A stretch of 63,154 nucleotides of DNA from contig LKHC01000145.1 in assembly GCA_001618605.1 (NCBI GenBank), positions 3,831 through 66,984 of the forward strand, written 5' to 3'. Source of the DNA: Candidatus Fermentibacter danicus (GTDB lineage: Bacteria > Fermentibacterota > Fermentibacteria > Fermentibacterales > Fermentibacteraceae). This document shows, in pieces, positions 1-63,154 of this stretch; position 1 is the first letter of the stretch; each line of letters begins with the position of its first letter. Both the position numbers and the translations under genes were made by a program. Below the pieces are notes generated by a model that was not told the DNA's origin, ran no database searches, and saw nothing but the letters and a program-made list of their open reading frames with translations.

Positions 1-98
1 TTGGCGGTGATCATCCCGGGCCCCATGACGGCCAGGAAAACGGCTATGCGGCGGAGGATGCCCCGCCTTCTGCCTTCGGCGAGCCGCAGGGCCGTCAA
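1..98 (-). CDS. Nramp-family divalent metal transporter, N-terminal fragment
   Basis: Only the first ~32 codons lie in the window; the gene runs off the left edge. Reading the minus strand from a TTG at 98 gives a basic stretch followed by the first membrane helix, ending in FLAVMGPGMITAN. That GPG-containing motif is the hallmark start of Nramp (MntH-type) H+-coupled Mn2+/Fe2+ transporters. A GGGAG sits 9 bases before the TTG, but the frame stays open upstream, so the start is uncertain. It follows directly behind the PRC/MgtE_N/CBS gene at 161-1435, a pairing common for Nramp proteins. Family call is based on the short motif plus this context. Confidence 0.6.
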   Translation of the reverse strand, partial: MTALRLAEGRRRGILRRIAVFLAVMGPGMITA

Positions 99-160
99 AA
101 CCTGCAGCTCCCGGCGGGGGAGCGGTGGGCGTCGGGGATCATGGTCCCGGCCATGCCGGC

Positions 161-1435
161 CTAGTCCGCCAGCCTCGCGAACCGCGGCAGCAGTTCGTCA
201 AAGGCGTGCTCCAGCGTCACTATGCCCTCCATGCAGAAACGGTCGTTCACCACGGGCACGGCGTGCAGCCTGAACTTCATGAAGATGGCTGCCACCTCGT
301 CGAGGTCGTCGTCCGGCGCTAGCGTGGCCAGCCTCCTGTTCATGAGCCCGGAGAGGGGCGTTTCCGGCGCCGATCCGAGTATGTGGCGCAGGGAGACGAC
401 CCCTGCCAGATGGCCTTCATCGCCGTCGAGGCAGTAGATGTAGCTGATGAACTTGATCTCCGCAACCTTCTCCTCGAGTATGCGCCTGGCCTCCAGGACC
501 GTGGCCCCGGCGGGGCATGTGATGTACTCGACCGTCATGAGCGTGGCCGCGGTATCGTCCTCGGCCTGGGAGAGCTTCTCGATCCGCTCCCTCTCCTCGT
601 CCTCCATCTCGGCCATGATATCCTGCTGGGCGTATTCCGGCAGCAGTTCGACGAGATCGACAGCGGCTGCCGGCTCCATCTCCTCGATGATGTCGGCTGC
701 GGTAGCGGAGTCGAGATCCCTTATGATGGCGGCCTGCACGTCCTCCTCCGCCTCCTCCAGTACGTCCGCGAGCTGCTCGGTGTCGAAGGATCTGACCATG
801 GCCAGGCGCTCTCCAGGATCGAGTTCCTCGATGATGTCCGCCAGCTCACCGGGGTGAAGCTGCTTGAGCTGCTCCTGGCGGAGCGTCAGCTTGACCGGCT
901 CCCTGCCGGGCGCCGGAAGCGGCTGCACGTATTTCCAGGAGACGAGTTCGTTGTCGAGCTGCCTGTGGAATGCCGAAACGACCCTTCTCAGGCCGCCCTC
1001 GACTCGCAGGCGCCTCGCCAGGCCCGTCATTCCGATGTCCACGTGCACCAGGAACATCCTGCCGGAGTGGACCAGAAGATGTATGTCGTTTACACGAACC
1101 ACCTTGGCCCCTTTGACGTCTACCACCTGCTTGTCCAGCAGCCCCTTCTGGAGAAGGTGCATCTCCGGGCGCGGAAGACCAGACAGCCGCCCTGGCTGGC
1201 GCTTCAGCGCACTTCCGGAGAGCAGCGCATCGCAGAGAGCCGCATCCATCCTGATGGACACCGGCCCCTTCCTTGTAGAGAAGACCGCCGCTTCGATCTC
1301 GGGGAACTTCTCGGAGAACGATGCTACCAGGTCGATCAGTCTGCCCGAGAACGCCCCATCCTCCGAACGGACTCTTCTTCCCAACAGGTCGGACATGAAG
1401 AGGAAAACGCTCCCGCCCGTCATCCCCATCGCCAT
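161..1435 (-). CDS. PRC-barrel / MgtE N-domain / double-CBS protein, likely regulator of the adjacent Nramp transporter
   Basis: 424 residues with no membrane segment. Residues ~14-140 look like PRC-barrel modules. Residues ~190-290 are an MgtE N-terminal superhelix with repeated acidic motifs (PGELADIIEELDPGE, ADIIEEMEP). Residues ~298-420 are two CBS domains (HAVPVVND in the second). In MgtE channels the N and CBS domains form the cytosolic Mg2+ sensor; here the channel is missing and an Nramp transporter follows downstream. I infer a cytosolic metal- or nucleotide-sensing partner of that transporter. Start ATG 1435 has GGGAGG five bases upstream; ATG 1429 is also possible. Architecture is clear, function inferred. 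Confidence 0.85.
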   Translation of the reverse strand: MAMGMTGGSVFLFMSDLLGRRVRSEDGAFSGRLIDLVASFSEKFPEIEAAVFSTRKGPVSIRMDAALCDALLSGSALKRQPGRLSGLPRPEMHLLQKGLLDKQVVDVKGAKVVRVNDIHLLVHSGRMFLVHVDIGMTGLARRLRVEGGLRRVVSAFHRQLDNELVSWKYVQPLPAPGREPVKLTLRQEQLKQLHPGELADIIEELDPGERLAMVRSFDTEQLADVLEEAEEDVQAAIIRDLDSATAADIIEEMEPAAAVDLVELLPEYAQQDIMAEMEDEERERIEKLSQAEDDTAATLMTVEYITCPAGATVLEARRILEEKVAEIKFISYIYCLDGDEGHLAGVVSLRHILGSAPETPLSGLMNRRLATLAPDDDLDEVAAIFMKFRLHAVPVVNDRFCMEGIVTLEHAFDELLPRFARLAD

Positions 1436-1456
1436 CCCCGCCTCCCGTTCCCGGTC

Positions 1457-1873
1457 CTATTCGCCGATTATCTTGATCAGGACGCGCTTGCGCCGTCTGC
1501 CGTCGAACTCGCCGTAGAAGACACTCTCCCAAGGCCCCAGATCGAGTTCCCCGCCCGTTATCGCCAGGACGGCCTCCCTGCCCATGATCTGCCTCTTGAG
1601 ATGGGCGTCGGCGTTGTCCTCCCCGCGGTTGTGCCTGTAGGAGGAAACCGGTTCGTGCGGAGCGAGCTTCTCCAGCCAGTCGTCGAAGTCCCTGTGCAGG
1701 CCGGGTTCGTCGTCGTTCACGAACACGCTGGCGGTTATGTGCATTGCGTTCACGAGGCAGAGCCCCTCCTTCACCCCGCTTTCCCTGACGGCGGACGAGA
1801 CCTCCCGGGTGATGTTCACGAATCCTCTCCGCGAGGGGATCTCGAACCAGAGCTCCTTTCTGAGCGTCCTCAT
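1457..1873 (-). CDS. YjbQ/UPF0047 family protein
   Basis: 138 residues, the usual length for the family. Conserved signatures are visible: [13 protein letters not shown] near residue 42, HRDFDDWL, an [11 protein letters not shown] segment and [14 protein letters not shown] near the C-terminus. YjbQ proteins are small beta-rich trimers. Some weakly substitute for thiamine-phosphate synthase, and a metal-binding role has been proposed, but the physiological function is not settled. AGGAGG lies 6 bases before ATG 1873. It sits 10 bases after the DUF503 gene and 21 bases before the CBS-protein gene, so it is probably co-transcribed with both. No thiamine genes are nearby. Confidence 0.9.
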
Positions 1874-1883
1874 CGCTCTCCTC

Positions 1884-2204
1884 CTATTCCATCTCCGGGT
1901 CGAACAGGGAGATGCATGTCTCTATCCCGCCAGTACCTGCGGCGCTGTCCCTGATGAGCGCCACAGCGCTCTCCAGCATTCCGGAGGCTCCGGCACGGGT
2001 TCCGCACGCACAGGCGGCCGCCACCCAGGCCCGTGCGGGCAGATCCGCAGGCCCCGTCTGCGATACGGAGAAGCCCAGGTTTCCGAGCCTGTCCCGGATC
2101 GAGTTCAGTTCGCCCCTACGGTCCTTCAGCGTCCTCGCGCCGTGGAAGCGGAGATCCGCCACCAGCACGCCTATCCACGCCCTGGGGGAGGGCTCGCGGC
2201 TCAT
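1884..2204 (-). CDS. DUF503 family protein
   Basis: 106 residues. It opens with the DUF503 pattern [21 protein letters not shown], followed by an amphipathic helix (a LRNRF-like position is here LGNLGF). The family is a small ferredoxin-like fold often found near rbfA or metal genes; its biochemical role is not established. It lies between glgB and yjbQ on the same strand, with 19 and 10 bases of spacing, which suggests a shared transcript. The Shine-Dalgarno before ATG 2204 is weak. Confidence 0.75.
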
Positions 2205-2223
2205 CTGCGGCGTTCCCGGCCCG

Positions 2224-4458
2224 TCATGCTCCGTGCTCCGGTGCGTCCCGCTTCAGGAAGAGGGCCGCGAGGGGGGGCAGGGAGAGCGATACGGAGTGAG
2301 CCATCCCGTTGCGCGGCTGCGGGTCGGATGCCGTTCCTCCGAGGTTTCCGGTTCCGCTCCCGCCGTAGGAGGATGCGTCGGAATTGAGCAGCTCCCTGTA
2401 GAAACCGCCCTCCGGCACGCCTATCCTGTACCCGTGTCTGGGTTCGGGGGTGAAGTTGAAGACGCAGATCACGCATCCGCCCCCGGAGTCCCTCCTGGCG
2501 AAGGAAACCACGGTGCTGTCCGTATCGCTGAAATCGATCCACCTGAAGCCCGCCGGATCGTGATCCAGTTCGTGCATGGCGGGTTCGCGTGACAGGAGGG
2601 AGTTCAGATCCCGGACGAGGGACCTGATCCCCCGGTGCGGGGCGTATTCGAGCAGGTGCCAGTCCAGTTGCGAATCGTGGTTCCACTCCGACCTCTGACC
2701 GAATTCGCCGCCCATGAAGAGCAGCTTCTTCCCGGGATGAGCCCACTGATAGCACAGGAGGAGTCTGAGATTGGCGAACCTCCTCCAGTCGTCGCCGGGC
2801 ATCTTCTCCAGGAGGCTCGACTTGCCGTGCACGACCTCGTCGTGGGAGAGCGGCAGTATGAAGTTCTCGCTGTAGGCGTAGAGCTGCGAGAAGGTGAGAT
2901 TGTTCACGTGGTACTTCCTGTGGACGGGATCCAGCGCGAAAAAGCCGAGCGTGTCGTGCATCCAGCCCATGTTCCACTTGAAAGAGAAGCCGAGTCCTCC
3001 TCCATCCGGGGGTCTGGTCACGGAGGGCCAGGCGGTGCTCTCCTCCGCGATCGTGAAGGCGCCCGGAAACAGGCTGTGAACCCGGTCGTTCAGCATCCGG
3101 ATGAAGGCGACGGCATCGAGGTTCTCCCTGCCGCCGTAGCGGTTGGGGATCCATGCGTCCCTCCCGCGCGAATAGTCGAGGTAGAGCATCGAGGCCACCG
3201 CGTCCACGCGCAGCGCATCGATGTGGAACCTGTCGAACCAGGAGATGGCCGCGGAGATCAGGAAGCCGCGGACCTCGTTCCTTCCATAGTTGAAGATGAG
3301 CGTTCCCCAGTCCGGATGCCTTCCGAGCCTCGGATCATCGTGCTCGTACAGGGCGGTGCCGTCGAACCTGGCCAGGCCGTGGGCGTCGGAGGGGAAGTGG
3401 GCCGGGGTCCAGTCGAGGATGATCCCGATTCCCGCCGCATGCGCCCTGTCCACGAAGCGGGCGAAATCCTCCGGAGAGCCCAGCCTGCTCGTTGGAGCGA
3501 AGTATCCCAGAGTCTGGTACCCCCAGGACCCGTCGAAGGGATGCTCCATCACCGGGAGCAGTTCGATGTGGGTGAAGCCCATATCCGATACGTACGGCAG
3601 GAGCGCGTCCGCGAGTTCCATCCAGCCGAGGAACGGCCGGCCGTCGTCCGGTCTGCGCCAGGAGCCGGCATGGACCTCGTAGATCGAGACCGGGGAACTG
3701 AAGCGCCCGGCGGCGGCTCTGCGGGTCATCCATTCCCCGTCGGTCCACTCGAATCCCGATGCGGATGAGACTACGGAAGCCGTGGCGGGGCGAATCTCGA
3801 ACCGGGAGGCCACCGGGTCGGCCTTCTCACGGACGACCCCGTCGCATCCGAGGATCGCGAACTTGTAGAGATCGCCCTCCCGGAGCCGCGGCACGAACAG
3901 CTCCCATACGCCCGACGCCCCTCTGGGGCGCATCGGGTGCCTCCTGCGGTCCCAGGCGTTGAAGTCGCCTGTCACGCTCACCTGTCCTGCGTTGGGAGCC
4001 CAGACGGAGAAGAGCACCCCTTCCACCTCCCCGGCCTTCCAGGGCCTGCCTCCGAAGACCTGGTGCATGCGTTCGTGCCTGCCTTCGTTGAACAGGTGAA
4101 GATCGAGTTCACCGAGCTGCGGCAGGAAGCAGTAGGGGTCCTCCGTGGCCCATGTTGACCCATCCTCCTTCTCGAAGACGAGAAGGTAGGCGAACGGCTG
4201 TTCGGGGCCGGGGGAGGACCACACGAAGAGACCGTCGCCGTGTACCCGGGTCATCGGGCTCCCGGCGGGGGATGTGTCCGGGGAGGTGTCGGTGCGGGCG
4301 ATCCATGCCCTCGTGGCCGCAGGGCAGAAGGTCCGGATCTCCAGCCTGCCGGAGGGCCCTCCGAGCGGGTGCATGCCGAGCAGGGCGAATGGATCGGCGG
4401 GCGTCGCCTGGACTATCGACCGGATCTCGGAAGCCGTCAGGACGGTCTCGGGTTGCAT
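2224..4458 (-). CDS. glgB: 1,4-alpha-glucan branching enzyme
   Basis: GH13 enzyme that cuts alpha-1,4 glucan and re-attaches it as alpha-1,6 branches in glycogen. 744 residues from ATG 4458 (GGGGAAG just upstream); an upstream in-frame ATG would add 31 low-complexity residues and is less likely. An N-terminal early-set region (1-120) precedes a CBM48 module (~145-230, with VWAPNAGQVSVTGDFNAW), the catalytic barrel and an all-beta C-terminus. The nucleophile Asp is in ALRVDAV (~419), the acid/base Glu in AEESTAWP (~472), and the third acid region is LSHDEVVHGKSSL. No glgA, glgC or glgP is in the window. The C-terminal tail is Gly/Ser-rich, slightly longer than usual. Confidence 0.97.
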   Translation of the reverse strand: MQPETVLTASEIRSIVQATPADPFALLGMHPLGGPSGRLEIRTFCPAATRAWIARTDTSPDTSPAGSPMTRVHGDGLFVWSSPGPEQPFAYLLVFEKEDGSTWATEDPYCFLPQLGELDLHLFNEGRHERMHQVFGGRPWKAGEVEGVLFSVWAPNAGQVSVTGDFNAWDRRRHPMRPRGASGVWELFVPRLREGDLYKFAILGCDGVVREKADPVASRFEIRPATASVVSSASGFEWTDGEWMTRRAAAGRFSSPVSIYEVHAGSWRRPDDGRPFLGWMELADALLPYVSDMGFTHIELLPVMEHPFDGSWGYQTLGYFAPTSRLGSPEDFARFVDRAHAAGIGIILDWTPAHFPSDAHGLARFDGTALYEHDDPRLGRHPDWGTLIFNYGRNEVRGFLISAAISWFDRFHIDALRVDAVASMLYLDYSRGRDAWIPNRYGGRENLDAVAFIRMLNDRVHSLFPGAFTIAEESTAWPSVTRPPDGGGLGFSFKWNMGWMHDTLGFFALDPVHRKYHVNNLTFSQLYAYSENFILPLSHDEVVHGKSSLLEKMPGDDWRRFANLRLLLCYQWAHPGKKLLFMGGEFGQRSEWNHDSQLDWHLLEYAPHRGIRSLVRDLNSLLSREPAMHELDHDPAGFRWIDFSDTDSTVVSFARRDSGGGCVICVFNFTPEPRHGYRIGVPEGGFYRELLNSDASSYGGSGTGNLGGTASDPQPRNGMAHSVSLSLPPLAALFLKRDAPEHGA

Positions 4459-4775
4459 ATCCCACTTCCCCGGGGTTCGTGACCGATCGGTGCGCGGCAG
4501 GAAAGAGCCGCCCGGAACGACGAGTATAACCGGCACGGGCCCCGGGGGCACCCGCCGGTCTCCGGTTCCCGGCAGGGGAGCGGCTGCATCATCCGTTTCA
4601 GGCTCCGGCGGATCGGGAACAACAGCGTTTCGAACCCGCCGGCCGCCACGCCCGAACCGGCGGCGCCCCGGGCTGTGTATCGTGTCAGATGCACATCCGC
4701 CCGTTACGGATTAGAATGGGAGGACACAGGGCAGGTATTCGTGGAACCCGGGGAAGCCAACAAGTACGAAAGGGG
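4459..4775. other. 317-base divergent intergenic region
   Basis: Lies between the starts of glgB (minus) and the membrane protein at 4782 (plus), so it should hold both promoters. The plus-strand candidate is listed separately. For glgB a TATACT read on the minus strand at 4528-4523 could be a -10, but I found no good -35. I see no coding potential or RNA gene here. Confidence 0.5.
4690..4717 (+). promoter_or_regulatory. candidate sigma70-type promoter
   Basis: TGCACA (4690-4695, 4 of 6 to TTGACA), a 16-base spacer, then TAGAAT (4712-4717, 5 of 6 to TATAAT). It points toward the membrane protein at 4782. Pattern match only. Confidence 0.35.
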
Positions 4776-4781
4776 ATGCTC

Positions 4782-5288
4782 GTGATCATCTACGACTATG
4801 GCGGACAGAACGATTTCGACGCCTTCGGCCTCTTTGCCGGTATAGCCGCTTTCGGAGTCGTCGCCGTGATATTGCTCGGTGTACTCTCAGCGGTGATCTT
4901 CTACCTGTTGACGATGCAGAAGGCCCTGAACCGCTGTTCCCCGGCAAACCGGACACTGGAGCCCGGTATGGTCTGGCTTCAGCTCATTCCCGTTTTCGGC
5001 ATGGTCTGGAGCTTCATCGTCGTTCTGAAGACCAGCGAATCACTCGGGGCGGAGCTGCGGCACCGCAACATCCCCGGGATGGAGAGCAGCCCGGGCAGGG
5101 GAGTCGGTCTGGCAAGCTGCATCCTGTCGGCCTGGGTCTCGCTGGTGGGGTGGATACCGTATGTGGGACAATGCCTGTCTTCCCTTCCCGGGCTGGCCGG
5201 CATTGTGTGCTGGATCGTCTACTGGGTCAGGATTTCCAGGACCGTCCGGTTGCTCGACCAGTCGCCTGCAAACGCCGGAGCGGCATGA
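4782..5288 (+). CDS. small multi-pass membrane protein of unknown function
   Basis: About 168 residues with an N-terminal helix (IAAFGVVAVILLGVLSAVIF), a polar CSPANRTLEPG loop, a second helix containing WLQLIPVFGMVWSFIVV, and a C-terminal helical pair around VGWIPYVGQC and IVCWIVYWVRI. The NRTLEPGMVWLQLIPVFGMVW block recurs in unnamed membrane proteins of Bacteroidetes and relatives; I cannot give it a function. AAAGGGG abuts ATG 4776 but lies 6 bases before GTG 4782, so GTG is the better start. A rho-independent terminator follows. Monocistronic by appearance. Confidence 0.75.
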   Translation: MIIYDYGGQNDFDAFGLFAGIAAFGVVAVILLGVLSAVIFYLLTMQKALNRCSPANRTLEPGMVWLQLIPVFGMVWSFIVVLKTSESLGAELRHRNIPGMESSPGRGVGLASCILSAWVSLVGWIPYVGQCLSSLPGLAGIVCWIVYWVRISRTVRLLDQSPANAGAA

Positions 5289-5364
5289 TCAGAGGCGGAT
5301 CGAGCGCAGTCGGAGCGTCTGTGCAGTCGGCCTGACGGTGGGCGGGAACCGGGAGCCGGATATG

Positions 5365-5394
5365 AAAAGGCGGAGCGTTTGCCCCGCCTTTTCT
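5365..5394. terminator. bidirectional rho-independent terminator
   Basis: Perfect 9-bp stem AAAAGGCGG (5365-5373) and CCGCCTTTT (5384-5392) with a 10-base loop. It has T-runs on both strands and sits between two convergent genes, so it can serve both. Confidence 0.85.
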
Positions 5395-5410
5395 ATACCC
5401 AGGAAATCGT

Positions 5411-5755
5411 CTACGCCTGGGGCTCCCCGGACTGATCGGGCTTGAGCAGGTTGAGCTTGAAGCCAAACTGGCCGATGAGCGGCAGGGGCACGGCCTTGCC
5501 GCCGAAGCCGTTGAGGGCGCCTATGACGAGCAGCACGAGGCAGAACAGGGCCCAGAGCCATCCGATGACGGGGATGATGCCGAGGAGCATCGCTATGAGG
5601 AGAATGATGGACTGCTGGCAGTGATAGAGCACGAACCTGTTCTCCTTGCCGGTCAGGTAGGCGATGAGAAGCCCTATCCAGGTGATGTAGGCGATTCCGG
5701 CCATCGTCTTGCCCTCGTCGATCTCCTGCTGCGTGAAAGTGTAGTTCGGATCCAT
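5411..5755 (-). CDS. DUF4870/Tic20-like small membrane protein
   Basis: 114 residues. A short soluble head (MDPNYTFTQQEIDEGKT) is followed by three hydrophobic helices with the family pattern GIAYITWIGLLIAYLTGKEN, YHCQQSI and VIGWLWALFCLVLLVIGALN. This matches the DUF4870/TIC20-like family of bacterial membrane proteins, whose role is unknown. Two ATGs (5758, 5755) follow GAAAGGGG; spacing favours 5755. It is convergent with the gene at 4782 and shares its terminator. Confidence 0.8.
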   Translation of the reverse strand: MDPNYTFTQQEIDEGKTMAGIAYITWIGLLIAYLTGKENRFVLYHCQQSIILLIAMLLGIIPVIGWLWALFCLVLLVIGALNGFGGKAVPLPLIGQFGFKLNLLKPDQSGEPQA

Positions 5756-5887
5756 CATACCCCTTTCGAGTCGAGCACGGCCGAGCCGCGCCTCCCATAG
5801 CGTGCGACCCGCCCGAGCGGGACCGCCCTCCACGGAACGGGAACCAGTTACTCACGGACACGATATTGTCGTTTATGTCCGGCGTAG

Positions 5888-5916
5888 TGTCAACTCCACC
5901 GCAACCGGCATATAAT
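5888..5916 (+). promoter_or_regulatory. candidate promoter with perfect -10
   Basis: TATAAT at 5911-5916 is an exact consensus -10. The hexamer 17 bases upstream (TGTCAA, 5888-5893) is a poor -35. It stands 31 bases before the ATG at 5948 in an otherwise GC-rich region, which makes the -10 stand out. Confidence 0.5.
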
Positions 5917-5947
5917 AAGGCTTGCCGGACGAACGGTGAGCCCCTGC

Positions 5948-6433
5948 ATGGCAGAGCATGAAAGGCCGGAGATGACGTACGAAGAATCCAACCTCAAGCT
6001 GATTGCCATTTTCCATTACGTCCTGGCCGCCTTCATCGCGATGTTCTCGACGATACCCATGCTGTATCTCGGCATGGGGATATTGATCAGCCTCGCTCCA
6101 GCGGTCTTCGAATCCTCCGGCCCGTCGGCCCGGGATGTTCCTCCGGTCATTCTCGGCTTGCTCTTCGGAGCGATAGGCCTTGCCGGAACGCTGCTGGTCC
6201 TTGTTTTCGCAGCCCTCCTGTTCTTCGCGGGGCGCAATCTCCAGAAGGCCAGGCACATGGATTTCTGCACAGTCGTGGCGGCAGTGTCGTGCCTGTTCAT
6301 GCCCCTGGGAACCATTCTCGGCGTTTTGACTCTCCTGGAACTGAACAAGAAGGAAGTGCGGGAGCTGTTCGACCCGCCGGCACCGGGCGGCCCTGTGCCC
6401 CCGGTTGCATCCAGCCCCCGCGTCGTTGACTGA
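5948..6433 (+). CDS. hypothetical membrane protein with three to four helices
   Basis: 161 residues, not recognised. Hydrophobic segments run from ~20 to 45 (IAIFHYVLAAFIAMFSTIPM), ~70 to 98 (ILGLLFGAIGLAGTLLVLVF) and ~110 to 135, ending in a Pro-rich cytosolic tail. The second and third helices with an intervening GRNLQKARHMDFC loop resemble small unnamed membrane proteins of Gram-negative bacteria that track with DUF4064-like families, but the match is loose. GGTGAG precedes ATG 5948 by 7 bases. It is followed 45 bases later by the PilZ gene and may be in its transcript. Confidence 0.7.
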   Translation: MAEHERPEMTYEESNLKLIAIFHYVLAAFIAMFSTIPMLYLGMGILISLAPAVFESSGPSARDVPPVILGLLFGAIGLAGTLLVLVFAALLFFAGRNLQKARHMDFCTVVAAVSCLFMPLGTILGVLTLLELNKKEVRELFDPPAPGGPVPPVASSPRVVD

Positions 6434-6478
6434 GGAAGGGGCCGGAACTAGCTTTTCCCGACGAAGTGGAGGTCGCTG

Positions 6479-6829
6479 ATGCCCGTCCAGACCGATGGCG
6501 ATCGCCGGAGCAGCCCGAGAGCCAGGGTTGACCTTGGTGTAAGCATCAACATCGAAAACACGCCGGCGATCCCGGTCACGGCCCTCAATCTCAGCGCTTC
6601 GGGGATATACTGCGTCTCGAAGGAGCGGACGGGCGAACTCACCAGGGTCGATCTGGTCCTGAAGCTCGACGACGAATTCGTAATCCCGGCCAGAGCCGTC
6701 ATCATCCGCGAGGAGGAGCTTCCGGACGGCAACTTCGGCCTGGGGATGTTCTTCACAAGCATCCTCGACGAGCACAGGGCGCTGATAGCCGAACTCGTCT
6801 CGGGGACGCGGACGGGAGACAGAGCGTGA
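6479..6829 (+). CDS. PilZ-domain protein
   Basis: 116 residues, essentially one PilZ domain. The c-di-GMP-binding signatures are present: an RRSSPRARV arginine patch at residues ~9-17 and the NLSASG motif (D/N-x-S-x-x-G) near residue 39. The C-terminal strands end in GLGMFFTSI. PilZ proteins bind cyclic di-GMP and change the output of a partner; no partner is visible beyond the overlapping downstream gene. GGAGG lies 7 bases before ATG 6479. The stop TGA overlaps the GTG start of the PorV-like gene (GTGA), implying translational coupling. Confidence 0.9.
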   Translation: MPVQTDGDRRSSPRARVDLGVSINIENTPAIPVTALNLSASGIYCVSKERTGELTRVDLVLKLDDEFVIPARAVIIREEELPDGNFGLGMFFTSILDEHRALIAELVSGTRTGDRA

Positions 6830-7905
6830 AGCCCGTTCTTTTCGGCATCATCGTATCGGCCTCCCTCCCGGCCGTGGCAGCCAAGTACGCAGGGGAGTTC
6901 ATGTATGTCGGCGCCGGCGCCAGGGCGCTCGGCATGGGCGGAGCCTTCTGCTCCGTAGCAGACGACGCGACTGCCGCCTACTGGAACCCTGCCGGCCTCG
7001 TCTCCCTCCCGGGGCGCGAGATTCAGCTCATGCACTCCGAGAGATTTGGAGGGCTGGTCAAGTACGATTATCTGGCCTATGCCCAGCCCTTCGGCGGTTC
7101 CGCCATCTCGGCGAGCCTCTTCAGAACCGATGCAGGAGACATAGCCGACACGACAGGTCTGGAGTGGCTCGACACCGGGTCCGACGGCGTCGCCGGCGAA
7201 GACGGGGCGGGCGTCCCGGGAGACTCCGGCAGCGACGACTACGATCCCCTGACCAATCCGGGCGGCACGGAGAACAACGGTCGGTGGGATCCGGGCGAGG
7301 AGCTAATTTACGACGAGGGCCGCATCTCATGGGGAAGCGCCGTCGACTACGCCCTTTATCTCTCCTGGGCCCGCCCCCTCACGGACGAACTCTCCCTGGG
7401 CGCAAGCATGAAGATCATCCAGCGCACCCTCATGGACCACAGCGCCTTCGGTGCCGGTCTGGACGCAGGGATCAGATGGACGCCCAGCGATGTCTTCGCC
7501 GCCGGGCTCAATATCCAGGACGCCGTGGGAACTCATATCTTCTGGGACACCGGCAGCAACGAGAGCGTCGTACCCACGGCAAAGCTCGGCGCCTCGACCG
7601 TATGGAGCCTCGGCAGGCTCTCCACCGTCGTGACCGTGTCGGCGGACGGCGACTTCAGGTTCGAAGGCAGGAAGTACTCCGCACAGTATCACGTCGGTGA
7701 CGTCAGCCTGGACACCCACTTCGGAGCGGAGTTCCTGGTAAGGGACAGAGTCGCACTGAGGCTCGGAACCTCCGAAGGATCCTTCACGGCCGGAGCCGGC
7801 CTCAGGATCGGGATAATGGGGCATCCCGTCAGCCTCGACTACGCCTTCCTCGGCCACGAGGATCTCGACGACACTCACAGAATCTCGCTCGGCATAGGCA
7901 TCTGA
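6826..7905 (+). CDS. PorV/PorQ-family outer-membrane protein
   Basis: 359 residues with a signal peptide ending near AVAAKYAG. The diagnostic N-terminal block follows: GAGARALGMGGAFCSVADDATAAYWNPAGL, which is typical of the PorV/PorQ (UPF0164) branch of FadL-like beta barrels. A Gly/Asp-rich insertion at ~120-165 (NNGRWDPGEELIYDEG) precedes the remaining strands. Members are barrels in FCB bacteria and spirochaetes; in Bacteroidetes PorV and PorQ serve type IX secretion, but no other T9SS gene is here. GTG start overlaps the PilZ stop. A second family member lies at 32198. Confidence 0.88.
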   Translation: MKPVLFGIIVSASLPAVAAKYAGEFMYVGAGARALGMGGAFCSVADDATAAYWNPAGLVSLPGREIQLMHSERFGGLVKYDYLAYAQPFGGSAISASLFRTDAGDIADTTGLEWLDTGSDGVAGEDGAGVPGDSGSDDYDPLTNPGGTENNGRWDPGEELIYDEGRISWGSAVDYALYLSWARPLTDELSLGASMKIIQRTLMDHSAFGAGLDAGIRWTPSDVFAAGLNIQDAVGTHIFWDTGSNESVVPTAKLGASTVWSLGRLSTVVTVSADGDFRFEGRKYSAQYHVGDVSLDTHFGAEFLVRDRVALRLGTSEGSFTAGAGLRIGIMGHPVSLDYAFLGHEDLDDTHRISLGIGI

Positions 7906-7916
7906 CACCCTCCCGC

Positions 7917-8519
7917 ATGACGCTGAGCGAAGAACTACTCAGGAAGTCGATACATCTGGCTTCCGTGGTCATCCCCCTTACCGCCCTCCTCGTGGAGAAG
8001 ACGCTGCTCGTAGTCGTCCTGGCCGTCGCCGCCCTGGCCCTCCTGCTCGTAGATTATCTCAGGCTCAGGAATCAAGGCTTCAAGGCCTTCTTCCTGTCCG
8101 CCTTCGGCGAGCTTCTCCGGAAGCACGAGAAGCAGGGCGGGATCACGGGCTCTACCATCCTGGTCGCCTCGGCCGCTCTGACGATACTCATCTACAGGCA
8201 GGAGACCGCAGTGGCGGCGCTTGTCTTCCTGAGCCTGGGCGACAGCATGGCCGCGCTGGTGGGCAGGAGATACGGGAGGGTGAAGCTCGTCTGCGGGAGG
8301 ACTCTCGAAGGCAGCCTGGCGGCGCTGATAAGCTGCCTTTTCGCGAGCGCGGTCCTGCTGCTCATAAGCCCTGTCTTCCACTGGAACCTCACCCCGCCCG
8401 TGCTCATCGCCGGTTCCGTCACCGCCGTCCTGGTCGAACTGATCGACATCCCGCTCGACGACAACTTCAGGATTCCCATCATATCGGGGCTCGTCATGGA
8501 ACTCCTGATCCCCGGCTGA
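7917..8519 (+). CDS. dolichol kinase / CTP-dependent lipid kinase family membrane protein
   Basis: 200 residues, about six helices. It shows the SEC59/DGK1/VTE5 signatures: LRKSIHLASVVIP at the N-terminus, GDSMAALVGRRYG near residue 103, CGRTLEGSLA near 123 and an ELIDIPLDDNFRIP loop near 180. Family members use CTP to phosphorylate dolichol, phytol or diacylglycerol. Which lipid is used here cannot be told; undecaprenol or diacylglycerol are plausible. It begins 11 bases after the PorV gene and is followed 3 bases later by miaB. Confidence 0.85.
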   Translation: MTLSEELLRKSIHLASVVIPLTALLVEKTLLVVVLAVAALALLLVDYLRLRNQGFKAFFLSAFGELLRKHEKQGGITGSTILVASAALTILIYRQETAVAALVFLSLGDSMAALVGRRYGRVKLVCGRTLEGSLAALISCLFASAVLLLISPVFHWNLTPPVLIAGSVTAVLVELIDIPLDDNFRIPIISGLVMELLIPG

Positions 8520-8522
8520 GCT

Positions 8523-9893
8523 GTGGTGGAAAGCGGCGGCCGTCCCACCCGCAGAGGCGCCTACTGGATGGAAGTCTATGGGTGCCAGATGAATGTGAGC
8601 GACTCGGAGATCATCCGGGGAATCCTGGAGAGCGCCGGATACAGGCAGGTGGACGATCCGGGTGACGCAGACGCAGTCCTGGTCGTGACCTGCGCCGTTC
8701 GTGAACACGCGGAGACGAGAGCCATAGGCAGGCTGACCCAGCTCGGAGCGGGAACCGGCGGAGAGGGGCGTCCCGTCACGGTAGTCTGCGGATGCGTGGC
8801 CCAGGAGCACGGGAGTTCCCTGCTGGAGAACTATCCGGCCATCGACATCGTGGTCGGACCCGACAGATACCTCGAACTTCCCGATCTTATCCGGCGCGGC
8901 AGGGCCTCCGCGACCGGGTTCTCGCCCCACCACTACGAAGGGGTCGAGCCCGTCAGGAAAACCTTCCCGCGCTCCTTCGTGACCGTCATGCGAGGCTGCG
9001 ACAACTTCTGCAGCTACTGCATCGTGCCTCACGTGCGGGGACGGGAGAGGAGCAGGCCCGCCGCCGACATCCTGCGCGAGGTGTCCGGGCTCGTCTCCTC
9101 GGGTTACGGGGAGATCACGCTGCTGGGCCAGAACGTGAACTCCTACCGCTCCGGGGAGCTGCGTTTTCCGGAACTCCTCGGGATGGTTTCGCGGGAGGCC
9201 CGCGGAGCCTGGGTCAGATTCGTCACCAGTCATCCCCGCGATCTCACCGATGACCTCGTGGAGACGATGTCGCGGTGCCGCAACGTCTGCCGCCAGATCC
9301 ACCTGCCCGTACAGTCCGGCAGCGACCGCATCCTCTCCGCGATGAACAGGGGCTATTCGAGGGCCGGGTATCTCGACAAGATCAGGAAACTCAGGGAGGC
9401 GATGCCCGGCATCGCCCTCTCGACCGACATGATCGCGGGATTCCCCGGAGAGAGCGAGGAGGACTTCGAACTCAGCGCTTCGCTTCTCGAAGAGGTCCGG
9501 TTCGACCAGGCCTTCCTCTTCAGGTATTCGGAGAGGGCCGGCACTCCCGCCGCCTCGATGGAAGGCTCCATACCCGTCGAAGTGAGGCTCGAAAGGCTTT
9601 CGAGGCTCCAGGAGATCCAGAGATCGATAACGCGCGCCTGCTCGGCCGCGCTCTCGGGTAGAGAGATGCCGGTACTCATCATCGGACCCGGCGCAAAGCG
9701 CGGCCTTCTGCAGACCCAGGGCCGGACGGCGGGGAACAGAGTGGTGGTGTTCGAGGGCAGGCAGGCCGAGGCGGGGAGGTTCGTACTGGCGCGCATCGGC
9801 TCGAGCGACGGCTGGACGCACTTCGCGGATCTGGTACGCCCGCTCGGGACGGAGGAGGGTTTCGAGGCGTCGGAGTCATGGCGCGAGTGTTGA
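8523..9893 (+). CDS. miaB: tRNA-2-methylthio-N6-dimethylallyladenosine synthase
   Basis: Radical-SAM methylthiotransferase that adds the 2-methylthio group to i6A37 of tRNA. 456 residues. The N-terminal UPF0004 cluster cysteines are in YGCQMN, TCAVR and CGCVAQ; the radical-SAM CxxxCxxC is in RGCDNFCSYCIVP (~160), followed by the MiaB-specific VRGRERSR. A C-terminal TRAM domain ends the protein. miaA, which makes its i6A substrate, is at 43545. GTG start; the 3' end overlaps the glycosyltransferase start by 16 bases. Confidence 0.97.
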   Translation: MVESGGRPTRRGAYWMEVYGCQMNVSDSEIIRGILESAGYRQVDDPGDADAVLVVTCAVREHAETRAIGRLTQLGAGTGGEGRPVTVVCGCVAQEHGSSLLENYPAIDIVVGPDRYLELPDLIRRGRASATGFSPHHYEGVEPVRKTFPRSFVTVMRGCDNFCSYCIVPHVRGRERSRPAADILREVSGLVSSGYGEITLLGQNVNSYRSGELRFPELLGMVSREARGAWVRFVTSHPRDLTDDLVETMSRCRNVCRQIHLPVQSGSDRILSAMNRGYSRAGYLDKIRKLREAMPGIALSTDMIAGFPGESEEDFELSASLLEEVRFDQAFLFRYSERAGTPAASMEGSIPVEVRLERLSRLQEIQRSITRACSAALSGREMPVLIIGPGAKRGLLQTQGRTAGNRVVVFEGRQAEAGRFVLARIGSSDGWTHFADLVRPLGTEEGFEASESWREC

Positions 9894-10915
9894 AACGGAT
9901 CGAGAGAGCCTCCAGGAGGCTGCTCACCCGCCTCCTCAGGGGGCCGTCGCAATGTGCCGAATCCGATGCACCGCCTCCCGAGCCCTCGTCCATCCTCGTC
10001 ACCAGGCCGGATTCACGGCTGGGAAACCTCGTCCTCACCCTGCCTCTCCTGGAAGGCCTCAGGAGCAGGTTCCCCGAAGCACGCCTGACGCTGCTGGCCA
10101 GCGACAGGTTCGCCGAGCTGCCCACCCTCATGGGATTCGACGTAATCCCTGTCGACAAGGCCAGGATGGCCTCGCACCCCTGGCTCTTCCCGGGGTTCGC
10201 GCGAAAGCTTCGCAAGCGTGGATTCGACTGTGCGATCGACGCTTCCCATCCGTTCGCGTTCTCACTGTCCGGGGCGCTGGTCGGCCGACTCGCGGGCGCC
10301 CGCACGAGGATAGGCTTCGCCTCGGGGGACTACGAGGGCTGGTACACCCATGCGGTCCCGGGCCTCTCGAAAAGCGACCACGAGAGCAGGACCATCCACA
10401 GGCTGGGGTCGGTATGGCCGCGTTGGCCGGCATATTCGCCGCCACTTCTCCGCACGCCCGGACGGAGCCGATGCCGCTCCATAGGGGTCCATGTCGGGGC
10501 CAGCAGGGGGAAGGTCTATCCGCCGGACAGGTTCTCCAGGCTCGTCGCCGGGCTTGCCGGCATCGGGAGGGTCATCCTGTTCTGGGGAAGCGAAGGCGAG
10601 AGAAACCTCGCCGTCCGGCTGGCGGCGGATGCGGCCGCCTCGGGACTGCAGACCGTCACCGTGTCGGATCCGCTGTCGATCGCGGGTCTTCTGGACTCGT
10701 TCGCCGGTCTCGATCTGCTGGTGACTGCGGACAACGGGCCCATGCACGTCGCCTACGCCCTGGGAACGCCGGTGATAGCTCTCTTCCGCGTGCAGAACCA
10801 TGACAGGTTCGGGCCCCTGTCGGAGGGATCGGTCGTCCTCTACGATCCGGACGGCCCGGATCCGGAGAGAGTCATCCGCGCAGTGAAGGCTGTCCAGGCC
10901 GGGATCCGTCCCTAG
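9878..10915 (+). CDS. glycosyltransferase family 9 (heptosyltransferase-like)
   Basis: 345 residues. GT9 features: RPDSRLGNLVLTLPLLEGLR near residue 43, GVHVGAS in the middle and the ADP-sugar-binding TADNGPMHVAYALGTPVIALF near 285. Relatives add ADP-heptose to lipopolysaccharide inner core. The N-terminus carries ~35 extra basic residues. A heptose pathway enzyme (GmhB-like) is encoded at 17907, which supports an LPS-core role; the exact acceptor is unknown. The stop overlaps convergent xseB by 4 bases, with no terminator between them. Confidence 0.88.
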   Translation: MARVLKRIERASRRLLTRLLRGPSQCAESDAPPPEPSSILVTRPDSRLGNLVLTLPLLEGLRSRFPEARLTLLASDRFAELPTLMGFDVIPVDKARMASHPWLFPGFARKLRKRGFDCAIDASHPFAFSLSGALVGRLAGARTRIGFASGDYEGWYTHAVPGLSKSDHESRTIHRLGSVWPRWPAYSPPLLRTPGRSRCRSIGVHVGASRGKVYPPDRFSRLVAGLAGIGRVILFWGSEGERNLAVRLAADAAASGLQTVTVSDPLSIAGLLDSFAGLDLLVTADNGPMHVAYALGTPVIALFRVQNHDRFGPLSEGSVVLYDPDGPDPERVIRAVKAVQAGIRP

Positions 10916-11205
10916 CCGTCCTCTTCTTCTTCTTCGTTTTCGTCGTCGTCTTCGTCGTCTTCTTCTTCCTCGTCCCGGGCGTCCGCGTCCGGTGCGCCGG
11001 CGGAGTCCGACAGTCCGTCGAGGATGTTCTTCACGGACATCTCGGTAGCCGCCAGGCGGCTGCGGAGGTCTCCTATCAGCTCCGCCGCCCGCTTCACCTT
11101 CGACTCGAGTTCGTCGAGAGGGCAGTCCTCCCTGCCGACCTCGTCCACGAGCCGGTTCAACTCCTTCATCTGCTCCTCGAAGGAAGCGCTTTTCCTCCTG
11201 CCCAT
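10912..11205 (-). CDS. xseB: exodeoxyribonuclease VII small subunit with acidic tail
   Basis: 97 residues from ATG 11205 (GGGAGAGGG directly upstream). Residues ~7-70 are the two-helix XseB fold: SFEEQMKELNRLVDEVG, PLDELESKVKRAAELI. The last ~25 residues are almost entirely Asp and Glu, an unusual extension encoded by GAA/GAC/GAG triplets. The small subunits wrap the XseA helices in the ExoVII complex, which degrades single-stranded DNA from both ends. xseA lies 65 bases upstream on the same strand. Confidence 0.88.
   Translation of the reverse strand: MGRRKSASFEEQMKELNRLVDEVGREDCPLDELESKVKRAAELIGDLRSRLAATEMSVKNILDGLSDSAGAPDADARDEEEEDDEDDDENEEEEEDG
10919..10975. repeat. triplet-rich low-complexity tract
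   Basis: A run of ttc/gtc/ctc triplets (plus-strand view) encoding the Asp/Glu tail of XseB on the minus strand. It is a plausible slippage-prone site; the reading frame is conserved over its length. Confidence 0.7.
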
Positions 11206-11270
11206 CCCTCTCCCGTCGGCCGCGATGCCTGCGGAGCAGCGGCCTGAAGACCCGGCGGACATGGAGTCCG

Positions 11271-12677
11271 TCAGGATGCCCCGTCCATATCGACTTCTAC
11301 CGCTCTCGCCGAAATGCGGCCGTCCCTCAGCCTTATGCCAACCCGATCCCCCGCCTCGACGCAGGAGGCGGAAGTCACCAGCCGGCCTTCTCCGTCCGTG
11401 ACGATGGCCCATCCCATTTCCAGCATCCTGGCGGGGTCGCGTGCTGCGACGAGGGCGGAAAGGGCATCGAGTCTGCGTCTCGACACATCGATGAGTGCCC
11501 CGCTGGCTGTTCTAAGCTGCCGGGAGCAGTCATCCAGCGACAGACCGCGCTCCGGGAACCGAACGAGGCAGCCCGGCGGCCCCAGTCTCGCAGCCATTCT
11601 TTCCAGTTCACGCCCGGCCCTCGAGGTACTCCTTCCGGAAGCGGCGCGGAGCCATGCCTCGTTCCTGTCGAGAGCGCCGGAGACGCTCCTGGAGAACATC
11701 GAAACTCCCGAGGCCAGCATCGAGGCGGCGGCTCGAATCCTGTGCCCCTCGGATCTGAGTCTGGGAAGCGATGATGCCGCCATGTCCCTCGCGGCGTCGT
11801 CGATCGACTGGGCCGCATCGGCCAGCCTGTCCACAAGGATGGAGGCCGCGTGTGTCGGGGTCTTGGCCCTCGTATGGGCGATGAAGTCCGGGAGCGTGAA
11901 GTCGACTTCGTGGCCGATGCCCGAGACTACAGGGGCGGGGAATGAAGCGATGGCCCGCCCTATGGGTTCCGAGTCGAACCACGAGAGGTCGGTTGCTGAT
12001 CCGCCGCCCCTCGTTATCACCAGGACATCCAGCGAGGGTTCCAGGGCCAGGCGCGACATGGCCTCGACCACGGTTCTCATGGTTTCGGCGCCCTGCATCT
12101 GTGCAGGGTGGAGCAGAACCTCGAAGGGGTAGCCGCTTTCGCGCAGGGTCGTGAGAAAGTCCTCGAGAGCGGCCGAGCCGGGTGCGCTTACCAAACCTAT
12201 CCTGAGGGGCAGCGCCGGGAACGGCAGGGTGCGGTTCCGCTCTGCGAGGCCCTCGCGGGTGAGTTTTGCCAGCAATTCCCTGAGGCGGGTTTCCGACGAG
12301 GCGCCGAAGCTCCCGGGATCGAAGGCCTCCACCACGAACTGGAAGCGTCCGGACTGGGGCCAGATGTCCACGCGGCCGAGTATCCGGACATCGATTCCCT
12401 CGGATGGGTCGAAGACCATCCCGGCTCTGGCGAAGTCGCGCTGCACCACGGTACGGGCGCCGGCGAAGAGTACGCAGTCTATGGAGGCCTGCGGCCGGGA
12501 GGCGGAATCCGTGTTGTCCACGAGCTGGAAGTAGGTATGTCCCCGGCTGTTCGCCTGGATTCTGCCGGCGAGCGTTCCCCTCAGCCAGATCGGGTACGGG
12601 TATACCGTCCGGAATAGCTCCCTCACTCTCGTGTTGAGTTCGAGTACGGTGAGGTCGCGGCCGGATGCGGCGGCCAA
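11271..12677 (-). CDS. xseA: exodeoxyribonuclease VII large subunit
   Basis: 468 residues. An N-terminal OB-fold (~8-105: PIWLRGTLAGRIQANSRGHTYFQL) leads into the catalytic domain with RIGLVSAPGSAALEDFL, ITRGGGSATDLSWFDSE and GIGHEVDFTLPDFIAHTRAKTPTHAA, the family signatures. A long helical region and a short C-terminal OB-like tail follow. The start is TTG 12677, with AAGG 11 bases upstream; the upstream PPC-like gene stops 2 bases before it. ExoVII degrades single-stranded DNA in repair. Confidence 0.95.
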   Translation of the reverse strand: MAAASGRDLTVLELNTRVRELFRTVYPYPIWLRGTLAGRIQANSRGHTYFQLVDNTDSASRPQASIDCVLFAGARTVVQRDFARAGMVFDPSEGIDVRILGRVDIWPQSGRFQFVVEAFDPGSFGASSETRLRELLAKLTREGLAERNRTLPFPALPLRIGLVSAPGSAALEDFLTTLRESGYPFEVLLHPAQMQGAETMRTVVEAMSRLALEPSLDVLVITRGGGSATDLSWFDSEPIGRAIASFPAPVVSGIGHEVDFTLPDFIAHTRAKTPTHAASILVDRLADAAQSIDDAARDMAASSLPRLRSEGHRIRAAASMLASGVSMFSRSVSGALDRNEAWLRAASGRSTSRAGRELERMAARLGPPGCLVRFPERGLSLDDCSRQLRTASGALIDVSRRRLDALSALVAARDPARMLEMGWAIVTDGEGRLVTSASCVEAGDRVGIRLRDGRISARAVEVDMDGAS

Positions 12678-12679
12678 GG

Positions 12680-13063
12680 TCAGAATACCTTCAGATCGTA
12701 GCTTCCCCCGGTTTCGCCTATGTCGTGTATCACGATGAAGGCCGGGCCGGTGTATGGCGCAGTGAGGGTAAGGCTTTCGGAACCATCACTGTCTCCCTCG
12801 ACCATCGAGAATCCCCTGGCATAGATGTAGTCCTCGTAGTAGGGAAGGCTCATGAACTCGTCGAAGTCCATGTCCCGTGAGGCGACGGTGACGTCGAAGT
12901 CGGCCGGGGGAGGGGGGCAGTCGAGTACGATCCAGTAGTCCGTCCCTTCCAGGACCGTGAGCGTGTACACGGCCGTGGCGCCCCTGCCGAGCTGGTCCGT
13001 CGAGGAGAGCAGGGGTTCGGTGGACAGAGCCAGTGTCAGGATAAGCATCTGTATCATCGACAC
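12680..13063 (-). CDS. secreted protein with a single PPC-like beta-sandwich domain
   Basis: 127 residues: signal peptide (MSMIQMLILTLALS) and then about 105 residues that read like one bacterial pre-peptidase C-terminal (PPC) domain: AVYTLTVLEGTDYWIVLD, ADFDVTVASRD, SESLTLTAPYTGPAFIVI and the closing GGSYDLKVF. PPC domains usually sit at the end of secreted proteases; here the domain stands alone. Located directly upstream of xseA and probably on its transcript, without an obvious functional link. Domain call is by pattern. Confidence 0.65.
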   Translation of the reverse strand: MSMIQMLILTLALSTEPLLSSTDQLGRGATAVYTLTVLEGTDYWIVLDCPPPPADFDVTVASRDMDFDEFMSLPYYEDYIYARGFSMVEGDSDGSESLTLTAPYTGPAFIVIHDIGETGGSYDLKVF

Positions 13064-13419
13064 CTCCAGGTCGGGCGGGTTTCATGCAGCAGCGTCAAAA
13101 TTGTGGGGTCGACCCCGCCCGGTCAACCTCATCTACACCCGGAGAGCGCTCGTTGTTCCTTTCAGCACGATGTCCGTCATGGTGGAACGGAGATCATCGC
13201 CCCATCGGAAGGCGTGTTGCTCCCGGGGCGGGGAGTCATCCGCGGTCGAACTCCCACAAAAGAGCCGAGTAAAAGAAAGCGCGAATCATAGTGTCTTTAT
13301 TAAAGAAATAAATAAAGTTAGCGACATCGCTTTTCGCCGGGTTTCTCCGGGACTGCCGCCAGGGCTTCCCGGGGTTATCTTCCCCGGACATCCGACTGAA
13401 CGAGAACTGGGGGTCCGTA
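13064..13419. other. 356-base divergent intergenic region with AT-rich island
   Basis: Separates the minus-strand PPC-xseA-xseB group from the nucleoside kinase gene. It holds a perfect 12-bp palindrome GGGGTCGACCCC (13105-13116) and, in sharp contrast to the GC-rich surroundings, an AT-rich island (about 13268-13320) with the palindrome TCTTTATTAAAGA (13294-13306). These could be operator or promoter sequences. A TTGACG on the minus strand (13098-13093) has no matching -10. No coding potential seen. Confidence 0.5.
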
Positions 13420-14991
13420 ATGAGGGTCCGCGATCTGATAGAGCAGAAACACCGGGGACATGCAGTCGCAGCCGTCGATACGAGGGGGCTCGTGGTCGCC
13501 CTCGAGGACGAAGCCAGGCCGGGATCGACCTACAAGGCCGTCCCTCCATGGGTGACGGAGGGCCGCGAGGTCTACAGGAGGAGTCTCATCCTTGCCCTGG
13601 ACGAGGCATGCAGACGGACCTTCCCCGACTCGAAGCTATGGGTGGAGCACGCGCTCTCGCTGGGGTACAAGTGTCGTCTGGAGGAGCGGCCGGCGATGGC
13701 CGGCGCGGCGATGTGCGACCTCCTCACGGAGGCTCTCCGTGCCGTCATCTCGGAGGACATCACCTTCGAATCCTTCGAGGCTGGTAATGGAGAGGGGCCG
13801 CCGGAGCTGCTCGACTGGTGGGACGGCTCGACCAGGTTCAGGATGAATCGCCTCTGCAGGAGCACCGCCTTCGGCGCCGGCCCGGTGCTGCCCTCCACCG
13901 GGATGCTCGAACTCTTCGAGCTGCGCCCGCTGAATGCCGGCTTCGTCCTGAGGTTCCCGGGGTCCCTGGAATGGCCCGCCATCGCTCCCTGGGAGGACAG
14001 GCCCAGGCTCGCGAGAGAGTTCGACCTCGAGGAGAAGCACGGGGCGAGGATGCGCGTGAGGACCATTCACGAGCTGAACTCCAGGATCGAGGAGGACGGC
14101 GGTCTCGAGATCGTCGCAATGAGCCACTTCTACCAGGAGTACAGGCTGACCGAGATCGTGATGGCGCTGGAGGGCATGTTCCCCCGGAAGCGCGTAGTGA
14201 CCATCGCAGGGCCATCCTCCAGCGGAAAGACGACCTTCACGAAACTTCTAGGCATGTCCCTGCGCGCGCAGGGGTTCGGTGTCGAGAGCATAAGTGTCGA
14301 CAACTACTTCCGGAACAGGGAGGAGACCCCCAGGGACTCCAACGGCGAAATGGACTTCGAATGCCTCGAAGCGCTGGACACGGAACTCTTCGGCAGGCAT
14401 CTGAGCGAGCTTCTGGCAGGGAAGGAGATAAGACTGCCTGTCTTCGACTTCAAGACAGGCCACAGGCTCGATGACCAGATACCCATGCGCCTGACGCCCA
14501 ACGATTTCCTGCTGATAGAAGGAATCCACGGTCTGAACGACAGCCTGACCCCGGGCGTGGATCCTTCCTGCAAGTACAGGATCTATGCCTCCGCCCTGAC
14601 CCAGATGAACATCGAGAGGCTGACGCGCATGTCCACATCCGACTCCAGGCTCCTGAGGAGGATGACCAGGGACCACAGGACCAGGGGCTATTCCGCAGAG
14701 GAGACCATCGGAAAGTGGCCCAGCGTAAGGCGGGGGGAGAGGCGCCACATATTCCCGTTCCAGGAGATGGCCGACGCCATGTTCAACTCGTCGCTTCCAT
14801 ACGAGCTGCCTGTGCTGAAACCCTTCGCCGAGCCGATTCTACGCTCCGTCCCCGAAGGAAGCCCCGCCTTCGACACGGCGCACAGGCTGCTCTCCGTCCT
14901 CTCTCTCGTGAAGCCGATAGACGCGTCTGTCGTCCCGAGGCTGAGCCTTCTCAGGGAGTTCATCGGAGGCCATCTCCTCGGTCAGGGGTGA
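13420..14991 (+). CDS. nucleoside (uridine-kinase-like) kinase with N-terminal ThrRS-like domain
   Basis: 523 residues. Residues ~1-60 resemble a TGS-like region and ~60-235 the second additional/editing-like domain of threonyl-tRNA synthetase. Residues ~255-460 are a phosphoribulokinase/uridine kinase domain with Walker A GPSSSGKTTF, SVDNYF, a D/E-rich NGEMDFECLEALD stretch and EGIHGLND. This two-part architecture is known from Thermotoga, clostridia and relatives, where it is annotated as nucleoside kinase. Likely salvage of pyrimidine or related nucleosides; the role of the tRNA-synthetase-like half is unknown. ATG 13420 is preceded by GGGGGTCCGTA, a weak ribosome site. Confidence 0.9.
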   Translation: MRVRDLIEQKHRGHAVAAVDTRGLVVALEDEARPGSTYKAVPPWVTEGREVYRRSLILALDEACRRTFPDSKLWVEHALSLGYKCRLEERPAMAGAAMCDLLTEALRAVISEDITFESFEAGNGEGPPELLDWWDGSTRFRMNRLCRSTAFGAGPVLPSTGMLELFELRPLNAGFVLRFPGSLEWPAIAPWEDRPRLAREFDLEEKHGARMRVRTIHELNSRIEEDGGLEIVAMSHFYQEYRLTEIVMALEGMFPRKRVVTIAGPSSSGKTTFTKLLGMSLRAQGFGVESISVDNYFRNREETPRDSNGEMDFECLEALDTELFGRHLSELLAGKEIRLPVFDFKTGHRLDDQIPMRLTPNDFLLIEGIHGLNDSLTPGVDPSCKYRIYASALTQMNIERLTRMSTSDSRLLRRMTRDHRTRGYSAEETIGKWPSVRRGERRHIFPFQEMADAMFNSSLPYELPVLKPFAEPILRSVPEGSPAFDTAHRLLSVLSLVKPIDASVVPRLSLLREFIGGHLLGQG

Positions 14992-15025
14992 TACCCGACC
15001 GAAAGAGGGCGAGGGCAGGCCGACC

Positions 15026-15044
15026 CGGACGCCTCTAGCGTCCG
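15026..15044 (+). terminator. hairpin after the nucleoside kinase gene
   Basis: Perfect 7-bp stem CGGACGC / GCGTCCG with loop CTCTA, 35 bases after the kinase stop. There is no T-run, so termination is only inferred. Confidence 0.4.
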
Positions 15045-15158
15045 TGGATATAGCCTCATCGCAAGGCGGGTTGCGGCTGCCGCTCGAAATCGTGCGGAGC
15101 CTGAGGCGTCGACGCTCCTGTCCGCGGGAGCCGTTCCTTCGTATGCTTCGTCATGATG

Positions 15159-15180
15159 ACCGCCGGGACGGCCCGGCGGT
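15159..15180. terminator. GC-rich hairpin, possible terminator
   Basis: Perfect 9-bp stem ACCGCCGGG / CCCGGCGGT with a four-base loop ACGG. No T-run on either side. It could end either convergent transcript. Confidence 0.35.
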
Positions 15181-15437
15181 TCGGCAGTGCCCCGAAGCAG
15201 GAGGAGGCGCCCATGGCTCCCCGCCCGGCTGGATGGTTCCGCCGCGGCCCTCCGGGAGTCAGAGAGAACAGCCTCGCCGGCGCACCGGTGTATTCGGATC
15301 CCGCATCTCCGGCGGATCGTCGGATCGACCTCGCAGCCCCCTCACGAAATCGTCATCGGAAAAGCAGTGAAGATCGCACTCGTTCGATAACTTCGTCCGG
15401 CATGGCGCAGTGTTCCGGAAGACAGCCGGGACAGGAG

Positions 15438-15938
15438 TCATCCGCGGAGCCTTCTCCTCTGGATCTCACAGGCCACCATCGCGATCACGCTCGCTACGTT
15501 GAGGCAGTCGCGGAAGCCCGACTGAGGGAAGTGGATTACCATGTCCGACCTGTCGAGCACGGCCTTCGATATGCCGAGAGCCTCGTTGCCGAACACGAAT
15601 GCGTCGGAGGGGAGGAATCCCGCATCGAGCATGGAAACGCTGCCTGCGGTCCTCTCGACGGCGATTATCCTCCTGCCCGTGGCGGATGCCCATTCCGCCG
15701 CGTCCTCCGCCCGTTCGAAACGCATCCAGGGTATGGAGTTCTGAGTCCCCCTCGCGGAGTGCGCGAGTTTCCGGTTGCCCGGCACGGCGCAGACGCCGCA
15801 GAGGAACACGGCGGATGGGTAGACGGCCTCCGCCGTCCTGAACGCCGAACCCACGTTGAAGGCGCTTCTGAAGCCGTCGAGTATGAATACCGGCGTATCG
15901 CCTGGAGAATGCAGCCTCGGGGAGGGGAGGGCTGACAT
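15438..15938 (-). CDS. SpoU-family (TrmH-type) RNA 2'-O-methyltransferase
   Basis: 166 residues, a minimal SPOUT methylase without an N-terminal RNA-binding domain. The three family motifs are present: SAFNVGSAFRTAEA (~25-38), VFGNEALGIS (~115-125) and LNVASVIAMVACE near the C-terminus. The target (tRNA or rRNA) cannot be told from the sequence. The only credible start, ATG 15938, overlaps the ATG of divergent comEC inside the shared palindrome CATG, and no Shine-Dalgarno precedes it, so it may be leaderless. Confidence 0.85.
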   Translation of the reverse strand: MSALPSPRLHSPGDTPVFILDGFRSAFNVGSAFRTAEAVYPSAVFLCGVCAVPGNRKLAHSARGTQNSIPWMRFERAEDAAEWASATGRRIIAVERTAGSVSMLDAGFLPSDAFVFGNEALGISKAVLDRSDMVIHFPQSGFRDCLNVASVIAMVACEIQRRRLRG

Positions 15939-17229
15939 GACTCTGTCGGGATGGGTGTTCTGGATCACGGCATCGTACATCTGCGGAATATACCTCGCTC
16001 CATGCCTGCATCCGGCCTTCGGAACGGCCGTTGCCGCCGCCGGGCTCGCAGCGGCTGCATTCGGAAAACGCACCGCCGGGAGGCTGCTTCTCGCCTCGGG
16101 ATTCTTCCTCCTGGCATACGAGCCTAAGGTAGCCGGAGCAGGGTCGGGCCTGCAAGCCCCGGGTCGCTCCGGAGTTTTCGAAGGCGTCGCGGAGCGGGTC
16201 ACGAGGGAGGGGGCGATCCTCTCCTGCGACGGCGTGAGGATCTGGCTGAACGGCAAGTCGATCCATCTCGACACCATGGAGGGAGATTCCCTGAGGGTCC
16301 TCGGTCTCGAATCGTGGGGATCGCTCGCCGTATGCGCCCACACGGTCCGGCCGGGCTCCGGATTGTTCGCGCGTCTGCGCCGGACTGCGGTTTTGACCTG
16401 GAGGGAGAGGCTGGGGGAGGGTCCGACCTCCGCGCTGGTGGCCGCCCTGCTGTCGGGTGAGCGGTCCGGGATTTCCGATACAGTCAGGGATCTGTTCAGG
16501 GAGACCGGGACCATCCACATCCTCTCCGTGTCGGGCTATCACGTGGCGATCGCGGGCTCGCTCGTCTATCTGCTGATGGGCGCGGCCGCCCGGAGGAGGC
16601 CGCTGCTCGCGGCCTTTCTATGCTCACTGACCACCGGCGCCTATACGCAGTTCTCGGGGGCAAGGCCGCCGGCCGTGCGCGCCACGGTGATGGCCACCGC
16701 GGCCGTATTCCTGTCCGCTCTCGGAGTGAGATCGCCGGGGACCGCCGTCTGGTCCCTGGCTGCGGCGGTTGTCCTGGCGACTTATCCGGGCGCCGCCTTC
16801 GACGCGGGCGCGCAGATGTCGTTCATCGCGGTGCTGATCCTCATCGTGTACAGATGGAGAATGGGAGGGGGGTGGACCCGGCCTCTGCAGGCCCTTCTGG
16901 CGGGCGTCTCCATAACCATCGGGCTCGCCCCGGTGCTGGTGCCGCTCTACGGCGGGCTCGCCACGGCTTCGGCGCCGGCGACGGTCGTCACGACGCCGCT
17001 GATGGCCTTCACGATGCTGACCGGCGCCCTGACTCTGCTGCCCGGGGTGTGGCATCCCGCGGCAAGGCTTACGGAATGGGCGGTCTTCCTCTGGCTGTGG
17101 ATTCTCGAGTTTGCGAAGCTGCCGGTGGTGTATTTCGAGGGTTCCTTCTGGATCTGGCCGTGGCTCGCGGCGATGATCCTCATGTGGCTCGTCTCCGAGC
17201 GCAGAACCTTCCTGCGGAGGTTCCGCTGA
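15937..17229 (+). CDS. comEC: ComEC/Rec2-family DNA-uptake membrane protein lacking the metallo-beta-lactamase domain
   Basis: 430 residues. A short N-terminal helical part and DUF4131-like region (~1-140) precede the Competence domain (~150-420), with the hallmark HILSVSGYHVAIAGS and about eight helices. Full ComEC proteins (700-800 residues) carry a C-terminal metallo-beta-lactamase nuclease domain, absent here: the protein stops after a final helix and SERRTFLRRFR. It would form the inner-membrane channel for single-stranded DNA uptake. GGAGGGGAGGG lies upstream of ATG 15937. No other competence gene is in the window. Confidence 0.88.
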   Translation: MTLSGWVFWITASYICGIYLAPCLHPAFGTAVAAAGLAAAAFGKRTAGRLLLASGFFLLAYEPKVAGAGSGLQAPGRSGVFEGVAERVTREGAILSCDGVRIWLNGKSIHLDTMEGDSLRVLGLESWGSLAVCAHTVRPGSGLFARLRRTAVLTWRERLGEGPTSALVAALLSGERSGISDTVRDLFRETGTIHILSVSGYHVAIAGSLVYLLMGAAARRRPLLAAFLCSLTTGAYTQFSGARPPAVRATVMATAAVFLSALGVRSPGTAVWSLAAAVVLATYPGAAFDAGAQMSFIAVLILIVYRWRMGGGWTRPLQALLAGVSITIGLAPVLVPLYGGLATASAPATVVTTPLMAFTMLTGALTLLPGVWHPAARLTEWAVFLWLWILEFAKLPVVYFEGSFWIWPWLAAMILMWLVSERRTFLRRFR

Positions 17230-17232
17230 GGC

Positions 17233-17910
17233 TCACTGGATCAGGAACGTGATGAGCACGCTTCCGCCGTTGTCCAGCGCATCCTCCGTGTGGTCCAGTC
17301 CCAGGGCCTCCACCCTCGCGCCGAGTGGGAGATCGAGCGTCAGCGTATCGCCGGGCAGCGCGGCGGCGGCCCATCTGCCCTCGTTGGGGCTGTGCACGAC
17401 CAGGACCACCAGGCCGTCATAGCCGCTCAGGTTGTCGTCCTGGACGAGCACCGTGTACCTGCCGGCCGGGAGGGAGATGTCGCGCGCCCTGTCCATGACC
17501 CCGAGATGATAGGCGGCCGATACCGTCATGCTGGGTGTGAGCTGGGGGATGAACGGAAGGAACCTGACCGAATCCACGGAGGTGGGAGTCGTCGCCACCA
17601 CGAGGACCGAGTCCGTAAAACCGGGATCGGGGTGCCATGTGACGCTGCGCCCGGTCGCCGTGGGCTCTCCGGTTTCCGAGAAGCGGCCCGCGGAGCATGT
17701 CCACACGGCCGATCCGCCGTCCGGCATCAGCGTGGAGAGGTATGTGGTGCCCGATCCGGAGGCATCGATCGAGGCTATGATCCCGGAATCGTCCGATCGC
17801 TGTCCGAAGCTCTCGGACACAATCCAGACGCCCAGGGCCAGGATGGGGATGACGAAGGGGAGGGATATGGCGAGGAATGATCTGATCCTGTTCGAGGTTC
17901 TGCTTCTCAT
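17233..17910 (-). CDS. membrane-anchored protein with Ig-like extracytoplasmic region
   Basis: 225 residues, not recognised. A basic N-terminus (MRSRTSNRIR) and one helix (SFLAISLPFVIPILALGVWIV) anchor it. The rest is beta-rich and acidic, with repeated SVDSVR/DSVLVVATTP-type strands and a C-terminal PAGRYTVLVQDD...GSVLITFLIQ module resembling a carboxypeptidase-regulatory or PPC-like sandwich. ATG 17910 overlaps the stop of the gmhB-like gene (ATGA), with GGGAGGACGAG upstream, so it is coupled to the sugar genes. It converges on comEC with 3 bases between stops. Confidence 0.75.
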   Translation of the reverse strand: MRSRTSNRIRSFLAISLPFVIPILALGVWIVSESFGQRSDDSGIIASIDASGSGTTYLSTLMPDGGSAVWTCSAGRFSETGEPTATGRSVTWHPDPGFTDSVLVVATTPTSVDSVRFLPFIPQLTPSMTVSAAYHLGVMDRARDISLPAGRYTVLVQDDNLSGYDGLVVLVVHSPNEGRWAAAALPGDTLTLDLPLGARVEALGLDHTEDALDNGGSVLITFLIQ

Positions 17911-18473
17911 CTCGTCCTCCCGCAGGCGGTCCGGCGCGCCCCGAGGATGAGGCGCGCGGCCTCCGCAAGGTCGCCGGCGCGGAAATCCGGCTCGGATTCC
18001 GGCCCGCACAGCCTGGACTGCACGGCCCCCCTGCCGGTCATCACGAGTATGGTCGTGAGCCCGGTTCTGCGGCCCAGCTCCATGTCGCTCACGGCGTCTC
18101 CTACGAGCCATCCGCCGGGCGGCAGGCCCAGTTCGCGCCTGGATGCGTCCACGAGACCCGTCGCGGGCTTTCTGCACGAGCATCCCTCATCGGGTCTGTG
18201 CGGGCAGCAGTAGACTCCGGAGAGCCTTCCTCCCAGGGCCCTTATCCTCTCGGACATGAGCGCGTTGATCTCCTCGACGACGGAGGCTTCGACGAGCCCC
18301 CTCCCGATGCCGGACTGGTTGGTGACCACTATCACGGGATGCCCGGCCGTCGAGAGCGATGCGGCCGCCTCCAGGGAGCCGGGGATGGGTATCCAGGCAT
18401 CGACCGACCTGACGTAGGCCGGGACGTTCTCGTTTATCACCCCGTCCCTGTCCAGGAAGACCGGTTCGAGCAC
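17907..18473 (-). CDS. gmhB: D-glycero-D-manno-heptose 1,7-bisphosphate phosphatase-like HAD enzyme
   Basis: 188 residues from GTG 18473 (GGGAGG 10 bases upstream). HAD motif I FLDRDGVINE at residues ~5-14, motif II VVTNQSGIGRG, the GmhB zinc loop CCPHRPDEGCSCRKP (~95-110) and motif IV VGDAVSDMELG. GmhB removes the C7 phosphate in ADP-heptose synthesis; closely similar enzymes act on histidinol phosphate, but the zinc loop and the epimerase and GT9 context favour heptose. The gene follows the epimerase stop by 1 base. No gmhA, hldE or hldD is in view. Confidence 0.88.
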   Translation of the reverse strand: MLEPVFLDRDGVINENVPAYVRSVDAWIPIPGSLEAAASLSTAGHPVIVVTNQSGIGRGLVEASVVEEINALMSERIRALGGRLSGVYCCPHRPDEGCSCRKPATGLVDASRRELGLPPGGWLVGDAVSDMELGRRTGLTTILVMTGRGAVQSRLCGPESEPDFRAGDLAEAARLILGARRTACGRTR

Positions 18474-18474
18474 G

Positions 18475-19410
18475 TCAGCGGATCCTCCCGCGATGATACT
18501 CGACAAGCTCCGAGAGCCCGTCCTCGAAGCTGATGACTGGCTTCCATCCGAGGTCTTCGGCCGCAAGCCCGGCGTCGAGGGATATCTTCAGTATCTCCTC
18601 GGGCAGGGCGGGCCCCTGTTCTGGAAGGAGATCGGTGCCGACGAAGCGCCTTATCAGCGAGTCCAGTTCCTTCACCGACCTTCCCCTTCCCCAGCCGATG
18701 TTGAAGATGCGTCCGGAGATGCGGTGGTTGCCGATATCCATGGCCAGGAGGTTCGCACGCGCGATATCCCTGACGTGGACGTAATCCCGGAGTTGCTCCC
18801 CGTCGCCGTTGATCCTCGGACGCCTGTTCTCCAGGTATGCCAGGCTGAAGATCGCCGTTACACCAGCCTCGCCGTGGGGATTCTGCCTCGGTCCGTAGAC
18901 GTTCGGATACCTCAGGACGACATAGTCGAGCCCGTACAGGTGCCTGTAGAGGAAGAGGTAGTGTTCGACGGTATGCTTGCTTATGCCGTAGTGGCAGATG
19001 GGGTTCACGGGATGGTCCTCCCTGACGGGGATCGAGGAGGGCTCGCCGTAGACCGCTCCGCCGGTCGATGCGTAGACGACCCGCTTCACCCCTCCATCCC
19101 TTGCGGCTTCGAGGAGGGAGATCGTTCCGAGGATGTTGACGTCCGCGTCGAAGAGGGGTTCCCTCACCGATCTGCGGACGTCCATCTGGGCGGCGTGATG
19201 ACACAGGATGTCGAATCCACCCGTGCGTACCGCTTCTGCGGCCTCGGGGCTCCTGATGTCCATCTCCAGGAACGAGGCGCGAGGGTTCAGGTTCTCCCTG
19301 AAGCCGGTGGAGAGGTTGTCCATTACGTGCACTTCATGGCCGTTCTCGACGAGGAGATCGGCTACATTGGAGCCGATGAAGCCGGCCCCGCCGGTTACGA
19401 GTATTCTCAT
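18475..19410 (-). CDS. NAD-dependent sugar epimerase/dehydratase (extended SDR)
   Basis: 311 residues. N-terminal Rossmann TGGAGFIGSN (residues 6-15), the active-site triad region with ASTGGAVYG and YGISKH (Tyr-x3-Lys, ~147), then LRYPNVYGPRQ and DYVHVRDIA, all typical of UDP-glucose 4-epimerase-like SDRs. The substrate is probably a UDP-hexose, but related enzymes make other NDP-sugars. It forms a three-gene minus-strand set with gmhB and the anchored protein. Divergent from ddl, with a 101-base spacer between starts. Confidence 0.9.
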   Translation of the reverse strand: MRILVTGGAGFIGSNVADLLVENGHEVHVMDNLSTGFRENLNPRASFLEMDIRSPEAAEAVRTGGFDILCHHAAQMDVRRSVREPLFDADVNILGTISLLEAARDGGVKRVVYASTGGAVYGEPSSIPVREDHPVNPICHYGISKHTVEHYLFLYRHLYGLDYVVLRYPNVYGPRQNPHGEAGVTAIFSLAYLENRRPRINGDGEQLRDYVHVRDIARANLLAMDIGNHRISGRIFNIGWGRGRSVKELDSLIRRFVGTDLLPEQGPALPEEILKISLDAGLAAEDLGWKPVISFEDGLSELVEYHRGRIR

Positions 19411-19511
19411 TCAGAGTCCTCCGATGTCGTTACCGCTTCGACGACGCCCGGGCCGCTGGTTGTGGACAGACGCGAGCGGGCATAGTCATCATACTGCGTC
19501 GGGAGGTGTCG

Positions 19512-20519
19512 ATGAAAGTACTGGTCTTGTGCGGAGGGCGGTCCGTCGAGAGGGAAATCTCGATGGAGTCGTCCCGTTTCGTGCTGGAGGCACTGTCGAA
19601 GGCCGGGCATTCGACCGTCACCGCGGTCATCGGCCATGACGGCGTCTGGACGGTCGACGGGGGGCGGGCGACGATCGACGCGTCCTCTCCCAGATGGCTG
19701 CTCATGCGCGAGGGAGCCGAGGTCCCCTTCGACGTGCTCTTCCCGGTTCTTCACGGTACATTCGGCGAGGACGGCACCGTCCAGGGCCTCTGCGAGATGG
19801 CCTCATGGCCCTGTGCGGGGGCCGGGGTGATGGCTTCCGCCGTGGGCATGAACAAGATCGTCCTCAAGAGGCTCGCCGCGGGCGCCGGCATCCCCGTGGT
19901 CCCGTGGATGGAGCTGATGCGCGGCGCGGAATCGCCTTCTCCCTCGGCGATGCTGGACAGCCTAGGGCTTCCGGTGTTCGTGAAGCCGGCGCGACTCGGA
20001 TCGAGCGTGGGGATATCGAGGGTCGACAGCGAATCCGACCTGGCCGGCGCTCTGGAACTGGCCTTCGGGCATGACGAACTCGTCCTCGTGGAGAAGGCGG
20101 TTCCTTCTCCGAGGGAGATCGAGATCGGCGTGATAGGAACGGGCACGGCCGTCCACACCACGGTTCCCGGCGAGATCGAGCCCGGCAGGAGCTGGTACGA
20201 CTTCGAGGCCAAGTACGCATGCAAAGGTTCCAGACTGACGATTCCGGCGTCCCTCGATCCGGAGACTGCCGCGGAGGCGCGGGACCATGCCGCCGCCGTC
20301 TTCCGCCTCCTGGGAGGCAGGGGATTCGCCAGGGTGGATTTTCTTCTCGGTGAGAGCGGTCTGTTCCTCAACGAGATCAACACGATTCCAGGTTTCACGG
20401 CCATCAGCATGTTCCCGAAGCTCTGGGAGGCCTCGGGGCTGGATTCCACCGGACTGATGGACGCCATAATCTCGGAGGCGCTTTCGAGGCCCGCGACCGG
20501 GCTCTGGGAGGAGCGGTGA
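19512..20519 (+). CDS. ddl: D-alanine--D-alanine ligase
   Basis: 335 residues from ATG 19512 (GGGAGG five bases upstream); the GTG at 19506 overlaps that site and is less likely. ATP-grasp enzyme joining two D-alanines for peptidoglycan precursors. Visible signatures: GGRSVEREIS at the N-terminus, HGTFGEDGTVQG (~78), FVKPARLGSSVGIS (~155) and the metal-binding FLNEINTIPGFT (~288). It begins the long plus-strand operon 19.5-28.6 kb and overlaps the threonine aldolase start by 4 bases (GTGA). Confidence 0.97.
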   Translation: MKVLVLCGGRSVEREISMESSRFVLEALSKAGHSTVTAVIGHDGVWTVDGGRATIDASSPRWLLMREGAEVPFDVLFPVLHGTFGEDGTVQGLCEMASWPCAGAGVMASAVGMNKIVLKRLAAGAGIPVVPWMELMRGAESPSPSAMLDSLGLPVFVKPARLGSSVGISRVDSESDLAGALELAFGHDELVLVEKAVPSPREIEIGVIGTGTAVHTTVPGEIEPGRSWYDFEAKYACKGSRLTIPASLDPETAAEARDHAAAVFRLLGGRGFARVDFLLGESGLFLNEINTIPGFTAISMFPKLWEASGLDSTGLMDAIISEALSRPATGLWEER

Positions 20520-21553
20520 GCCGGTTCAGGGTCGATCTGAGAAGCGACACCGTCAGCGTCCCCTCCCTGGGCATGCGCAATGCCATGGCCCATGCCGACG
20601 TGGGCGACGATGTGTTCGGAGAGGACCCCACGGTGAACGCCCTCGAGGAGAGGGTCGCCAGGATGCTGGGCTTCGAGCGGGCCGTCTTCATGCCCAGCGG
20701 GACGATGTCCAACGGCGTAGCCGTCCGGGTGCTGGCCGAGCCCGGCGACGAGGTGATCTGCGGAAGCAGAAGTCATGTCTACATCTACGAGGGAGCGCAG
20801 GCTGCGCTGAACGCGGGGATACAGCTCCACAGGATCGACGAGAGGCCGGAAGGTCTTCCCGATCCCGCGGATATGGACTCCGCCCTGGCCAGGTCGGACG
20901 ACATACACTTCGCGCCCCGGAGGCTGATCTGCCTGGAGAACACGCACAACACCCTCGGAGGCAGGGTGATCCCACGGGAAAGGCTCGATGCCGTCAAAAC
21001 AGTGGCAGAGGCGCACGGCGCAAGACTGTTCCTCGACGGCGCCCGGCTGTGGCATGCAGCAGTGGCCCTCCGGTGCGACATAGCGGAACTGTGCGAGGGA
21101 TTCTCGATGGTGACGGTCTGCTTTTCCAAGGGGCTGGGCTGTCCCGTGGGCTCCGTGCTCGCGGGAGGCGCGGAGAATGTCGACAGGGCGCGATGGTTCC
21201 GCAAGCGGCACGGCGGCGGCATGAGGCAGGCCGGGATCCTGGCCGCGGCCTGCCATTATGCTCTCGATCACAATCTGAAGAGGCTGGAGAGGACTCATAC
21301 CTGGGCGAAGACTCTCGCCAGGGCCGCCGCCGCATCTCCCATACTCGAGGCCGATCCCGAAAACGTCGAGAGCAACATCGTACTGGTGCGCTCCCCGGGC
21401 ATAAGCTCGGAATCGGTCGTCGCCACGCTGGGCACGCTGGGCATCGGCTGTCTCACGATGGGTCCATCGAGTCTGAGGCTCGTGACACATCTCTCACTTG
21501 CGGACAGGGATGTCAGGTACGCTGCGGATATCCTGGCCACATTCGGAGGATAG
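20516..21553 (+). CDS. ltaE: low-specificity L-threonine aldolase
   Basis: 345 residues. PLP enzyme that splits threonine or allo-threonine to glycine and acetaldehyde. DLRSDTVSVPS at the start, GDDVFGEDPTVN (~31), FMPSGTMSNG (~58), ENTHNTLGG, HLDGAR-type FLDGARLWHA (~167) and the PLP lysine in CFSKGLGCPVGS (~200). GTG 20516 is coupled to ddl. Its place among envelope genes is odd; it may supply glycine or detoxify beta-hydroxy amino acids, but nothing in the sequence decides this. Confidence 0.93.
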   Translation: MSRFRVDLRSDTVSVPSLGMRNAMAHADVGDDVFGEDPTVNALEERVARMLGFERAVFMPSGTMSNGVAVRVLAEPGDEVICGSRSHVYIYEGAQAALNAGIQLHRIDERPEGLPDPADMDSALARSDDIHFAPRRLICLENTHNTLGGRVIPRERLDAVKTVAEAHGARLFLDGARLWHAAVALRCDIAELCEGFSMVTVCFSKGLGCPVGSVLAGGAENVDRARWFRKRHGGGMRQAGILAAACHYALDHNLKRLERTHTWAKTLARAAAASPILEADPENVESNIVLVRSPGISSESVVATLGTLGIGCLTMGPSSLRLVTHLSLADRDVRYAADILATFGG

Positions 21554-22465
21554 ATGAGGGTCGGAGTAATAGGAGTGGGCCATCTCGGCTACCATCATGC
21601 CAGGATACTGCGATCGCTCGCTTCGGAGGTGACGGTTTTCGACGCCAGGGAGGCCAGGACCGCGGAGGTCGCCTCGGAACTGGGCGTCGCGGCCGCTTCC
21701 TCCGCATCCGAGCTGCTTTCCAGGGTGGACGCCGTGGTGGTAGCTTCGGACACGGTCACCCACCACGACGTCGTTATGCAGGCTCTTGCCGCCGGGTGCC
21801 ACACGCTGGTCGAGAAGCCGATCGCCTCGGATTCCATCCAGGCCGCCCGTCTCGCATCGGAAGCCGAAAGGCTCGGTCGCGTGCTCGCCGTCGGCCACGT
21901 GGAGCGCTTCAACCCCGCCGTCGTCGCGGCCGGGGCGCTGATCGACTCGCCCATGTTCGTGGAGGCACACAGGCTCGCGCCCTTCAAGCACAGAGGGATC
22001 GACGTGTCGGTGGTCATGGATCTCATGATCCACGACATCGATCTGGTGCTCTCGTTCGTCAGATCGCCGGTCAGCGAGGTTCACGCCTCGGGCGTCGCCG
22101 TCCTCACCGACAAGGTCGACATCGCCAGCGCACGCGTGATGTTCGCCAACGGGGCCGTCGCCAACCTGACCGCCAGCCGCATCTCACGGGAACCGATGAG
22201 GAAGCTGCGCTTCTTCCAGCAGAGGGGCTACGTGTCGATAGATTTCGCCGGAAGAACCGTGGAGGCGTTGAAGGTGGACGGCGAATCCATTCGCCCTGTT
22301 CCGGTCGTCGTCACCGATGCCGATCCCCTGACCTGCGAGCTGCAGGATTTCCTGTCGGCCTGCGGGGGAGGGGGGCGACCGCTCGTCGGAGCCGCGGAGG
22401 GGGTCCGCGCCATAAGGGCCGCCGAACTCATAACCTCCAGGATGACGACCGCCGGATCGGCCTGA
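21554..22465 (+). CDS. Gfo/Idh/MocA-family oxidoreductase, possible UDP-GlcNAc 3-dehydrogenase
   Basis: 303 residues. NAD-binding GVGHLGYHHARIL at the N-terminus, the EKPIA motif (~93), VGHVERFNPAV (~114) and a catalytic-type MIHDIDLVLSF (~157). It overlaps lpxB by one base (TGATG) and lies in the lipid A operon. Relatives next to lpxA/lpxB include GnnA, which oxidises UDP-GlcNAc at C3 so that GnnB can make a 3-amino sugar for amide-linked lipid A. No GnnB-type aminotransferase is in the window, so that role is only an inference from context and general resemblance. Confidence 0.82.
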   Translation: MRVGVIGVGHLGYHHARILRSLASEVTVFDAREARTAEVASELGVAAASSASELLSRVDAVVVASDTVTHHDVVMQALAAGCHTLVEKPIASDSIQAARLASEAERLGRVLAVGHVERFNPAVVAAGALIDSPMFVEAHRLAPFKHRGIDVSVVMDLMIHDIDLVLSFVRSPVSEVHASGVAVLTDKVDIASARVMFANGAVANLTASRISREPMRKLRFFQQRGYVSIDFAGRTVEALKVDGESIRPVPVVVTDADPLTCELQDFLSACGGGGRPLVGAAEGVRAIRAAELITSRMTTAGSA

Positions 22466-23562
22466 TGCTCCTTTTCGTCTCTGCGGGCGAGCCATCGGGC
22501 GATCTCAGGGCGGCCGAGCTCTGCAGGGAGCTGTCCGCCAGGTCTCCCGGCATCGGTTTCTTCGGGCTGGGCGGGGATGACATGGAAGCCTCGGGTGTGG
22601 ACCTCTCGGCTCATCTCGAGGAATTCTCGGTGATGGGATTCTCCTCCGTGCTGAAATCGCTAGGCAGGATACTCTCACTCGAGAAGCGGCTCAGGAGGGA
22701 GTGCCTCGAACGCAGGCCGGATGCGGTGCTGCTCGTGGACTATCCCGGCTTCAATCTCAGAATGGCGCGCTGGGCGTCCCGCAGGGGATTCCCCGTAGTC
22801 TACCACATCTCCCCCCAGTTCTGGGCCTGGGGCGGCTGGCGGGCGCGAGGCATGGCCAGGCATGTCGATCTCGTCACGACGCTGTTCGAGTTCGAGGCCG
22901 GCTTCCATGCCGCTCTGGAGGTCGATGCCGTCTGGTGCGGACACCCTCTGGTCGAGTCGATCCCCCGTCCCTCGCCCGGCGGCGGGGATATCGCACTCCT
23001 GCCGGGCAGCCGGCCGGACGAGGTCGAGAGGCTCATGGAGCCGATGCTGGGGTGCGTGGAACTCCTCAGGCGCGCCGGAGACCGGCGGGAGGCTGTGGTG
23101 GCGGTTTCGAGAACCGTACCCGGGGCGCTCTACTCGAAGGCCTCCGCCCTGGGCTGCAGGCTCGTGGAGGGCACGTCGGCGGCGCTTTCGAGCGCCAGGG
23201 CGGCTCTGGTCTGCTCGGGCACGGCCACGCTCGAAGCCTCCCTGCACGGAGTACCGTTCGTGCTGATGTACAGGACATCCCCATTGAACTACGGTATAGC
23301 CAGGCTGCTCGTTCGCGGCGTGGACAGGATCTGTCTCGCCAGCATCGCATCCGGCAGGACCGTCGCCCCGGAGCTCATCCAGGGTGATGCCACCGCGGAA
23401 AAGGCGTTCGATGCGGTGCTTCCGCTTCTGGGCGACACACGCGAGCGGCGGGATGCATTGGAGGCCGCAGGCGCCGTACGCGATGCGCTGGGGCCTCCCG
23501 GAGCGGCCGGGAGGGCGGCGGAAGCCATCCTCAGGAAGCTGCAGGAGATGAACGTTGTCTGA
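22465..23562 (+). CDS. lpxB: lipid-A-disaccharide synthase
   Basis: 365 residues from ATG 22465, which overlaps the preceding stop. GT19 enzyme that joins UDP-diacylglucosamine to lipid X. Signatures: SAGEPSGDLRAAELC at the start, GLGGDDMEASG (~36), MGFSSVLKS, DYPGFNLRMA (~92), YHISPQFWAWGGWR (~113) and the C-terminal CSGTATLEASLHGVPFVLMYR (~252). Membrane-associated at the cytosolic face. Overlaps the downstream fusion gene by 8 bases. Confidence 0.97.
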   Translation: MLLFVSAGEPSGDLRAAELCRELSARSPGIGFFGLGGDDMEASGVDLSAHLEEFSVMGFSSVLKSLGRILSLEKRLRRECLERRPDAVLLVDYPGFNLRMARWASRRGFPVVYHISPQFWAWGGWRARGMARHVDLVTTLFEFEAGFHAALEVDAVWCGHPLVESIPRPSPGGGDIALLPGSRPDEVERLMEPMLGCVELLRRAGDRREAVVAVSRTVPGALYSKASALGCRLVEGTSAALSSARAALVCSGTATLEASLHGVPFVLMYRTSPLNYGIARLLVRGVDRICLASIASGRTVAPELIQGDATAEKAFDAVLPLLGDTRERRDALEAAGAVRDALGPPGAAGRAAEAILRKLQEMNVV

Positions 23563-25399
23563 CCTGGTTTCGAAGGATCGCGGTTTCGCCGGCCTGATCC
23601 TGCTCAGGCTCCTCATGGCGAGCTGGAGGGTGGACTACAGGAGGCCTCCGGGCGGGCGGACGGGCAGGCCCAGGGGCAGGCCGGTGCTCTACTGTCTCTG
23701 GCATGCGCGGCAGCTTCCCCTGATGCTCAGCCACAGGCGCGAAGGCATCACGACCCTGATAAGCCTGCACAGGGACGGCGACTATGTAGCGAAGGTCGCC
23801 AAGCTCCTTGGCTTCTCCGTGGTACGCGGTTCGAGCACCAGAGGTGGAGCAGCGGCTCTCAAGCGCATGGCGTCCGTCCTCAGGTCCGGTACGGATTGCG
23901 CGATAACCCCCGACGGTCCACGCGGGCCCGCCTTCAAGGCGAAACCCGGGCTGGTCCTGATATCCAGGCTGGGGCGAAGGCCTGCGGTTCCCATCGCAGC
24001 CTCCGGCTGCCCCGCCCTGGTATTCGGCTCCTGGGACTCCTTCCGCCTGCCGCTTCCCTTCGCACGCATGACGATTGTCGAGGGCAGGCCCATCCCTCCA
24101 TCTCCTCCCCGGATGACCCCGGAACAGGCCGCACTCCATGTCGAACGCGAGATGGCAAGGGTCACGGGGATGGCGGATTTCCTAGCCTGCACTCAGGGCA
24201 GACTGTTCGAGAGGGTCGCAGGCGCGGCCGGCAGGATGCTGGGCTTCGCCGCACAGGCGGCGCTGATTGGAAGACCCGGGAACGAGAGGCTCGAAAGGCG
24301 CGGAATCGTCCCGTCGAGAAGCGACAGACCGGTCGTGCTGCACGGATCGTCGGCGGGGGAGGTCAACGGCATTCTCCCGCTCGCCGGGCACCTCGCCTCC
24401 CGCGGCCTTCCCGTCCATCTCACATGCTTCACCCCGGCGGGCAGGGAGGCTGTTTCGAGATCGGGCCTCCCGGGGTCGTTCCTCCCCCTCGACTCGCCCG
24501 TGTTCGTGGAGAGATTCCTGGAATCGACGGCCCCCCGGGCGCTCGTGATAGCGGAGACGGAGATATGGCCCAACCTCCTCATGGGCGCCCTTCTCAGATC
24601 GGTGCCCTGCATCGCGGTGAACGCCAGGCTCTCGGAATCCAGCCTGAGGAACTACCGGCTGCTCGCCGGCCGTCGGATCGGCAGGCTTTTGTCGTGCTTC
24701 TGCGCGATCCAGTGCCGGACTCCTGGAGATGCTGAGAGGTTCGAGTCCCTCGGCGTCGATCCTTCCGTGATCGAAGTCACGGGCGACACCAAGGCCCTGC
24801 GCGATCCCGGTGATCCCCCCGCCGGATGGTCGTCGAGGTTTTCGGGCTGCGGCCCGGTTATTGTCGCAGGATCGACGAGGCCCGGCGAGGAGAGGGCCGT
24901 AGCCCTCGCTTCACGGAAGGCCGGTCTCTTCCCGGTGATAGCGCCGAGGCATCTCGAGAGGCTCGGAGAAGTGGCCGACCTGCTCCGCTCCGAGGGTTTA
25001 CGCACGAAGCTCTGGTCCGAGGGCGGACCCGCCTCCGGCGGTGACTGCATCCTGTTGGACGAGAGAGGGATACTCGCCCGTCTCTACGGTTGTGCGGATG
25101 TTGCGTTCGTGGGCGGCACCATCGCCCCCTTCGGAGGGCACAACGTCATGGAGCCGCTCCTCAGAGGCGTCCCGGTCGTCGTCGGACCCAGTCACGGGAG
25201 TTTCGAGGCGCTCGTCCAGGAAGGCGTAAGGATCGGGGCGGTGCGGGTAGCCGACGAGGACGGTCTAGCGGACGCATTCCACGCAATGGCCTCGTGCGGG
25301 CTCGATCGCTCGATCATAAGAAGTCTCGGAGCCTCCGGCGGCAGAGAGGCGCTCGACAGGTTCGTCGCGGCTCTGGCCCTCGCGGGGATCGTGATCTGA
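23555..25399 (+). CDS. waaA: DUF374 acyltransferase fused to Kdo transferase (WaaA/KdtA)
   Basis: 614 residues, two enzymes in one chain. Residues ~1-215 are a DUF374/LPLAT-like acyltransferase: YCLWHARQLPLML (~46), SLHRDGDYVAKVAKLLGF, VRGSSTRGG and ITPDGPRGPAFKAKPG (~118). Residues ~225-614 are a GT30 Kdo transferase: HGSSAGEVNGILP (~265; the Glu is the expected catalytic base), AETEIWPNL (~329), GSTRPGEE (~433) and FVGGTIAPFGGHNVMEPL (~517). Free-standing WaaA is ~400-430 residues. It adds Kdo to lipid IVA; the fused half may acylate the same lipid. Start TTG 23555 with AGGAG 8 bases upstream. Followed by lpxK. Confidence 0.9.
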   Translation: MSDLVSKDRGFAGLILLRLLMASWRVDYRRPPGGRTGRPRGRPVLYCLWHARQLPLMLSHRREGITTLISLHRDGDYVAKVAKLLGFSVVRGSSTRGGAAALKRMASVLRSGTDCAITPDGPRGPAFKAKPGLVLISRLGRRPAVPIAASGCPALVFGSWDSFRLPLPFARMTIVEGRPIPPSPPRMTPEQAALHVEREMARVTGMADFLACTQGRLFERVAGAAGRMLGFAAQAALIGRPGNERLERRGIVPSRSDRPVVLHGSSAGEVNGILPLAGHLASRGLPVHLTCFTPAGREAVSRSGLPGSFLPLDSPVFVERFLESTAPRALVIAETEIWPNLLMGALLRSVPCIAVNARLSESSLRNYRLLAGRRIGRLLSCFCAIQCRTPGDAERFESLGVDPSVIEVTGDTKALRDPGDPPAGWSSRFSGCGPVIVAGSTRPGEERAVALASRKAGLFPVIAPRHLERLGEVADLLRSEGLRTKLWSEGGPASGGDCILLDERGILARLYGCADVAFVGGTIAPFGGHNVMEPLLRGVPVVVGPSHGSFEALVQEGVRIGAVRVADEDGLADAFHAMASCGLDRSIIRSLGASGGREALDRFVAALALAGIVI

Positions 25400-25401
25400 A
25401 C

Positions 25402-26490
25402 ATGAAAAGACCCGATCTGGTCTTCAGGAGCATCGCAGAGCGGCGCGGGGGGTGGCGTTTCGCCGGGATGGCCCTCAGCCCCGCCGGGGCGGTCTTCGGG
25501 CTCGCCGCAAACCTCAGGAGGAGGGCGTATTCGCTGGGGCTCGGCCGGAAGCTGCGCGCCTGCGTTCCCGTGGTGAGCGTGGGGAACATCGAAGTGGGCG
25601 GCATAGGCAAGACCCCGGTCACGGTATGGCTGGCCAGGAGGCTGGTCAGCGCCGGGTTCGAGATCGCGGTGGCGGCGAGGGATCTCAACCGGCGGTCGGG
25701 TCCGCCTCTGAACGCATCCCTAGGGGCCTGGTCTTCAGATTCCCCTCCCTCCGACGAAGTCCTGATGCTGGCGAAACAGCTTCCCGGCTGCAGCGTGTTC
25801 GCCGGGCCCTCGAAGGCCCAGGCGGCCGTCAGGGCCGCGGCGGAAGTCTCGCCCGACCTGGTCCTGGTGGACGACGGGTTCCAGCATCTCACGCTGCACC
25901 GGGACATGGACATAGTCGTGCTGGACTTCGAACATCCGCTTGGAACCGGAGGCGTCATCCCCGCCGGCACTCTGAGGGAGTTCCCCTCGGCGCTGTCCGC
26001 CGCCGACTGCTTCTGGGTGAACCGGGTGCCGGCCGGACGCTCTCCGGAATGGCTCACGAGGACTCTCTCGCTGTTCTCCACCAGGGCGTCCGTCGTGAAC
26101 AGCCGTCCGGTGCCGGTCGCGCTCGAGATGCCCGGAGGCGGCAGCGTCGATCCGAAGGGTCTCAGGGTGGTGGCTTTCTGCGGGATAGGCCAACCCTCCT
26201 CCTTCCGCACGACACTGGCGGAGGCGGGATGCGAGACCGTGCATTTCCAGGACTTCCCCGATCACCACGTCTTCACCGTGGCGGAGCTGGTAGCCCTGGA
26301 GGAGAAGAGGAAGGCCCTGAAGGCGGACCTGCTGGTGACGACCGAGAAGGATGCGGTCAAGCTGGGCGAACCGGGAATCAGGCTTAACATCTGCGCACTC
26401 AGGATCGAACTGGACGTTTGGGGCGGATCGGACAGATTGCTGGAAGACATCGCCGGACTGGTCCGGGAAGGCGGGAAGCGTGAACCGTAG
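25402..26490 (+). CDS. lpxK: tetraacyldisaccharide 4'-kinase
   Basis: 362 residues. Phosphorylates the 4' position of the lipid A disaccharide to give lipid IVA. Shows the N-terminal membrane-associating segment, the special P-loop VGNIEVGGIGKTPVTVWL (~58-75), DDGFQHLTLHRDMDIVVLD (~157) and PAGTLREFPSAL (~187), plus DHHVFTVAEL and TTEKDAVKL near the C-terminus. Begins 2 bases after the Kdo-transferase fusion and overlaps nadB by 11 bases. Confidence 0.96.
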   Translation: MKRPDLVFRSIAERRGGWRFAGMALSPAGAVFGLAANLRRRAYSLGLGRKLRACVPVVSVGNIEVGGIGKTPVTVWLARRLVSAGFEIAVAARDLNRRSGPPLNASLGAWSSDSPPSDEVLMLAKQLPGCSVFAGPSKAQAAVRAAAEVSPDLVLVDDGFQHLTLHRDMDIVVLDFEHPLGTGGVIPAGTLREFPSALSAADCFWVNRVPAGRSPEWLTRTLSLFSTRASVVNSRPVPVALEMPGGGSVDPKGLRVVAFCGIGQPSSFRTTLAEAGCETVHFQDFPDHHVFTVAELVALEEKRKALKADLLVTTEKDAVKLGEPGIRLNICALRIELDVWGGSDRLLEDIAGLVREGGKREP

Positions 26491-28063
26491 ATGCGACGTG
26501 CTCGTGATAGGGGGAGGGCTGGCCGGCATGGCCTGTGCGCTGGAGCTGCCCTCCTCCATGAAGGTCATACTGATGAGCAAGATCGAGCTTCCTACGGGAA
26601 GCACGAGCCTGGCGCAGGGAGGGATCGCCGCACCGGTAGGAAGCGACGACAGCACCGAACTCCACCTCCAGGACACGATCAAGGCCGGCGGAGGAATGGT
26701 CGATATCAACGCCGCGAGGGAAATAATCTCCCGCGGTCCCGATCTGATCCGAAAGCTCGCGGGCTGGGGCATACAGCTCGAGGGCGCCGGCGGCGGGACG
26801 GGCTCCATGGAGGGCGGGCACAGCAGGCGAAGGATCCTGCACTACCTCGACAGGACCGGGCGATGGATAAGCGAAGGCCTCATAGGGGCATGCCGGTCCA
26901 GGGAGAACATCGAGATCATGGAGGGGGCCTTCGCCATAAACCTCATCACAGCCTCGCGCGAGGAACTCTCCCTGGCATCGGGACATGGTGACAGGTGTCT
27001 GGGGGCGTATGTCCTGGTCGACGGCGAGGTTCATACCGTACTCGCTTCGGAGACCGTCATAGCCACCGGCGGCGCCGGGAAGGTGTACCGCTACACGTCC
27101 AACGACGACTGGGCCACGGGAGACGGCATAGCGATGGCCTGGCGCGCCGGACTGACAGTCCGCAACATGGAGTTCTACCAGTTCCATCCCACCTGCCTCT
27201 ATCACAAGGACAGGCGGAACTTCCTGATCACCGAGGCTCTCAGGGGAGAGGGGGCCATGCTCCTGAACCTGGACGGCGAGAGGTTCATGGATCGTTTCGA
27301 TCCCGTGCGGATGGAGCTGGCTCCGAGGGATGTCGTAGCCAGGGCGATAGATTCCGAGATGAAGCGTCTGGGACACGACCATGTCGTTCTGGACGCCAGG
27401 GCGCTCGGCAGGAAGGCGCTGGAGGAGAGATTCCCGGAGGTCACGGAGGGTGTGATGTCAGTAGGCATCTGCCCGTGGGAAGAGCCGATACCCGTCGTGC
27501 CCGCGGCGCATTACTGCGTCGGAGGGGTGGTGGCGGGTATCGACGGCTCCACCTCCATGAAGGGGCTCCGAGTCATAGGCGAGGCTGCCTCTACCGGCCT
27601 GCACGGCGCCAACAGGCTGGGCAGCAACAGCCTTCTCGAGGCCGGCGTGATGGGGATCGAGGCGGCCCGTTCGACGACGGGTTCGATCGACCCGCTGCCG
27701 GCCGGGCTCTCGGTCCGCGACTGGTACTTCGGCAGGGCCAGGCCTCTGAGCGAGAGCGTCCTGATAGACCACGACTGGGCTGCGGTCAGGAGCACCATGT
27801 GGGACTACGTTGGGATAATCCGCACGGACCGCAGGCTCACCCGCGCCCTGCGCATCCTGGACGTCATCTCCCGGGAGGTCGAGGAGGACTACTGGTCGCT
27901 TCTGCCGCAGATGGATCTCCTCGAGCTGAGGAACCTCTGCGACGTGGCCGGGATCATCGTCAGGTCCGCCATCCTGCGGCGCGAGAGCCGCGGGCTGCAT
28001 TACAACCTCGACTGTCCGGAGACCGTTCCACCGGGCAGGGACACTCTGATGACGAGGAACTAG
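26480..28063 (+). CDS. nadB: L-aspartate oxidase
   Basis: 527 residues from GTG 26480. FAD enzyme that converts aspartate to iminoaspartate, the first step of NAD synthesis. IGGGLAGMACALEL at the N-terminus, SLAQGGIAAP (~44), GGHSRRRILHY, QFHPTCLY (~234), ALRGEGAMLL and the family's HGANRLGSNSLLEAGVMG (~375). The C-terminal helical domain is complete. nadA and nadC are not in the window; it sits at the end of the lipid A operon, overlapping lpxK. GGAAGGCGGGAA precedes the start. Confidence 0.96.
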   Translation: MNRRCDVLVIGGGLAGMACALELPSSMKVILMSKIELPTGSTSLAQGGIAAPVGSDDSTELHLQDTIKAGGGMVDINAAREIISRGPDLIRKLAGWGIQLEGAGGGTGSMEGGHSRRRILHYLDRTGRWISEGLIGACRSRENIEIMEGAFAINLITASREELSLASGHGDRCLGAYVLVDGEVHTVLASETVIATGGAGKVYRYTSNDDWATGDGIAMAWRAGLTVRNMEFYQFHPTCLYHKDRRNFLITEALRGEGAMLLNLDGERFMDRFDPVRMELAPRDVVARAIDSEMKRLGHDHVVLDARALGRKALEERFPEVTEGVMSVGICPWEEPIPVVPAAHYCVGGVVAGIDGSTSMKGLRVIGEAASTGLHGANRLGSNSLLEAGVMGIEAARSTTGSIDPLPAGLSVRDWYFGRARPLSESVLIDHDWAAVRSTMWDYVGIIRTDRRLTRALRILDVISREVEEDYWSLLPQMDLLELRNLCDVAGIIVRSAILRRESRGLHYNLDCPETVPPGRDTLMTRN

Positions 28064-28065
28064 GC

Positions 28066-28593
28066 GTGAACCGGAGGAGGCTTTCCGGCGCCCTTCCCGC
28101 CGTAGCCGCCGCGGCGGCCCTGGCTGCAGGATGCGCCTCCACTCCGGTCTATACCGGGGGCGGGATCGACTGCAGGGGAGCCGCCTGGTCCGCCGGGGTG
28201 TCCTCCTCCGCAGGCGCCCCGGTCTCTGCAGACGACAACCGGATGATGGACATCATCGAAGCCTGGATCGGGACTCCCTACAGGTACGGCGGAGAGACGA
28301 AGAACGGCGTGGACTGCTCGGGCTTCACCCAGGCCGTGTTCCGCGAGATGGGTGTTTCGATCCCCCGGACCGCCAGCACGCAGGCGGAGGCTGCGGAAAA
28401 GGTGCAGCCGGGGGATCTCAGGTTCGGAGACATCATCTTCTTCAACACTTCCGGCGGAGGCATTTCCCACTGCGGCATCTACATAGGTGACGGGTTCTTC
28501 GTACATGCCTCCGCGAGAAGGGGAGTCGTGCGCCAGTCCCTTGCGAACCCGTACTACTTCAGCAGAATAGTGAGCGCGGGAAGGTTCCTCTGA
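28066..28593 (+). CDS. NlpC/P60 peptidoglycan endopeptidase lipoprotein
   Basis: 175 residues from GTG 28066. Lipoprotein signal with lipobox LAAGC (Cys ~23). The NlpC/P60 domain (~60-175) has WIGTPYRYGGETKNGVDCSGF (catalytic Cys), ISHCGIYIGDGFFVHAS (catalytic His in SHCGIYIG) and a third polar His in FVHAS. Such enzymes, like E. coli Spr/MepS, cut peptide cross-links or stems in peptidoglycan at the outer-membrane side. It starts 2 bases after nadB and ends the operon; a weak hairpin follows. Confidence 0.94.
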   Translation: MNRRRLSGALPAVAAAAALAAGCASTPVYTGGGIDCRGAAWSAGVSSSAGAPVSADDNRMMDIIEAWIGTPYRYGGETKNGVDCSGFTQAVFREMGVSIPRTASTQAEAAEKVQPGDLRFGDIIFFNTSGGGISHCGIYIGDGFFVHASARRGVVRQSLANPYYFSRIVSAGRFL

Positions 28594-28604
28594 TCCGCCC
28601 CGCG

Positions 28605-28633
28605 GCCTGTCGTCACCAGGAGTTACGGCAGGC
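28605..28633. terminator. hairpin between convergent genes
   Basis: Stem GCCTGTCGT (28605-28613) with ACGGCAGGC (28625-28633), nine pairs including one G-U, loop of 11 bases. It covers the stop of the minus-strand gene. No T-run. Confidence 0.3.
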
Positions 28634-29378
28634 GCGACCCGGGACCCTCGAGGCAGAACCGCACGGCCATCAGCCTGAGTTCGCTCGGGGCCGAGGCGTC
28701 CTGGAGCAGCCTCGTCCAGAGTCTGTTCGCCAGGTAGGAGTCTCCGGTTACCATGTATGCGATGGCGGCGGCTGCGAGGGCCTCGGCCTGCGGGGCATCG
28801 GTGGCGATCGCAGTCTCGAGCCTCCTGCGCGCGGCGAGCACGTCGTCGTTCTCCCAGTCGATGAGCCCGAGCAGGAGGGCCGCCCTCGGCTTCGACGAGA
28901 CGGGTTCGAGCAGCTCCCTGGCGGAGTCCGCCCGACCTCGCTCCAGCATCAGGAGAGCCAGGTCGTAACGGGGGATGGACCAGCCAGGATCGGCCTCGAC
29001 GGCCTCCATGAGCTCCCTGCCTGAAGCTTCGTCGTCTCCCGCCTCGTGCAGCGCGGTGGCCGTTCTCACGTGCCGTGCCGCCGTCAGCCTGGAATCCAGC
29101 TCCGCCCTCATCGAAGGGTCGATCGGAAGCCGGACCTTCGTGCCCGGCCGAAGGGCGGCATCCGGCCGGTGGCCGGACATGATTGCAAGCGCCTCGTGAC
29201 CCTCGCCCCGGTCGGCATCCAGGAGGGCCCAGGCGAGGAATCTCCAGGAATCGCCCTCCTGCCATTCGTATTCGCTGGTCCTGTCGCCTGTGACAGTCAG
29301 CACGGCAGGGGGAGCGGACTCGCGGGGCCCGCACGACACGGCCGCAAGGGCGGGGAGAACCAGCCATAGCTTCTTCAT
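28623..29378 (-). CDS. lipoprotein with LysM-like segment and TPR-like helices
   Basis: 251 residues. Lipobox LAAVSC at the N-terminus. Residues ~35-95 resemble a degenerate LysM unit (EWQEGDSWRFLAWALLDAD... LRPGTKVRLPID); ~100-240 are helical repeats of TPR type (GDDEASGRELMEAVEADPGW, PRYDLALLMLERGRADSARELLEP, ENDDVLAARRRLETAIA, PQAEALAAAAIAYMVTGDSYLANRLW). Probably a periplasm-facing peptidoglycan-associated scaffold; no specific function known. ATG 29378 overlaps the dus stop (ATGA). Confidence 0.75.
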   Translation of the reverse strand: MKKLWLVLPALAAVSCGPRESAPPAVLTVTGDRTSEYEWQEGDSWRFLAWALLDADRGEGHEALAIMSGHRPDAALRPGTKVRLPIDPSMRAELDSRLTAARHVRTATALHEAGDDEASGRELMEAVEADPGWSIPRYDLALLMLERGRADSARELLEPVSSKPRAALLLGLIDWENDDVLAARRRLETAIATDAPQAEALAAAAIAYMVTGDSYLANRLWTRLLQDASAPSELRLMAVRFCLEGPGSRLP

Positions 29379-30334
29379 GCAGTCTCCATGATCTTTGAAG
29401 CCTCCTCGAGCACTCCGGCCACGTCCGATTCGGATTCCACTCCCACCGCGAGCGACCGCAGCGAGGCGGCACCCTTGAAGCCCTTCAGGTATCTGACGAG
29501 CTGCCCCCTGAACATATGGAACACGAACGGCGCCGGAACATCCAGCATGGAAAGCCTCAGATGCTCCATCACCGTCTCCCGGAACTCCCCGGCGGCAGGC
29601 TGGATTGACCCCAGGCCCGCCAGCTCCCGGAAGAACCAGGGTCGCCCGATGGCACCCCTTCCGATGAGCAGCCCCGACGCTCCTGTCTCGTCCCTCATCC
29701 GCAGGGCGGCGGAAGGGCTGGTGGAGTCTCCGTTGGCCACGACGGGAATGGGTGAGGCGCCTGCGATCGCTGTGATCCCGGCTGTTCTGACCGGACCGTC
29801 GAACATGTCGCTCCTGAAGCGTCCATGGACGCAAAGGGCCGAAGCCCCCCTCGATGCCGCAAGCGCTCCGATGTCGTCGGGGACGGGGTTTTCAGGATCC
29901 CAGCCGAGCCTGATCTTGAGGGTCACGGGGAGCCCGCCCGCTCCTGCCGAGGTGGCGGATACGACGTCGAGCAGTCTGGGGATGTCCCTGAGGAGCGCCG
30001 CGCCGGAACGGCTGGCCAGAACCTTGCGGACGGGGCAGCCGGCATTGATGTCGATGAAGTCGAATCCCATCCTGGATACGATCGAGGCCGCCCTCTCGAA
30101 TGCCTCGGGCTCCGCGCCGTAGAGCTGAACGCCGATGGGCTTCTCCTCCTCCCTGAAGGCGAGCAGGCGGCAGGAACCGGAGTTCCTCCTCGAAAGGCCC
30201 TGGACGCTTACCATCTCGGTCACGACGGCCGTGGCCCCATGCCTCCTCGCTATCGTCCTGAAGGCGGAGTCCGTAAAGCCGGCCATGGGTGCGAGCGTGA
30301 AACCGCGAGCGTACCCCTCGGGCGCCGGTGTCAT
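29375..30334 (-). CDS. dus: tRNA-dihydrouridine synthase
   Basis: 319 residues from ATG 30334, which overlaps the lipA stop. FMN TIM-barrel enzyme that reduces uridines in the tRNA D-loop. LAPMAGFTDSAFR (~14), FIDINAGCPVRKV with the catalytic Cys (~92), KIRLGWDP, CVHGR (~170), VVANGD and GLLIGRGAIGRPWFF (~215) are all present. It belongs to the general DusB-like branch; which tRNA position is modified cannot be told. Middle gene of the tightly overlapped lipM-lipA-dus-lipoprotein group. Confidence 0.94.
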   Translation of the reverse strand: MTPAPEGYARGFTLAPMAGFTDSAFRTIARRHGATAVVTEMVSVQGLSRRNSGSCRLLAFREEEKPIGVQLYGAEPEAFERAASIVSRMGFDFIDINAGCPVRKVLASRSGAALLRDIPRLLDVVSATSAGAGGLPVTLKIRLGWDPENPVPDDIGALAASRGASALCVHGRFRSDMFDGPVRTAGITAIAGASPIPVVANGDSTSPSAALRMRDETGASGLLIGRGAIGRPWFFRELAGLGSIQPAAGEFRETVMEHLRLSMLDVPAPFVFHMFRGQLVRYLKGFKGAASLRSLAVGVESESDVAGVLEEASKIMETA

Positions 30335-31215
30335 TCCCGGCCTTCTCCATGGACGGACAGGCCGGCATATGCCGCGGCGGCGTCGAAGGAACTCCTGACG
30401 AGAGGACCGGAGGCCACGGCGGCGAATCCTGCGGCCAGAGCCTCCGAGCGCCACTGGTCGAACTCCGCCGGCGTCACGAACCTGTCCACCGGCTGGTGGT
30501 TTCGGGTCGGCTGGAGGTACTGGCCCAGTGTGAGCATGGTTACGCCCGCGCTCCTCAGGTCCGCCAGAGTCGATCTGATGTCCTCGGCGCTCTCGCCGAG
30601 CCCCAGCATGATCCCGCTTTTGGTGGGAATCCCCGGCTGGATGCGTCGGAAGGTCGAAAGCAGGTCCAGGGAAGTCCTGTAGGAAGCCCCGGGGCGGAGC
30701 GCCGGGAAGAGCCTCTCGACTGTCTCTACGTTATGGTTGAAGACGTCGGGGCGGGCCTCGCCTACGATCGACAGACTCCTGCCGCAGCCCTTGAAGTCCG
30801 GCGTCAGTACCTCCACCTTCGTCGAAGGGGATCGCTTCCGTATGGCCGCTATCGTGTCGGCGAAAATGGATGCTCCGCCGTCCGCCAGGTCGTCCCTGGT
30901 GACGGACGTGACTACTGCGTACTTCAGGCCGAGGGCTTCGACGGCCGAAGCCACCCTCTCCGGTTCGTCCGGCGGGGGAGGGGGAACGGGGCCCGACGCC
31001 TTCCGCACGGCGCAGTAGGCGCATCGTCTCGTGCAGGTATCGCCGAGGATCAGGAACGTCGCCGTCCCGTTCTCGAAGCAGCGCCCCTGGTTCGGGCAGG
31101 CGGCCTCCCTGCAGACAGTATGCAGCCCCGCCCCGTCTATGAGGCTCCGGACCCTGGCCGCCTCCACTCCTCCCAGAGTGACGGACCGGAGCCATTCCGG
31201 CTTCCCGCACTTCAT
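30331..31215 (-). CDS. lipA: lipoyl synthase
   Basis: 294 residues. Radical-SAM enzyme that inserts two sulfurs into octanoyl groups. The auxiliary-cluster cysteines are in CREAACPNQGRCFENG (~30-45), the radical-SAM CxxxCxxC in TCTRRCAYC (~60-68), followed by TSVTRDDLADGGA (~100), NHNVET and the conserved C-terminal SGPLVRSSF. ATG 31215 has GGGAG 9 bases upstream; an upstream in-frame ATG would add 21 unrelated residues. Paired with the LipM-like gene 82 bases upstream. Confidence 0.97.
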   Translation of the reverse strand: MKCGKPEWLRSVTLGGVEAARVRSLIDGAGLHTVCREAACPNQGRCFENGTATFLILGDTCTRRCAYCAVRKASGPVPPPPPDEPERVASAVEALGLKYAVVTSVTRDDLADGGASIFADTIAAIRKRSPSTKVEVLTPDFKGCGRSLSIVGEARPDVFNHNVETVERLFPALRPGASYRTSLDLLSTFRRIQPGIPTKSGIMLGLGESAEDIRSTLADLRSAGVTMLTLGQYLQPTRNHQPVDRFVTPAEFDQWRSEALAAGFAAVASGPLVRSSFDAAAAYAGLSVHGEGRE

Positions 31216-31297
31216 CGCTCCGGTCTCCCTTCCTGGTCGATCGCCCGGTGTGCCGCAAACGGTCGTCCACAGTCCCATGCGGGGGCCGTCGTAATCT

Positions 31298-32110
31298 TCA
31301 TGCCCATGCAGCGGCCTCCAGCCTGAAGGAGGACTCCAGTCGTGAGAGTTCGCACGAGTCGAGCCCGTATTCGTCCATCTCCACAGGCTCTTCGCCCAGC
31401 GCCCGGGAGAAGGCCCGGTGGACCGGCTCCCTCAGCGATTCCGGCGTTATCCCGGGGTCGAAGTCCGCGAGCCCGCGCACGGTTCCCGACAGTATGGCGC
31501 GCACGGCCTCCCTGGACCCGGGGTCGGTCCCCGGGAGGAAGTCCGCGAGGCGGACCTGATCGTTTCTCACGATCATGGAGCCATGTTCGAGGAATGCTCC
31601 ATGGCGGCGGGCCTGGGCGCTGCCGACGACCTTGGCACCCCCGATGGTCACCTCCATCCTGCCGTGGGAGGTGAAGCACGGATTGGCAGGCATCCTGGGA
31701 TGGAGCGAATGCCTGTCCGCCCTGGCCAGCACGGCGGGAAGACCCATCGATGCAAGCGCATCGGCGAGCGCGGAACCGGTCCAAGCGAGGGCCTCCTCTA
31801 TTCCGCACTTTGCGAGGAAGTGGTCCGGACAGGCTGCAATGCAGTAGGTGAGTTCGGATTCGTGCCAGACCGCCCTGCCGCCGGTAGGCCTCCGAACCGC
31901 TCCGATCCCGCCGGCCCGGAGCCTCTCCGCGCAGATCTCCCTGGACGGGTCCTGCAGCCTGCCGATGGACACGCAGGCCGGTTCCCAAAGGTATGTGCGC
32001 AGGGCGAAGCCTGTCTCGCCCCGCTCCGCCATCGACAGGAGCAGGGAATCGACCGCCATGTTCCTCGGTCCGTCCGATGCGCCCGATCTGAGCTGAACAG
32101 AATGTGCCAT
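31298..32110 (-). CDS. lipM: LipM-like octanoyltransferase / lipoate-protein ligase family
   Basis: 270 residues from ATG 32110 (GGAG 6 bases upstream). Biotin/lipoate ligase fold with RRPTGGRAVWH (~74) and IGGAKVVGSAQARR with the conserved Lys (~150), plus a Cys in NPCFTSHGRMEV (~138) at the position of the acyl-thioester Cys of LipM. There is no C-terminal adenylating domain, so octanoyl transfer from acyl carrier protein is more likely than ATP-dependent ligation. With lipA it forms a complete octanoyl-to-lipoyl route. Confidence 0.85.
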   Translation of the reverse strand: MAHSVQLRSGASDGPRNMAVDSLLLSMAERGETGFALRTYLWEPACVSIGRLQDPSREICAERLRAGGIGAVRRPTGGRAVWHESELTYCIAACPDHFLAKCGIEEALAWTGSALADALASMGLPAVLARADRHSLHPRMPANPCFTSHGRMEVTIGGAKVVGSAQARRHGAFLEHGSMIVRNDQVRLADFLPGTDPGSREAVRAILSGTVRGLADFDPGITPESLREPVHRAFSRALGEEPVEMDEYGLDSCELSRLESSFRLEAAAWA

Positions 32111-32145
32111 GTCATACTCCAGGCCCGACCGGCAGCGTGGAACCG

Positions 32146-32174
32146 TTGTCATCGGGGAGGGTATCAGATAGATT
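32146..32174 (+). promoter_or_regulatory. candidate sigma70-type promoter
   Basis: TTGTCA (32146-32151, 5 of 6) and TAGATT (32169-32174, 4 of 6) with the ideal 17-base spacer, 23 bases before the ATG of the PorV-like gene at 32198. The best -35/-10 pair I found in the window. Confidence 0.55.
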
Positions 32175-32197
32175 GATCGCCAGAACACGGAGGTCCA

Positions 32198-33103
32198 ATG
32201 AGACGAATCCTGCCGGTGGCTCTGTTCGCCTGCCTCACGGCTCGCGCCGATGACGGAATATACCGGGACGCGGGCGCTTCGGCCTTCCAGTTCCTGAAGG
32301 TCGAAGTCTCCGCCCGCGCGGCCGCTCTGGGCGGGACGGTACTGCTGAACTCGGGCCCCCTTTCAGGGATGTCGTGCCCTTCAGGGCTGGCAGGGGTGGA
32401 CGGCCTCACCCTCACGGCCTGCCATGCCGGCTATCTGGGCTCCGCCACTCAGAATGCGGCGGCCCTGACCTGGGGCGGAGGGCGATTCCGATTCTCCGCC
32501 GGCATCAGCACCATTTCCGCCGGCGGTCTCGAATATCGCGGGGACGTGCCTACCTCCGAGCCTCTCGGAACCTTCGACTATCTCGACCTCGCCGTATCCG
32601 GAGCCGCGGCGGTGAGGCTCGGTGCGGTGGATGCCGGTCTGGGCGCCAAGATCATCCACGAGGAGATCTGGGATACGGACGACTGGGGCATGGCTGTCGA
32701 CGCATCCGCGGCCTTCCATCCGACAGGCTGGCTCGACATCGCACTGGCGGTCCAGAACGTGGGGCCTTCGGTCGATTTCGGCGAGAGGCCCGGTTACAGG
32801 ATGCCCATGACCTGGAGGACGGGCGCCAGGGTCACCCCGGTCCTCCCTCTGGCCGGTCCGGTCTCGGTCTCCGCCGAGATGTGCAAGCCCATAGACAACG
32901 AGGTCTCGGGCGGAGCGGGAGTCGAACTCAATCCGGTCGGCTGGCTCGATCTCAGAACCGGTTACAGGTTCGGTAGCGATTCCCAGGATCTCACCGCAGG
33001 GCTCGGGCTCTCATACGGCGGGTGGGCACTCGATTACGCCTGGATTCCCGGCGCGCTCTCCCTCGGGGACGTACACCGGATCGTCCTCACAACCCGGCTC
33101 TGA
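32198..33103 (+). CDS. PorV/PorQ-family outer-membrane protein, shorter paralogue
   Basis: 301 residues with a short signal peptide (LPVALFACLTARA). The N-terminal block GASAFQFLKVEVSARAAALGGTVLL is the PorQ/PorV-type start; alternating beta strands follow to a terminal IVLTTRL with an aromatic-poor barrel end. Compared with the family member at 6826 it lacks the Asn-Pro-Ala-Gly motif and the Asp/Gly insertion. GGAGG lies 4 bases before ATG 32198. It heads the plus-strand run surE-transglutaminases-murJ. Confidence 0.8.
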   Translation: MRRILPVALFACLTARADDGIYRDAGASAFQFLKVEVSARAAALGGTVLLNSGPLSGMSCPSGLAGVDGLTLTACHAGYLGSATQNAAALTWGGGRFRFSAGISTISAGGLEYRGDVPTSEPLGTFDYLDLAVSGAAAVRLGAVDAGLGAKIIHEEIWDTDDWGMAVDASAAFHPTGWLDIALAVQNVGPSVDFGERPGYRMPMTWRTGARVTPVLPLAGPVSVSAEMCKPIDNEVSGGAGVELNPVGWLDLRTGYRFGSDSQDLTAGLGLSYGGWALDYAWIPGALSLGDVHRIVLTTRL

Positions 33104-33120
33104 CCCCCGGAGACGCTTCC

Positions 33121-33846
33121 ATGATAGTATTGGTCACGAACGACGACGGCATAGACGCGCCCGGGCTGGAAGCCCTCGCCTCCGCCCTGTCGGAAGACTG
33201 GGACGCCTATGTCGTCGCTCCATCCGGTCACTGCAGCGGCACGGGGCATGCGCTGACCCTGTACCGCGACCTGTCCGTGGAGAAGCGCGGCGATCGTTCC
33301 TGGTGCGTCGGCGGGACTCCGGCGGACTGCGTCAAGCTCGCCATTGGAGAGCTCCTCGGGGTCCGTCCGGACGTGGTCGTGTCGGGGATCAATCCGGGGC
33401 CCAACATGGCCAACAACGTGCATTATTCCGGCACCATAGCGGCCGCGAGCGAAGCCGCGTTCTGGAACATTCCATCGATAGCCGTCAGCTCCGGTTCGCA
33501 GACCCCCCGGCACCTGGGCTGCACCGGCTCCTATGTCCGAAAACTCCTGCTGGCGGGCGTCCACCGGCTCATCCCCCGGTCCTGCGTTCTCAGCCTCAAC
33601 ATACCCGACCTGCCTCTCCGGGAACTCGGACAGCCGGTCTGGACGAGGACCGCCCGGTTTTCGGCCGATGCGCCCTTCATCGTGCTCGATCCCGGACGCT
33701 CCTACAGGTACGGCAGGATGCCCGATCCTACCCTGACGGATCCCTCCGGAACCGACGTGGAGGCCCTCAAGGCGGGCCTCGTGAGCGCAACGCTGCTGGG
33801 GCTCGACCGCAGCCTCCCCGGATTCGACCTCCCGCCCATCGGATAG
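33121..33846 (+). CDS. surE: 5'/3'-nucleotidase SurE
   Basis: 241 residues. Metal-dependent phosphatase of nucleoside monophosphates. The N-terminal VTNDDGIDAPGL carries the two metal-binding Asps (residues 8-9); VVAPSGHCSGTGHALT (~35), GTPADCVKL (~71) and VSGINPGPNMANNVHYSGTIAAASEA (~92-117, with the metal Asn) complete the site. The C-terminal arm includes WTRTARF and DVEALKAGLVSATLL. Located 17 bases after the PorV-like gene and 2 bases before the transglutaminase gene. Confidence 0.97.
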   Translation: MIVLVTNDDGIDAPGLEALASALSEDWDAYVVAPSGHCSGTGHALTLYRDLSVEKRGDRSWCVGGTPADCVKLAIGELLGVRPDVVVSGINPGPNMANNVHYSGTIAAASEAAFWNIPSIAVSSGSQTPRHLGCTGSYVRKLLLAGVHRLIPRSCVLSLNIPDLPLRELGQPVWTRTARFSADAPFIVLDPGRSYRYGRMPDPTLTDPSGTDVEALKAGLVSATLLGLDRSLPGFDLPPIG

Positions 33847-33848
33847 CC

Positions 33849-35633
33849 GTGGCCTCCGCTCTGGCCGCGGCGCTGCTGGTCTCGTCCGGCCCGGACGCCA
33901 TCTTCCTGGATCACCGGGCCTCGGTGGACCTGATCCGCAGCCCGGATCTCCTCGCCGTGGAAGTCTCGGACGAGACGATCATCCCCCTGAACGCCTCCGG
34001 AGTGGCCCGGTTCTCGTCCCTCTCCGTCCCGTACGACCGTTCGATGGAGACTGTCATGGTCGTGAAGGCCGAGATCCATCCAGTCCGTCCGGGTCGCCCG
34101 GAGGCCGAGGCCCGGGTGACGGAGAGGCCCAGGCCGGGACTTGCCGCATCCGGCCGGCTGGAGAGCAATTTCAGGGAGCTGGTGATCGAGTTCACAGGGG
34201 TGGAGACGGGGGACACCCTCTTCATCACGACCCGTCGCGAGATCGAAAGGCTTCCGCTCGTCGACGCCTACAGCTACTCGTTCTTCTCCCAGTCCACGGA
34301 CAGCATCGCGTCGAGCTGCTTCTCGGTCCGGTGGCCCGCCGGAGCGCCGCTGCTGATCGCAGGGCCGCCGCCTTCGACGGATTACGAGGCCGGCGGCGTG
34401 AGACATCTGCAATGGCCCTGCGGTCCGATGCCGGCGCTGCCCCCGCTTCCTCTGGGAGTACCGGTGGAGATGGAGGCCCGGCGCGTGATCATCGCCTCGC
34501 ACCCGCCGGAGGAGCTGGGGGCGCTGCTCTGTCCCGTTCTGGACCCGGGCGGCGCCGGTGGAGCCGAAGAGGCCGCCCTGTCCATGGTGATAGACTCCGT
34601 CGGGCGTGATCCGGATTCCCTCAGGGCCTGGGTGGCGAGGAGCATCTCCTTTCTCGGCGCAGGCATCGGGGCGCATCCGGGGTTCACCCCCAGGACCCCT
34701 CTGCAGACGCTCCAGGACAGGTGCGGAGTCTGCAGGGACAAGTCCGTCCTCCTCACCGCACTGCTGAGGGAGGCAGGGAGCCGGGCGTGGCTCGGGCTGA
34801 CCAGGGTCTCGCATCCTCTCGACGAGCTCTGCGGGATCAGGGATTTCGACCACATGGTCGTTCTGCTCGAGAGGGACGGGGCGATCGATATCCTCGACCC
34901 TTCCACGGCCGGCCACTCCACTCCCGCAGGGTACGCCCTGCGGGGCCTCCCCGTGCTGCCCGTCGCGCCATGGTGCAGGGGGTACGAGACGGTCCCCTCC
35001 GAAGGATGCGACACCCTGTCCATCCGGATGTCGCTGGGCTTCTCGTCCGGGCTGGACAGCCTCTCGGGAGGTTTCGAGGCCGGATTCACTGGGGCGGTGG
35101 ACGAACTCTGGAGGGACATGCTCTCCAGGGTGGATGTGGAAGCTTGGCCCGAAATGCTGGAAGCCCTCTTCGGAGCTTCTCCATCCAGCGCCCTCCGTAT
35201 CGTGGGCGATCCCCACGATCCCCTGTCGGCCGTCTCCGTGGAGGGTACGATCACCATCCCCTCCCGCCTGATCGGGGACGGGGACACCTCGGCTATGATC
35301 CTCCCCGGGCTGGTCGACGTGAACAGGGCGGGCTCCAGGATCGCCGCCCTTCTCCTCGCCGGAGAGGGATCGAGCGGACGGGCCGAGGGTACGGATACGC
35401 CGATGATCGAACTTCTGGACGCCGCCATCTGCATCCCGGAGGGATTCGCTCCATCCCTGCCGGAACCGGCTTCGGCCGAGGGTCATGAGGTCTCCGTGCG
35501 GATCGAGGGAGACTCGCTGAGATGGTCTGAATCCTGCGATCTCGGAAACCACGCTGTCTCCCGGCTCAGGAGAACGGCGCTGGCCAGATGCGCCGGCTCG
35601 CCTCGCGGCATCCTCCTGACGGAGGAAAGATGA
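33849..35633 (+). CDS. secreted DUF3857-type transglutaminase-like protein, catalytic triad intact
   Basis: 594 residues from GTG 33849 with a signal-like N-terminus. Residues ~20-230 form a beta-rich DUF3857-like domain; ~255-355 is a transglutaminase-like core with the triad Cys295 (DRCGVCRDK), His335 (DFDHMVV) and Asp350 (DILDPS); the C-terminal ~200 residues are beta/helical and unassigned. Such periplasmic proteins are common in FCB bacteria; a protease or cross-linking role is possible but unproven. No clear Shine-Dalgarno, so it is probably coupled to surE. Overlaps the next gene by 4 bases. Confidence 0.82.
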   Translation: MASALAAALLVSSGPDAIFLDHRASVDLIRSPDLLAVEVSDETIIPLNASGVARFSSLSVPYDRSMETVMVVKAEIHPVRPGRPEAEARVTERPRPGLAASGRLESNFRELVIEFTGVETGDTLFITTRREIERLPLVDAYSYSFFSQSTDSIASSCFSVRWPAGAPLLIAGPPPSTDYEAGGVRHLQWPCGPMPALPPLPLGVPVEMEARRVIIASHPPEELGALLCPVLDPGGAGGAEEAALSMVIDSVGRDPDSLRAWVARSISFLGAGIGAHPGFTPRTPLQTLQDRCGVCRDKSVLLTALLREAGSRAWLGLTRVSHPLDELCGIRDFDHMVVLLERDGAIDILDPSTAGHSTPAGYALRGLPVLPVAPWCRGYETVPSEGCDTLSIRMSLGFSSGLDSLSGGFEAGFTGAVDELWRDMLSRVDVEAWPEMLEALFGASPSSALRIVGDPHDPLSAVSVEGTITIPSRLIGDGDTSAMILPGLVDVNRAGSRIAALLLAGEGSSGRAEGTDTPMIELLDAAICIPEGFAPSLPEPASAEGHEVSVRIEGDSLRWSESCDLGNHAVSRLRRTALARCAGSPRGILLTEER

Positions 35634-37117
35634 CGGGCCTTGTCCTCGCCTCGCTGCTGCCGTCCGCAGTCGCCTCCGCGTCCTTCCTCGGCATGGAGCT
35701 GTCCATGAGGGATGAGGTTCTGGTGACGGAGCTTACGGTGGACGGCTACCCCGGGAGGCGGTATCCCGTCCCGTTCGATCCCGCCTTCATGGACGCCGAA
35801 CTCGAAGAGGCCTGGGTGGCTTCTCCGACCGGAGGCAGGATCGACGTGCCCGCCTGGGCCGTCGATACCCTCAGCGTAGTGTCCGGCATGCCCTCGGCCC
35901 TGGTCGTGGCATTCCCTGGAGCGATGGGGGAGGGCGGCTTCCTCCGCGCCACGGTCACGGACAGGAGTTCCGCCTGGAGCCGTGGCGCATGGTTCGACTT
36001 CACCGCCCCGGAGTGGCCCGACAGCGTCCGGATAGTCTTCAGGGACTCCGGCCGTGAGCCGGTCTGGTCCGGAGAGGGATACGAATTTTCCATGGACGGC
36101 CGGGACGCCGTCTTCACCGCCGGACCATCGGCGGGGCGCCTGTCGGTCTCGTGCTTCACCGACTGGGACGACCTGTACGAATTCCTGCGGACCTCGTTCG
36201 ACGAGGCCGCGAACGCGCCCGTGCCCTCCTCCGTCAGGGGGGCCGCGATCGAAGCCGCCGCCTCCGGCGCCGACGGGACGATGATCGCAGCCAGGCTGCG
36301 GACCATTCTGTGCAACAGCTTCAGGTTGAAGAGCGCCGGGCATCCGGCGTCCCTCCTGGAGGTCGATCCCCTCGAAACCCTCATGAGAACGAGGTCGGCC
36401 GACAGACTGGAGATGGCCCTGGTGGCGGTCTCGATCCTCGAGGCGATGGACATGGACGCCGAACTCCTCTTCGGCGCCGCAGACAGGGCGGAGGTGCCGA
36501 TCCCGTCGGACTGGGACAGGCCTCTCGTTTCCATCGCCCTGGCTGACGGGCGAGTGCTGCTCATCGATCCATCGGCATATCTGAACAGCGCGTTCCATGT
36601 CCCCGACAGGGAGTCGATGGACATCCTGGGGCCGGGCTGCGGCAGGCCGCTCGAACCTCCGGCCGGCGGCCCCGAGGACTTCTGGAGGGAGACATGGACT
36701 GTCGCCCCGGACGGATCGTTCGCGCTCGAAGTACTCACCGGCGGATCGGCCGATTCCCTTCTCAGGCACAGGCTGGCGGGACTGGACGGGCCCTCCGCGT
36801 CCGCCTCGCTGGCCCTCTGGCTTCTCCAGGGCGGGGGACCGGCCGCGATCGAGAGCCTCGAGACCACCGATCTGTTCGACCTCTCCACCCCGGCTTCCCT
36901 CTGCGCCTGCGGACGGCTTCCCGACATCGTCGCTCCGGGTTCGCAGATTCTGCTCCCCAGGCTGCCGGTGCGCCAGGAGAACGGGACACAGAGGATCTGG
37001 AACCTGCCGGCGAGGATCGCGGCCTTCTCCCGGGGTCTGTCCTTGTCGGGCGGCGGTTTCTCGCTCGAGGAGGTCGATGGTGGACCGGCCTGTCCGGCTG
37101 CTCTCTTCGAAATGTAA
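35630..37117 (+). CDS. degenerate transglutaminase-like secreted protein (triad lost)
   Basis: 495 residues with a signal peptide (GLVLASLLPSAVASA). Aligning it by eye to the preceding protein, the core keeps the frame DPLETLMRTRSADRLE versus TPLQTLQDRCGVCRDK and DWDRPLV versus DFDHMVV. The catalytic Cys is replaced by Ala257 and His by Arg297, while Asp313 remains; spacing (40 and 16 residues) matches the active copy (40 and 15). It therefore looks like a pseudoenzyme, perhaps a partner or inhibitor of its neighbour. ATG 35630 overlaps the neighbour's stop. 135 bases without features separate it from murJ. Confidence 0.75.
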   Translation: MTGLVLASLLPSAVASASFLGMELSMRDEVLVTELTVDGYPGRRYPVPFDPAFMDAELEEAWVASPTGGRIDVPAWAVDTLSVVSGMPSALVVAFPGAMGEGGFLRATVTDRSSAWSRGAWFDFTAPEWPDSVRIVFRDSGREPVWSGEGYEFSMDGRDAVFTAGPSAGRLSVSCFTDWDDLYEFLRTSFDEAANAPVPSSVRGAAIEAAASGADGTMIAARLRTILCNSFRLKSAGHPASLLEVDPLETLMRTRSADRLEMALVAVSILEAMDMDAELLFGAADRAEVPIPSDWDRPLVSIALADGRVLLIDPSAYLNSAFHVPDRESMDILGPGCGRPLEPPAGGPEDFWRETWTVAPDGSFALEVLTGGSADSLLRHRLAGLDGPSASASLALWLLQGGGPAAIESLETTDLFDLSTPASLCACGRLPDIVAPGSQILLPRLPVRQENGTQRIWNLPARIAAFSRGLSLSGGGFSLEEVDGGPACPAALFEM

Positions 37118-37252
37118 GGACTTCAGCCTGCTTCGCCCGGGATCCGTTACCCTCCGCAGCGGTTCTTCGTCATCTTCCAGCCATCGCCCGGCTGCGCGCC
37201 GGCCGGGATCGGAGGCCCGACGGAACGCCCCATGTGAGGGAAGGATGATTCT

Positions 37253-38908
37253 GTGACTGAAATGGAGAGGGAAGTGCGGGAAGAGGGACCGGCGGCGCTC
37301 GGTTCCATCCAGCAGGAAGGCGGGAAGGTCGCCCGGGCCGCCGGCATGATGGGCATCCTCACCCTAGTCAGCAGGCTTCTGGGGCTTGCGAGGGACATCG
37401 GTCAGGCGGCGGTTCTGGGGACGGGCATCGCCGCAGACGCCTTCACGCTCGCATTCGTGATCCCCAACATCCTTCGGAGGCTGTTCGGCGAATCCACCGT
37501 CAGCGCGGCTCTCGTGCCCACCCTCACCTCGACTCTCGTCGACAAGGGCAGGGCGGAGGGCTCCAGGCTGGGGTCCAGAATCGTCACCTTCACCGTCGTC
37601 TGCCTCACCGTCATCACCATAGCGGGCATCCTCGCAGCCCCTCTGCTGGTAAGACTCTTCGCCCCCGGCTTCGAGGGCGAGCCGGGCAAGACCCTTCTGG
37701 CGACCAGACTTCTCCGGTTTATGTTCCCCTACATCCTCTTCGTCGGCACAGCCGCCGTGGTGATGGGGATTCTGAACAGCGCCAGACACTTCCTCACGCC
37801 CACACTGGGGCCGATCCTCTTCAACATCTCCGCTCTCTGCGGCCTTTTCGCGCTGCCGTTGCTCTGGCGTCCGGATGAACCCGTCTGGCCGTATTCGGCG
37901 GGCATCCTGGCGGGCGGGGCGGCACAGCTCCTGGTTCAGCTCCCGGCTCTCCGCAGGAACGGCTTCTCCATCCGCCCGGACTTCTCCTTCGGAGATCCGG
38001 CGCTCAAGACGGTTCTGCGTCTCGCCGTGCCGGCGCTTGTGGGTCTCGTAGCCGCGGAGTTCAACATCCTGGTGGACCAGATGGTGGCATCGGTCCTGGA
38101 GGAGGGCAGCGTGGCCGCCCTCTCCTACGGGAACAGGATCATGCAGTTCCCGCTGGGCATCTTCGCAGTGGCCGCAGCCACCGCGCTGCTGCCGACGCTA
38201 AGCCGCCAGGCCGCGCTGAACAGGCTCGAAGAGGCCAGGAAGACCCTGGGCTATGCCACTCTGGGGCTGGCCGCGCTGCTCCTGCCGGCGACCATATTCA
38301 TCACGGCGCTGGGCCGTGAAACCATCACGGTGCTCCTGGCCAGGGGCGCCTTCGGAGCGGATTCGGTCGATCTCACCACGGCGGCTCTGATCTATTACTC
38401 CCTCGGCCTCCTGTTCTACGGCGGAGTGAAGATCACCGCACCGGTGTTCTACGCCATGAAGGACACGCATACCCCCGCCATGATCGGCATGGCCAGCATG
38501 GGGCTGAACATCGTGCTCAACGTCCTGCTGTCCCTGCTGTTCATCCGGACGGGCTGGGAGAGGCCCCTGGCGGGAGTCGCGCTGGCGACGAGCCTTTCGT
38601 CGGCGGCCAATCTCGTGGCCTTACGGATAGCCATGAGGAGAAGGCTGGGGCGTGGAGGAGGAGCGCCCGTGCGCGCATGGGCGGCAACCCTTCCGGCGTC
38701 CGCCGCCTGCCTCGGACTCCTCGTCCTGTTGAAGCCGCGGGTGGCGGGGATGTGTTCCGGAGGTTTCCTCCCGGGCCTGATTGCGCTCGGGGTCGCCGCC
38801 GTCTCTTCGATGGCCTGTTTCCTGATCGTCTTCGCTCTCGCTGGAGGCGCCGGGGTCGCAACGCTGAGGAGGTTCGTCTTCCGCCGTGGACGGGAAGACC
38901 TCTCTTGA
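37253..38908 (+). CDS. murJ: lipid II flippase MurJ
   Basis: 551 residues, about 14 helices, MviN/MurJ family of the MOP superfamily. Signatures: ILTLVSRLLGLARDIGQAAVLG (~33), ADAFTLAFVIPNILRRLFGESTVSAALVP (~60-88), GILNSARHFLTPTLGPI and LVDQMVASVLEEGSVAALSYGNRIMQFPLGIFAVA (~275). Flips lipid II across the inner membrane for peptidoglycan assembly. GTG 37253 has GGAAGG 7 bases upstream; ATG 37262 is an alternative. The last 23 bases overlap uvrC. The N-terminal ~28 residues are polar and Glu-rich, longer than usual. Confidence 0.96.
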   Translation: MTEMEREVREEGPAALGSIQQEGGKVARAAGMMGILTLVSRLLGLARDIGQAAVLGTGIAADAFTLAFVIPNILRRLFGESTVSAALVPTLTSTLVDKGRAEGSRLGSRIVTFTVVCLTVITIAGILAAPLLVRLFAPGFEGEPGKTLLATRLLRFMFPYILFVGTAAVVMGILNSARHFLTPTLGPILFNISALCGLFALPLLWRPDEPVWPYSAGILAGGAAQLLVQLPALRRNGFSIRPDFSFGDPALKTVLRLAVPALVGLVAAEFNILVDQMVASVLEEGSVAALSYGNRIMQFPLGIFAVAAATALLPTLSRQAALNRLEEARKTLGYATLGLAALLLPATIFITALGRETITVLLARGAFGADSVDLTTAALIYYSLGLLFYGGVKITAPVFYAMKDTHTPAMIGMASMGLNIVLNVLLSLLFIRTGWERPLAGVALATSLSSAANLVALRIAMRRRLGRGGGAPVRAWAATLPASAACLGLLVLLKPRVAGMCSGGFLPGLIALGVAAVSSMACFLIVFALAGGAGVATLRRFVFRRGREDLS

Positions 38909-40772
38909 GGCCGCAGTAGAAGGCGCCCCGCATCTGCCAGGGGTCTACCGCTTCGTGGACGCCTCGGGCCGTATCCTCTACATCGGCAAAGCTATAGACA
39001 TAAGCAGGAGGCTCCGGGGCCACCTCTCGAACCCCGGCGACGAGAGGCACAGGATCATCCTCGAGAAGTCCTGCTCGGTGGAGTGGACCGTCACCCGTTC
39101 CGAGCTGGAGGCGCTCGTCCTCGAAGCCGACCTGATAAGGATACACAAGCCGCCACTCAATGTCCGGCTCAGGCAGGACCAGCGCTATCCCTACCTCGAA
39201 CTGACGATGGACGAGGAACTGCCGCGCCTGCTGGTGACACGGAAGATCGACCCGTCCAGAGATATCCCGCGATTCGGACCCTACCCCGACGCCCGCACCC
39301 TCAGAGCGCTGGTCGAGTTCCTTCAGGAGGCCTTTCCCCTCCGGAGGTGCCGCACTCCCCGTCCATCCGGCGCACCCGGAAGGAGCTGCCTCCTGGGCCA
39401 GATCTCCAGGTGCCCGGCCCCGTGCGTCAATGGAACCGCAGGGTACTCGGAGAATGTCTCTTCGGTGCTCAGGGTGCTGAAGGGCGACTGGGAGGGCGCC
39501 AGGCGCGGCATCTCCGACCTCATGGAGGAGTGCGCCGCCTCGATGAGGTACGAGGAGGCGGCGCGCTGGAGGAACCTGCTGACCAGACTGGATTCCCTCG
39601 GATGGCCCGCGCCGGAGGCGGTCAGGGATCGTGTGAGCAGGGACATAGCGGCAGTCAGGGAGAACTGGGGCATCATCCTGCAGATGAGGTCGGGTCGTTT
39701 CACCGGAGTGGTGAGGCTGCCCTTCGAGAGCAGGTGGAAGCTGGCCGCAGTCCCGGAGAGGCTCTCGGTCCTTATTCGAACATACTACGCGGAAACCGGC
39801 GACATCCCCCGGGAGGTCGTGGCTATGGAACCTCCCTCCGATGCCGGCGTGCTGGAGGAGTGGCTGAAGGGGAGGCGTGGAAGCGCCGTCAGCCTGATCT
39901 CGCCGGTGCGCGGCGCCATGAGGGAACTCGTCGAGGTGGCCCTGAAGGACCTGGAGCACTTCCTGGCGAGGCTGGAGTGGAAGAGGCCGGGAGGCAGGAG
40001 GGAAAGGACGGAGGCCGCCCTGGAGGGGCTTGCCGACATGCTCGGCCTGCCCGCCCCACCGCGCTGGATGGTGGCGCTGGATGCCTCGACGATCCAGGGT
40101 TCTTTCCCCGTGGCCGCCCTGGTGAGCTTCCGGGACGGGAGGCCGGACAAGGCGGGGTACAGGCGTTTCTCGATGGACGCGGAGATAGGCAGGAACGATC
40201 CGGCGATGATAGCGGACGCGGTGAGGAGATATCTGGCCGGAGCCGGGGAGGGGGAGATCCCCTCGCTCTTCCTCATCGACGGAGGAATCACACAGCTCCG
40301 GGCCGCGATCGGGGCGGCGGGCGACGTCGCTCTGCGAACGCTCTTCGTGGCGATCGCCGAAAAGGAGGAGACGCTGCTCTGCGGGAATGAGGAGAGAAAG
40401 ATATCGAGGCCTGTCGACGAGCCTCCCATGAGGCTTCTCATCGCGATGAGGGACGAGGCTCACCGCTTTGTCCTCCACTACCACAGGACCAGCCGTTCGA
40501 GAGGGGAGATGAGATCCGTGCTCGACGACATTCCGGGGATAGGTCCGGCCCTGCGCGGGCTTCTCCTGTCCACCTTCGGAAGCGTCGACAGGCTGCGGGC
40601 GGCGACGGAGGAGGACCTGGGCAAGATCCCGGGCATAGGAAAAACCAGGGCTGCGCTGCTCAGGAGGTATCTCGATGACTGGGAGAGACCGGAACAGGTT
40701 CGGCTCGGTGCCGAAGGAGATGCACAGGGACGAGAGGGGCTGGGTGATCAACCCGTTCGATCATCTCGCTGA
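38886..40772 (+). CDS. uvrC: UvrABC system protein C
   Basis: 628 residues from GTG 38886. Nucleotide excision repair nuclease. GIY-YIG domain at ~15-95 (GVYRF, ILYIGKA), zinc-binding-type Cys set (RRCRTPRP, SCLLGQISRCPAPC), UVR-like helix (~200-235), the RNase H-like endonuclease half with ALDASTIQGS (catalytic Asp, ~400) and FLIDGGITQLRAA, and paired helix-hairpin-helix motifs (DIPGIGPALRG, KIPGIGKTRAA) at ~545-600. The last 33 codons overlap the cupin gene, giving a polar C-terminal tail that looks unconserved. Confidence 0.96.
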   Translation: MDGKTSLEAAVEGAPHLPGVYRFVDASGRILYIGKAIDISRRLRGHLSNPGDERHRIILEKSCSVEWTVTRSELEALVLEADLIRIHKPPLNVRLRQDQRYPYLELTMDEELPRLLVTRKIDPSRDIPRFGPYPDARTLRALVEFLQEAFPLRRCRTPRPSGAPGRSCLLGQISRCPAPCVNGTAGYSENVSSVLRVLKGDWEGARRGISDLMEECAASMRYEEAARWRNLLTRLDSLGWPAPEAVRDRVSRDIAAVRENWGIILQMRSGRFTGVVRLPFESRWKLAAVPERLSVLIRTYYAETGDIPREVVAMEPPSDAGVLEEWLKGRRGSAVSLISPVRGAMRELVEVALKDLEHFLARLEWKRPGGRRERTEAALEGLADMLGLPAPPRWMVALDASTIQGSFPVAALVSFRDGRPDKAGYRRFSMDAEIGRNDPAMIADAVRRYLAGAGEGEIPSLFLIDGGITQLRAAIGAAGDVALRTLFVAIAEKEETLLCGNEERKISRPVDEPPMRLLIAMRDEAHRFVLHYHRTSRSRGEMRSVLDDIPGIGPALRGLLLSTFGSVDRLRAATEEDLGKIPGIGKTRAALLRRYLDDWERPEQVRLGAEGDAQGREGLGDQPVRSSR

Positions 40773-41061
40773 TCCCACGGCGGTTACGCACTGCCACGCA
40801 TTCTCCATAGAGCCCGGATGCAGGCGCGGCGGCCACGTCCACGAGGGTCGCGACGAGCAGGTGGCCGTGCTCGGCGGCACCGTCGCCATCGTGGACATGG
40901 AGACTGGGCACGAGGAGATGATGTCTCCGTCGAGCGACCGCCTGCTGGTGATACCGCCCGGAGTTCCCCACGTCTTCGAGAACAGGTCCGGTGTAACCGC
41001 AGTGGCGCTCTGCTTCAGCTCGGGCCCGGACTTCAGCGGGGACGCCGGGCCGCGTCTCTGA
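40675..41061 (+). CDS. cupin-domain protein
   Basis: 128 residues. Single conserved beta-barrel with metal-ligand motifs GGHVHEGRDEQVAVLGG (~52-68) and a second motif PPGVPHVFENRS (~94). The start ATG 40675 lies inside uvrC but is preceded by AGGAGG at 7 bases, an excellent ribosome site; an ATG at 40720 has poor spacing. It resembles small cupins that sense or isomerise sugars or protect metal sites, but the substrate is unknown. Overlaps uvrC by 98 bases in another frame. Confidence 0.82.
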   Translation: MTGRDRNRFGSVPKEMHRDERGWVINPFDHLADPTAVTHCHAFSIEPGCRRGGHVHEGRDEQVAVLGGTVAIVDMETGHEEMMSPSSDRLLVIPPGVPHVFENRSGVTAVALCFSSGPDFSGDAGPRL

Positions 41062-41165
41062 AATCCGCCTTATCCACCCCGGCCTTCCTCTTTTGTAGAT
41101 TCCACAGACCGCCCTGCGACCGATCCGGGCTCGCGGGCGAAACGCACAAACCACGGGAGGAAACC

Positions 41166-41666
41166 ATGAGCAGCACTCTGGACGATCTCAAGGAAGCCTT
41201 CGCGGGCGAATCGCAGGCCAACAGGAAGTATCTCGCATTCGCGCGGAAAGCGGAGCAGGACGGCCACCCGCAGGCCGCGAGGCTCTTCAGGGCCGTGGCC
41301 GAAGCCGAAACCGTGCATGCCCTTTCGCACCTCCGCGCCATGGGCGGCATCGGCGGGACGGCCGACAACCTGAAGAATGCGGTTGACGGCGAGGTTTACG
41401 AGTTCAAGAGCATGTATCCGCCCATGATCGAACGCGCGAAGGCTGCGGGAGAGAAGCAGGCCCTCAGGTCGTTCGAGTTCGCAAAGGCCGTCGAGGAAAT
41501 CCATGCCGGTCTCTACCAGAAGATGCTGGATGGCCTGGGCGGATCGGATGCCGAGCAGTATCCCTACTTCGTCTGCCCCGTGTGCGGTCATACGGCCGAG
41601 CGCGGCGCTCCCGACACCTGCCCGATCTGCGGCGCGAAGGGATCGAGCTACATCAGGATCGACTAG
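41166..41666 (+). CDS. rbr: rubrerythrin
   Basis: 166 residues. N-terminal four-helix ferritin-like domain with diiron ligands in AFAGESQANRKY and EAETVHALSH, then FAKAVEEIHAGLY, and a C-terminal rubredoxin-like Fe(SCys)4 site CPVCGH...CPICGA. NAD(P)H-linked peroxide reductase typical of anaerobes and microaerophiles. GGGAGG lies 5 bases before ATG 41166. The 104 bases upstream have no clear -35/-10 pair. Its presence suggests an anaerobic lifestyle with peroxide defence. Confidence 0.96.
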   Translation: MSSTLDDLKEAFAGESQANRKYLAFARKAEQDGHPQAARLFRAVAEAETVHALSHLRAMGGIGGTADNLKNAVDGEVYEFKSMYPPMIERAKAAGEKQALRSFEFAKAVEEIHAGLYQKMLDGLGGSDAEQYPYFVCPVCGHTAERGAPDTCPICGAKGSSYIRID

Positions 41667-41700
41667 GCGCCGCCGGCTGGCCGGCTCGTCGTCTCTTGTC

Positions 41701-41708
41701 CATACTAT
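41701..41708 (+). promoter_or_regulatory. possible -10 element for the tRNA
   Basis: CATACTAT contains CATACT and TACTAT, either usable as a -10, 17 bases before the tRNA. The -35 candidate TGGCCG (41678-41683) matches only half the consensus. Confidence 0.3.
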
Positions 41709-41724
41709 GCCTGCGTTAACAAAC

Positions 41725-41809
41725 GCCGGGGTGGTGGAACGGCAGACACAACGGACTTAAAATCCGTCGGCCCGAGGCCGTGAGGGTTCGAATCCCTCTC
41801 CCGGCACCA
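41725..41809 (+). tRNA. tRNA-Leu (anticodon UAA)
   Basis: 85 bases including encoded CCA (41807-41809). Acceptor stem GCCGGGG pairs with TCCCGGC (last pair G-U). D-arm region GGTGGAACGGCAGACAC, anticodon stem ACGGA/TCCGT around loop CTTAAAA with anticodon TAA (41758-41760), long class II variable arm CGGCCCGAGGCCG and T-arm AGGGTTCGAATCCCT. Class II arm plus TAA identify leucine. A37 next to the anticodon is the type of base modified by MiaA and MiaB, both encoded in this window. mutL begins 14 bases later. Confidence 0.97.
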
Positions 41810-41823
41810 TCCATGGAGGAGTC

Positions 41824-43548
41824 TTGCAGGCGATCCGGGTTCTCAGCGACGAGGTGGTCAACCTCATCTCCGCCGGCGAGGTGGTCGAGCGGCCGTCATC
41901 CATCGTGAAGGAGCTGGTCGAGAACTCGATCGATGCAGGAGCCTCGTCCGTGGAGGTGGAGATCGAGAGGGGGGGCCGGCAGTCGATAACCGTAAGGGAC
42001 GACGGTTCCGGGATGTCGCGGCACGACCTGCTCCTCTCGGTGCAGAGGCATGCGACCAGCAAGATCGCCAGGGCTTCGGACCTGGAGAGCATGACCACGC
42101 TCGGATTCCGGGGCGAGGCCCTGCCCAGCATCGCAGCCGTGACCCACATGTCCATCGTCACATCCGACGGAGCCGGGGCCTGGAGGCTTACGATAGACGG
42201 AGGCGTACTCGGAGGGGTCGAACCGGCCGCGAGGACCAGGGGCACGACCATCGTGGCGTCGGGCGTATTCTTCAACCAGCCCGCGAGGAGGAAGTTCCTC
42301 AGGTCGGAGAAGACCGAGGAGTCGTGGATCATCCGTCATCTCGAGGCGCTGGCCTTCTCGAGGCTGGATGTGTCCATCTCTCTCACGAGCGACGGACGGA
42401 GAGTCTTCTCCATACCCGCCGGCACGCTCGAATCCCGCGTCATAACCAGATTCCAGCTTCCCCGTGGAACCGGAGCCGTCACCGGGCTGGCCTCGGACGG
42501 CGCGAGGAGCGCTCGGATACTCCTCTTCCCCGAGAGGCGCACCTCCTCCAGACAGAACTGGTACACCGTGCTCAACGGCAGGCCTGTTTCGATCAGGGCC
42601 GTGGGATATGTCCTCGAGAGCATGCTGGGCGGGCCTTCCGGGTTTCCCCTTTGCGTCTGCAGCCTCGAACTATCCCCGGGAGACTACGACGTGAACGTAC
42701 ACCCCGCGAAGCTGGAGGCCAGGATGCGCGTGCCTTCGATGATCCAGGCCCTCGTCGCATCGGCGGTCGAGGATGCGACGGGCCGCAGGACGGAGGAGGT
42801 GCGCGGGAGCCTGACGGCTGCCGGTGGTAACCTGAATGCCGGTGGCGGGGGTGGCTGGAGCCTGACGGCCGTCGGGAGCGCAGGCGGATCGGCCCTCGGG
42901 AAGGAATCCGGCTATCCGGTTTCGTCGAGTCTCTTCGAGACTGCATTCGAGCTTCAGTCCCCCGGTGGTGTGCTTCGAAAGGAAGCGTCCCCGCCTCCTT
43001 CAGCCGCCATCTATCAGGTGGGCAGGAGCTACCTGGTCTCGGCCATGGCAGGGGGGATCGTGATAGTAGACCCTCACGCCGCGCACGAGAGAATCCTCTT
43101 CGAGAGCATCAGGAAGGGCCCCTCCGGCCGTCCGGGGCAGCAGCGCCTGCTCCTGCCGGAGCGGCTCGACCTCGATCCGGCCTCTCTCGAACAGCTCGGG
43201 CTCTATTCCGACATGATAGCCGAGGCCGGCTTCGACATACAGGAATCGGGGGGGCGCCTCATGCTCTGCGCGGTTCCCGAGGGGGTCAGGCACGGGGTGG
43301 AGGCGGTACACGAGATTCTGGCCTCCCTGTCGGACCCCTCCAGGGCCTCTCTCCCTCCACAGGACCAGATCGCGGCCGCTGCAGCCTGCGCCGGAGCGGT
43401 CAAGCTCGGCGACAGCCTCGATCCAGTCCAGGCCGCCGAACTCCTGGACATGCTGTTCGCAACGAAGGATCCCTTCCATTGCCCGCACGGAAGGCCAACA
43501 CTCATCGAGATTTCTTACGACGAGCTGGCCAGGAGGTTCGGCAGATGA
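41824..43548 (+). CDS. mutL: DNA mismatch repair protein MutL
   Basis: 574 residues from TTG 41824, with GGAGGAG five bases upstream. GHKL ATPase (~1-330): ISAGEVVERPSSIVKELVENSIDAG, DDGSGM, TLGFRGEALPSI, NVHPAKLE. The C-terminal domain has the endonuclease metal motif as DPHAAHERILFE (usual form begins DQHA), ACAGAVKLGD and CPHGRP, so it should nick DNA as in organisms without MutH. The linker (~325-370) is Gly/Ser-rich with a partial 51-base duplication. Coupled to miaA by ATGA. Confidence 0.96.
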   Translation: MQAIRVLSDEVVNLISAGEVVERPSSIVKELVENSIDAGASSVEVEIERGGRQSITVRDDGSGMSRHDLLLSVQRHATSKIARASDLESMTTLGFRGEALPSIAAVTHMSIVTSDGAGAWRLTIDGGVLGGVEPAARTRGTTIVASGVFFNQPARRKFLRSEKTEESWIIRHLEALAFSRLDVSISLTSDGRRVFSIPAGTLESRVITRFQLPRGTGAVTGLASDGARSARILLFPERRTSSRQNWYTVLNGRPVSIRAVGYVLESMLGGPSGFPLCVCSLELSPGDYDVNVHPAKLEARMRVPSMIQALVASAVEDATGRRTEEVRGSLTAAGGNLNAGGGGGWSLTAVGSAGGSALGKESGYPVSSSLFETAFELQSPGGVLRKEASPPPSAAIYQVGRSYLVSAMAGGIVIVDPHAAHERILFESIRKGPSGRPGQQRLLLPERLDLDPASLEQLGLYSDMIAEAGFDIQESGGRLMLCAVPEGVRHGVEAVHEILASLSDPSRASLPPQDQIAAAAACAGAVKLGDSLDPVQAAELLDMLFATKDPFHCPHGRPTLIEISYDELARRFGR

Positions 43549-44501
43549 TCCGCCTTCCTCCCGTGCCGGTGATAACAGGTTGCACTGCAACCGGGAAGAC
43601 CGCTCTCGCACTGGCTCTCGCCCGGGACTACCCGATAGAGGTGATCAGCGCCGACTCCCGTCAGGTCTACAGATACATGGACATAGGCACGGCCAAGCCC
43701 GGCAGGGCGGAAACGGCGGCGCTGCCCCACCATCTGATCGACATCGCAGACCCGGACGGCTGCTTTTCCGCCGGCTCGTTCGCGCGGGAGGCCGCCCGGC
43801 TCATCCTCGAGATCTCCGCAAGGGGAGCCGTGCCTGTGATCGTCGGTGGAACCGGCCTCTACATCCGGGCACTGACCGGACCTTTCGACGACCTGCCTCC
43901 CGCACATCCCGCCCTCCGCACGGTTCTCTCCGCCTGCGAAGCATCCTCTGCGGGCTTTCTGCGCAGGTTTCTGGCGAGGCTGGACCCGGTTTCCTCTAAA
44001 ACCATCGGGGCCGGTGACGCGGTCAGAACGCTCAGGGCCCTGGAGATAACCATTCTGTCGGGACGCCGTGCATCCGTCCTCAGAACCGGTGCTGGACGAA
44101 GAAGCGGGTTCACCTTCCGCATCGCGAGGATAGAGATTCCCGGAGCCGCGCTCCGGGCGAGGATATCCCTGCGGGTGAACAGGATGATGGAGGACGGACT
44201 GGAGGCGGAAGTCGGACGCCTGCTCGCGATGGGCTACGGGCGGGGCTGCGCGCCGGGAAGGACGATAGGATACAGGGAGGTGCTCGATTCCATCGACGCC
44301 GGCCGGTCTTCCGAGGAGACCACGACAGCGATCGTGAACGGGACATGGCGCTTTTCGAGGAGGCAGAGGAACATGCTCGGCAGGCTTCCCGCGGATCTCG
44401 TTTCCGACGGAGGAGATCCGGCATCTCTCGGTCCCGCCCTTTTCGAGGGATGGGATCGATCATTCGCGGATGGAGGGACTGGCAGTGCAGAAGGCAGTTG
44501 A
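43545..44501 (+). CDS. miaA: tRNA dimethylallyltransferase
   Basis: 318 residues. Adds the isopentenyl group to A37 of tRNAs reading UNN codons. P-loop-type GCTATGKTALALALA (~10), SADSRQVYRYMDIGTAKP (~37-54), HHLIDI, VPVIVGGTGLYIRALTGPFDD (~102) and the C-terminal TIGYREVLD and RFSRRQRNML. It supplies i6A to MiaB, encoded 34 kb away on the same strand. ATG 43545 overlaps the mutL stop. The 3' end overlaps the next gene by 17 bases. Confidence 0.96.
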   Translation: MIRLPPVPVITGCTATGKTALALALARDYPIEVISADSRQVYRYMDIGTAKPGRAETAALPHHLIDIADPDGCFSAGSFAREAARLILEISARGAVPVIVGGTGLYIRALTGPFDDLPPAHPALRTVLSACEASSAGFLRRFLARLDPVSSKTIGAGDAVRTLRALEITILSGRRASVLRTGAGRRSGFTFRIARIEIPGAALRARISLRVNRMMEDGLEAEVGRLLAMGYGRGCAPGRTIGYREVLDSIDAGRSSEETTTAIVNGTWRFSRRQRNMLGRLPADLVSDGGDPASLGPALFEGWDRSFADGGTGSAEGS

Positions 44502-45777
44502 ACCGCTTTCCGAGCATATCCCGCTCGAAGAGGTGAAGATCGAGGAGATCGACTCCCTCGATCCGCCCGAAGGCTGGAGCCCGGAGTCTCCCGGGGTCGA
44601 ACCCGTGCCTCCTCCGATTCTCATCGAGGAGGAGGGCAGATTCTCGCTTCTGATCAACCACGACTCCTTCTGGCGGGCCAGAGCGGCCGGCATGCTCTCG
44701 ATCAGGGCCATGGTCGTGAGGAATCCCATACACGTCCCGATCGCTCACAAGTCGGTGAAGAACAGCCTGGAGGAGGCGCTCCTCTTCGACGGCCTGCTCC
44801 GGATGTCCATCGTCCCCAACAGGAGCAGGCTTGCGGAGCTGCTGAACTTCTCCAGAGCCCGGATCACACAGGTGCTCAACGTCCTGAAGCTGCCCCTCCA
44901 GATCAGGCGCGAACTGCTGATCACCGAGAACATCAGCGAGTTCCACCTCCGCCCCCTCATCAAGATGGACGACGAGAAGCGTCAACTGGCCTCGTTCCGC
45001 AAGCTGATCGCCGACGGGCTGACCGGGAGGCAGATGGCCCTGTTCGCGGCCTCCGGAGAGGAACCGGTCGAGGAGGCACAGACGGACCTCGAAAGAATTA
45101 TGTCGGAGCCTGTGCTGGTTACGCCCGAGCCTCCCTCCGGGGAAGCCCCGCGGAAACCGGTTTCAGCTATGGAAACTCCCCCTGAAGATGAGGAGGTCGC
45201 CGCCCCGGCGTCCGCGCCGGAGGCTGATCCGGCCGCCGGAGAACACGCCGCGAAGAAGACCCAGGGGCAGCAGGAGAAGACCAGGCAGCCCAGATCCGCT
45301 CAGAGGGCGGACTCCGGGAAGGAGGACACGCCGCCCTCCACGGCCGAGAGAGCCCTGTTCATGAGGGCGAAGGGTCTGCTCGATATCCTGGGCACGCTGC
45401 GGGACAAGGGCTGGGAGGAGAAGGCCGCCAGGAACGGAGCGACACGCGAGGAACTCGTCTTCCTGGAGGGAGTATCCCTTCTTCGCAGGGGGCTTTACGA
45501 GCGAGCTGCCGAAACCCTCATCAACGCCTCGCACCTGTCCCGCGACAATGCCGCCGTCTTCTTCTTCCTCGGAAGGAGCTACAACCTCATGGAAAAGCTG
45601 TCGAACGCCGAGGAGTATCTCCGGATGGCCTGCGAGCACGTGCCGGACGATCCCGACATCCTTTCCGAACTGGCCATCGTCCTGGAGAAGCAGAAACGGT
45701 ACACGGAAGCGTCGAGCTTCTACAGGAGGGCTTCCGCCCTCCGGAACCCCTCCCAGCCCAGGAGCCGGCGCCAGTGA
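44485..45777 (+). CDS. ParB-type helix-turn-helix protein with C-terminal TPR repeats
   Basis: 430 residues from GTG 44485 (GGAGGG 7 bases upstream; an ATG at 44470 overlaps that site). Residues ~90-195 resemble the KorB/ParB central DNA-binding domain: NRSRLAELLNFSRARITQVLNVLKLP (a classic HTH), then ISEFHLRPLIKMDDEKRQ and ADGLTGRQMA. The N-terminal ParB CTPase is missing, replaced by a short acidic segment. A low-complexity Glu/Pro linker (~205-290) leads to about three TPR units (~325-425: ERAAETLINASHLSRDN, AAVFFFLGRSYNLMEKLSNAEEYL, PDILSELAIVLEKQKRYTEASSFY). Function unknown; perhaps DNA-tethered scaffold. Confidence 0.75.
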   Translation: MQKAVEPLSEHIPLEEVKIEEIDSLDPPEGWSPESPGVEPVPPPILIEEEGRFSLLINHDSFWRARAAGMLSIRAMVVRNPIHVPIAHKSVKNSLEEALLFDGLLRMSIVPNRSRLAELLNFSRARITQVLNVLKLPLQIRRELLITENISEFHLRPLIKMDDEKRQLASFRKLIADGLTGRQMALFAASGEEPVEEAQTDLERIMSEPVLVTPEPPSGEAPRKPVSAMETPPEDEEVAAPASAPEADPAAGEHAAKKTQGQQEKTRQPRSAQRADSGKEDTPPSTAERALFMRAKGLLDILGTLRDKGWEEKAARNGATREELVFLEGVSLLRRGLYERAAETLINASHLSRDNAAVFFFLGRSYNLMEKLSNAEEYLRMACEHVPDDPDILSELAIVLEKQKRYTEASSFYRRASALRNPSQPRSRRQ

Positions 45778-47366
45778 GATCGAGGGACGCCTCGCTCTTC
45801 GTCATGTCTCTGATCCTCGCCGCCGGATGCGCCCGCATAGTGGCTCCGTCGGGAGGCCCGGAGGACAAATCCCCGCCTTCGGTGGTCTCGGTTTCTCCGC
45901 CTCCCTCGGCCGGGGTGCCGGAACTGGACAGAATCACGATATCATGGGACGAGAGGCTTCAGCAGAGCACCATCGAGGCGCAGCTCTTCCCGCGTATCCC
46001 GGCCAGGATCGGCAGTTCGCAGAGATCGATTACGATCTCGCTCGAAGAGCCTCTCGGAGCCCGCACACTGCTCGTCCACATCCCGTCATCCCTCTCCGAC
46101 CAGCATGGCAACGAACTGGGCGCGACGCTCGACTTCGCCTACAGCGGTCTGGACACGCTGCCTTCGGGGGTCATCAGGATATCGACGGCCAGGCAGGGCG
46201 GAACCGTGTTCGGCGCGGAGGTGCGGGTCGAAGTCACCGACGAGTCGAATGAACTCGTGCGCAGGACGACTCCGGACTCGACAGGCATCGCTTTCGCGGG
46301 CTGGCTTCCCGGAGGCGGCTACTCCGTCCTCTGCTACGAGGATCTGGACAGGAGCATGACGTGGGAGCGCGACATGGAAGCAGGTGCCGAGACCACCCTG
46401 GTCCTTCCGGCGGCCGACACGCTCACCCTCGATATGGTTCTGACCGTCGTGGACACCGTCGGCCCCAGGCTCGTATCGGTGACTTCCCTGGACGCATTCC
46501 ATCTTCAGGTGGATTTCAACGAACAGCCCGCCATCCCGGCGGCCCCCGGAGCGTCGTTCTCGCTGAGCGACCCCTCGGGAGCCCGGATCGGGATACTCGG
46601 ATGCTGGGGGTCCGGCGCCCGTGACGCCAGATCGCTGATACTGGCCACCGGGGCTCTTCCGGCCGGACTCTGCATACTCCGGACGGACGGAACCATAGAG
46701 GATCTTCTCGGCAACGCCTCCGATCCGGACTCGATCGAATTCACCGCCGTCGATTCCGTCGCGACCGACTCTCTCAGACTGCAATCCATGTACCCGCCGC
46801 CGGGCGCGACGGAGGTGTCCGCCTCGACGATCATCGCCTTCTCCTTCTCGGACTGGGTCGATTACGATTCGCTTCTGACCAGATTCAGCCTGTCCAGGGT
46901 GCTGGACGGCTCGAAAGTCGAGGGCACGCTCACCGCCAGGGATTCGAGATCGTTCGAGTTCGCACCCCTGCACGACCTGATGGGCGAGGAGCAGTACAGA
47001 GTCGAAATCCTGTCCGGCCTCGAATCCCCTTCCGGTGACACTCTCCAGACGACGGGCTGGGCCTTCGTAGCCGCCTGGGGCGACGAACCCGGCTCGATCG
47101 AGGGAGTCGTCAGAGGGGGCGGGGCGAACATCGTGATAGGTGTAACGGCCGCCGGCTCCAGCGGCGATTCCTTTTCTTTCGGAATCCGGAGCGGTCCGTT
47201 CGTTCTCGAGGGCATCCCTGCAGGCAGGTACACCGTATCGGCCTGGACGGACAGGAACGGCAACGGCGTCTGGGATCCCGGAGAGCCCTACGGAAACTGT
47301 CCCGGGGTCGTGCTGGTGAACCCGGGCATAGCCACGACGGGGGTGGCGATTGAGATTCTCCCCTGA
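45774..47366 (+). CDS. lipoprotein with SbsA/Big_5 Ig-like domains
   Basis: 530 residues from GTG 45774 (GTGA overlap). Lipobox ILAAGC. It starts with the Bacteroidetes-type GGPEDKSPPSVVSVSPPPSAG, an SbsA/Big_5 Ig-like domain, followed by two more Ig-like repeats (~225-320 and ~335-430, the latter with YPPPGATEVSASTIIAFSFSDWVD). It ends in a carboxypeptidase-regulatory-like domain (IEGVVRGGGAN ... GIPAGRYTVSAWTDRNGNGVWDPGE). A surface-exposed structural lipoprotein by domain content. Confidence 0.85.
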   Translation: MRSRDASLFVMSLILAAGCARIVAPSGGPEDKSPPSVVSVSPPPSAGVPELDRITISWDERLQQSTIEAQLFPRIPARIGSSQRSITISLEEPLGARTLLVHIPSSLSDQHGNELGATLDFAYSGLDTLPSGVIRISTARQGGTVFGAEVRVEVTDESNELVRRTTPDSTGIAFAGWLPGGGYSVLCYEDLDRSMTWERDMEAGAETTLVLPAADTLTLDMVLTVVDTVGPRLVSVTSLDAFHLQVDFNEQPAIPAAPGASFSLSDPSGARIGILGCWGSGARDARSLILATGALPAGLCILRTDGTIEDLLGNASDPDSIEFTAVDSVATDSLRLQSMYPPPGATEVSASTIIAFSFSDWVDYDSLLTRFSLSRVLDGSKVEGTLTARDSRSFEFAPLHDLMGEEQYRVEILSGLESPSGDTLQTTGWAFVAAWGDEPGSIEGVVRGGGANIVIGVTAAGSSGDSFSFGIRSGPFVLEGIPAGRYTVSAWTDRNGNGVWDPGEPYGNCPGVVLVNPGIATTGVAIEILP

Positions 47367-48162
47367 GGAAGCCATCGACAGAGGCCTCTGCACGAGCTGC
47401 GGGAGGTGCTCCGCCGTCTGTCCCTCGGGCGCGGCGTCCGGCGGCGCCGGAGTTCCTCCGGCCTTCGATCTCCGCAGGTGCATCTCCTGTGGACACTGCT
47501 CCGCCTTCTGCCCCGTGGACGCCTTCCATTCCGGAAGCCTGCCGGGATCTTCCGCCGCATGCGGCATCGATCCGCTGCTTGAGCTCTATTCCGGCAGGAG
47601 ATCGGTGAGGGTGTTCGCGCCGGTGGAGGTGACGGAGGCCGAAAGGGCGAAGATGCTGTCCGTGATCGGCTACTGCCCCACGGGCGTCAACAGGTGCGGG
47701 ATCGTCGTGCGCGCGTTCGGAGGGGCGGAGGCCGGGTCACTCCACGAGAGCGTCAGAAGGGCGCTGCGGCCGTTCTGGAAGATCGGCCCGCTCCGGCTGA
47801 TCGGAGCCGTCTCCGGGTATGGGGCGGTTCTGCGGCGCTTCATGAAAGGGGAGGACCTGATATTCAGGCAGGCTCCGCTGGTGCTTTTCTTCTTCACCCC
47901 GCGGAGGAACCCCACTTCGGCGGAAGACGGCGTGATAGCCGCGTCCATGGTCATGACGGCCGCGTGCTCCATGGGGTTCGGCTCCTTCTGGAACGGGGTG
48001 GCCAGGATCCTCTACCACATCACGCCTTCGTGGAGAAGGCTGGCCGGGGCGCCCCGTGGGTCCAGACTCTGCGCCGTGCTGTGCCTGGGCAGACCCGCCT
48101 TCGAGTCCAGACCGCTGCCGCCGAGAGAGTGGACGCTTCTGGACGGAAGCGGAAGGCCGTAA
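47350..48162 (+). CDS. 2x[4Fe-4S] ferredoxin fused to nitroreductase
   Basis: 270 residues from TTG 47350. Two 4Fe-4S motifs (CTSCGRCSAVCP and CISCGHCSAFCP, residues ~14-55) precede a nitroreductase FMN fold (~75-270: SGRRSVRVFAPVEV, CPTGVNRCG, DGVIAASMVMTAACSMGFGSFWNG). Such fusions are redox enzymes in anaerobes that reduce flavin or nitro-type substrates with ferredoxin electrons; the true substrate is unknown. No strong ribosome site; it overlaps the Ig lipoprotein by 17 bases. Convergent with the deacetylase, 9 bases apart. Confidence 0.85.
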   Translation: MRFSPEEAIDRGLCTSCGRCSAVCPSGAASGGAGVPPAFDLRRCISCGHCSAFCPVDAFHSGSLPGSSAACGIDPLLELYSGRRSVRVFAPVEVTEAERAKMLSVIGYCPTGVNRCGIVVRAFGGAEAGSLHESVRRALRPFWKIGPLRLIGAVSGYGAVLRRFMKGEDLIFRQAPLVLFFFTPRRNPTSAEDGVIAASMVMTAACSMGFGSFWNGVARILYHITPSWRRLAGAPRGSRLCAVLCLGRPAFESRPLPPREWTLLDGSGRP

Positions 48163-48171
48163 CCGGCCGGA

Positions 48172-49110
48172 CTAGTCGAGGGGCACCGCTGAGAAGGGCA
48201 TGGGGGAGTGGAGATCCTCGCGCCACGTCTCGGGACGGTAGAACCCCCGGTGTCCCAGCAGCCTCGTTACAGAAGAGAGAGCCATGTCCATCCGGCTTAT
48301 CCTGAGCCGGCCCGACGCGCTCCGGAGCGAGCCCAGATCGGCCAGCGCTCCGTCCACGACGAAACCGAGCCCGGCCGAGGGGATGCCCTCGAATGAGATC
48401 GTGGAGAGTCTCTCATCGACACGGGCGCCCTCGGGAATCATTCCTCCAGGCCAGGCTGCGGCGTACATCCCTCCGAGCCGTATGCCCACATACTTCTTCA
48501 CCGCCTCCTGAGCCCCGGTGAGGGCGGGCCCCCAGGAGTCGGCGCCCATCCCCATGAAGCTGCGGTGCCTGGCCGAGTGGTTCCCGATGCAGTATCCGCG
48601 GTCGAGCAGGAAATTGAACTTCTGTTCGATGTATTCCTGCTGTCCGAAGGGGATCTTGTCGAAGGATATGAAGAACACGGCGCCACGTCCGAAGTCGGGG
48701 TGCGAGTCGCAGAACTCCTCCAGGATGCCTACCGCGCACCGGGGGTCGATCTCGAGAGAGCCGTCCGGTCTCCTCAGATAATTGAACTGGCTCTGCCATC
48801 CGTCGTCGAACGTGATCATGACCGGACTCCTCCCCGCGGGGAGTCTGACGAGGCCGTTCGACAAATCTTCGGGCGTGATCAGGAAGAAGCCTTCGCTCTC
48901 GAGCTGCTCGAGGTCGTTCCTGAATCGCCGTGCGCTCACCGAAAGCTCCCCGCCGGTGTCGATCGAATGGTAGCAGAGAACGGGGAACCTGTCGGATCCC
49001 TCGGGGAGCGGAGGAGGAGGAGGCGTATCCGGCGGTTCGCACGAATAGACCCCGGGCGGCGTCCCCGCCAGAGCGGCCAGTGCGGCCAGCAGGCATGCGA
49101 ACGAGGTCAC
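48172..49110 (-). CDS. secreted polysaccharide deacetylase (NodB-like)
   Basis: 312 residues from GTG 49110, with a signal peptide (SFACLLAALAALAG) and a Pro-rich linker. CYHSID and the NodB metal motif MITFDDGW (Asp-Asp, ~109), then GNHSARHRSF with the His-x3-His metal ligands (~180). The later motifs are divergent: LGGMYAAAWPGGMIP in place of the usual RPPYG. Carbohydrate esterase family 4 enzymes remove acetyl groups from peptidoglycan or exopolysaccharide. The start overlaps the stop of the lipoprotein upstream (GTGA). Confidence 0.85.
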   Translation of the reverse strand: MTSFACLLAALAALAGTPPGVYSCEPPDTPPPPPLPEGSDRFPVLCYHSIDTGGELSVSARRFRNDLEQLESEGFFLITPEDLSNGLVRLPAGRSPVMITFDDGWQSQFNYLRRPDGSLEIDPRCAVGILEEFCDSHPDFGRGAVFFISFDKIPFGQQEYIEQKFNFLLDRGYCIGNHSARHRSFMGMGADSWGPALTGAQEAVKKYVGIRLGGMYAAAWPGGMIPEGARVDERLSTISFEGIPSAGLGFVVDGALADLGSLRSASGRLRISRMDMALSSVTRLLGHRGFYRPETWREDLHSPMPFSAVPLD

Positions 49111-49820
49111 GGCCGGCTCAGGGGGACTACCGTGAAACGGTCGAGCACGGCGCTGGTCCATGCGTCCACGAAGACACCGGTCTGTCCCATGACCGGGACG
49201 GTGGTCCGGACGACCTGCAGGAGCTGTCCGTTCACGGAGAAATCGACATAGTTGCCATGTATCTCGGCGGTCAGGACGACCCGTTCCGGATCGAACGGAA
49301 GCAGCCTGCTCGATTCGAACGGATCGAGACCCATAACGGGAGTCCAGAGGCCGCCCAGACATCTCTGCACGGTGTACTGGCCTCGGGAGTTGACACCGGC
49401 CATCAGAAAGGTGTCGTAGTCCTCGGCCCTGAGTATCAGCCCCAGTACGGAGTGGGGCCTGGAGCGGTCCACCTCGAACACCGCCTCCACCAATCCGTCC
49501 CTGAGGAGCGAGGCCGTCGACAGCAGGACTGCGGCATCGTGCGAGGCGGAATTGTCGATGTGCAACCCGCCGTGATAGATCTCGAAACGGCAGCCGGGTC
49601 CGAACGGCGCATCGAGGATGTTGTCGAAGGTGCAGTTGAGAAGTGTATCCTCCGCGGTCGGCGGTGTCGCGGCGGGGGAGGAGTCGGACGAGGAAGACTC
49701 GCGCCCGACGAGCGGACCTGCGAAAAAGCCCGCAGTCTGCGGAGAACCGCAGGATGCGAGCAGGACAACCAGGGGGAGGGAGGCGAGGATGACGGCAGGG
49801 GGCTTGTCGAAGAGTCGCAT
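49107..49820 (-). CDS. lipoprotein with concanavalin-like (DUF1080/LamG-type) domain
   Basis: 237 residues. Lipobox LLASC after a basic N-terminus and a Ser/Ala/Pro linker (~30-60). Residues ~65-237 are a jelly-roll: LNCTFDNIL, VEAVFEVDRSRPHSVLGLILRAEDYDTFLMAGVN and AEIHGNYVDFSVNGQLLQVV are typical strands of DUF1080/laminin-G-like sugar-binding domains. With the deacetylase directly downstream it may bind the polysaccharide that enzyme acts on. AAAGG lies 7 bases before ATG 49820. Divergent from the next lipoprotein. Confidence 0.8.
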   Translation of the reverse strand: MRLFDKPPAVILASLPLVVLLASCGSPQTAGFFAGPLVGRESSSSDSSPAATPPTAEDTLLNCTFDNILDAPFGPGCRFEIYHGGLHIDNSASHDAAVLLSTASLLRDGLVEAVFEVDRSRPHSVLGLILRAEDYDTFLMAGVNSRGQYTVQRCLGGLWTPVMGLDPFESSRLLPFDPERVVLTAEIHGNYVDFSVNGQLLQVVRTTVPVMGQTGVFVDAWTSAVLDRFTVVPLSRP

Positions 49821-50688
49821 CGAAACCTTTCCCCGCCATTCCGGGCGGTCTGGATGGATCAGGCGCGAAGTTAAGACACTCATCCTCACCTGTCCAGTAC
49901 TTCTTGCAGCCGCCTGCGGCGGCGGGGGCGGCGATCCCGATCCGGTGACACCGGAAAACATAACTGAATCCTCTATCCAGCCGGGCGCTCCGGCCGTGTT
50001 CATGGTGAGCGCCGCGCCGCCGGACACGATGCCTCTATTCTGGAGCGTTCCAGGTCCCGTCGGCGAGGTCAGGCCACGGGTTTCGCCCGGCGACGAGGTC
50101 GAGGCCGGCGACACCCTGGCCACCGGCAGGGACTCCATGTCGATGATGGAGCTCGAACGCTCGCGGATGGCCCTTGCCATTGCACAGGCCCGTTTCGACG
50201 TCTCGCCGGGCGACACCTCCCTCGCCGTGATCCTTGCGGAAGAGTCAGCCAGGTGCGCCGCGCTGGATTCCGCATCGCGCCTGGTCCTCACGGCCCCCGT
50301 GGCCGGCCTGGTCGTCTCCGTCCCACGGCCGGTCCCGGGCGGGCCTGTGGTTCTGATCCTGACCGGGATCGACAGCCTTGTCGCCCTGACGCCGCCGCCG
50401 GGCGCCGGAATGCTGAGATGGCCGGAATCGGCCGGTCCGCTCCGGCTCGTGGAAATCGGCGACGGTTGCGCCATATATTCCGGCCTGCCGACGGACAGCC
50501 TGTTCGCCTTCCCGGGATCGTTCTCCGTCCCCAGGCAGGCGCTGAGGACTTCCGGGCTCGAGAGCTATCTGGTGCTGGAGGATGGTGACAGCCTCGCAAT
50601 CGAGGTGCTCTGCACGACGGGTTCGACTCTGACGGTCACCGGGGCTCTCCCGGCGGATTCGCGAATACGGGTCTGGGCCGGTCCGTGA
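49789..50688 (+). CDS. lipoprotein with HlyD-like lipoyl/barrel-sandwich domain
   Basis: The mature protein begins at the lipobox Cys encoded at 49915 (LLAAAC). It has ~258 residues with a barrel-sandwich hybrid: VGEVRPRVSPGDEVEAGDTLAT, a short helical hairpin (LERSRMALAIAQARF...LAEESARCAALD) and LTAPVAGLVV, as in periplasmic adaptor subunits but shorter. No efflux pump is nearby. The start is a puzzle: ATG 49789 has a good ribosome site but adds 42 residues before the Cys and overlaps the divergent start at 49820; nearer in-frame options are ATC 49858 and GTT 49870. The latter would give a textbook lipoprotein signal. Confidence 0.7.
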   Translation: MTAGGLSKSRIETFPRHSGRSGWIRREVKTLILTCPVLLAAACGGGGGDPDPVTPENITESSIQPGAPAVFMVSAAPPDTMPLFWSVPGPVGEVRPRVSPGDEVEAGDTLATGRDSMSMMELERSRMALAIAQARFDVSPGDTSLAVILAEESARCAALDSASRLVLTAPVAGLVVSVPRPVPGGPVVLILTGIDSLVALTPPPGAGMLRWPESAGPLRLVEIGDGCAIYSGLPTDSLFAFPGSFSVPRQALRTSGLESYLVLEDGDSLAIEVLCTTGSTLTVTGALPADSRIRVWAGP

Positions 50689-50723
50689 CCGGTGCAGGCT
50701 GCTGACTGAGGGGGAGGTGTTTC

Positions 50724-51977
50724 ATGCGTTCTGACCGCGGCGGATTCTCCCTGGAGGCGGGTTTCGACTTCCCCGGGATTTCCCGGCAGGCGCTGGAAGC
50801 GTTCGGCGAATGGAGGAGGGCCGGCAGGCTGGGCTTCATGCAACTGCCCTTCGAAAGGGAATATGAGGCCATGTGTCTCGAAACGGCGAAGTCCTTCGAC
50901 GGGCTGGTCGACGACGTGGTGCTGGATGGAATAGGCGGCTCGGCCCTCGGCGCCAGATGTCTGCTGTCCGCCCTCGCCGCCGGGCCGGACGCCCGCCCGG
51001 GGATCCATGTGATCGATTCGCCCGACCCTTTCACTGTCTCCCGCATCAAGGAGTCCTGCGATCCCGCGAGGACGCTCCTGCTCGTGATCACGAAGTCGGG
51101 TTCCACCGCCGAGACCATGTCGCTGTTCCTGTCCTTCCACGACTGGCTGCCGGAGGATCTCCGTGATTCGAGGATCGTCACCGTCACCGATCCCGCCAGG
51201 GGAGACCTCAGGCGGCTCTCGACGGACAGAGGCTGGCCTTCGCTTCCGGTACCCCCTTCGGTCGGAGGCAGATACAGCGTCCTGTCCCCGGTCGGGCTTC
51301 TTCCCGCGGCTCTGGCCGGCATCGATACCTCCGCTCTGCTGGACGGAGCCGCCTCCAGCGTGGAGGACTTCGACTCGGACGCTCCAGGAAGCCTTGCCGG
51401 AAGGCTTGCGGCGTGCTGGCTGTCGCACTTCGTCACCCATCCGGTGCACGTCTTCTTCGTTTACTGCGACAGGCTTTACGACACCGCGCTATGGTTCTCC
51501 CAGCTCTGGGCGGAGAGCCTCGGGAAAACCTCTCCCGACGGATCGGGAGGCATCGGGCAGACTCCGCTGGCCTGCCGGGGGCCGGCCGATCAGCATTCGC
51601 TCGTCCAGCTCTTCATGGAGGGCCCGTCCGACAAGTTCTTCACCTTCCTCGAGGTGGGCGGGCCATCGGAGCCACTTCCCGGCGGCTTCCAGGGATATCC
51701 ATCGATAGAGTGGCTGGAGGGGAGGACCCTGAGCGAGCTCCGGTCGGCTGAGGCTTTCGCGACCGCATCCGCCCTGGAGGAGAAGGGCCTGCCGGTTTGC
51801 AGACTCTCGATCGACCGTTCCCCGGACGCCTTCGACATGGGCAGGCTGCTCTGCACGATCGAGATCGCCACGGTTCTCACGGGACTCTCACTGGGCATCG
51901 ATCCACTGGACCAGCCCGGGGTTGAGCGTGGCAAATATTTGACGTTCAAGCAAATGGGCAGGCCGGGCTGGAATTGA
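50724..51977 (+). CDS. pgi: glucose-6-phosphate isomerase
   Basis: 417 residues, a short bacterial form. Interconverts glucose-6- and fructose-6-phosphate. DGIGGSALGARCLL (~69), ITKSGSTAETMS (~124), GGRYSVLSPVGLLPA (~182), RGPADQHSLVQLFMEG (~284, catalytic Glu/His region) and the C-terminal IDPLDQPGVERGK (~393, catalytic Lys-type region). GGGGGAGGTG lies upstream of ATG 50724. First gene of the long plus-strand run to 63.0 kb; the next gene starts within its stop (TTGA). Confidence 0.95.
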   Translation: MRSDRGGFSLEAGFDFPGISRQALEAFGEWRRAGRLGFMQLPFEREYEAMCLETAKSFDGLVDDVVLDGIGGSALGARCLLSALAAGPDARPGIHVIDSPDPFTVSRIKESCDPARTLLLVITKSGSTAETMSLFLSFHDWLPEDLRDSRIVTVTDPARGDLRRLSTDRGWPSLPVPPSVGGRYSVLSPVGLLPAALAGIDTSALLDGAASSVEDFDSDAPGSLAGRLAACWLSHFVTHPVHVFFVYCDRLYDTALWFSQLWAESLGKTSPDGSGGIGQTPLACRGPADQHSLVQLFMEGPSDKFFTFLEVGGPSEPLPGGFQGYPSIEWLEGRTLSELRSAEAFATASALEEKGLPVCRLSIDRSPDAFDMGRLLCTIEIATVLTGLSLGIDPLDQPGVERGKYLTFKQMGRPGWN

Positions 51978-53239
51978 CCACGATCCCGCTCCTCCTGGCG
52001 GCGCTGGCCTCCTTCGAGCCTTCCCCGATCGACCTGCTCGAGACGGAACTCCTCCTGGAATGGTCCGAACTCCCGTTCATGGCTGCGGACGATTCGAGGA
52101 TTCTCATCGACGGCCACCCTCGAATGCTGCTCCCGGGCGGTGTCCCTCTCCCCGCCTGGGGCTCCTTCGAATCGGTTTCCGTCAGGAGTCCTCTGGAAGC
52201 CGGCGTATGGGGGGGCGGAGGATGGACGATGGAGTTCGCCGTGCCGGAGATTCCCGACAGCAGCTACAGGAGCATGGCCGGCCTGATGGAGAGCACAGTC
52301 GGAAGGAACAGGTATGCCGGACTCCTCCAGAGGCCTCTCCCGATGGGGCTGGGGTTCGGAGCAGCCCTCGGGCGGGAGGACACGCTCTCTACACAGCTCC
52401 TGAGCCTCGTCCGTAAGCCGTTTTCACTCGACGGATTCCTGTGGCAGGGCTCGGGCATCCCCGACGGATACGCCGCCCGTGCCTCGTTCGCCCCCGGCAG
52501 GCCCGATCTCGAAGTATCCTGCGGCATCGTTTCGCCTTCCGGGGGCGTCACTTACGCCGAACCATCGCTCTCCGCCGCCTTCGGCAGCGGCAGTCTCCGC
52601 ATGGAGGCCGCAGCCGGAGCTTCCGCATGGGATTCGATAGCTCATGTCGAGGCTCATCTGAAGGCCTCGGCCGGATTCGGGGGGACGATCCTGGTGGCGA
52701 GAGGGGATCTGTCCGGCGATCCCGATGACGCGGAAGCCGTTGGCATGGCGGGAGTCCTGCAGACGATACCCTCGGGACCGGTTCTGGGCGTGGCCCTCAC
52801 CGGCGCGGGGGAATCCGGGGGCGGATTGCTCGCCACGGCCTCATGGGGTCCGGTCGGAGCAGAAGCGTACTACCGGGACGGCGCCTTCACCTCGGGAATC
52901 CACCTGAGATGGCCCTCCTGGCTATCGGCCTCGGCCTTCCGGTCGGACAGCCTGCTGCGTGCCGCGATGACGGTATTCCCCGGGTTCGCCTACGGCAGGA
53001 ACGGCAGGATCAACATCGGTGGAAGAATGACGGCCACGCGCACCGGAGAGGACGATCCGACGGAGGAGATCCGCGCCGACTTCTGCACCGCGTTTTCGCT
53101 CGGAGGGTTCTCGCTCGTTGGAGCAGTGGAGGACATATTCGACGACGGAGACCGGAGGATTGCCTATGGCATCGTCTGGAGGTTCTCCGATCCGCCTGCA
53201 TGGCGGCCCGCCGATCCCGGGGAGGAGCGAGGAAGATGA
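51974..53239 (+). CDS. unassigned envelope protein, probable beta-barrel
   Basis: 421 residues from TTG 51974. A short hydrophobic N-terminus (PLLLAALASFEPSP) could be a signal peptide. The rest alternates polar and small/hydrophobic residues with many glycines, e.g. GLGFGAALGRED, ASAGFGGTILVARGDLSG, GAYGRNGRINIGGRMTATRTGED, and ends in YGIVWRF plus a polar tail, consistent with an outer-membrane barrel. No named family recognised. Overlaps pgi and purN, so it is coupled to both. Confidence 0.65.
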   Translation: MTTIPLLLAALASFEPSPIDLLETELLLEWSELPFMAADDSRILIDGHPRMLLPGGVPLPAWGSFESVSVRSPLEAGVWGGGGWTMEFAVPEIPDSSYRSMAGLMESTVGRNRYAGLLQRPLPMGLGFGAALGREDTLSTQLLSLVRKPFSLDGFLWQGSGIPDGYAARASFAPGRPDLEVSCGIVSPSGGVTYAEPSLSAAFGSGSLRMEAAAGASAWDSIAHVEAHLKASAGFGGTILVARGDLSGDPDDAEAVGMAGVLQTIPSGPVLGVALTGAGESGGGLLATASWGPVGAEAYYRDGAFTSGIHLRWPSWLSASAFRSDSLLRAAMTVFPGFAYGRNGRINIGGRMTATRTGEDDPTEEIRADFCTAFSLGGFSLVGAVEDIFDDGDRRIAYGIVWRFSDPPAWRPADPGEERGR

Positions 53240-53877
53240 GCGGCAGAAGGATAGCGGTGCTGGCCTCCGGAAGGGGCAGCAACTTCGAGGCTCTCTGCAC
53301 CGCCGACCTGGGAGACGCATCGGTGGTGCTGCTCGCCACAGACAACCCGAAGGCGGAGGCATTGATAAAGGCGAAGCGTCTCGGGATAGAGAAGGCGGTT
53401 TTCGATCCGGGGGCCGCACGCGGTGCATCCCCGGCCGGAATGGAGGCTTCCATCGCGGCTCTTCTCGAGGACAGGGGGATCGATCTGGTCTGTCTGGCCG
53501 GCTTCATGAGGATATTGAAGGGGCCTCTCCTGGACAGGTTCGAGGGCAGGATACTGAACATCCATCCATCCCTGCTGCCCTCGTTCCCCGGGCTGGATGC
53601 ACAGGCCAGGGCTCTCGAGTACGGCGTGAGGATCACCGGCTGCACCGTTCATTACGTGGACGCCGGTACGGATACCGGCCCGGTCGTGCTCCAGGCGGCC
53701 GTCCCGGTACTCGGGACCGATACGGTGGAGTCGCTCTCCCGCCGCATACTCAGGGAGGAACACCGGATATACCCGCTTGCAGTCCGGCTCCACTGCGAGG
53801 GGAGCATCCGCCTCGACGGGAGGACCGTCCATTTCCACGGGACGGACGGTATTCCAGGCCCGCTCGCTTCGTTATGA
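53236..53877 (+). CDS. purN: phosphoribosylglycinamide formyltransferase
   Basis: 213 residues, usual length. Transfers formyl from 10-formyl-THF to GAR in purine synthesis. VLASGRGSNFEAL at the start, CLAGFMRIL (~87), ILNIHPSLLPSFPG (~106, catalytic Asn and His) and GTDTGPVVLQ (~143, catalytic Asp). ATG 53236 overlaps the preceding stop. No other pur gene is in the window. Confidence 0.96.
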   Translation: MSGRRIAVLASGRGSNFEALCTADLGDASVVLLATDNPKAEALIKAKRLGIEKAVFDPGAARGASPAGMEASIAALLEDRGIDLVCLAGFMRILKGPLLDRFEGRILNIHPSLLPSFPGLDAQARALEYGVRITGCTVHYVDAGTDTGPVVLQAAVPVLGTDTVESLSRRILREEHRIYPLAVRLHCEGSIRLDGRTVHFHGTDGIPGPLASL

Positions 53878-53913
53878 TACTCTGTTGCGAAAACATGGTC
53901 CGGAGGTAGCCCG

Positions 53914-54843
53914 ATGCTCGTCTGGAGCCTTGCATGGCTCATGGTTTTCTCGACGTCGTCCGATCCCGATCCGGGACCGGCCGGGATTCCGCTTTCAGTC
54001 GGAGACGCGCGGCTGCACCCCTCGAGGATGTCCCTCTCCTGCTACCCTGGCGAAACCCTCTCCCTGTCCACCCCGGACAGTTGCTCCTGGGCGTTTTCCG
54101 GAGGCGAGCCCGCTTCCTGTTCCGGTACCTCCGCCTCCTGGACGGCTCCCAGGAGACACGGCGTGGTCAGGCTCTCCCTGTCTTCGCGGGATGCGGTTCA
54201 GGAATACGCCCTGATCATCCTTGTCGATGCGTCCAGATGGAGGACCACGACCCTGAACTCATATCCGATCGGCCTCTATGGCGACGGAAACTCGAGGCGC
54301 GACAATCCGGCCGCCTTCATCGAGATGCGTCAGGCCGACGCCGGCGTCAGGCTCTCAAGCCATTTCACCCTGGGCGAGTTCCTCGGCCACACGGAAGGCT
54401 GTTATCCGCAATACCTCGCACTGGATCTGAGGCTGGTCGACAAGCTCGAAACACTGCTCTCCTCTCTCGGGGAGTCGTACCCCGAACCGCTCGACATCCA
54501 CGTGTTCAGCGGATTCAGGTCTCCGGAATACAACAGCTCCATCGGCAACGAGACGGACTTCAGCGCCCATCTCTACGGCACCGCAGCGGACATCTGGGTA
54601 GAGAGCTTTCCGCCCAACAACCTGATGGACGACGTGGACAGGAACAAGAGGATCGACATAGGCGACGGGAGCTTCATAGTCGATCTGACCAGGCGGATCG
54701 AGGCCTCCGGTTCCGTTCCCGTCGGCGGGGCGTCGGCCTACAGATGGACTCCGCAACACGGTCCGTTCGTACACATCGACGTCCGGGGAAGGCCCGCGAG
54801 CTGGCAGACCCAGCTCAACCTCGTCCCGGATCCGGTCATCTAG
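53914..54843 (+). CDS. secreted M15-family D,D-/L,D-carboxypeptidase-like protein
   Basis: 309 residues with a signal peptide. A ~100-residue beta-rich N-terminal part (SLSCYPGETLSLSTPDSCSW) precedes a peptidase M15A domain (~135-305): HFTLGEFLGH, FSGFRSPEYNSSIG, SAHLYGTAADIWV (SxHxxGxAxD zinc motif, His and Asp ligands) and HGPFVHIDVRG (third ligand His). Such enzymes trim peptide stems of peptidoglycan. It is followed 11 bases later by an L,D-transpeptidase, forming a wall-remodelling pair. CGGAGGT precedes ATG 53914. Confidence 0.88.
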   Translation: MLVWSLAWLMVFSTSSDPDPGPAGIPLSVGDARLHPSRMSLSCYPGETLSLSTPDSCSWAFSGGEPASCSGTSASWTAPRRHGVVRLSLSSRDAVQEYALIILVDASRWRTTTLNSYPIGLYGDGNSRRDNPAAFIEMRQADAGVRLSSHFTLGEFLGHTEGCYPQYLALDLRLVDKLETLLSSLGESYPEPLDIHVFSGFRSPEYNSSIGNETDFSAHLYGTAADIWVESFPPNNLMDDVDRNKRIDIGDGSFIVDLTRRIEASGSVPVGGASAYRWTPQHGPFVHIDVRGRPASWQTQLNLVPDPVI

Positions 54844-54854
54844 GAAGGAACCCC

Positions 54855-55634
54855 TTGAAAACACTCAGCGGATCCGCGGCCGTCCTCGGCTGTTGTCTGG
54901 CGGCGAGCCTCGCCGCATTGCTCGTGATGGCCATGATGCTGAGGGCGGAGCGCTCCGGGGCGTCGAAGGTTCTGGACGATGCCAGAGCCTCGATAGCTCT
55001 CATGGACACCATCCTCTCCGCAGATTCCACGCTCGGCGCCTGCAGGGACTCCATGGAGTACTACCGGGGCCGCACCGTCTCACTGGAGGCACGGATCGCC
55101 GCGGACAGCATTGCATCGGTCTTCCCCGGCTACTACCTGATCATCGATACCGGCCAGAACAGGTTCCATCTCCGCATGGGCGATCTCCTGGTGAGGTCCG
55201 GATACTGCGGCACCGGGAAGGGCTGGACCTCCAACGTAACGGGCGAGACCTGGGATTTCAGCACTCCGAGAGGTCTGAGGCACGTACTAGGCAACGGGAC
55301 TAATCCATACTGGTTCAGGCCGGACTGGTTCTGGCTGGAGCAGAATGCCGCTCCTCCGGATCCCGACCAGGTGGTCACGATCCCGCAGGATCTCTCCTAC
55401 GAAGAACAGATCGCCTACTACAACGACTCCCTGACGGCCGGGGAGAGGTTCTATGTCCGGCAGGTGCCCGGGGCGCTTGGCTCCTACAAGGTCGACCTGG
55501 GCGGAGGCGTGCTGCTGCACTACGGCACGGGGAGGGGCGGCAACGTCAGCCATGGATGCATCAGGCTCAGCAGCGCCGATCTCGAGGCAATCTACAGGAC
55601 TCTTCCCATCGGCGCGCCGGTTCTGATCTACTGA
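54855..55634 (+). CDS. L,D-transpeptidase (YkuD family) with N-terminal membrane anchor
   Basis: 259 residues from TTG 54855 (GGAAGGA 6 bases upstream). N-terminal helix (AAVLGCCLAASLAALLVMAMML), a short coiled-coil-like stalk (~35-85), then the YkuD domain (~90-259) ending in the active-site signature HYGTGRGGNVSHGCIRLSSADL with the catalytic Cys in SHGC. Forms 3-3 cross-links or attaches lipoproteins to peptidoglycan, or destroys such bonds. Directly downstream of the M15 enzyme. Confidence 0.92.
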   Translation: MKTLSGSAAVLGCCLAASLAALLVMAMMLRAERSGASKVLDDARASIALMDTILSADSTLGACRDSMEYYRGRTVSLEARIAADSIASVFPGYYLIIDTGQNRFHLRMGDLLVRSGYCGTGKGWTSNVTGETWDFSTPRGLRHVLGNGTNPYWFRPDWFWLEQNAAPPDPDQVVTIPQDLSYEEQIAYYNDSLTAGERFYVRQVPGALGSYKVDLGGGVLLHYGTGRGGNVSHGCIRLSSADLEAIYRTLPIGAPVLIY

Positions 55635-55647
55635 TGCGGAGGTTCAC

Positions 55648-56916
55648 ATGACCAGATCCGCGGCCGCGCCCGGCAGAATCCCGGGCTCCAGGTTCGCCCC
55701 GCTCATAGGCGCCCTTGCCGCGCTGGTCGTGACGGCCGTCGTCATCGTCGCGATAAGGGCCGGTGGAGGCGGGGGGCCGGCGGACGGCGACGAGAACGCC
55801 GAGATGGGGGCGGTCACAGTCGAGGCCATCCCCGACTCCGTCAGGGACGAGATCCCGAATACATGGTCCCAGCCCAGGAACGACCCGTCCGGAACCGGAG
55901 TCTGGGGGCCGGATGTCGGTTCGCCCATGGACACCCTGTGGAGAATCCATACCGGCATGGAGTTCTTCGCAGCCCCCGCCCTCTGCGGCGGGACCCTCTA
56001 TTTCGGAGGGAACGACGGCGTCTTCATGGCCGTCTCGGCCGCCGACGGCTCGCGGCTATGGGCGTTCGGAACGTCCTGCGGCCTGAACGGAGAGGCTGCA
56101 GTAAGCGACAGTGCAGTGTTCTTCTGCGGCCAGGACGGATATGTCTACTCGCTGGACCGCGCATCGGGCTCGCTCCGCTGGAAGGCGGGACTGGGATACC
56201 ACATCTTCGCATCGGTGGGGCTCCTCTGCGATACCATCCTCGTCACCGGCAACTCCGAGGGCTCGATTGCGGCGCTGTCGGCTGCGAGCGGCGATCTGCT
56301 CTGGTCCGCATCGCCGGGCGGCGTGATACTCGGTCCTGCTCTTGCAGACACGATTGCTGTATTCACCTCGGAGGACGGGATCGCGTGCGCCTACGGCGCC
56401 GGCGGGAACGAGCTCTGGAGGAGGGATTTCTCCGCGCAGGCCTCCGCTCCTTCGATAGGAGGCTCTTCAGTCTATATCGGCTTCTCGGACGGAGTCGTGA
56501 GAAGGATCGACCTCGCTTCGGGAACGGTCGTGTGGGAAACCGACCTGGTGCACCAACCCGTCCGCACCGTCATTTCCAGACCCGTCCTCTCAGGGGGCAG
56601 AGTCTTCGCAGGCACGTGCGACAGCCGGGTGGTCTGCCTGTCCGAAGAGGACGGCTCCCTGCAGTGGGACACTCCCCTGGAGAACTGGGTCCAGCTTCCT
56701 CCCGCGGTCGGGGCGGCCTCGCTCTATGTCTGCTCCGACGACCAGCGTTTTCATGTGCTCGACGTCGAGACGGGCGAGATCCGGTTCAGCATCGAGATGG
56801 GCGGCTATTCGGGAACGGCGCCCATACTCGCCAACGGTACGGTCTATTTCGGAACCGCTTCGGGCGACTTCTTCGCCTTCCGCGGAACCCTGGCCGACGA
56901 CGGGGAAGAGCCCTGA
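55648..56916 (+). CDS. membrane-anchored PQQ-type beta-propeller protein (BamB-like)
   Basis: 422 residues. Single N-terminal helix (~20-38, LIGALAALVVTAVVIVAI) rather than a lipobox, a Gly/Asp linker, then about seven propeller blades each with a W/G motif: GSRLWAFG, GSLRWKAG, GDLLWSAS, NELWRRD, GTVVWET, GSLQWDTP, GEIRFSI. PQQ-like propellers of this sort include BamB, but BamB is a lipoprotein; here the repeat is close while the anchor differs, so an outer-membrane-assembly role is only a guess. TGATG overlap with era. Confidence 0.82.
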   Translation: MTRSAAAPGRIPGSRFAPLIGALAALVVTAVVIVAIRAGGGGGPADGDENAEMGAVTVEAIPDSVRDEIPNTWSQPRNDPSGTGVWGPDVGSPMDTLWRIHTGMEFFAAPALCGGTLYFGGNDGVFMAVSAADGSRLWAFGTSCGLNGEAAVSDSAVFFCGQDGYVYSLDRASGSLRWKAGLGYHIFASVGLLCDTILVTGNSEGSIAALSAASGDLLWSASPGGVILGPALADTIAVFTSEDGIACAYGAGGNELWRRDFSAQASAPSIGGSSVYIGFSDGVVRRIDLASGTVVWETDLVHQPVRTVISRPVLSGGRVFAGTCDSRVVCLSEEDGSLQWDTPLENWVQLPPAVGAASLYVCSDDQRFHVLDVETGEIRFSIEMGGYSGTAPILANGTVYFGTASGDFFAFRGTLADDGEEP

Positions 56917-57797
56917 TGACCCGGGAGGAGGGGAGGATACACGCCGGATACGCCGTTATCGCGGGAGCCGCCAACTCCGGCAAGTCCTCTCTCTTCAACT
57001 ATTTGGTAGGCAAGAACATATCCCCGGTCACTCCGGGCCGGGGCACGACGCGGGTGCCGCTCTCCGGGATCTGCCACAGGGCGGGGGATGACTGCCAGGT
57101 ATGCCTGATCGACACGCCGCCTCTCGCATCGGCCGTCAACCTGAACCTGCTGGACTGGATGGATGCGGCATGCCTGCTGGTGGATGCGACCCGTCTCGGC
57201 GAGGAGCTTTCCTCCCCCGAGGCATCCGAGCTGTTCAGGCGTTTCGAGGGCAGGCCGGTCGTGCTGGGCCTGACCCATGTGGACAGATTCGATGCCTCCC
57301 TCTGGCGTGCGCTTCTCAACCAGGCCGGTCTCATGCGGGAGTTCCCGTACGCCGTAGCCATGTGTCCGCCGCGGGGGACGGGTGCAGCGGAGATGCTCGA
57401 CGCCCTGGTCCGGCTGCTCCCCATGAGAAGGAGGCTCTTTCCGGACGGCTGCATCACCCTCCATTCCGAGCGCTTCCTCGTGTCGGAACTCATCAGGACG
57501 GAACTGTTCCACGTCCTCCCGGAGGAGATAGCCACCTCCACGGCCGTCCAGATCGAGGAGTACTCCCTCCGGGATTCCAAGACCTACATCAGGGCCAATC
57601 TCCTGGTATCCAGGCATTCCTTCAAGGGCATCGTGATAGGGCGCAGAGGGCAGACACTCCAGAAGATAACGGACTCCGCCTCCAGGGGAGCCGGCGACCT
57701 GCTCGGCAAGGTCGTCCTGCCCGACCTCTGGGTGAAGGTCCGGGAGTCGTGGCCCGACAACCGTCACGACCTGCTCGAGCTGGGCTATGTCATCTGA
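56916..57797 (+). CDS. era: GTPase Era with altered G4 motif
   Basis: 293 residues. Ribosome-assembly GTPase that binds 16S rRNA. P-loop GAANSGKSS (17-25), switch Thr pair in GRGTTR (~42-47), then DTPP instead of DTPG and THVD (~125) instead of the N/T-K-x-D of almost all Era proteins, so nucleotide binding may be altered. The C-terminal KH domain is typical: VSRHSFKGIVIGRRGQTLQKI and LWVKVRESWPDN. ATG 56916 overlaps the propeller gene stop. Overlaps scpA by 11 bases. Confidence 0.88.
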   Translation: MTREEGRIHAGYAVIAGAANSGKSSLFNYLVGKNISPVTPGRGTTRVPLSGICHRAGDDCQVCLIDTPPLASAVNLNLLDWMDAACLLVDATRLGEELSSPEASELFRRFEGRPVVLGLTHVDRFDASLWRALLNQAGLMREFPYAVAMCPPRGTGAAEMLDALVRLLPMRRRLFPDGCITLHSERFLVSELIRTELFHVLPEEIATSTAVQIEEYSLRDSKTYIRANLLVSRHSFKGIVIGRRGQTLQKITDSASRGAGDLLGKVVLPDLWVKVRESWPDNRHDLLELGYVI

Positions 57798-58509
57798 CGC
57801 CTGCCGGATCAGCCTCGAGCAGTTCGAGGGCCCTCTCGACCTTCTGCTCTATCTGATCAAGCGCGATGAGCTGGACATAAGAGAGGTGCCCATGGCAAGA
57901 GTAGCCTCGCAATACCTCGACTACATCCGGGAGGCCGAGGAACTCGACCTCGACATAGCGAGCGAATACCTGGTCATGGCGGCGACCCTCGCCAGCATCA
58001 AGAGCCGCGCCCTCCTCCCGTCCAGATCGGTGGAGGTCGAGGAGGATCCGGGCCGTGCCCTGATGCGCCAGCTCGTTCTGTACCGCGCCTTCAAGGAGGT
58101 CGCGGCGGAGCTCCGGGAGAGCGAGGAGATCTGGCGCAACGCGTTCCCTTCGGCGGGGGAGAGGGAGAGATGGGTTACGGACGCACCTAGGACGACCTCG
58201 CCGGGGGAGGTGACCCTGCTGGATCTGATCGAGGCGATGGACTCCCTCTCGGCCGTGCCCGAGGAGCCCGTCCAGAAATACAGGAGGCCAGAACTGAAGA
58301 TCAGCGAGTGTATCGAGATGATATCCACCAGACTGAGGCACGGGCGGGGAACCAGTTTCAGGGATCTCGTCGGCGCGACCCTCGACAGGCGCATCATCGT
58401 GGCCTTCTTCATCACCTTGCTGGAGCTCTCCAGACAGGGGCTGGTCACCTTCACCCAGCCTGTCCCGTTCGGTGAACTCGTACTCGTCAGGTCCGAAGGC
58501 TGGGTGTGA
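57787..58509 (+). CDS. scpA: segregation and condensation protein A
   Basis: 240 residues. The kleisin subunit of the bacterial Smc-ScpAB condensin. N-terminal FEGPLDLLLYLIKRDELDIREVPMA is the Smc-binding signature; AEYLVMAATLASIKSRALLP follows (~50-75), and the C-terminal winged helix has ISFRDL-type TSFRDLVGATLDRRIIVAFFITLLELSRQG. Overlaps era by 11 bases; scpB follows one base after its stop. smc itself is not in the window. Confidence 0.96.
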   Translation: MSSDACRISLEQFEGPLDLLLYLIKRDELDIREVPMARVASQYLDYIREAEELDLDIASEYLVMAATLASIKSRALLPSRSVEVEEDPGRALMRQLVLYRAFKEVAAELRESEEIWRNAFPSAGERERWVTDAPRTTSPGEVTLLDLIEAMDSLSAVPEEPVQKYRRPELKISECIEMISTRLRHGRGTSFRDLVGATLDRRIIVAFFITLLELSRQGLVTFTQPVPFGELVLVRSEGWV

Positions 58510-58510
58510 A

Positions 58511-59089
58511 ATGCTGGATGTGACAGCGCGCATCGTCGAGGGCCTCCTGTTCGCCTCCGACCGTCCGCTGAGCCTCGACGAGATCTGCGACCTGACAGGT
58601 TCCGGACCGGAAACCGTCACCGGGGCGCTGGAGAGGATTCAGGCCGCGCTGGAGGAGGAGGGCCACGCGATGATCCTCCAGGAGGCCGCCGGATCCTGGC
58701 GCATGGTGACCGATCCCGGAGTCGGGTCTTCCGTGGCCCAGCTCTTCGAGGACAGGAGGCCGGGAAGACTCAGTCGCGCCGCAGTGGAGGCCCTGGCCGT
58801 GATCGCATACAACCAGCCCTGCACCAGAGCAGCCATCGAGGCCATCAGGGGCGTGAACTGCGACAGCGCGCTGAAATCCCTGCTGGAGCGCGGGCTGATC
58901 AGGATCAGCGGGAGACAGGAGACGCCGGGAAGACCGCTCACCTATTCCACGACCGAGGGATTCCTGAATTATTTCGGACTGAACGACATCGACCACCTTC
59001 CCCGCAAGAGGGAGATCGAGGAGCTGATAGGCTCCGGAGGGGATGGGGAGGGGGATGCCCCGAGTGAAACCGACCTCTTCGGCTCATAG
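58511..59089 (+). CDS. scpB: segregation and condensation protein B
   Basis: 192 residues. Two winged-helix domains: ARIVEGLLFASDRPLSLDEIC at the N-terminus, then LSRAAVEALAVIAYNQPCTRAAIEAIRGVNCDSALKSLLERGLI (~90-135) and GRPLTYSTTEGFLNYFGLND, all family-typical. The Asp/Gly/Glu-rich tail (~175-192) is poorly conserved. Partner of ScpA in the condensin complex. Its 3' end precedes the pseudouridine synthase start by 31 bases. Confidence 0.96.
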   Translation: MLDVTARIVEGLLFASDRPLSLDEICDLTGSGPETVTGALERIQAALEEEGHAMILQEAAGSWRMVTDPGVGSSVAQLFEDRRPGRLSRAAVEALAVIAYNQPCTRAAIEAIRGVNCDSALKSLLERGLIRISGRQETPGRPLTYSTTEGFLNYFGLNDIDHLPRKREIEELIGSGGDGEGDAPSETDLFGS

Positions 59090-59120
59090 CGCACCCGGAG
59101 GAGATGAGCGGCCGGGCGGG

Positions 59121-59834
59121 ATGAGGCTGAACCGCTTCCTCGCAAGGGCGGGAGTGGGCTCCAGGAGAACCTGCGACGACCTGATCAGGCAGGGGCTCGT
59201 GACGGTGAATGGAAGACGCCCCGAGTCCCTGGGCGTGCAGGTCTCACCGGGCGACAGGGTGGAGTATGCCGGAAGGAGGATCGTCCTTCCCGATGTTTCG
59301 ATCTATGCCTGGAACAAGCCCATCGGGGTCGAGACGAGCATGGCGGACAGGAGCGGCAGGCTGAAGGCCCTGCTCGAGAGGCTGACGCCCGGCTGCGTGC
59401 CGGTCGGCAGGCTGGACATCAACACCGGCGGACTGCTCATCCTGACGAACGACGGCGACCTGACCAACAGGCTGACCCATCCCAGATGGGGGGTGGAGCG
59501 CGAGTACGTCCTCACCCTGGCCGGGGACATCCCGGGCGGCGTGCTGGGCAGGCTTCGCTCAGGCATCTCGATTGGTCCCGGTCCGCTCTGCCGGCCCGTA
59601 TCCGTTGCGCCGCTGGGAGCCAGGCGCCTCTCCGTCGTCCTGTCGAGCGGGAGATACCACGAAGTGAGGCGCATGGCGGCCGCAGCCGGCCTGACTCTCG
59701 CCTCGCTGGAGCGGACGCGGTTCGGCCCGGTCACGATAGGCGATCTCCCCAGGGGCGGGCACCGGAACCTGTCCCGCAAGGAGGCAGGTATGCTCTACTC
59801 CCTCGTTGGCCTCGAACCCCCGGGGTCTCATTGA
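59121..59834 (+). CDS. 23S/16S rRNA pseudouridine synthase, RsuA/RluB family
   Basis: 237 residues from ATG 59121; the frame stays open upstream into scpB, so the start is somewhat uncertain. N-terminal S4 RNA-binding domain (MRLNRFLARAGVGSRRTCDDLIRQGLVTVNG), then the catalytic motif GRLDINTGGLLILTNDG with the nucleophile Asp (~105), EREYVLTL and the C-terminal YHEVRRMAAAAGL. Commonly linked to scpAB, where it is RluB (23S U2605). GGAGGAG lies 16 bases upstream, a poor spacing. Confidence 0.92.
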   Translation: MRLNRFLARAGVGSRRTCDDLIRQGLVTVNGRRPESLGVQVSPGDRVEYAGRRIVLPDVSIYAWNKPIGVETSMADRSGRLKALLERLTPGCVPVGRLDINTGGLLILTNDGDLTNRLTHPRWGVEREYVLTLAGDIPGGVLGRLRSGISIGPGPLCRPVSVAPLGARRLSVVLSSGRYHEVRRMAAAAGLTLASLERTRFGPVTIGDLPRGGHRNLSRKEAGMLYSLVGLEPPGSH

Positions 59835-59895
59835 CGGCGGAGCCCTGCGGGGAGATAATTCTCCTCTATGCGTAAAAGAGGGGACGTGACCTTGT

Positions 59896-60570
59896 CTGCC
59901 TGATCTGATCGCCATCGACGGGCCCGCGGGTTCGGGCAAGAGCACGACAGCGCGACTCTGCGCCGGCGTGCTGGGATTCGACTACCTGGACACGGGCGCG
60001 ATGTACAGGATGGCTGCTCTCCTCTGCGCTCGGAACGGCTGCGGATCTGACGGCGGGGCTCTCGCCGCGCTGATCGAATCTCACTCGATATCGCTGCATA
60101 ATGGAGAGGCGTTCCTCGATGGCGAGAACGTCTCGGCCTGCATCCGCACGCCGGCGATAAGCGAAGCGGCCAGTCTCCTGTCGGCGCTGTCCGGGGTCAG
60201 GCGGGCCATGGTCCTCAAGCAGCGCGAATTCGCATCCGGGCGCGATCTCGTAGCCGAAGGCCGTGACATGGGCACGGTCGTGTTTCCCGACGCCTCACTC
60301 AAGGTCTACGTGATAGCCGATCTGGCAGTGAGGGCCGTGAGGAGGCTGCGCGACCAGGGTCCGGGCTCCGCGGGGGAGGAGGACTTCGCCTCAGTGGTTC
60401 TCTCCCTCATTAAGAGGGACCGGAGGGACCGGGAACGCTCCGACAGCCCCCTGAGGCCTGCGCCGGACGCCGTCCTCCTGGACACCAGCCTCATGACGGT
60501 AGCCGAACAGGTGGAAAAGGTGGTCTCGCTTTACGAGGCAGTTCGCGGGAGGCGCAGGGATGTTGTCTAG
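59896..60570 (+). CDS. cmk: cytidylate kinase with non-standard start
   Basis: 224 residues if started at CTG 59896. Phosphorylates CMP/dCMP with ATP. The essential P-loop IDGPAGSGKSTT (~6-17) and YLDTGAMYRMAA (~29) lie 5' of the first GTG (59968), so translation must begin earlier. The frame opens at the TGA of 59887-59889, and the only codons available are CTG 59896 (MPDLIAIDGPAG) or CTG 59905. The rest is complete: EGRDMGTVVFPDA, VIADLAVRAVRRL, RDRRDRERSDSPLRPAPDAVLLDTS. GAGGGG stands 12 bases upstream. A sequencing or real frameshift is also possible. Confidence 0.85.
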   Translation: MPDLIAIDGPAGSGKSTTARLCAGVLGFDYLDTGAMYRMAALLCARNGCGSDGGALAALIESHSISLHNGEAFLDGENVSACIRTPAISEAASLLSALSGVRRAMVLKQREFASGRDLVAEGRDMGTVVFPDASLKVYVIADLAVRAVRRLRDQGPGSAGEEDFASVVLSLIKRDRRDRERSDSPLRPAPDAVLLDTSLMTVAEQVEKVVSLYEAVRGRRRDVV

Positions 60571-61207
60571 GCGCAGGTACATGCCCTCCCTCCAAAGGTA
60601 CGGCCACCTCGTGATCAAGGCGGTCTTCGGACTGAGGGTGACCGGGGTCGAGAAGGTTCCCAGAACCGGCGGACTCCTGATGGCGAGCAACCACATCTCC
60701 GAACTCGATCCGCCCGTTCTGGGGAGCTGCATACCCCGGATTGTCCACTTCATGGCGAAGAGCGAGCTTTTCCGTGGCAGGGCCGCAACATGGTTCTTCG
60801 CCCGCCTCAATGCTTTTCCGGTGGATCGGAAAAGGATCGACAGGGCCTCCCTGCGCACCGCCGAGTCCATCCTGCTCTCGCAGGGCGCCCTTCTCATGTT
60901 CCCCGAGGGCACTCGCAGCCATGACGGCCGGGCCCTCAGACCCAAGCCCGGAATCGGGATGCTCGTTCAGAGAACCGGAGTGCCCGTGCTGCCGATATTC
61001 ATCCACGGCACCGACAGGCCGCTGGGGGCCGTCCTGAGGCGGCCGCGCTTCTCGGTCTCACTGGGTGACCCGATCGCCCCTGAGGAGATGACGGACGCCG
61101 CCGGAGACGGCGGATTCGCTTCGATAGCCGAATTGATAATGGAGAGGATACTGGAAACGGGAGCCAAGGCTGGCCTCGCAGCAGAGGCCGAGAGGAGTGC
61201 GAATTGA
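60560..61207 (+). CDS. plsC: 1-acyl-sn-glycerol-3-phosphate acyltransferase
   Basis: 215 residues. Adds the second acyl chain to make phosphatidic acid. NHISELDPP (HX4D motif, ~44) and FPEGTRSHDG (~114), flanked by a membrane-associating N-terminal segment and PVLPIFIHG. GGGAGGCGCAGGG precedes ATG 60560. The order cmk-plsC-rpsA is common in Gram-negative and Gram-positive genomes. Overlaps cmk by 11 bases and rpsA by 4. Confidence 0.94.
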   Translation: MLSRRRYMPSLQRYGHLVIKAVFGLRVTGVEKVPRTGGLLMASNHISELDPPVLGSCIPRIVHFMAKSELFRGRAATWFFARLNAFPVDRKRIDRASLRTAESILLSQGALLMFPEGTRSHDGRALRPKPGIGMLVQRTGVPVLPIFIHGTDRPLGAVLRRPRFSVSLGDPIAPEEMTDAAGDGGFASIAELIMERILETGAKAGLAAEAERSAN

Positions 61208-63039
61208 GCGAAAAGGAGTACTGCGTCGGACTTACGCCGGAGGAGATCGAAAGGATCGAGGGATTCGAGTACTCTCCGGAAGAAAGGCGTCAGCTCGAGG
61301 AATCCTATAACGGCACCATCACGACTACGGAGGTCCGGGTAGGCACGATCCTGTCCGGCACGATACTCCAGAGGGTCGGCAACGAGGTCGTCGTTGACAT
61401 CGGATACAAGAGCGAGGGCGTCATCCCGCTGTCCGAGTTCCGGGAGGACGAGGAGATAGTCCCCGGGCAGCAGGTGGACGTCTATATCGAGACTCTCGAA
61501 GACCAGGACGGCAGGGTCAGCGTCTCCAAGGAGAAGGCCCACTTCCACCGCGTCTGGGCGGACATCAAGGCCGCCTACGACAACGGCACCATCCTCGAGG
61601 GCACCGTTCTCAAGAGGATCAAGGGCGGTCTCGTCGTGCGCATCATGGGCGTGGACGCATTCCTGCCCGGTTCACAGGTCGCGCTCAGGCAGGTTCCCAA
61701 CCTCGAGAAGTTCATCAACCAGAAGCTCGAGTTCCGCGTGATAAAGCTGAACAAGAGGCGCAGGAACATCGTGGTGAGCAGGCGCCAGGTCCTCGAGGAG
61801 GCGCGGTCGGAGTTGAAGGAGAAGCTGATAAAGGAACTCGAGGAGGATCAGGTGCGCACCGGCGTCGTGAAGAACATCACGGATTTCGGCGCATTCGTGG
61901 ACCTCGGCGGAATCGACGGCCTCCTCCACATAACCGACATGAGCTGGGGCAGGGTTCGCCATCCCAGCCAGCTCGTGAACATCGGCGACGAGATAGAGGT
62001 AAAGGTGCTCAAGTTCGACCGCGACCGCGAGCGCATTTCTCTGGGTCTGAAGCAGTTGCAGCCCTTCCCCTGGGAGGGCGTCGGCGAGAGGTATCCCAAG
62101 GGCTCGGTCGTCAGCGGCAAGGTCGCCAGCATAACCGACTACGGCGCCTTCATCGAGCTCGAACCCGGCGTGGAGGGACTCATCCACGTCTCGGAGATGT
62201 CTTGGACCAAGCAGGTCAGGCATCCCTCCAAGATCCTCAGCGTGGGGGACGATCTCGAGGCCGTAGTGCTGAACGTGAACGAGGAGGAGCGGAAGATATC
62301 CCTCGGACTGAGGCAGACGCAGGAGAATCCGTGGGATACCATAGAGGAGCGTTATCCGGTCGGCTCGGTAGTCGAGGGCATAGTAAGGAACCTCACGAAC
62401 TTCGGAGCCTTCGTTCAGATCGAGGACGGGATCGACGGTCTGGTGCACATCAGCGACATGAGCTGGACCAGGCGGGTGACTCATCCCTCCGAAGTCCTAT
62501 CCAAGGGCGACGTGCTGAAGGTCGTAGTCCTGAGCATCGACAGGGAGAATCACAGGATCTCGCTCGGGCTCAAGCAGACCACGGACAACCCCTGGGATAC
62601 CATGGATCAGAAGCTGCCCGAAGGCACGGAAATCCACGGTTCGGTCGTCCAGCTCCTCGAAAGGGGAGTGGTGGTCGACCTGGGCGACTCCATAGAGGGC
62701 TTCGTCCCTCTCAGCCAGCTCGGCTGGGAGACGCTCGAACACCCCGAGAACGTACTCAGGATCGGCGACGACCTGCCGCTAAGGGTCATCGAGGTCGTTC
62801 CCAGCAGCAGGCGCATCGTGCTCAGCGTGAGGAGCTACTTCAACGGCCGGTCCATGGAGGAGCTGAGTCAGTTCAGGGCCGGGCTCGAGGACAGACCCCC
62901 GGCCGAACCTGTCCAGATGCCTCTCCGTGCGACCACCTACGACGAGGAGGGCGGGCGGTCGCTCATCGAGCCTGAACCCGCACCCGCTCCCGAGGCCGGG
63001 TCGGACGAAGCGGCCGCCGGAGACGAAGAGAACGGTTAG
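61204..63039 (+). CDS. rpsA: 30S ribosomal protein S1
   Basis: 611 residues from TTG 61204 (GAGGAG 7 bases upstream). Six S1 OB-folds at about 45-115, 130-200, 215-285, 300-372, 388-458 and 475-540, repeating DFGAFVDLG, YGAFIELEPGVEGLIHVSEMSW, NFGAFVQIEDGIDGLVHISDMSW and ISLGLKQ. The C-terminal ~70 residues are acidic and Pro-rich. Recruits mRNA to the ribosome. A strong hairpin ends the transcript. Confidence 0.96.
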   Translation: MSEKEYCVGLTPEEIERIEGFEYSPEERRQLEESYNGTITTTEVRVGTILSGTILQRVGNEVVVDIGYKSEGVIPLSEFREDEEIVPGQQVDVYIETLEDQDGRVSVSKEKAHFHRVWADIKAAYDNGTILEGTVLKRIKGGLVVRIMGVDAFLPGSQVALRQVPNLEKFINQKLEFRVIKLNKRRRNIVVSRRQVLEEARSELKEKLIKELEEDQVRTGVVKNITDFGAFVDLGGIDGLLHITDMSWGRVRHPSQLVNIGDEIEVKVLKFDRDRERISLGLKQLQPFPWEGVGERYPKGSVVSGKVASITDYGAFIELEPGVEGLIHVSEMSWTKQVRHPSKILSVGDDLEAVVLNVNEEERKISLGLRQTQENPWDTIEERYPVGSVVEGIVRNLTNFGAFVQIEDGIDGLVHISDMSWTRRVTHPSEVLSKGDVLKVVVLSIDRENHRISLGLKQTTDNPWDTMDQKLPEGTEIHGSVVQLLERGVVVDLGDSIEGFVPLSQLGWETLEHPENVLRIGDDLPLRVIEVVPSSRRIVLSVRSYFNGRSMEELSQFRAGLEDRPPAEPVQMPLRATTYDEEGGRSLIEPEPAPAPEAGSDEAAAGDEENG

Positions 63040-63048
63040 CGCATGAAC

Positions 63049-63082
63049 GCCGCGGAAGGTTCCTGAAGGGGCCTTCCGCGGC
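63049..63082 (+). terminator. terminator hairpin after rpsA
   Basis: Perfect 11-bp stem GCCGCGGAAGG (63049-63059) and CCTTCCGCGGC (63072-63082) with a 12-base loop, 10 bases after the stop. No T-run, but the stem is long and placed exactly at the end of a 12-kb co-directional run. Confidence 0.65.
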
Positions 63083-63116
63083 GACACTGCTTTCCAGGGC
63101 TCTGTCGGAAGGTTTC

Positions 63117-63154
63117 ATGGCCGGGGTTGGACATCTGAACGTCGGGTGCAGGCT
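63117..63154 (+). CDS. possible start of a gene cut by the window edge
   Basis: ATG 63117 with GGAAGG four bases upstream opens a frame reading MAGVGHLNVGCR to the edge. The NVGCR is reminiscent of the first cluster cysteine of MtaB/MiaB-type methylthiotransferases (usually LGCK), but twelve residues are too few for a call. Confidence 0.3.
   Translation, partial: MAGVGHLNVGCR

Follow-up and report, generated by a model that had tools for sequence, protein, structure and literature searches.

A single gene of Candidatus Fermentibacter danicus encodes an LpxJ-type (DUF374) acyltransferase joined in frame to the Kdo transferase WaaA, and this fusion is retained throughout the phylum. Based on its domains, catalytic residues, predicted folds and genomic position, we consider it probable that the product is one bifunctional LpxJ-WaaA enzyme, which would act at the inner membrane with lipid IVA as its substrate. 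The gene also provides a phylum-wide natural link of DUF374/LpxJ to the assembly of lipid A, at a great distance from the proteobacteria in which LpxJ was characterised.

The fusion gene and its locus

The window analysed comprises 63,154 nucleotides of contig LKHC01000145.1. The features of the locus, all on the + strand and numbered within the window, are:

21554..22465, +, Gfo/Idh/MocA oxidoreductase (Pfam PF01408) before lpxB; its stop and the start of lpxB share one base
22465..23562, +, lpxB, 365 aa (Pfam PF02684; frame checked), with an 8-nt overlap with the fusion gene
23543..23547, +, AGGAG, likely ribosome-binding site by sequence reading, 7 nt before the TTG and within the end of lpxB
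23555..25399, +, lpxJ-waaA fusion gene, 614 aa, TTG start (open frame, Pfam, order-wide recurrence)
23555..24199, +, LpxJ-type (DUF374) acyltransferase half, residues 1-215 (Pfam, alignment, AlphaFold model)
24191..24262, +, joining helix, residues 213-236 (model, hydropathy, starts of separate alphaproteobacterial WaaA)
24200..25396, +, WaaA half (Kdo transferase, GT-B), residues 216-614 (Pfam, PDB 2xci, residue map, Foldseek)
25402..26490, +, lpxK, 362 aa (Pfam PF02606; frame checked), after a 2-nt gap behind the fusion stop

Translation of the window gave a stop-free frame of 614 residues over 23555-25399. The initial annotation had described one chain of this length with a DUF374 half and a full WaaA half, and both the open frame and the Pfam matches confirmed it; the motifs WHARQ, ITPDGPRGP, SSAGEVN and AETEIWPN that it had pointed out are all present in the protein. 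The location between lpxB and lpxK with overlapping or near-touching ends was also as described there, since the TTG at 23555 lies upstream of the lpxB stop and lpxK begins almost immediately behind the fusion. The genome is about 93% complete, and a search of it for a further waaA or DUF374 gene, which would have made the fusion redundant, found none beside the fusion itself. LpxC is encoded in the same genome, and the organism is therefore equipped for lipid A synthesis.

The N-terminal half belongs to the LpxJ family

Both domains of the fusion score well above the Pfam cut-offs. The DUF374 match (PF04028) covers residues 60-126 with an E value of 8.3e-27 and 93 bits, compared with a cut-off of 26.8. 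DUF374 corresponds to LpxJ, a family that replaces LpxM without being orthologous to it and attaches the 3' secondary acyl chain (PMC6148475; reviewed in PMC6286764), and LpxJ activity has been demonstrated in Helicobacter, Campylobacter, Wolinella and Rickettsia (PMC6148475). In LpxJ from R. typhi mutation of W60, H61, D86, D132, W172 or D173 abolished the activity, whereas H84 was dispensable (PMC6148475). Matched by motif, these six essential residues correspond to W49, H50, D74, D120, W160 and D161 of the fusion, and an alignment of 45 homologues revealed no variation at W49, H50, D74 and D120 and at least 90% conservation of W160-D161. The HX4D/E motif of LpxL, LpxM and PlsC is absent: H50 is followed by ARQLP, with no D or E at position +5.

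The AlphaFold model of this half has a pLDDT of 92.5. A Foldseek search with the model returned PlsC (5kym, E 4e-6) and PatA (5oce, E 2e-4) as the nearest structures, with modest TM values of 0.4-0.57; R. typhi LpxJ was modelled on PlsC and PatA as well (PMC6148475). A search of the PDB with the sequence of this half gave no meaningful match. The DUF374 domain, the six essential residues and the lack of HX4D/E are thus shared with LpxJ. The characterised members of that family are stand-alone proteins, which is usual but not defining, whereas the predicted acyltransferase forms here the N-terminal half of a fusion with WaaA; this is a difference of architecture and not of the family of the domain.

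The C-terminal half is a divergent WaaA

Residues 247-414 matched Glycos_transf_N (PF04413) with an E value of 8e-41, and WaaA from Aquifex (2xci) was related to this half both in sequence (E 1e-28) and, by Foldseek, in fold (E 5e-21). The residues listed as important for Aquifex WaaA, G30, E31, E98, K162, R212, N273 and E276 (PMC6286764), correspond to G268, E269, E334, K413, R465, N530 and E533, and all seven are invariant in 17 of 17 aligned fusions. Within the putative 1-phosphate-binding trio of the Aquifex enzyme S28 is kept, S54 is replaced by T293 and R56 by A295. The best score against the NCBIfam WaaA equivalog models, which are strict subfamily models, was 205.9 bits (NF004388) and stayed below the cut-off of 438; we therefore regard the half as a divergent WaaA. 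It has the GT-B fold, the catalytic and CMP-binding residues and the place before lpxK in common with WaaA/KdtA (GT30) and differs in having an acyltransferase domain ahead of the N-terminal membrane helix.

LpxL-type genes and the acceptor of the LpxJ half

The initial annotation had seen no LpxL or LpxM. This holds for the window but not for the genome, which contains three genes of the LpxL superfamily (PF03279) on other contigs. The HX4E motif is intact in two of them (HYGNWE in L001 and HYGAWE in L002). The third protein (L003:8-1297, - strand, contig C41) reads HFGDER, without D or E at the expected place, and a similar, weakly scoring third copy occurs in most genomes of the order. PF03279 genes were detected in 41 of the 42 genomes of the order Fermentibacterales, and these together with the genome itself rule out that the lineage lacks LpxL.

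The proposal that DUF374 is the late lipid A acyltransferase of this lineage has to be modified accordingly. The idea of DUF374 as a late acyltransferase is sound but already known, and membership in the LpxJ family and the conserved essential residues support it well. With LpxL-type genes in the genome and the order, however, the half is not the sole late acyltransferase and does not replace LpxL. LpxL and LpxM resemble the LpxJ half in the late secondary acylation that is predicted for it, but they form another family with the HX4D/E motif and are encoded by separate genes in this genome. By analogy to its kin the DUF374 half would perform the LpxM/LpxJ step, and the likeliest division of labour is that LpxL-type enzymes provide at least one chain, with the 3' chain left to the LpxJ half. 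In a family as broad as DUF374 the position of acylation cannot be read from the sequence, and we infer the 3' assignment for the fusion.

The LpxL-superfamily genes could supply the late chains alone, and the LpxJ half could therefore be an active acyltransferase for an acceptor other than lipid A, such as a lysophospholipid or a different lipid, with the fusion merely placing it next to WaaA. The general LPLAT fold, with PlsC as its nearest neighbour, would fit this alternative as well. We nevertheless judge it unlikely: the DUF374 proteins that have been assayed to date acylate lipid A (PMC6148475), lpxJ adjoins waaA and lpxK in many phyla among the matches listed, and the fusion lacks the PlsC-type HX4D/E just as LpxJ does.

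The joining helix and the integrity of the protein

In the model a helix of residues 189-211 closes the LpxJ half and the helix of residues 213-236 opens the WaaA half. The latter is the counterpart of the hydrophobic helix region at the N-terminus of free-standing WaaA. Since the donors, acyl-ACP and CMP-Kdo, are found in the cytosol, both halves should face this compartment, with the helix lying in the membrane surface or turning back. This bears on the topology of WaaA, in that the hydrophobic helix between the two halves is not expected to make a single pass through the membrane.

The same region is where two separate proteins could arise, by an internal start or by proteolysis, so that no working fusion would exist. 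Free-standing waaA genes of many phyla start at the join point and the window contains an ATG within the joining helix (GRMLG). This methionine is not conserved across the order, a ground on which an internal translation start was rejected, and the predicted structure is continuous and of high confidence (pTM 0.91); we therefore regard two separate products as very improbable.

Slightly more improbable still is a catalytically dead DUF374 half that serves as membrane anchor or regulator of WaaA. The existence of canonical LpxL-type genes in the genome would permit it, but every fusion keeps the essential LpxJ residues with little or no variation. Purifying selection acts on both halves: a comparison of two congeners gave dN/dS values of 0.075 (LpxJ half), 0.18 (linker) and 0.127 (WaaA half), so that selection is stronger on the DUF374 half than on WaaA. 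An inactive half was rejected on these two grounds, conservation and dN/dS. The initial annotation had held a canonical lpxL elsewhere together with an inactive DUF374 half against its own proposal; only the first part of this combination was found.

The search for the fusion in related genomes that the annotation had suggested showed the in-frame join in 41 of the 42 genomes of the order, with identities of 42-70%; in the remaining genome (G031) a contig end cuts the gene, and the match covers only the part behind the join. In one genome (G004) the fusion is split over two contigs with the break before the join, a second (G025) has a frame break within the WaaA half and a third (G041) a single in-frame TGA. 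Separately named records of Candidatus Fermentibacteraceae and Candidatus Aegiribacteria (L036-L038) contain the fusion as well. Where flanks were available in the relatives, lpxB precedes and lpxK follows, usually with nadB thereafter. A frameshift or assembly error might be suspected as lpxJ and waaA lie side by side in many phyla, with a shared frame and only an intervening stop in some alphaproteobacteria, but the recurrence of the identical join across the order and in the named Fermentibacterota records rules out such an artefact and leaves it hardly conceivable.

Distribution and origins of the fusion

A scan of 84,980 genomes located lpxJ directly 5' of waaA in many phyla (at least 80 loci), which among the matches listed include Nitrospirota, Elusimicrobiota, Methylomirabilota, Zixibacteria and Eisenbacteria besides alphaproteobacteria. 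Among these matches the fusion itself was found in acetic acid bacteria, namely Asaia, Gluconobacter, two species of Acetobacter and Gluconacetobacter (L046, L050, L066, L068 and L071, at about 5.7-7.8 kb each), and in one Elusimicrobia metagenome record (L039:5896-7851), whereas the Elusimicrobia relatives listed keep the genes separate. In at least eight records, mostly from alphaproteobacteria (L042, L043, L045, L047, L049, L072, L084 and L087), separate lpxJ and waaA genes share a reading frame, the only interruption being a stop and a short start region; such pairs are one or a few mutations short of a fusion.

Quick trees of either half, in which the Elusimicrobia branch is a single metagenome record, place the fusions in three positions, each beside unfused relatives, and the starred branches force three changes. 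An AU test rejected one clade of all fusions for the WaaA half (p 7e-8) and for the LpxJ half (p 4e-6), and with it a single origin. A clade of Fermentibacterota and acetic acid bacteria was rejected by the LpxJ half (p 0.006) and borderline for the WaaA half (p 0.06). The trees indicate that the fusions in Fermentibacterota, in acetic acid bacteria and in the Elusimicrobia record would have separate origins.

Proposed function of the bifunctional enzyme

In the bifunctional LpxJ-WaaA enzyme that we favour, the N-terminal half would transfer an acyl chain from acyl-ACP most likely to lipid IVA or Kdo-lipid IVA, at the hydroxyl of the 3'-linked primary acyl chain, with His50, paired with Asp120, as putative base. 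The C-terminal half would use CMP-Kdo to attach Kdo at the 6' hydroxyl, with Glu269 as putative base. The active sites would be linked via the hydrophobic helix with which separate WaaA proteins begin. Owing to this linkage through a membrane helix both sites should share one membrane-bound substrate directly behind the LpxK step, and from the fusion we expect LpxJ and WaaA to work in close physical proximity; a gain from such tethering is conceivable. The known LpxJ enzymes act independently of Kdo, some of them exclusively before LpxL (PMC6286764), while WaaA accepts substrates with 3-6 acyl chains (PMC6286764). For this reason the two halves could act in either order on the lipid IVA made by LpxK.

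The coupling of Kdo transfer and acylation that the initial annotation had considered is plausible in view of the fusion, the gene adjacency elsewhere and the apparent repeated origins. Repeated fusion of neighbours suggests an advantage in staying together, although channelling explains it no better than equal dosage or co-localisation would. Tentatively, and with more doubt than confidence, we propose that the single enzyme may couple 3' secondary acylation with Kdo transfer, that the fusion may have been selected at least three times, and that a real hand-over from LpxJ to WaaA may take place, perhaps in loose complexes where the two are unfused. If true, one protein would make Kdo-bearing, extra-acylated lipid A. 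Since Acetobacter and Gluconobacter share the architecture, the proposal is testable in harmless food bacteria that can be cultured; the lipid A of Acetobacter pasteurianus is hexa-acylated according to work cited in PMC8036547.

Precedent and neighbouring gene

No published description of an LpxJ-WaaA fusion was found in the literature searched. As far as this literature shows, the component enzymes are of known kinds and the combined architecture is apparently undescribed; automatic database annotation may list it. A comparable case is the fusion of LpxC with FabZ in Bacteroidetes, Chlorobi and Verrucomicrobia (PMC3087551). There, too, linked steps of lipid A and fatty acid synthesis are encoded by genes that are neighbours elsewhere and fused in some lineages, but the enzymes are different and belong to an earlier branch point of the pathway.

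The oxidoreductase of the Gfo/Idh/MocA type is also located directly 5' of lpxB in the relatives within the order and in several other phyla, and a role in the modification of lipid A sugars is possible.
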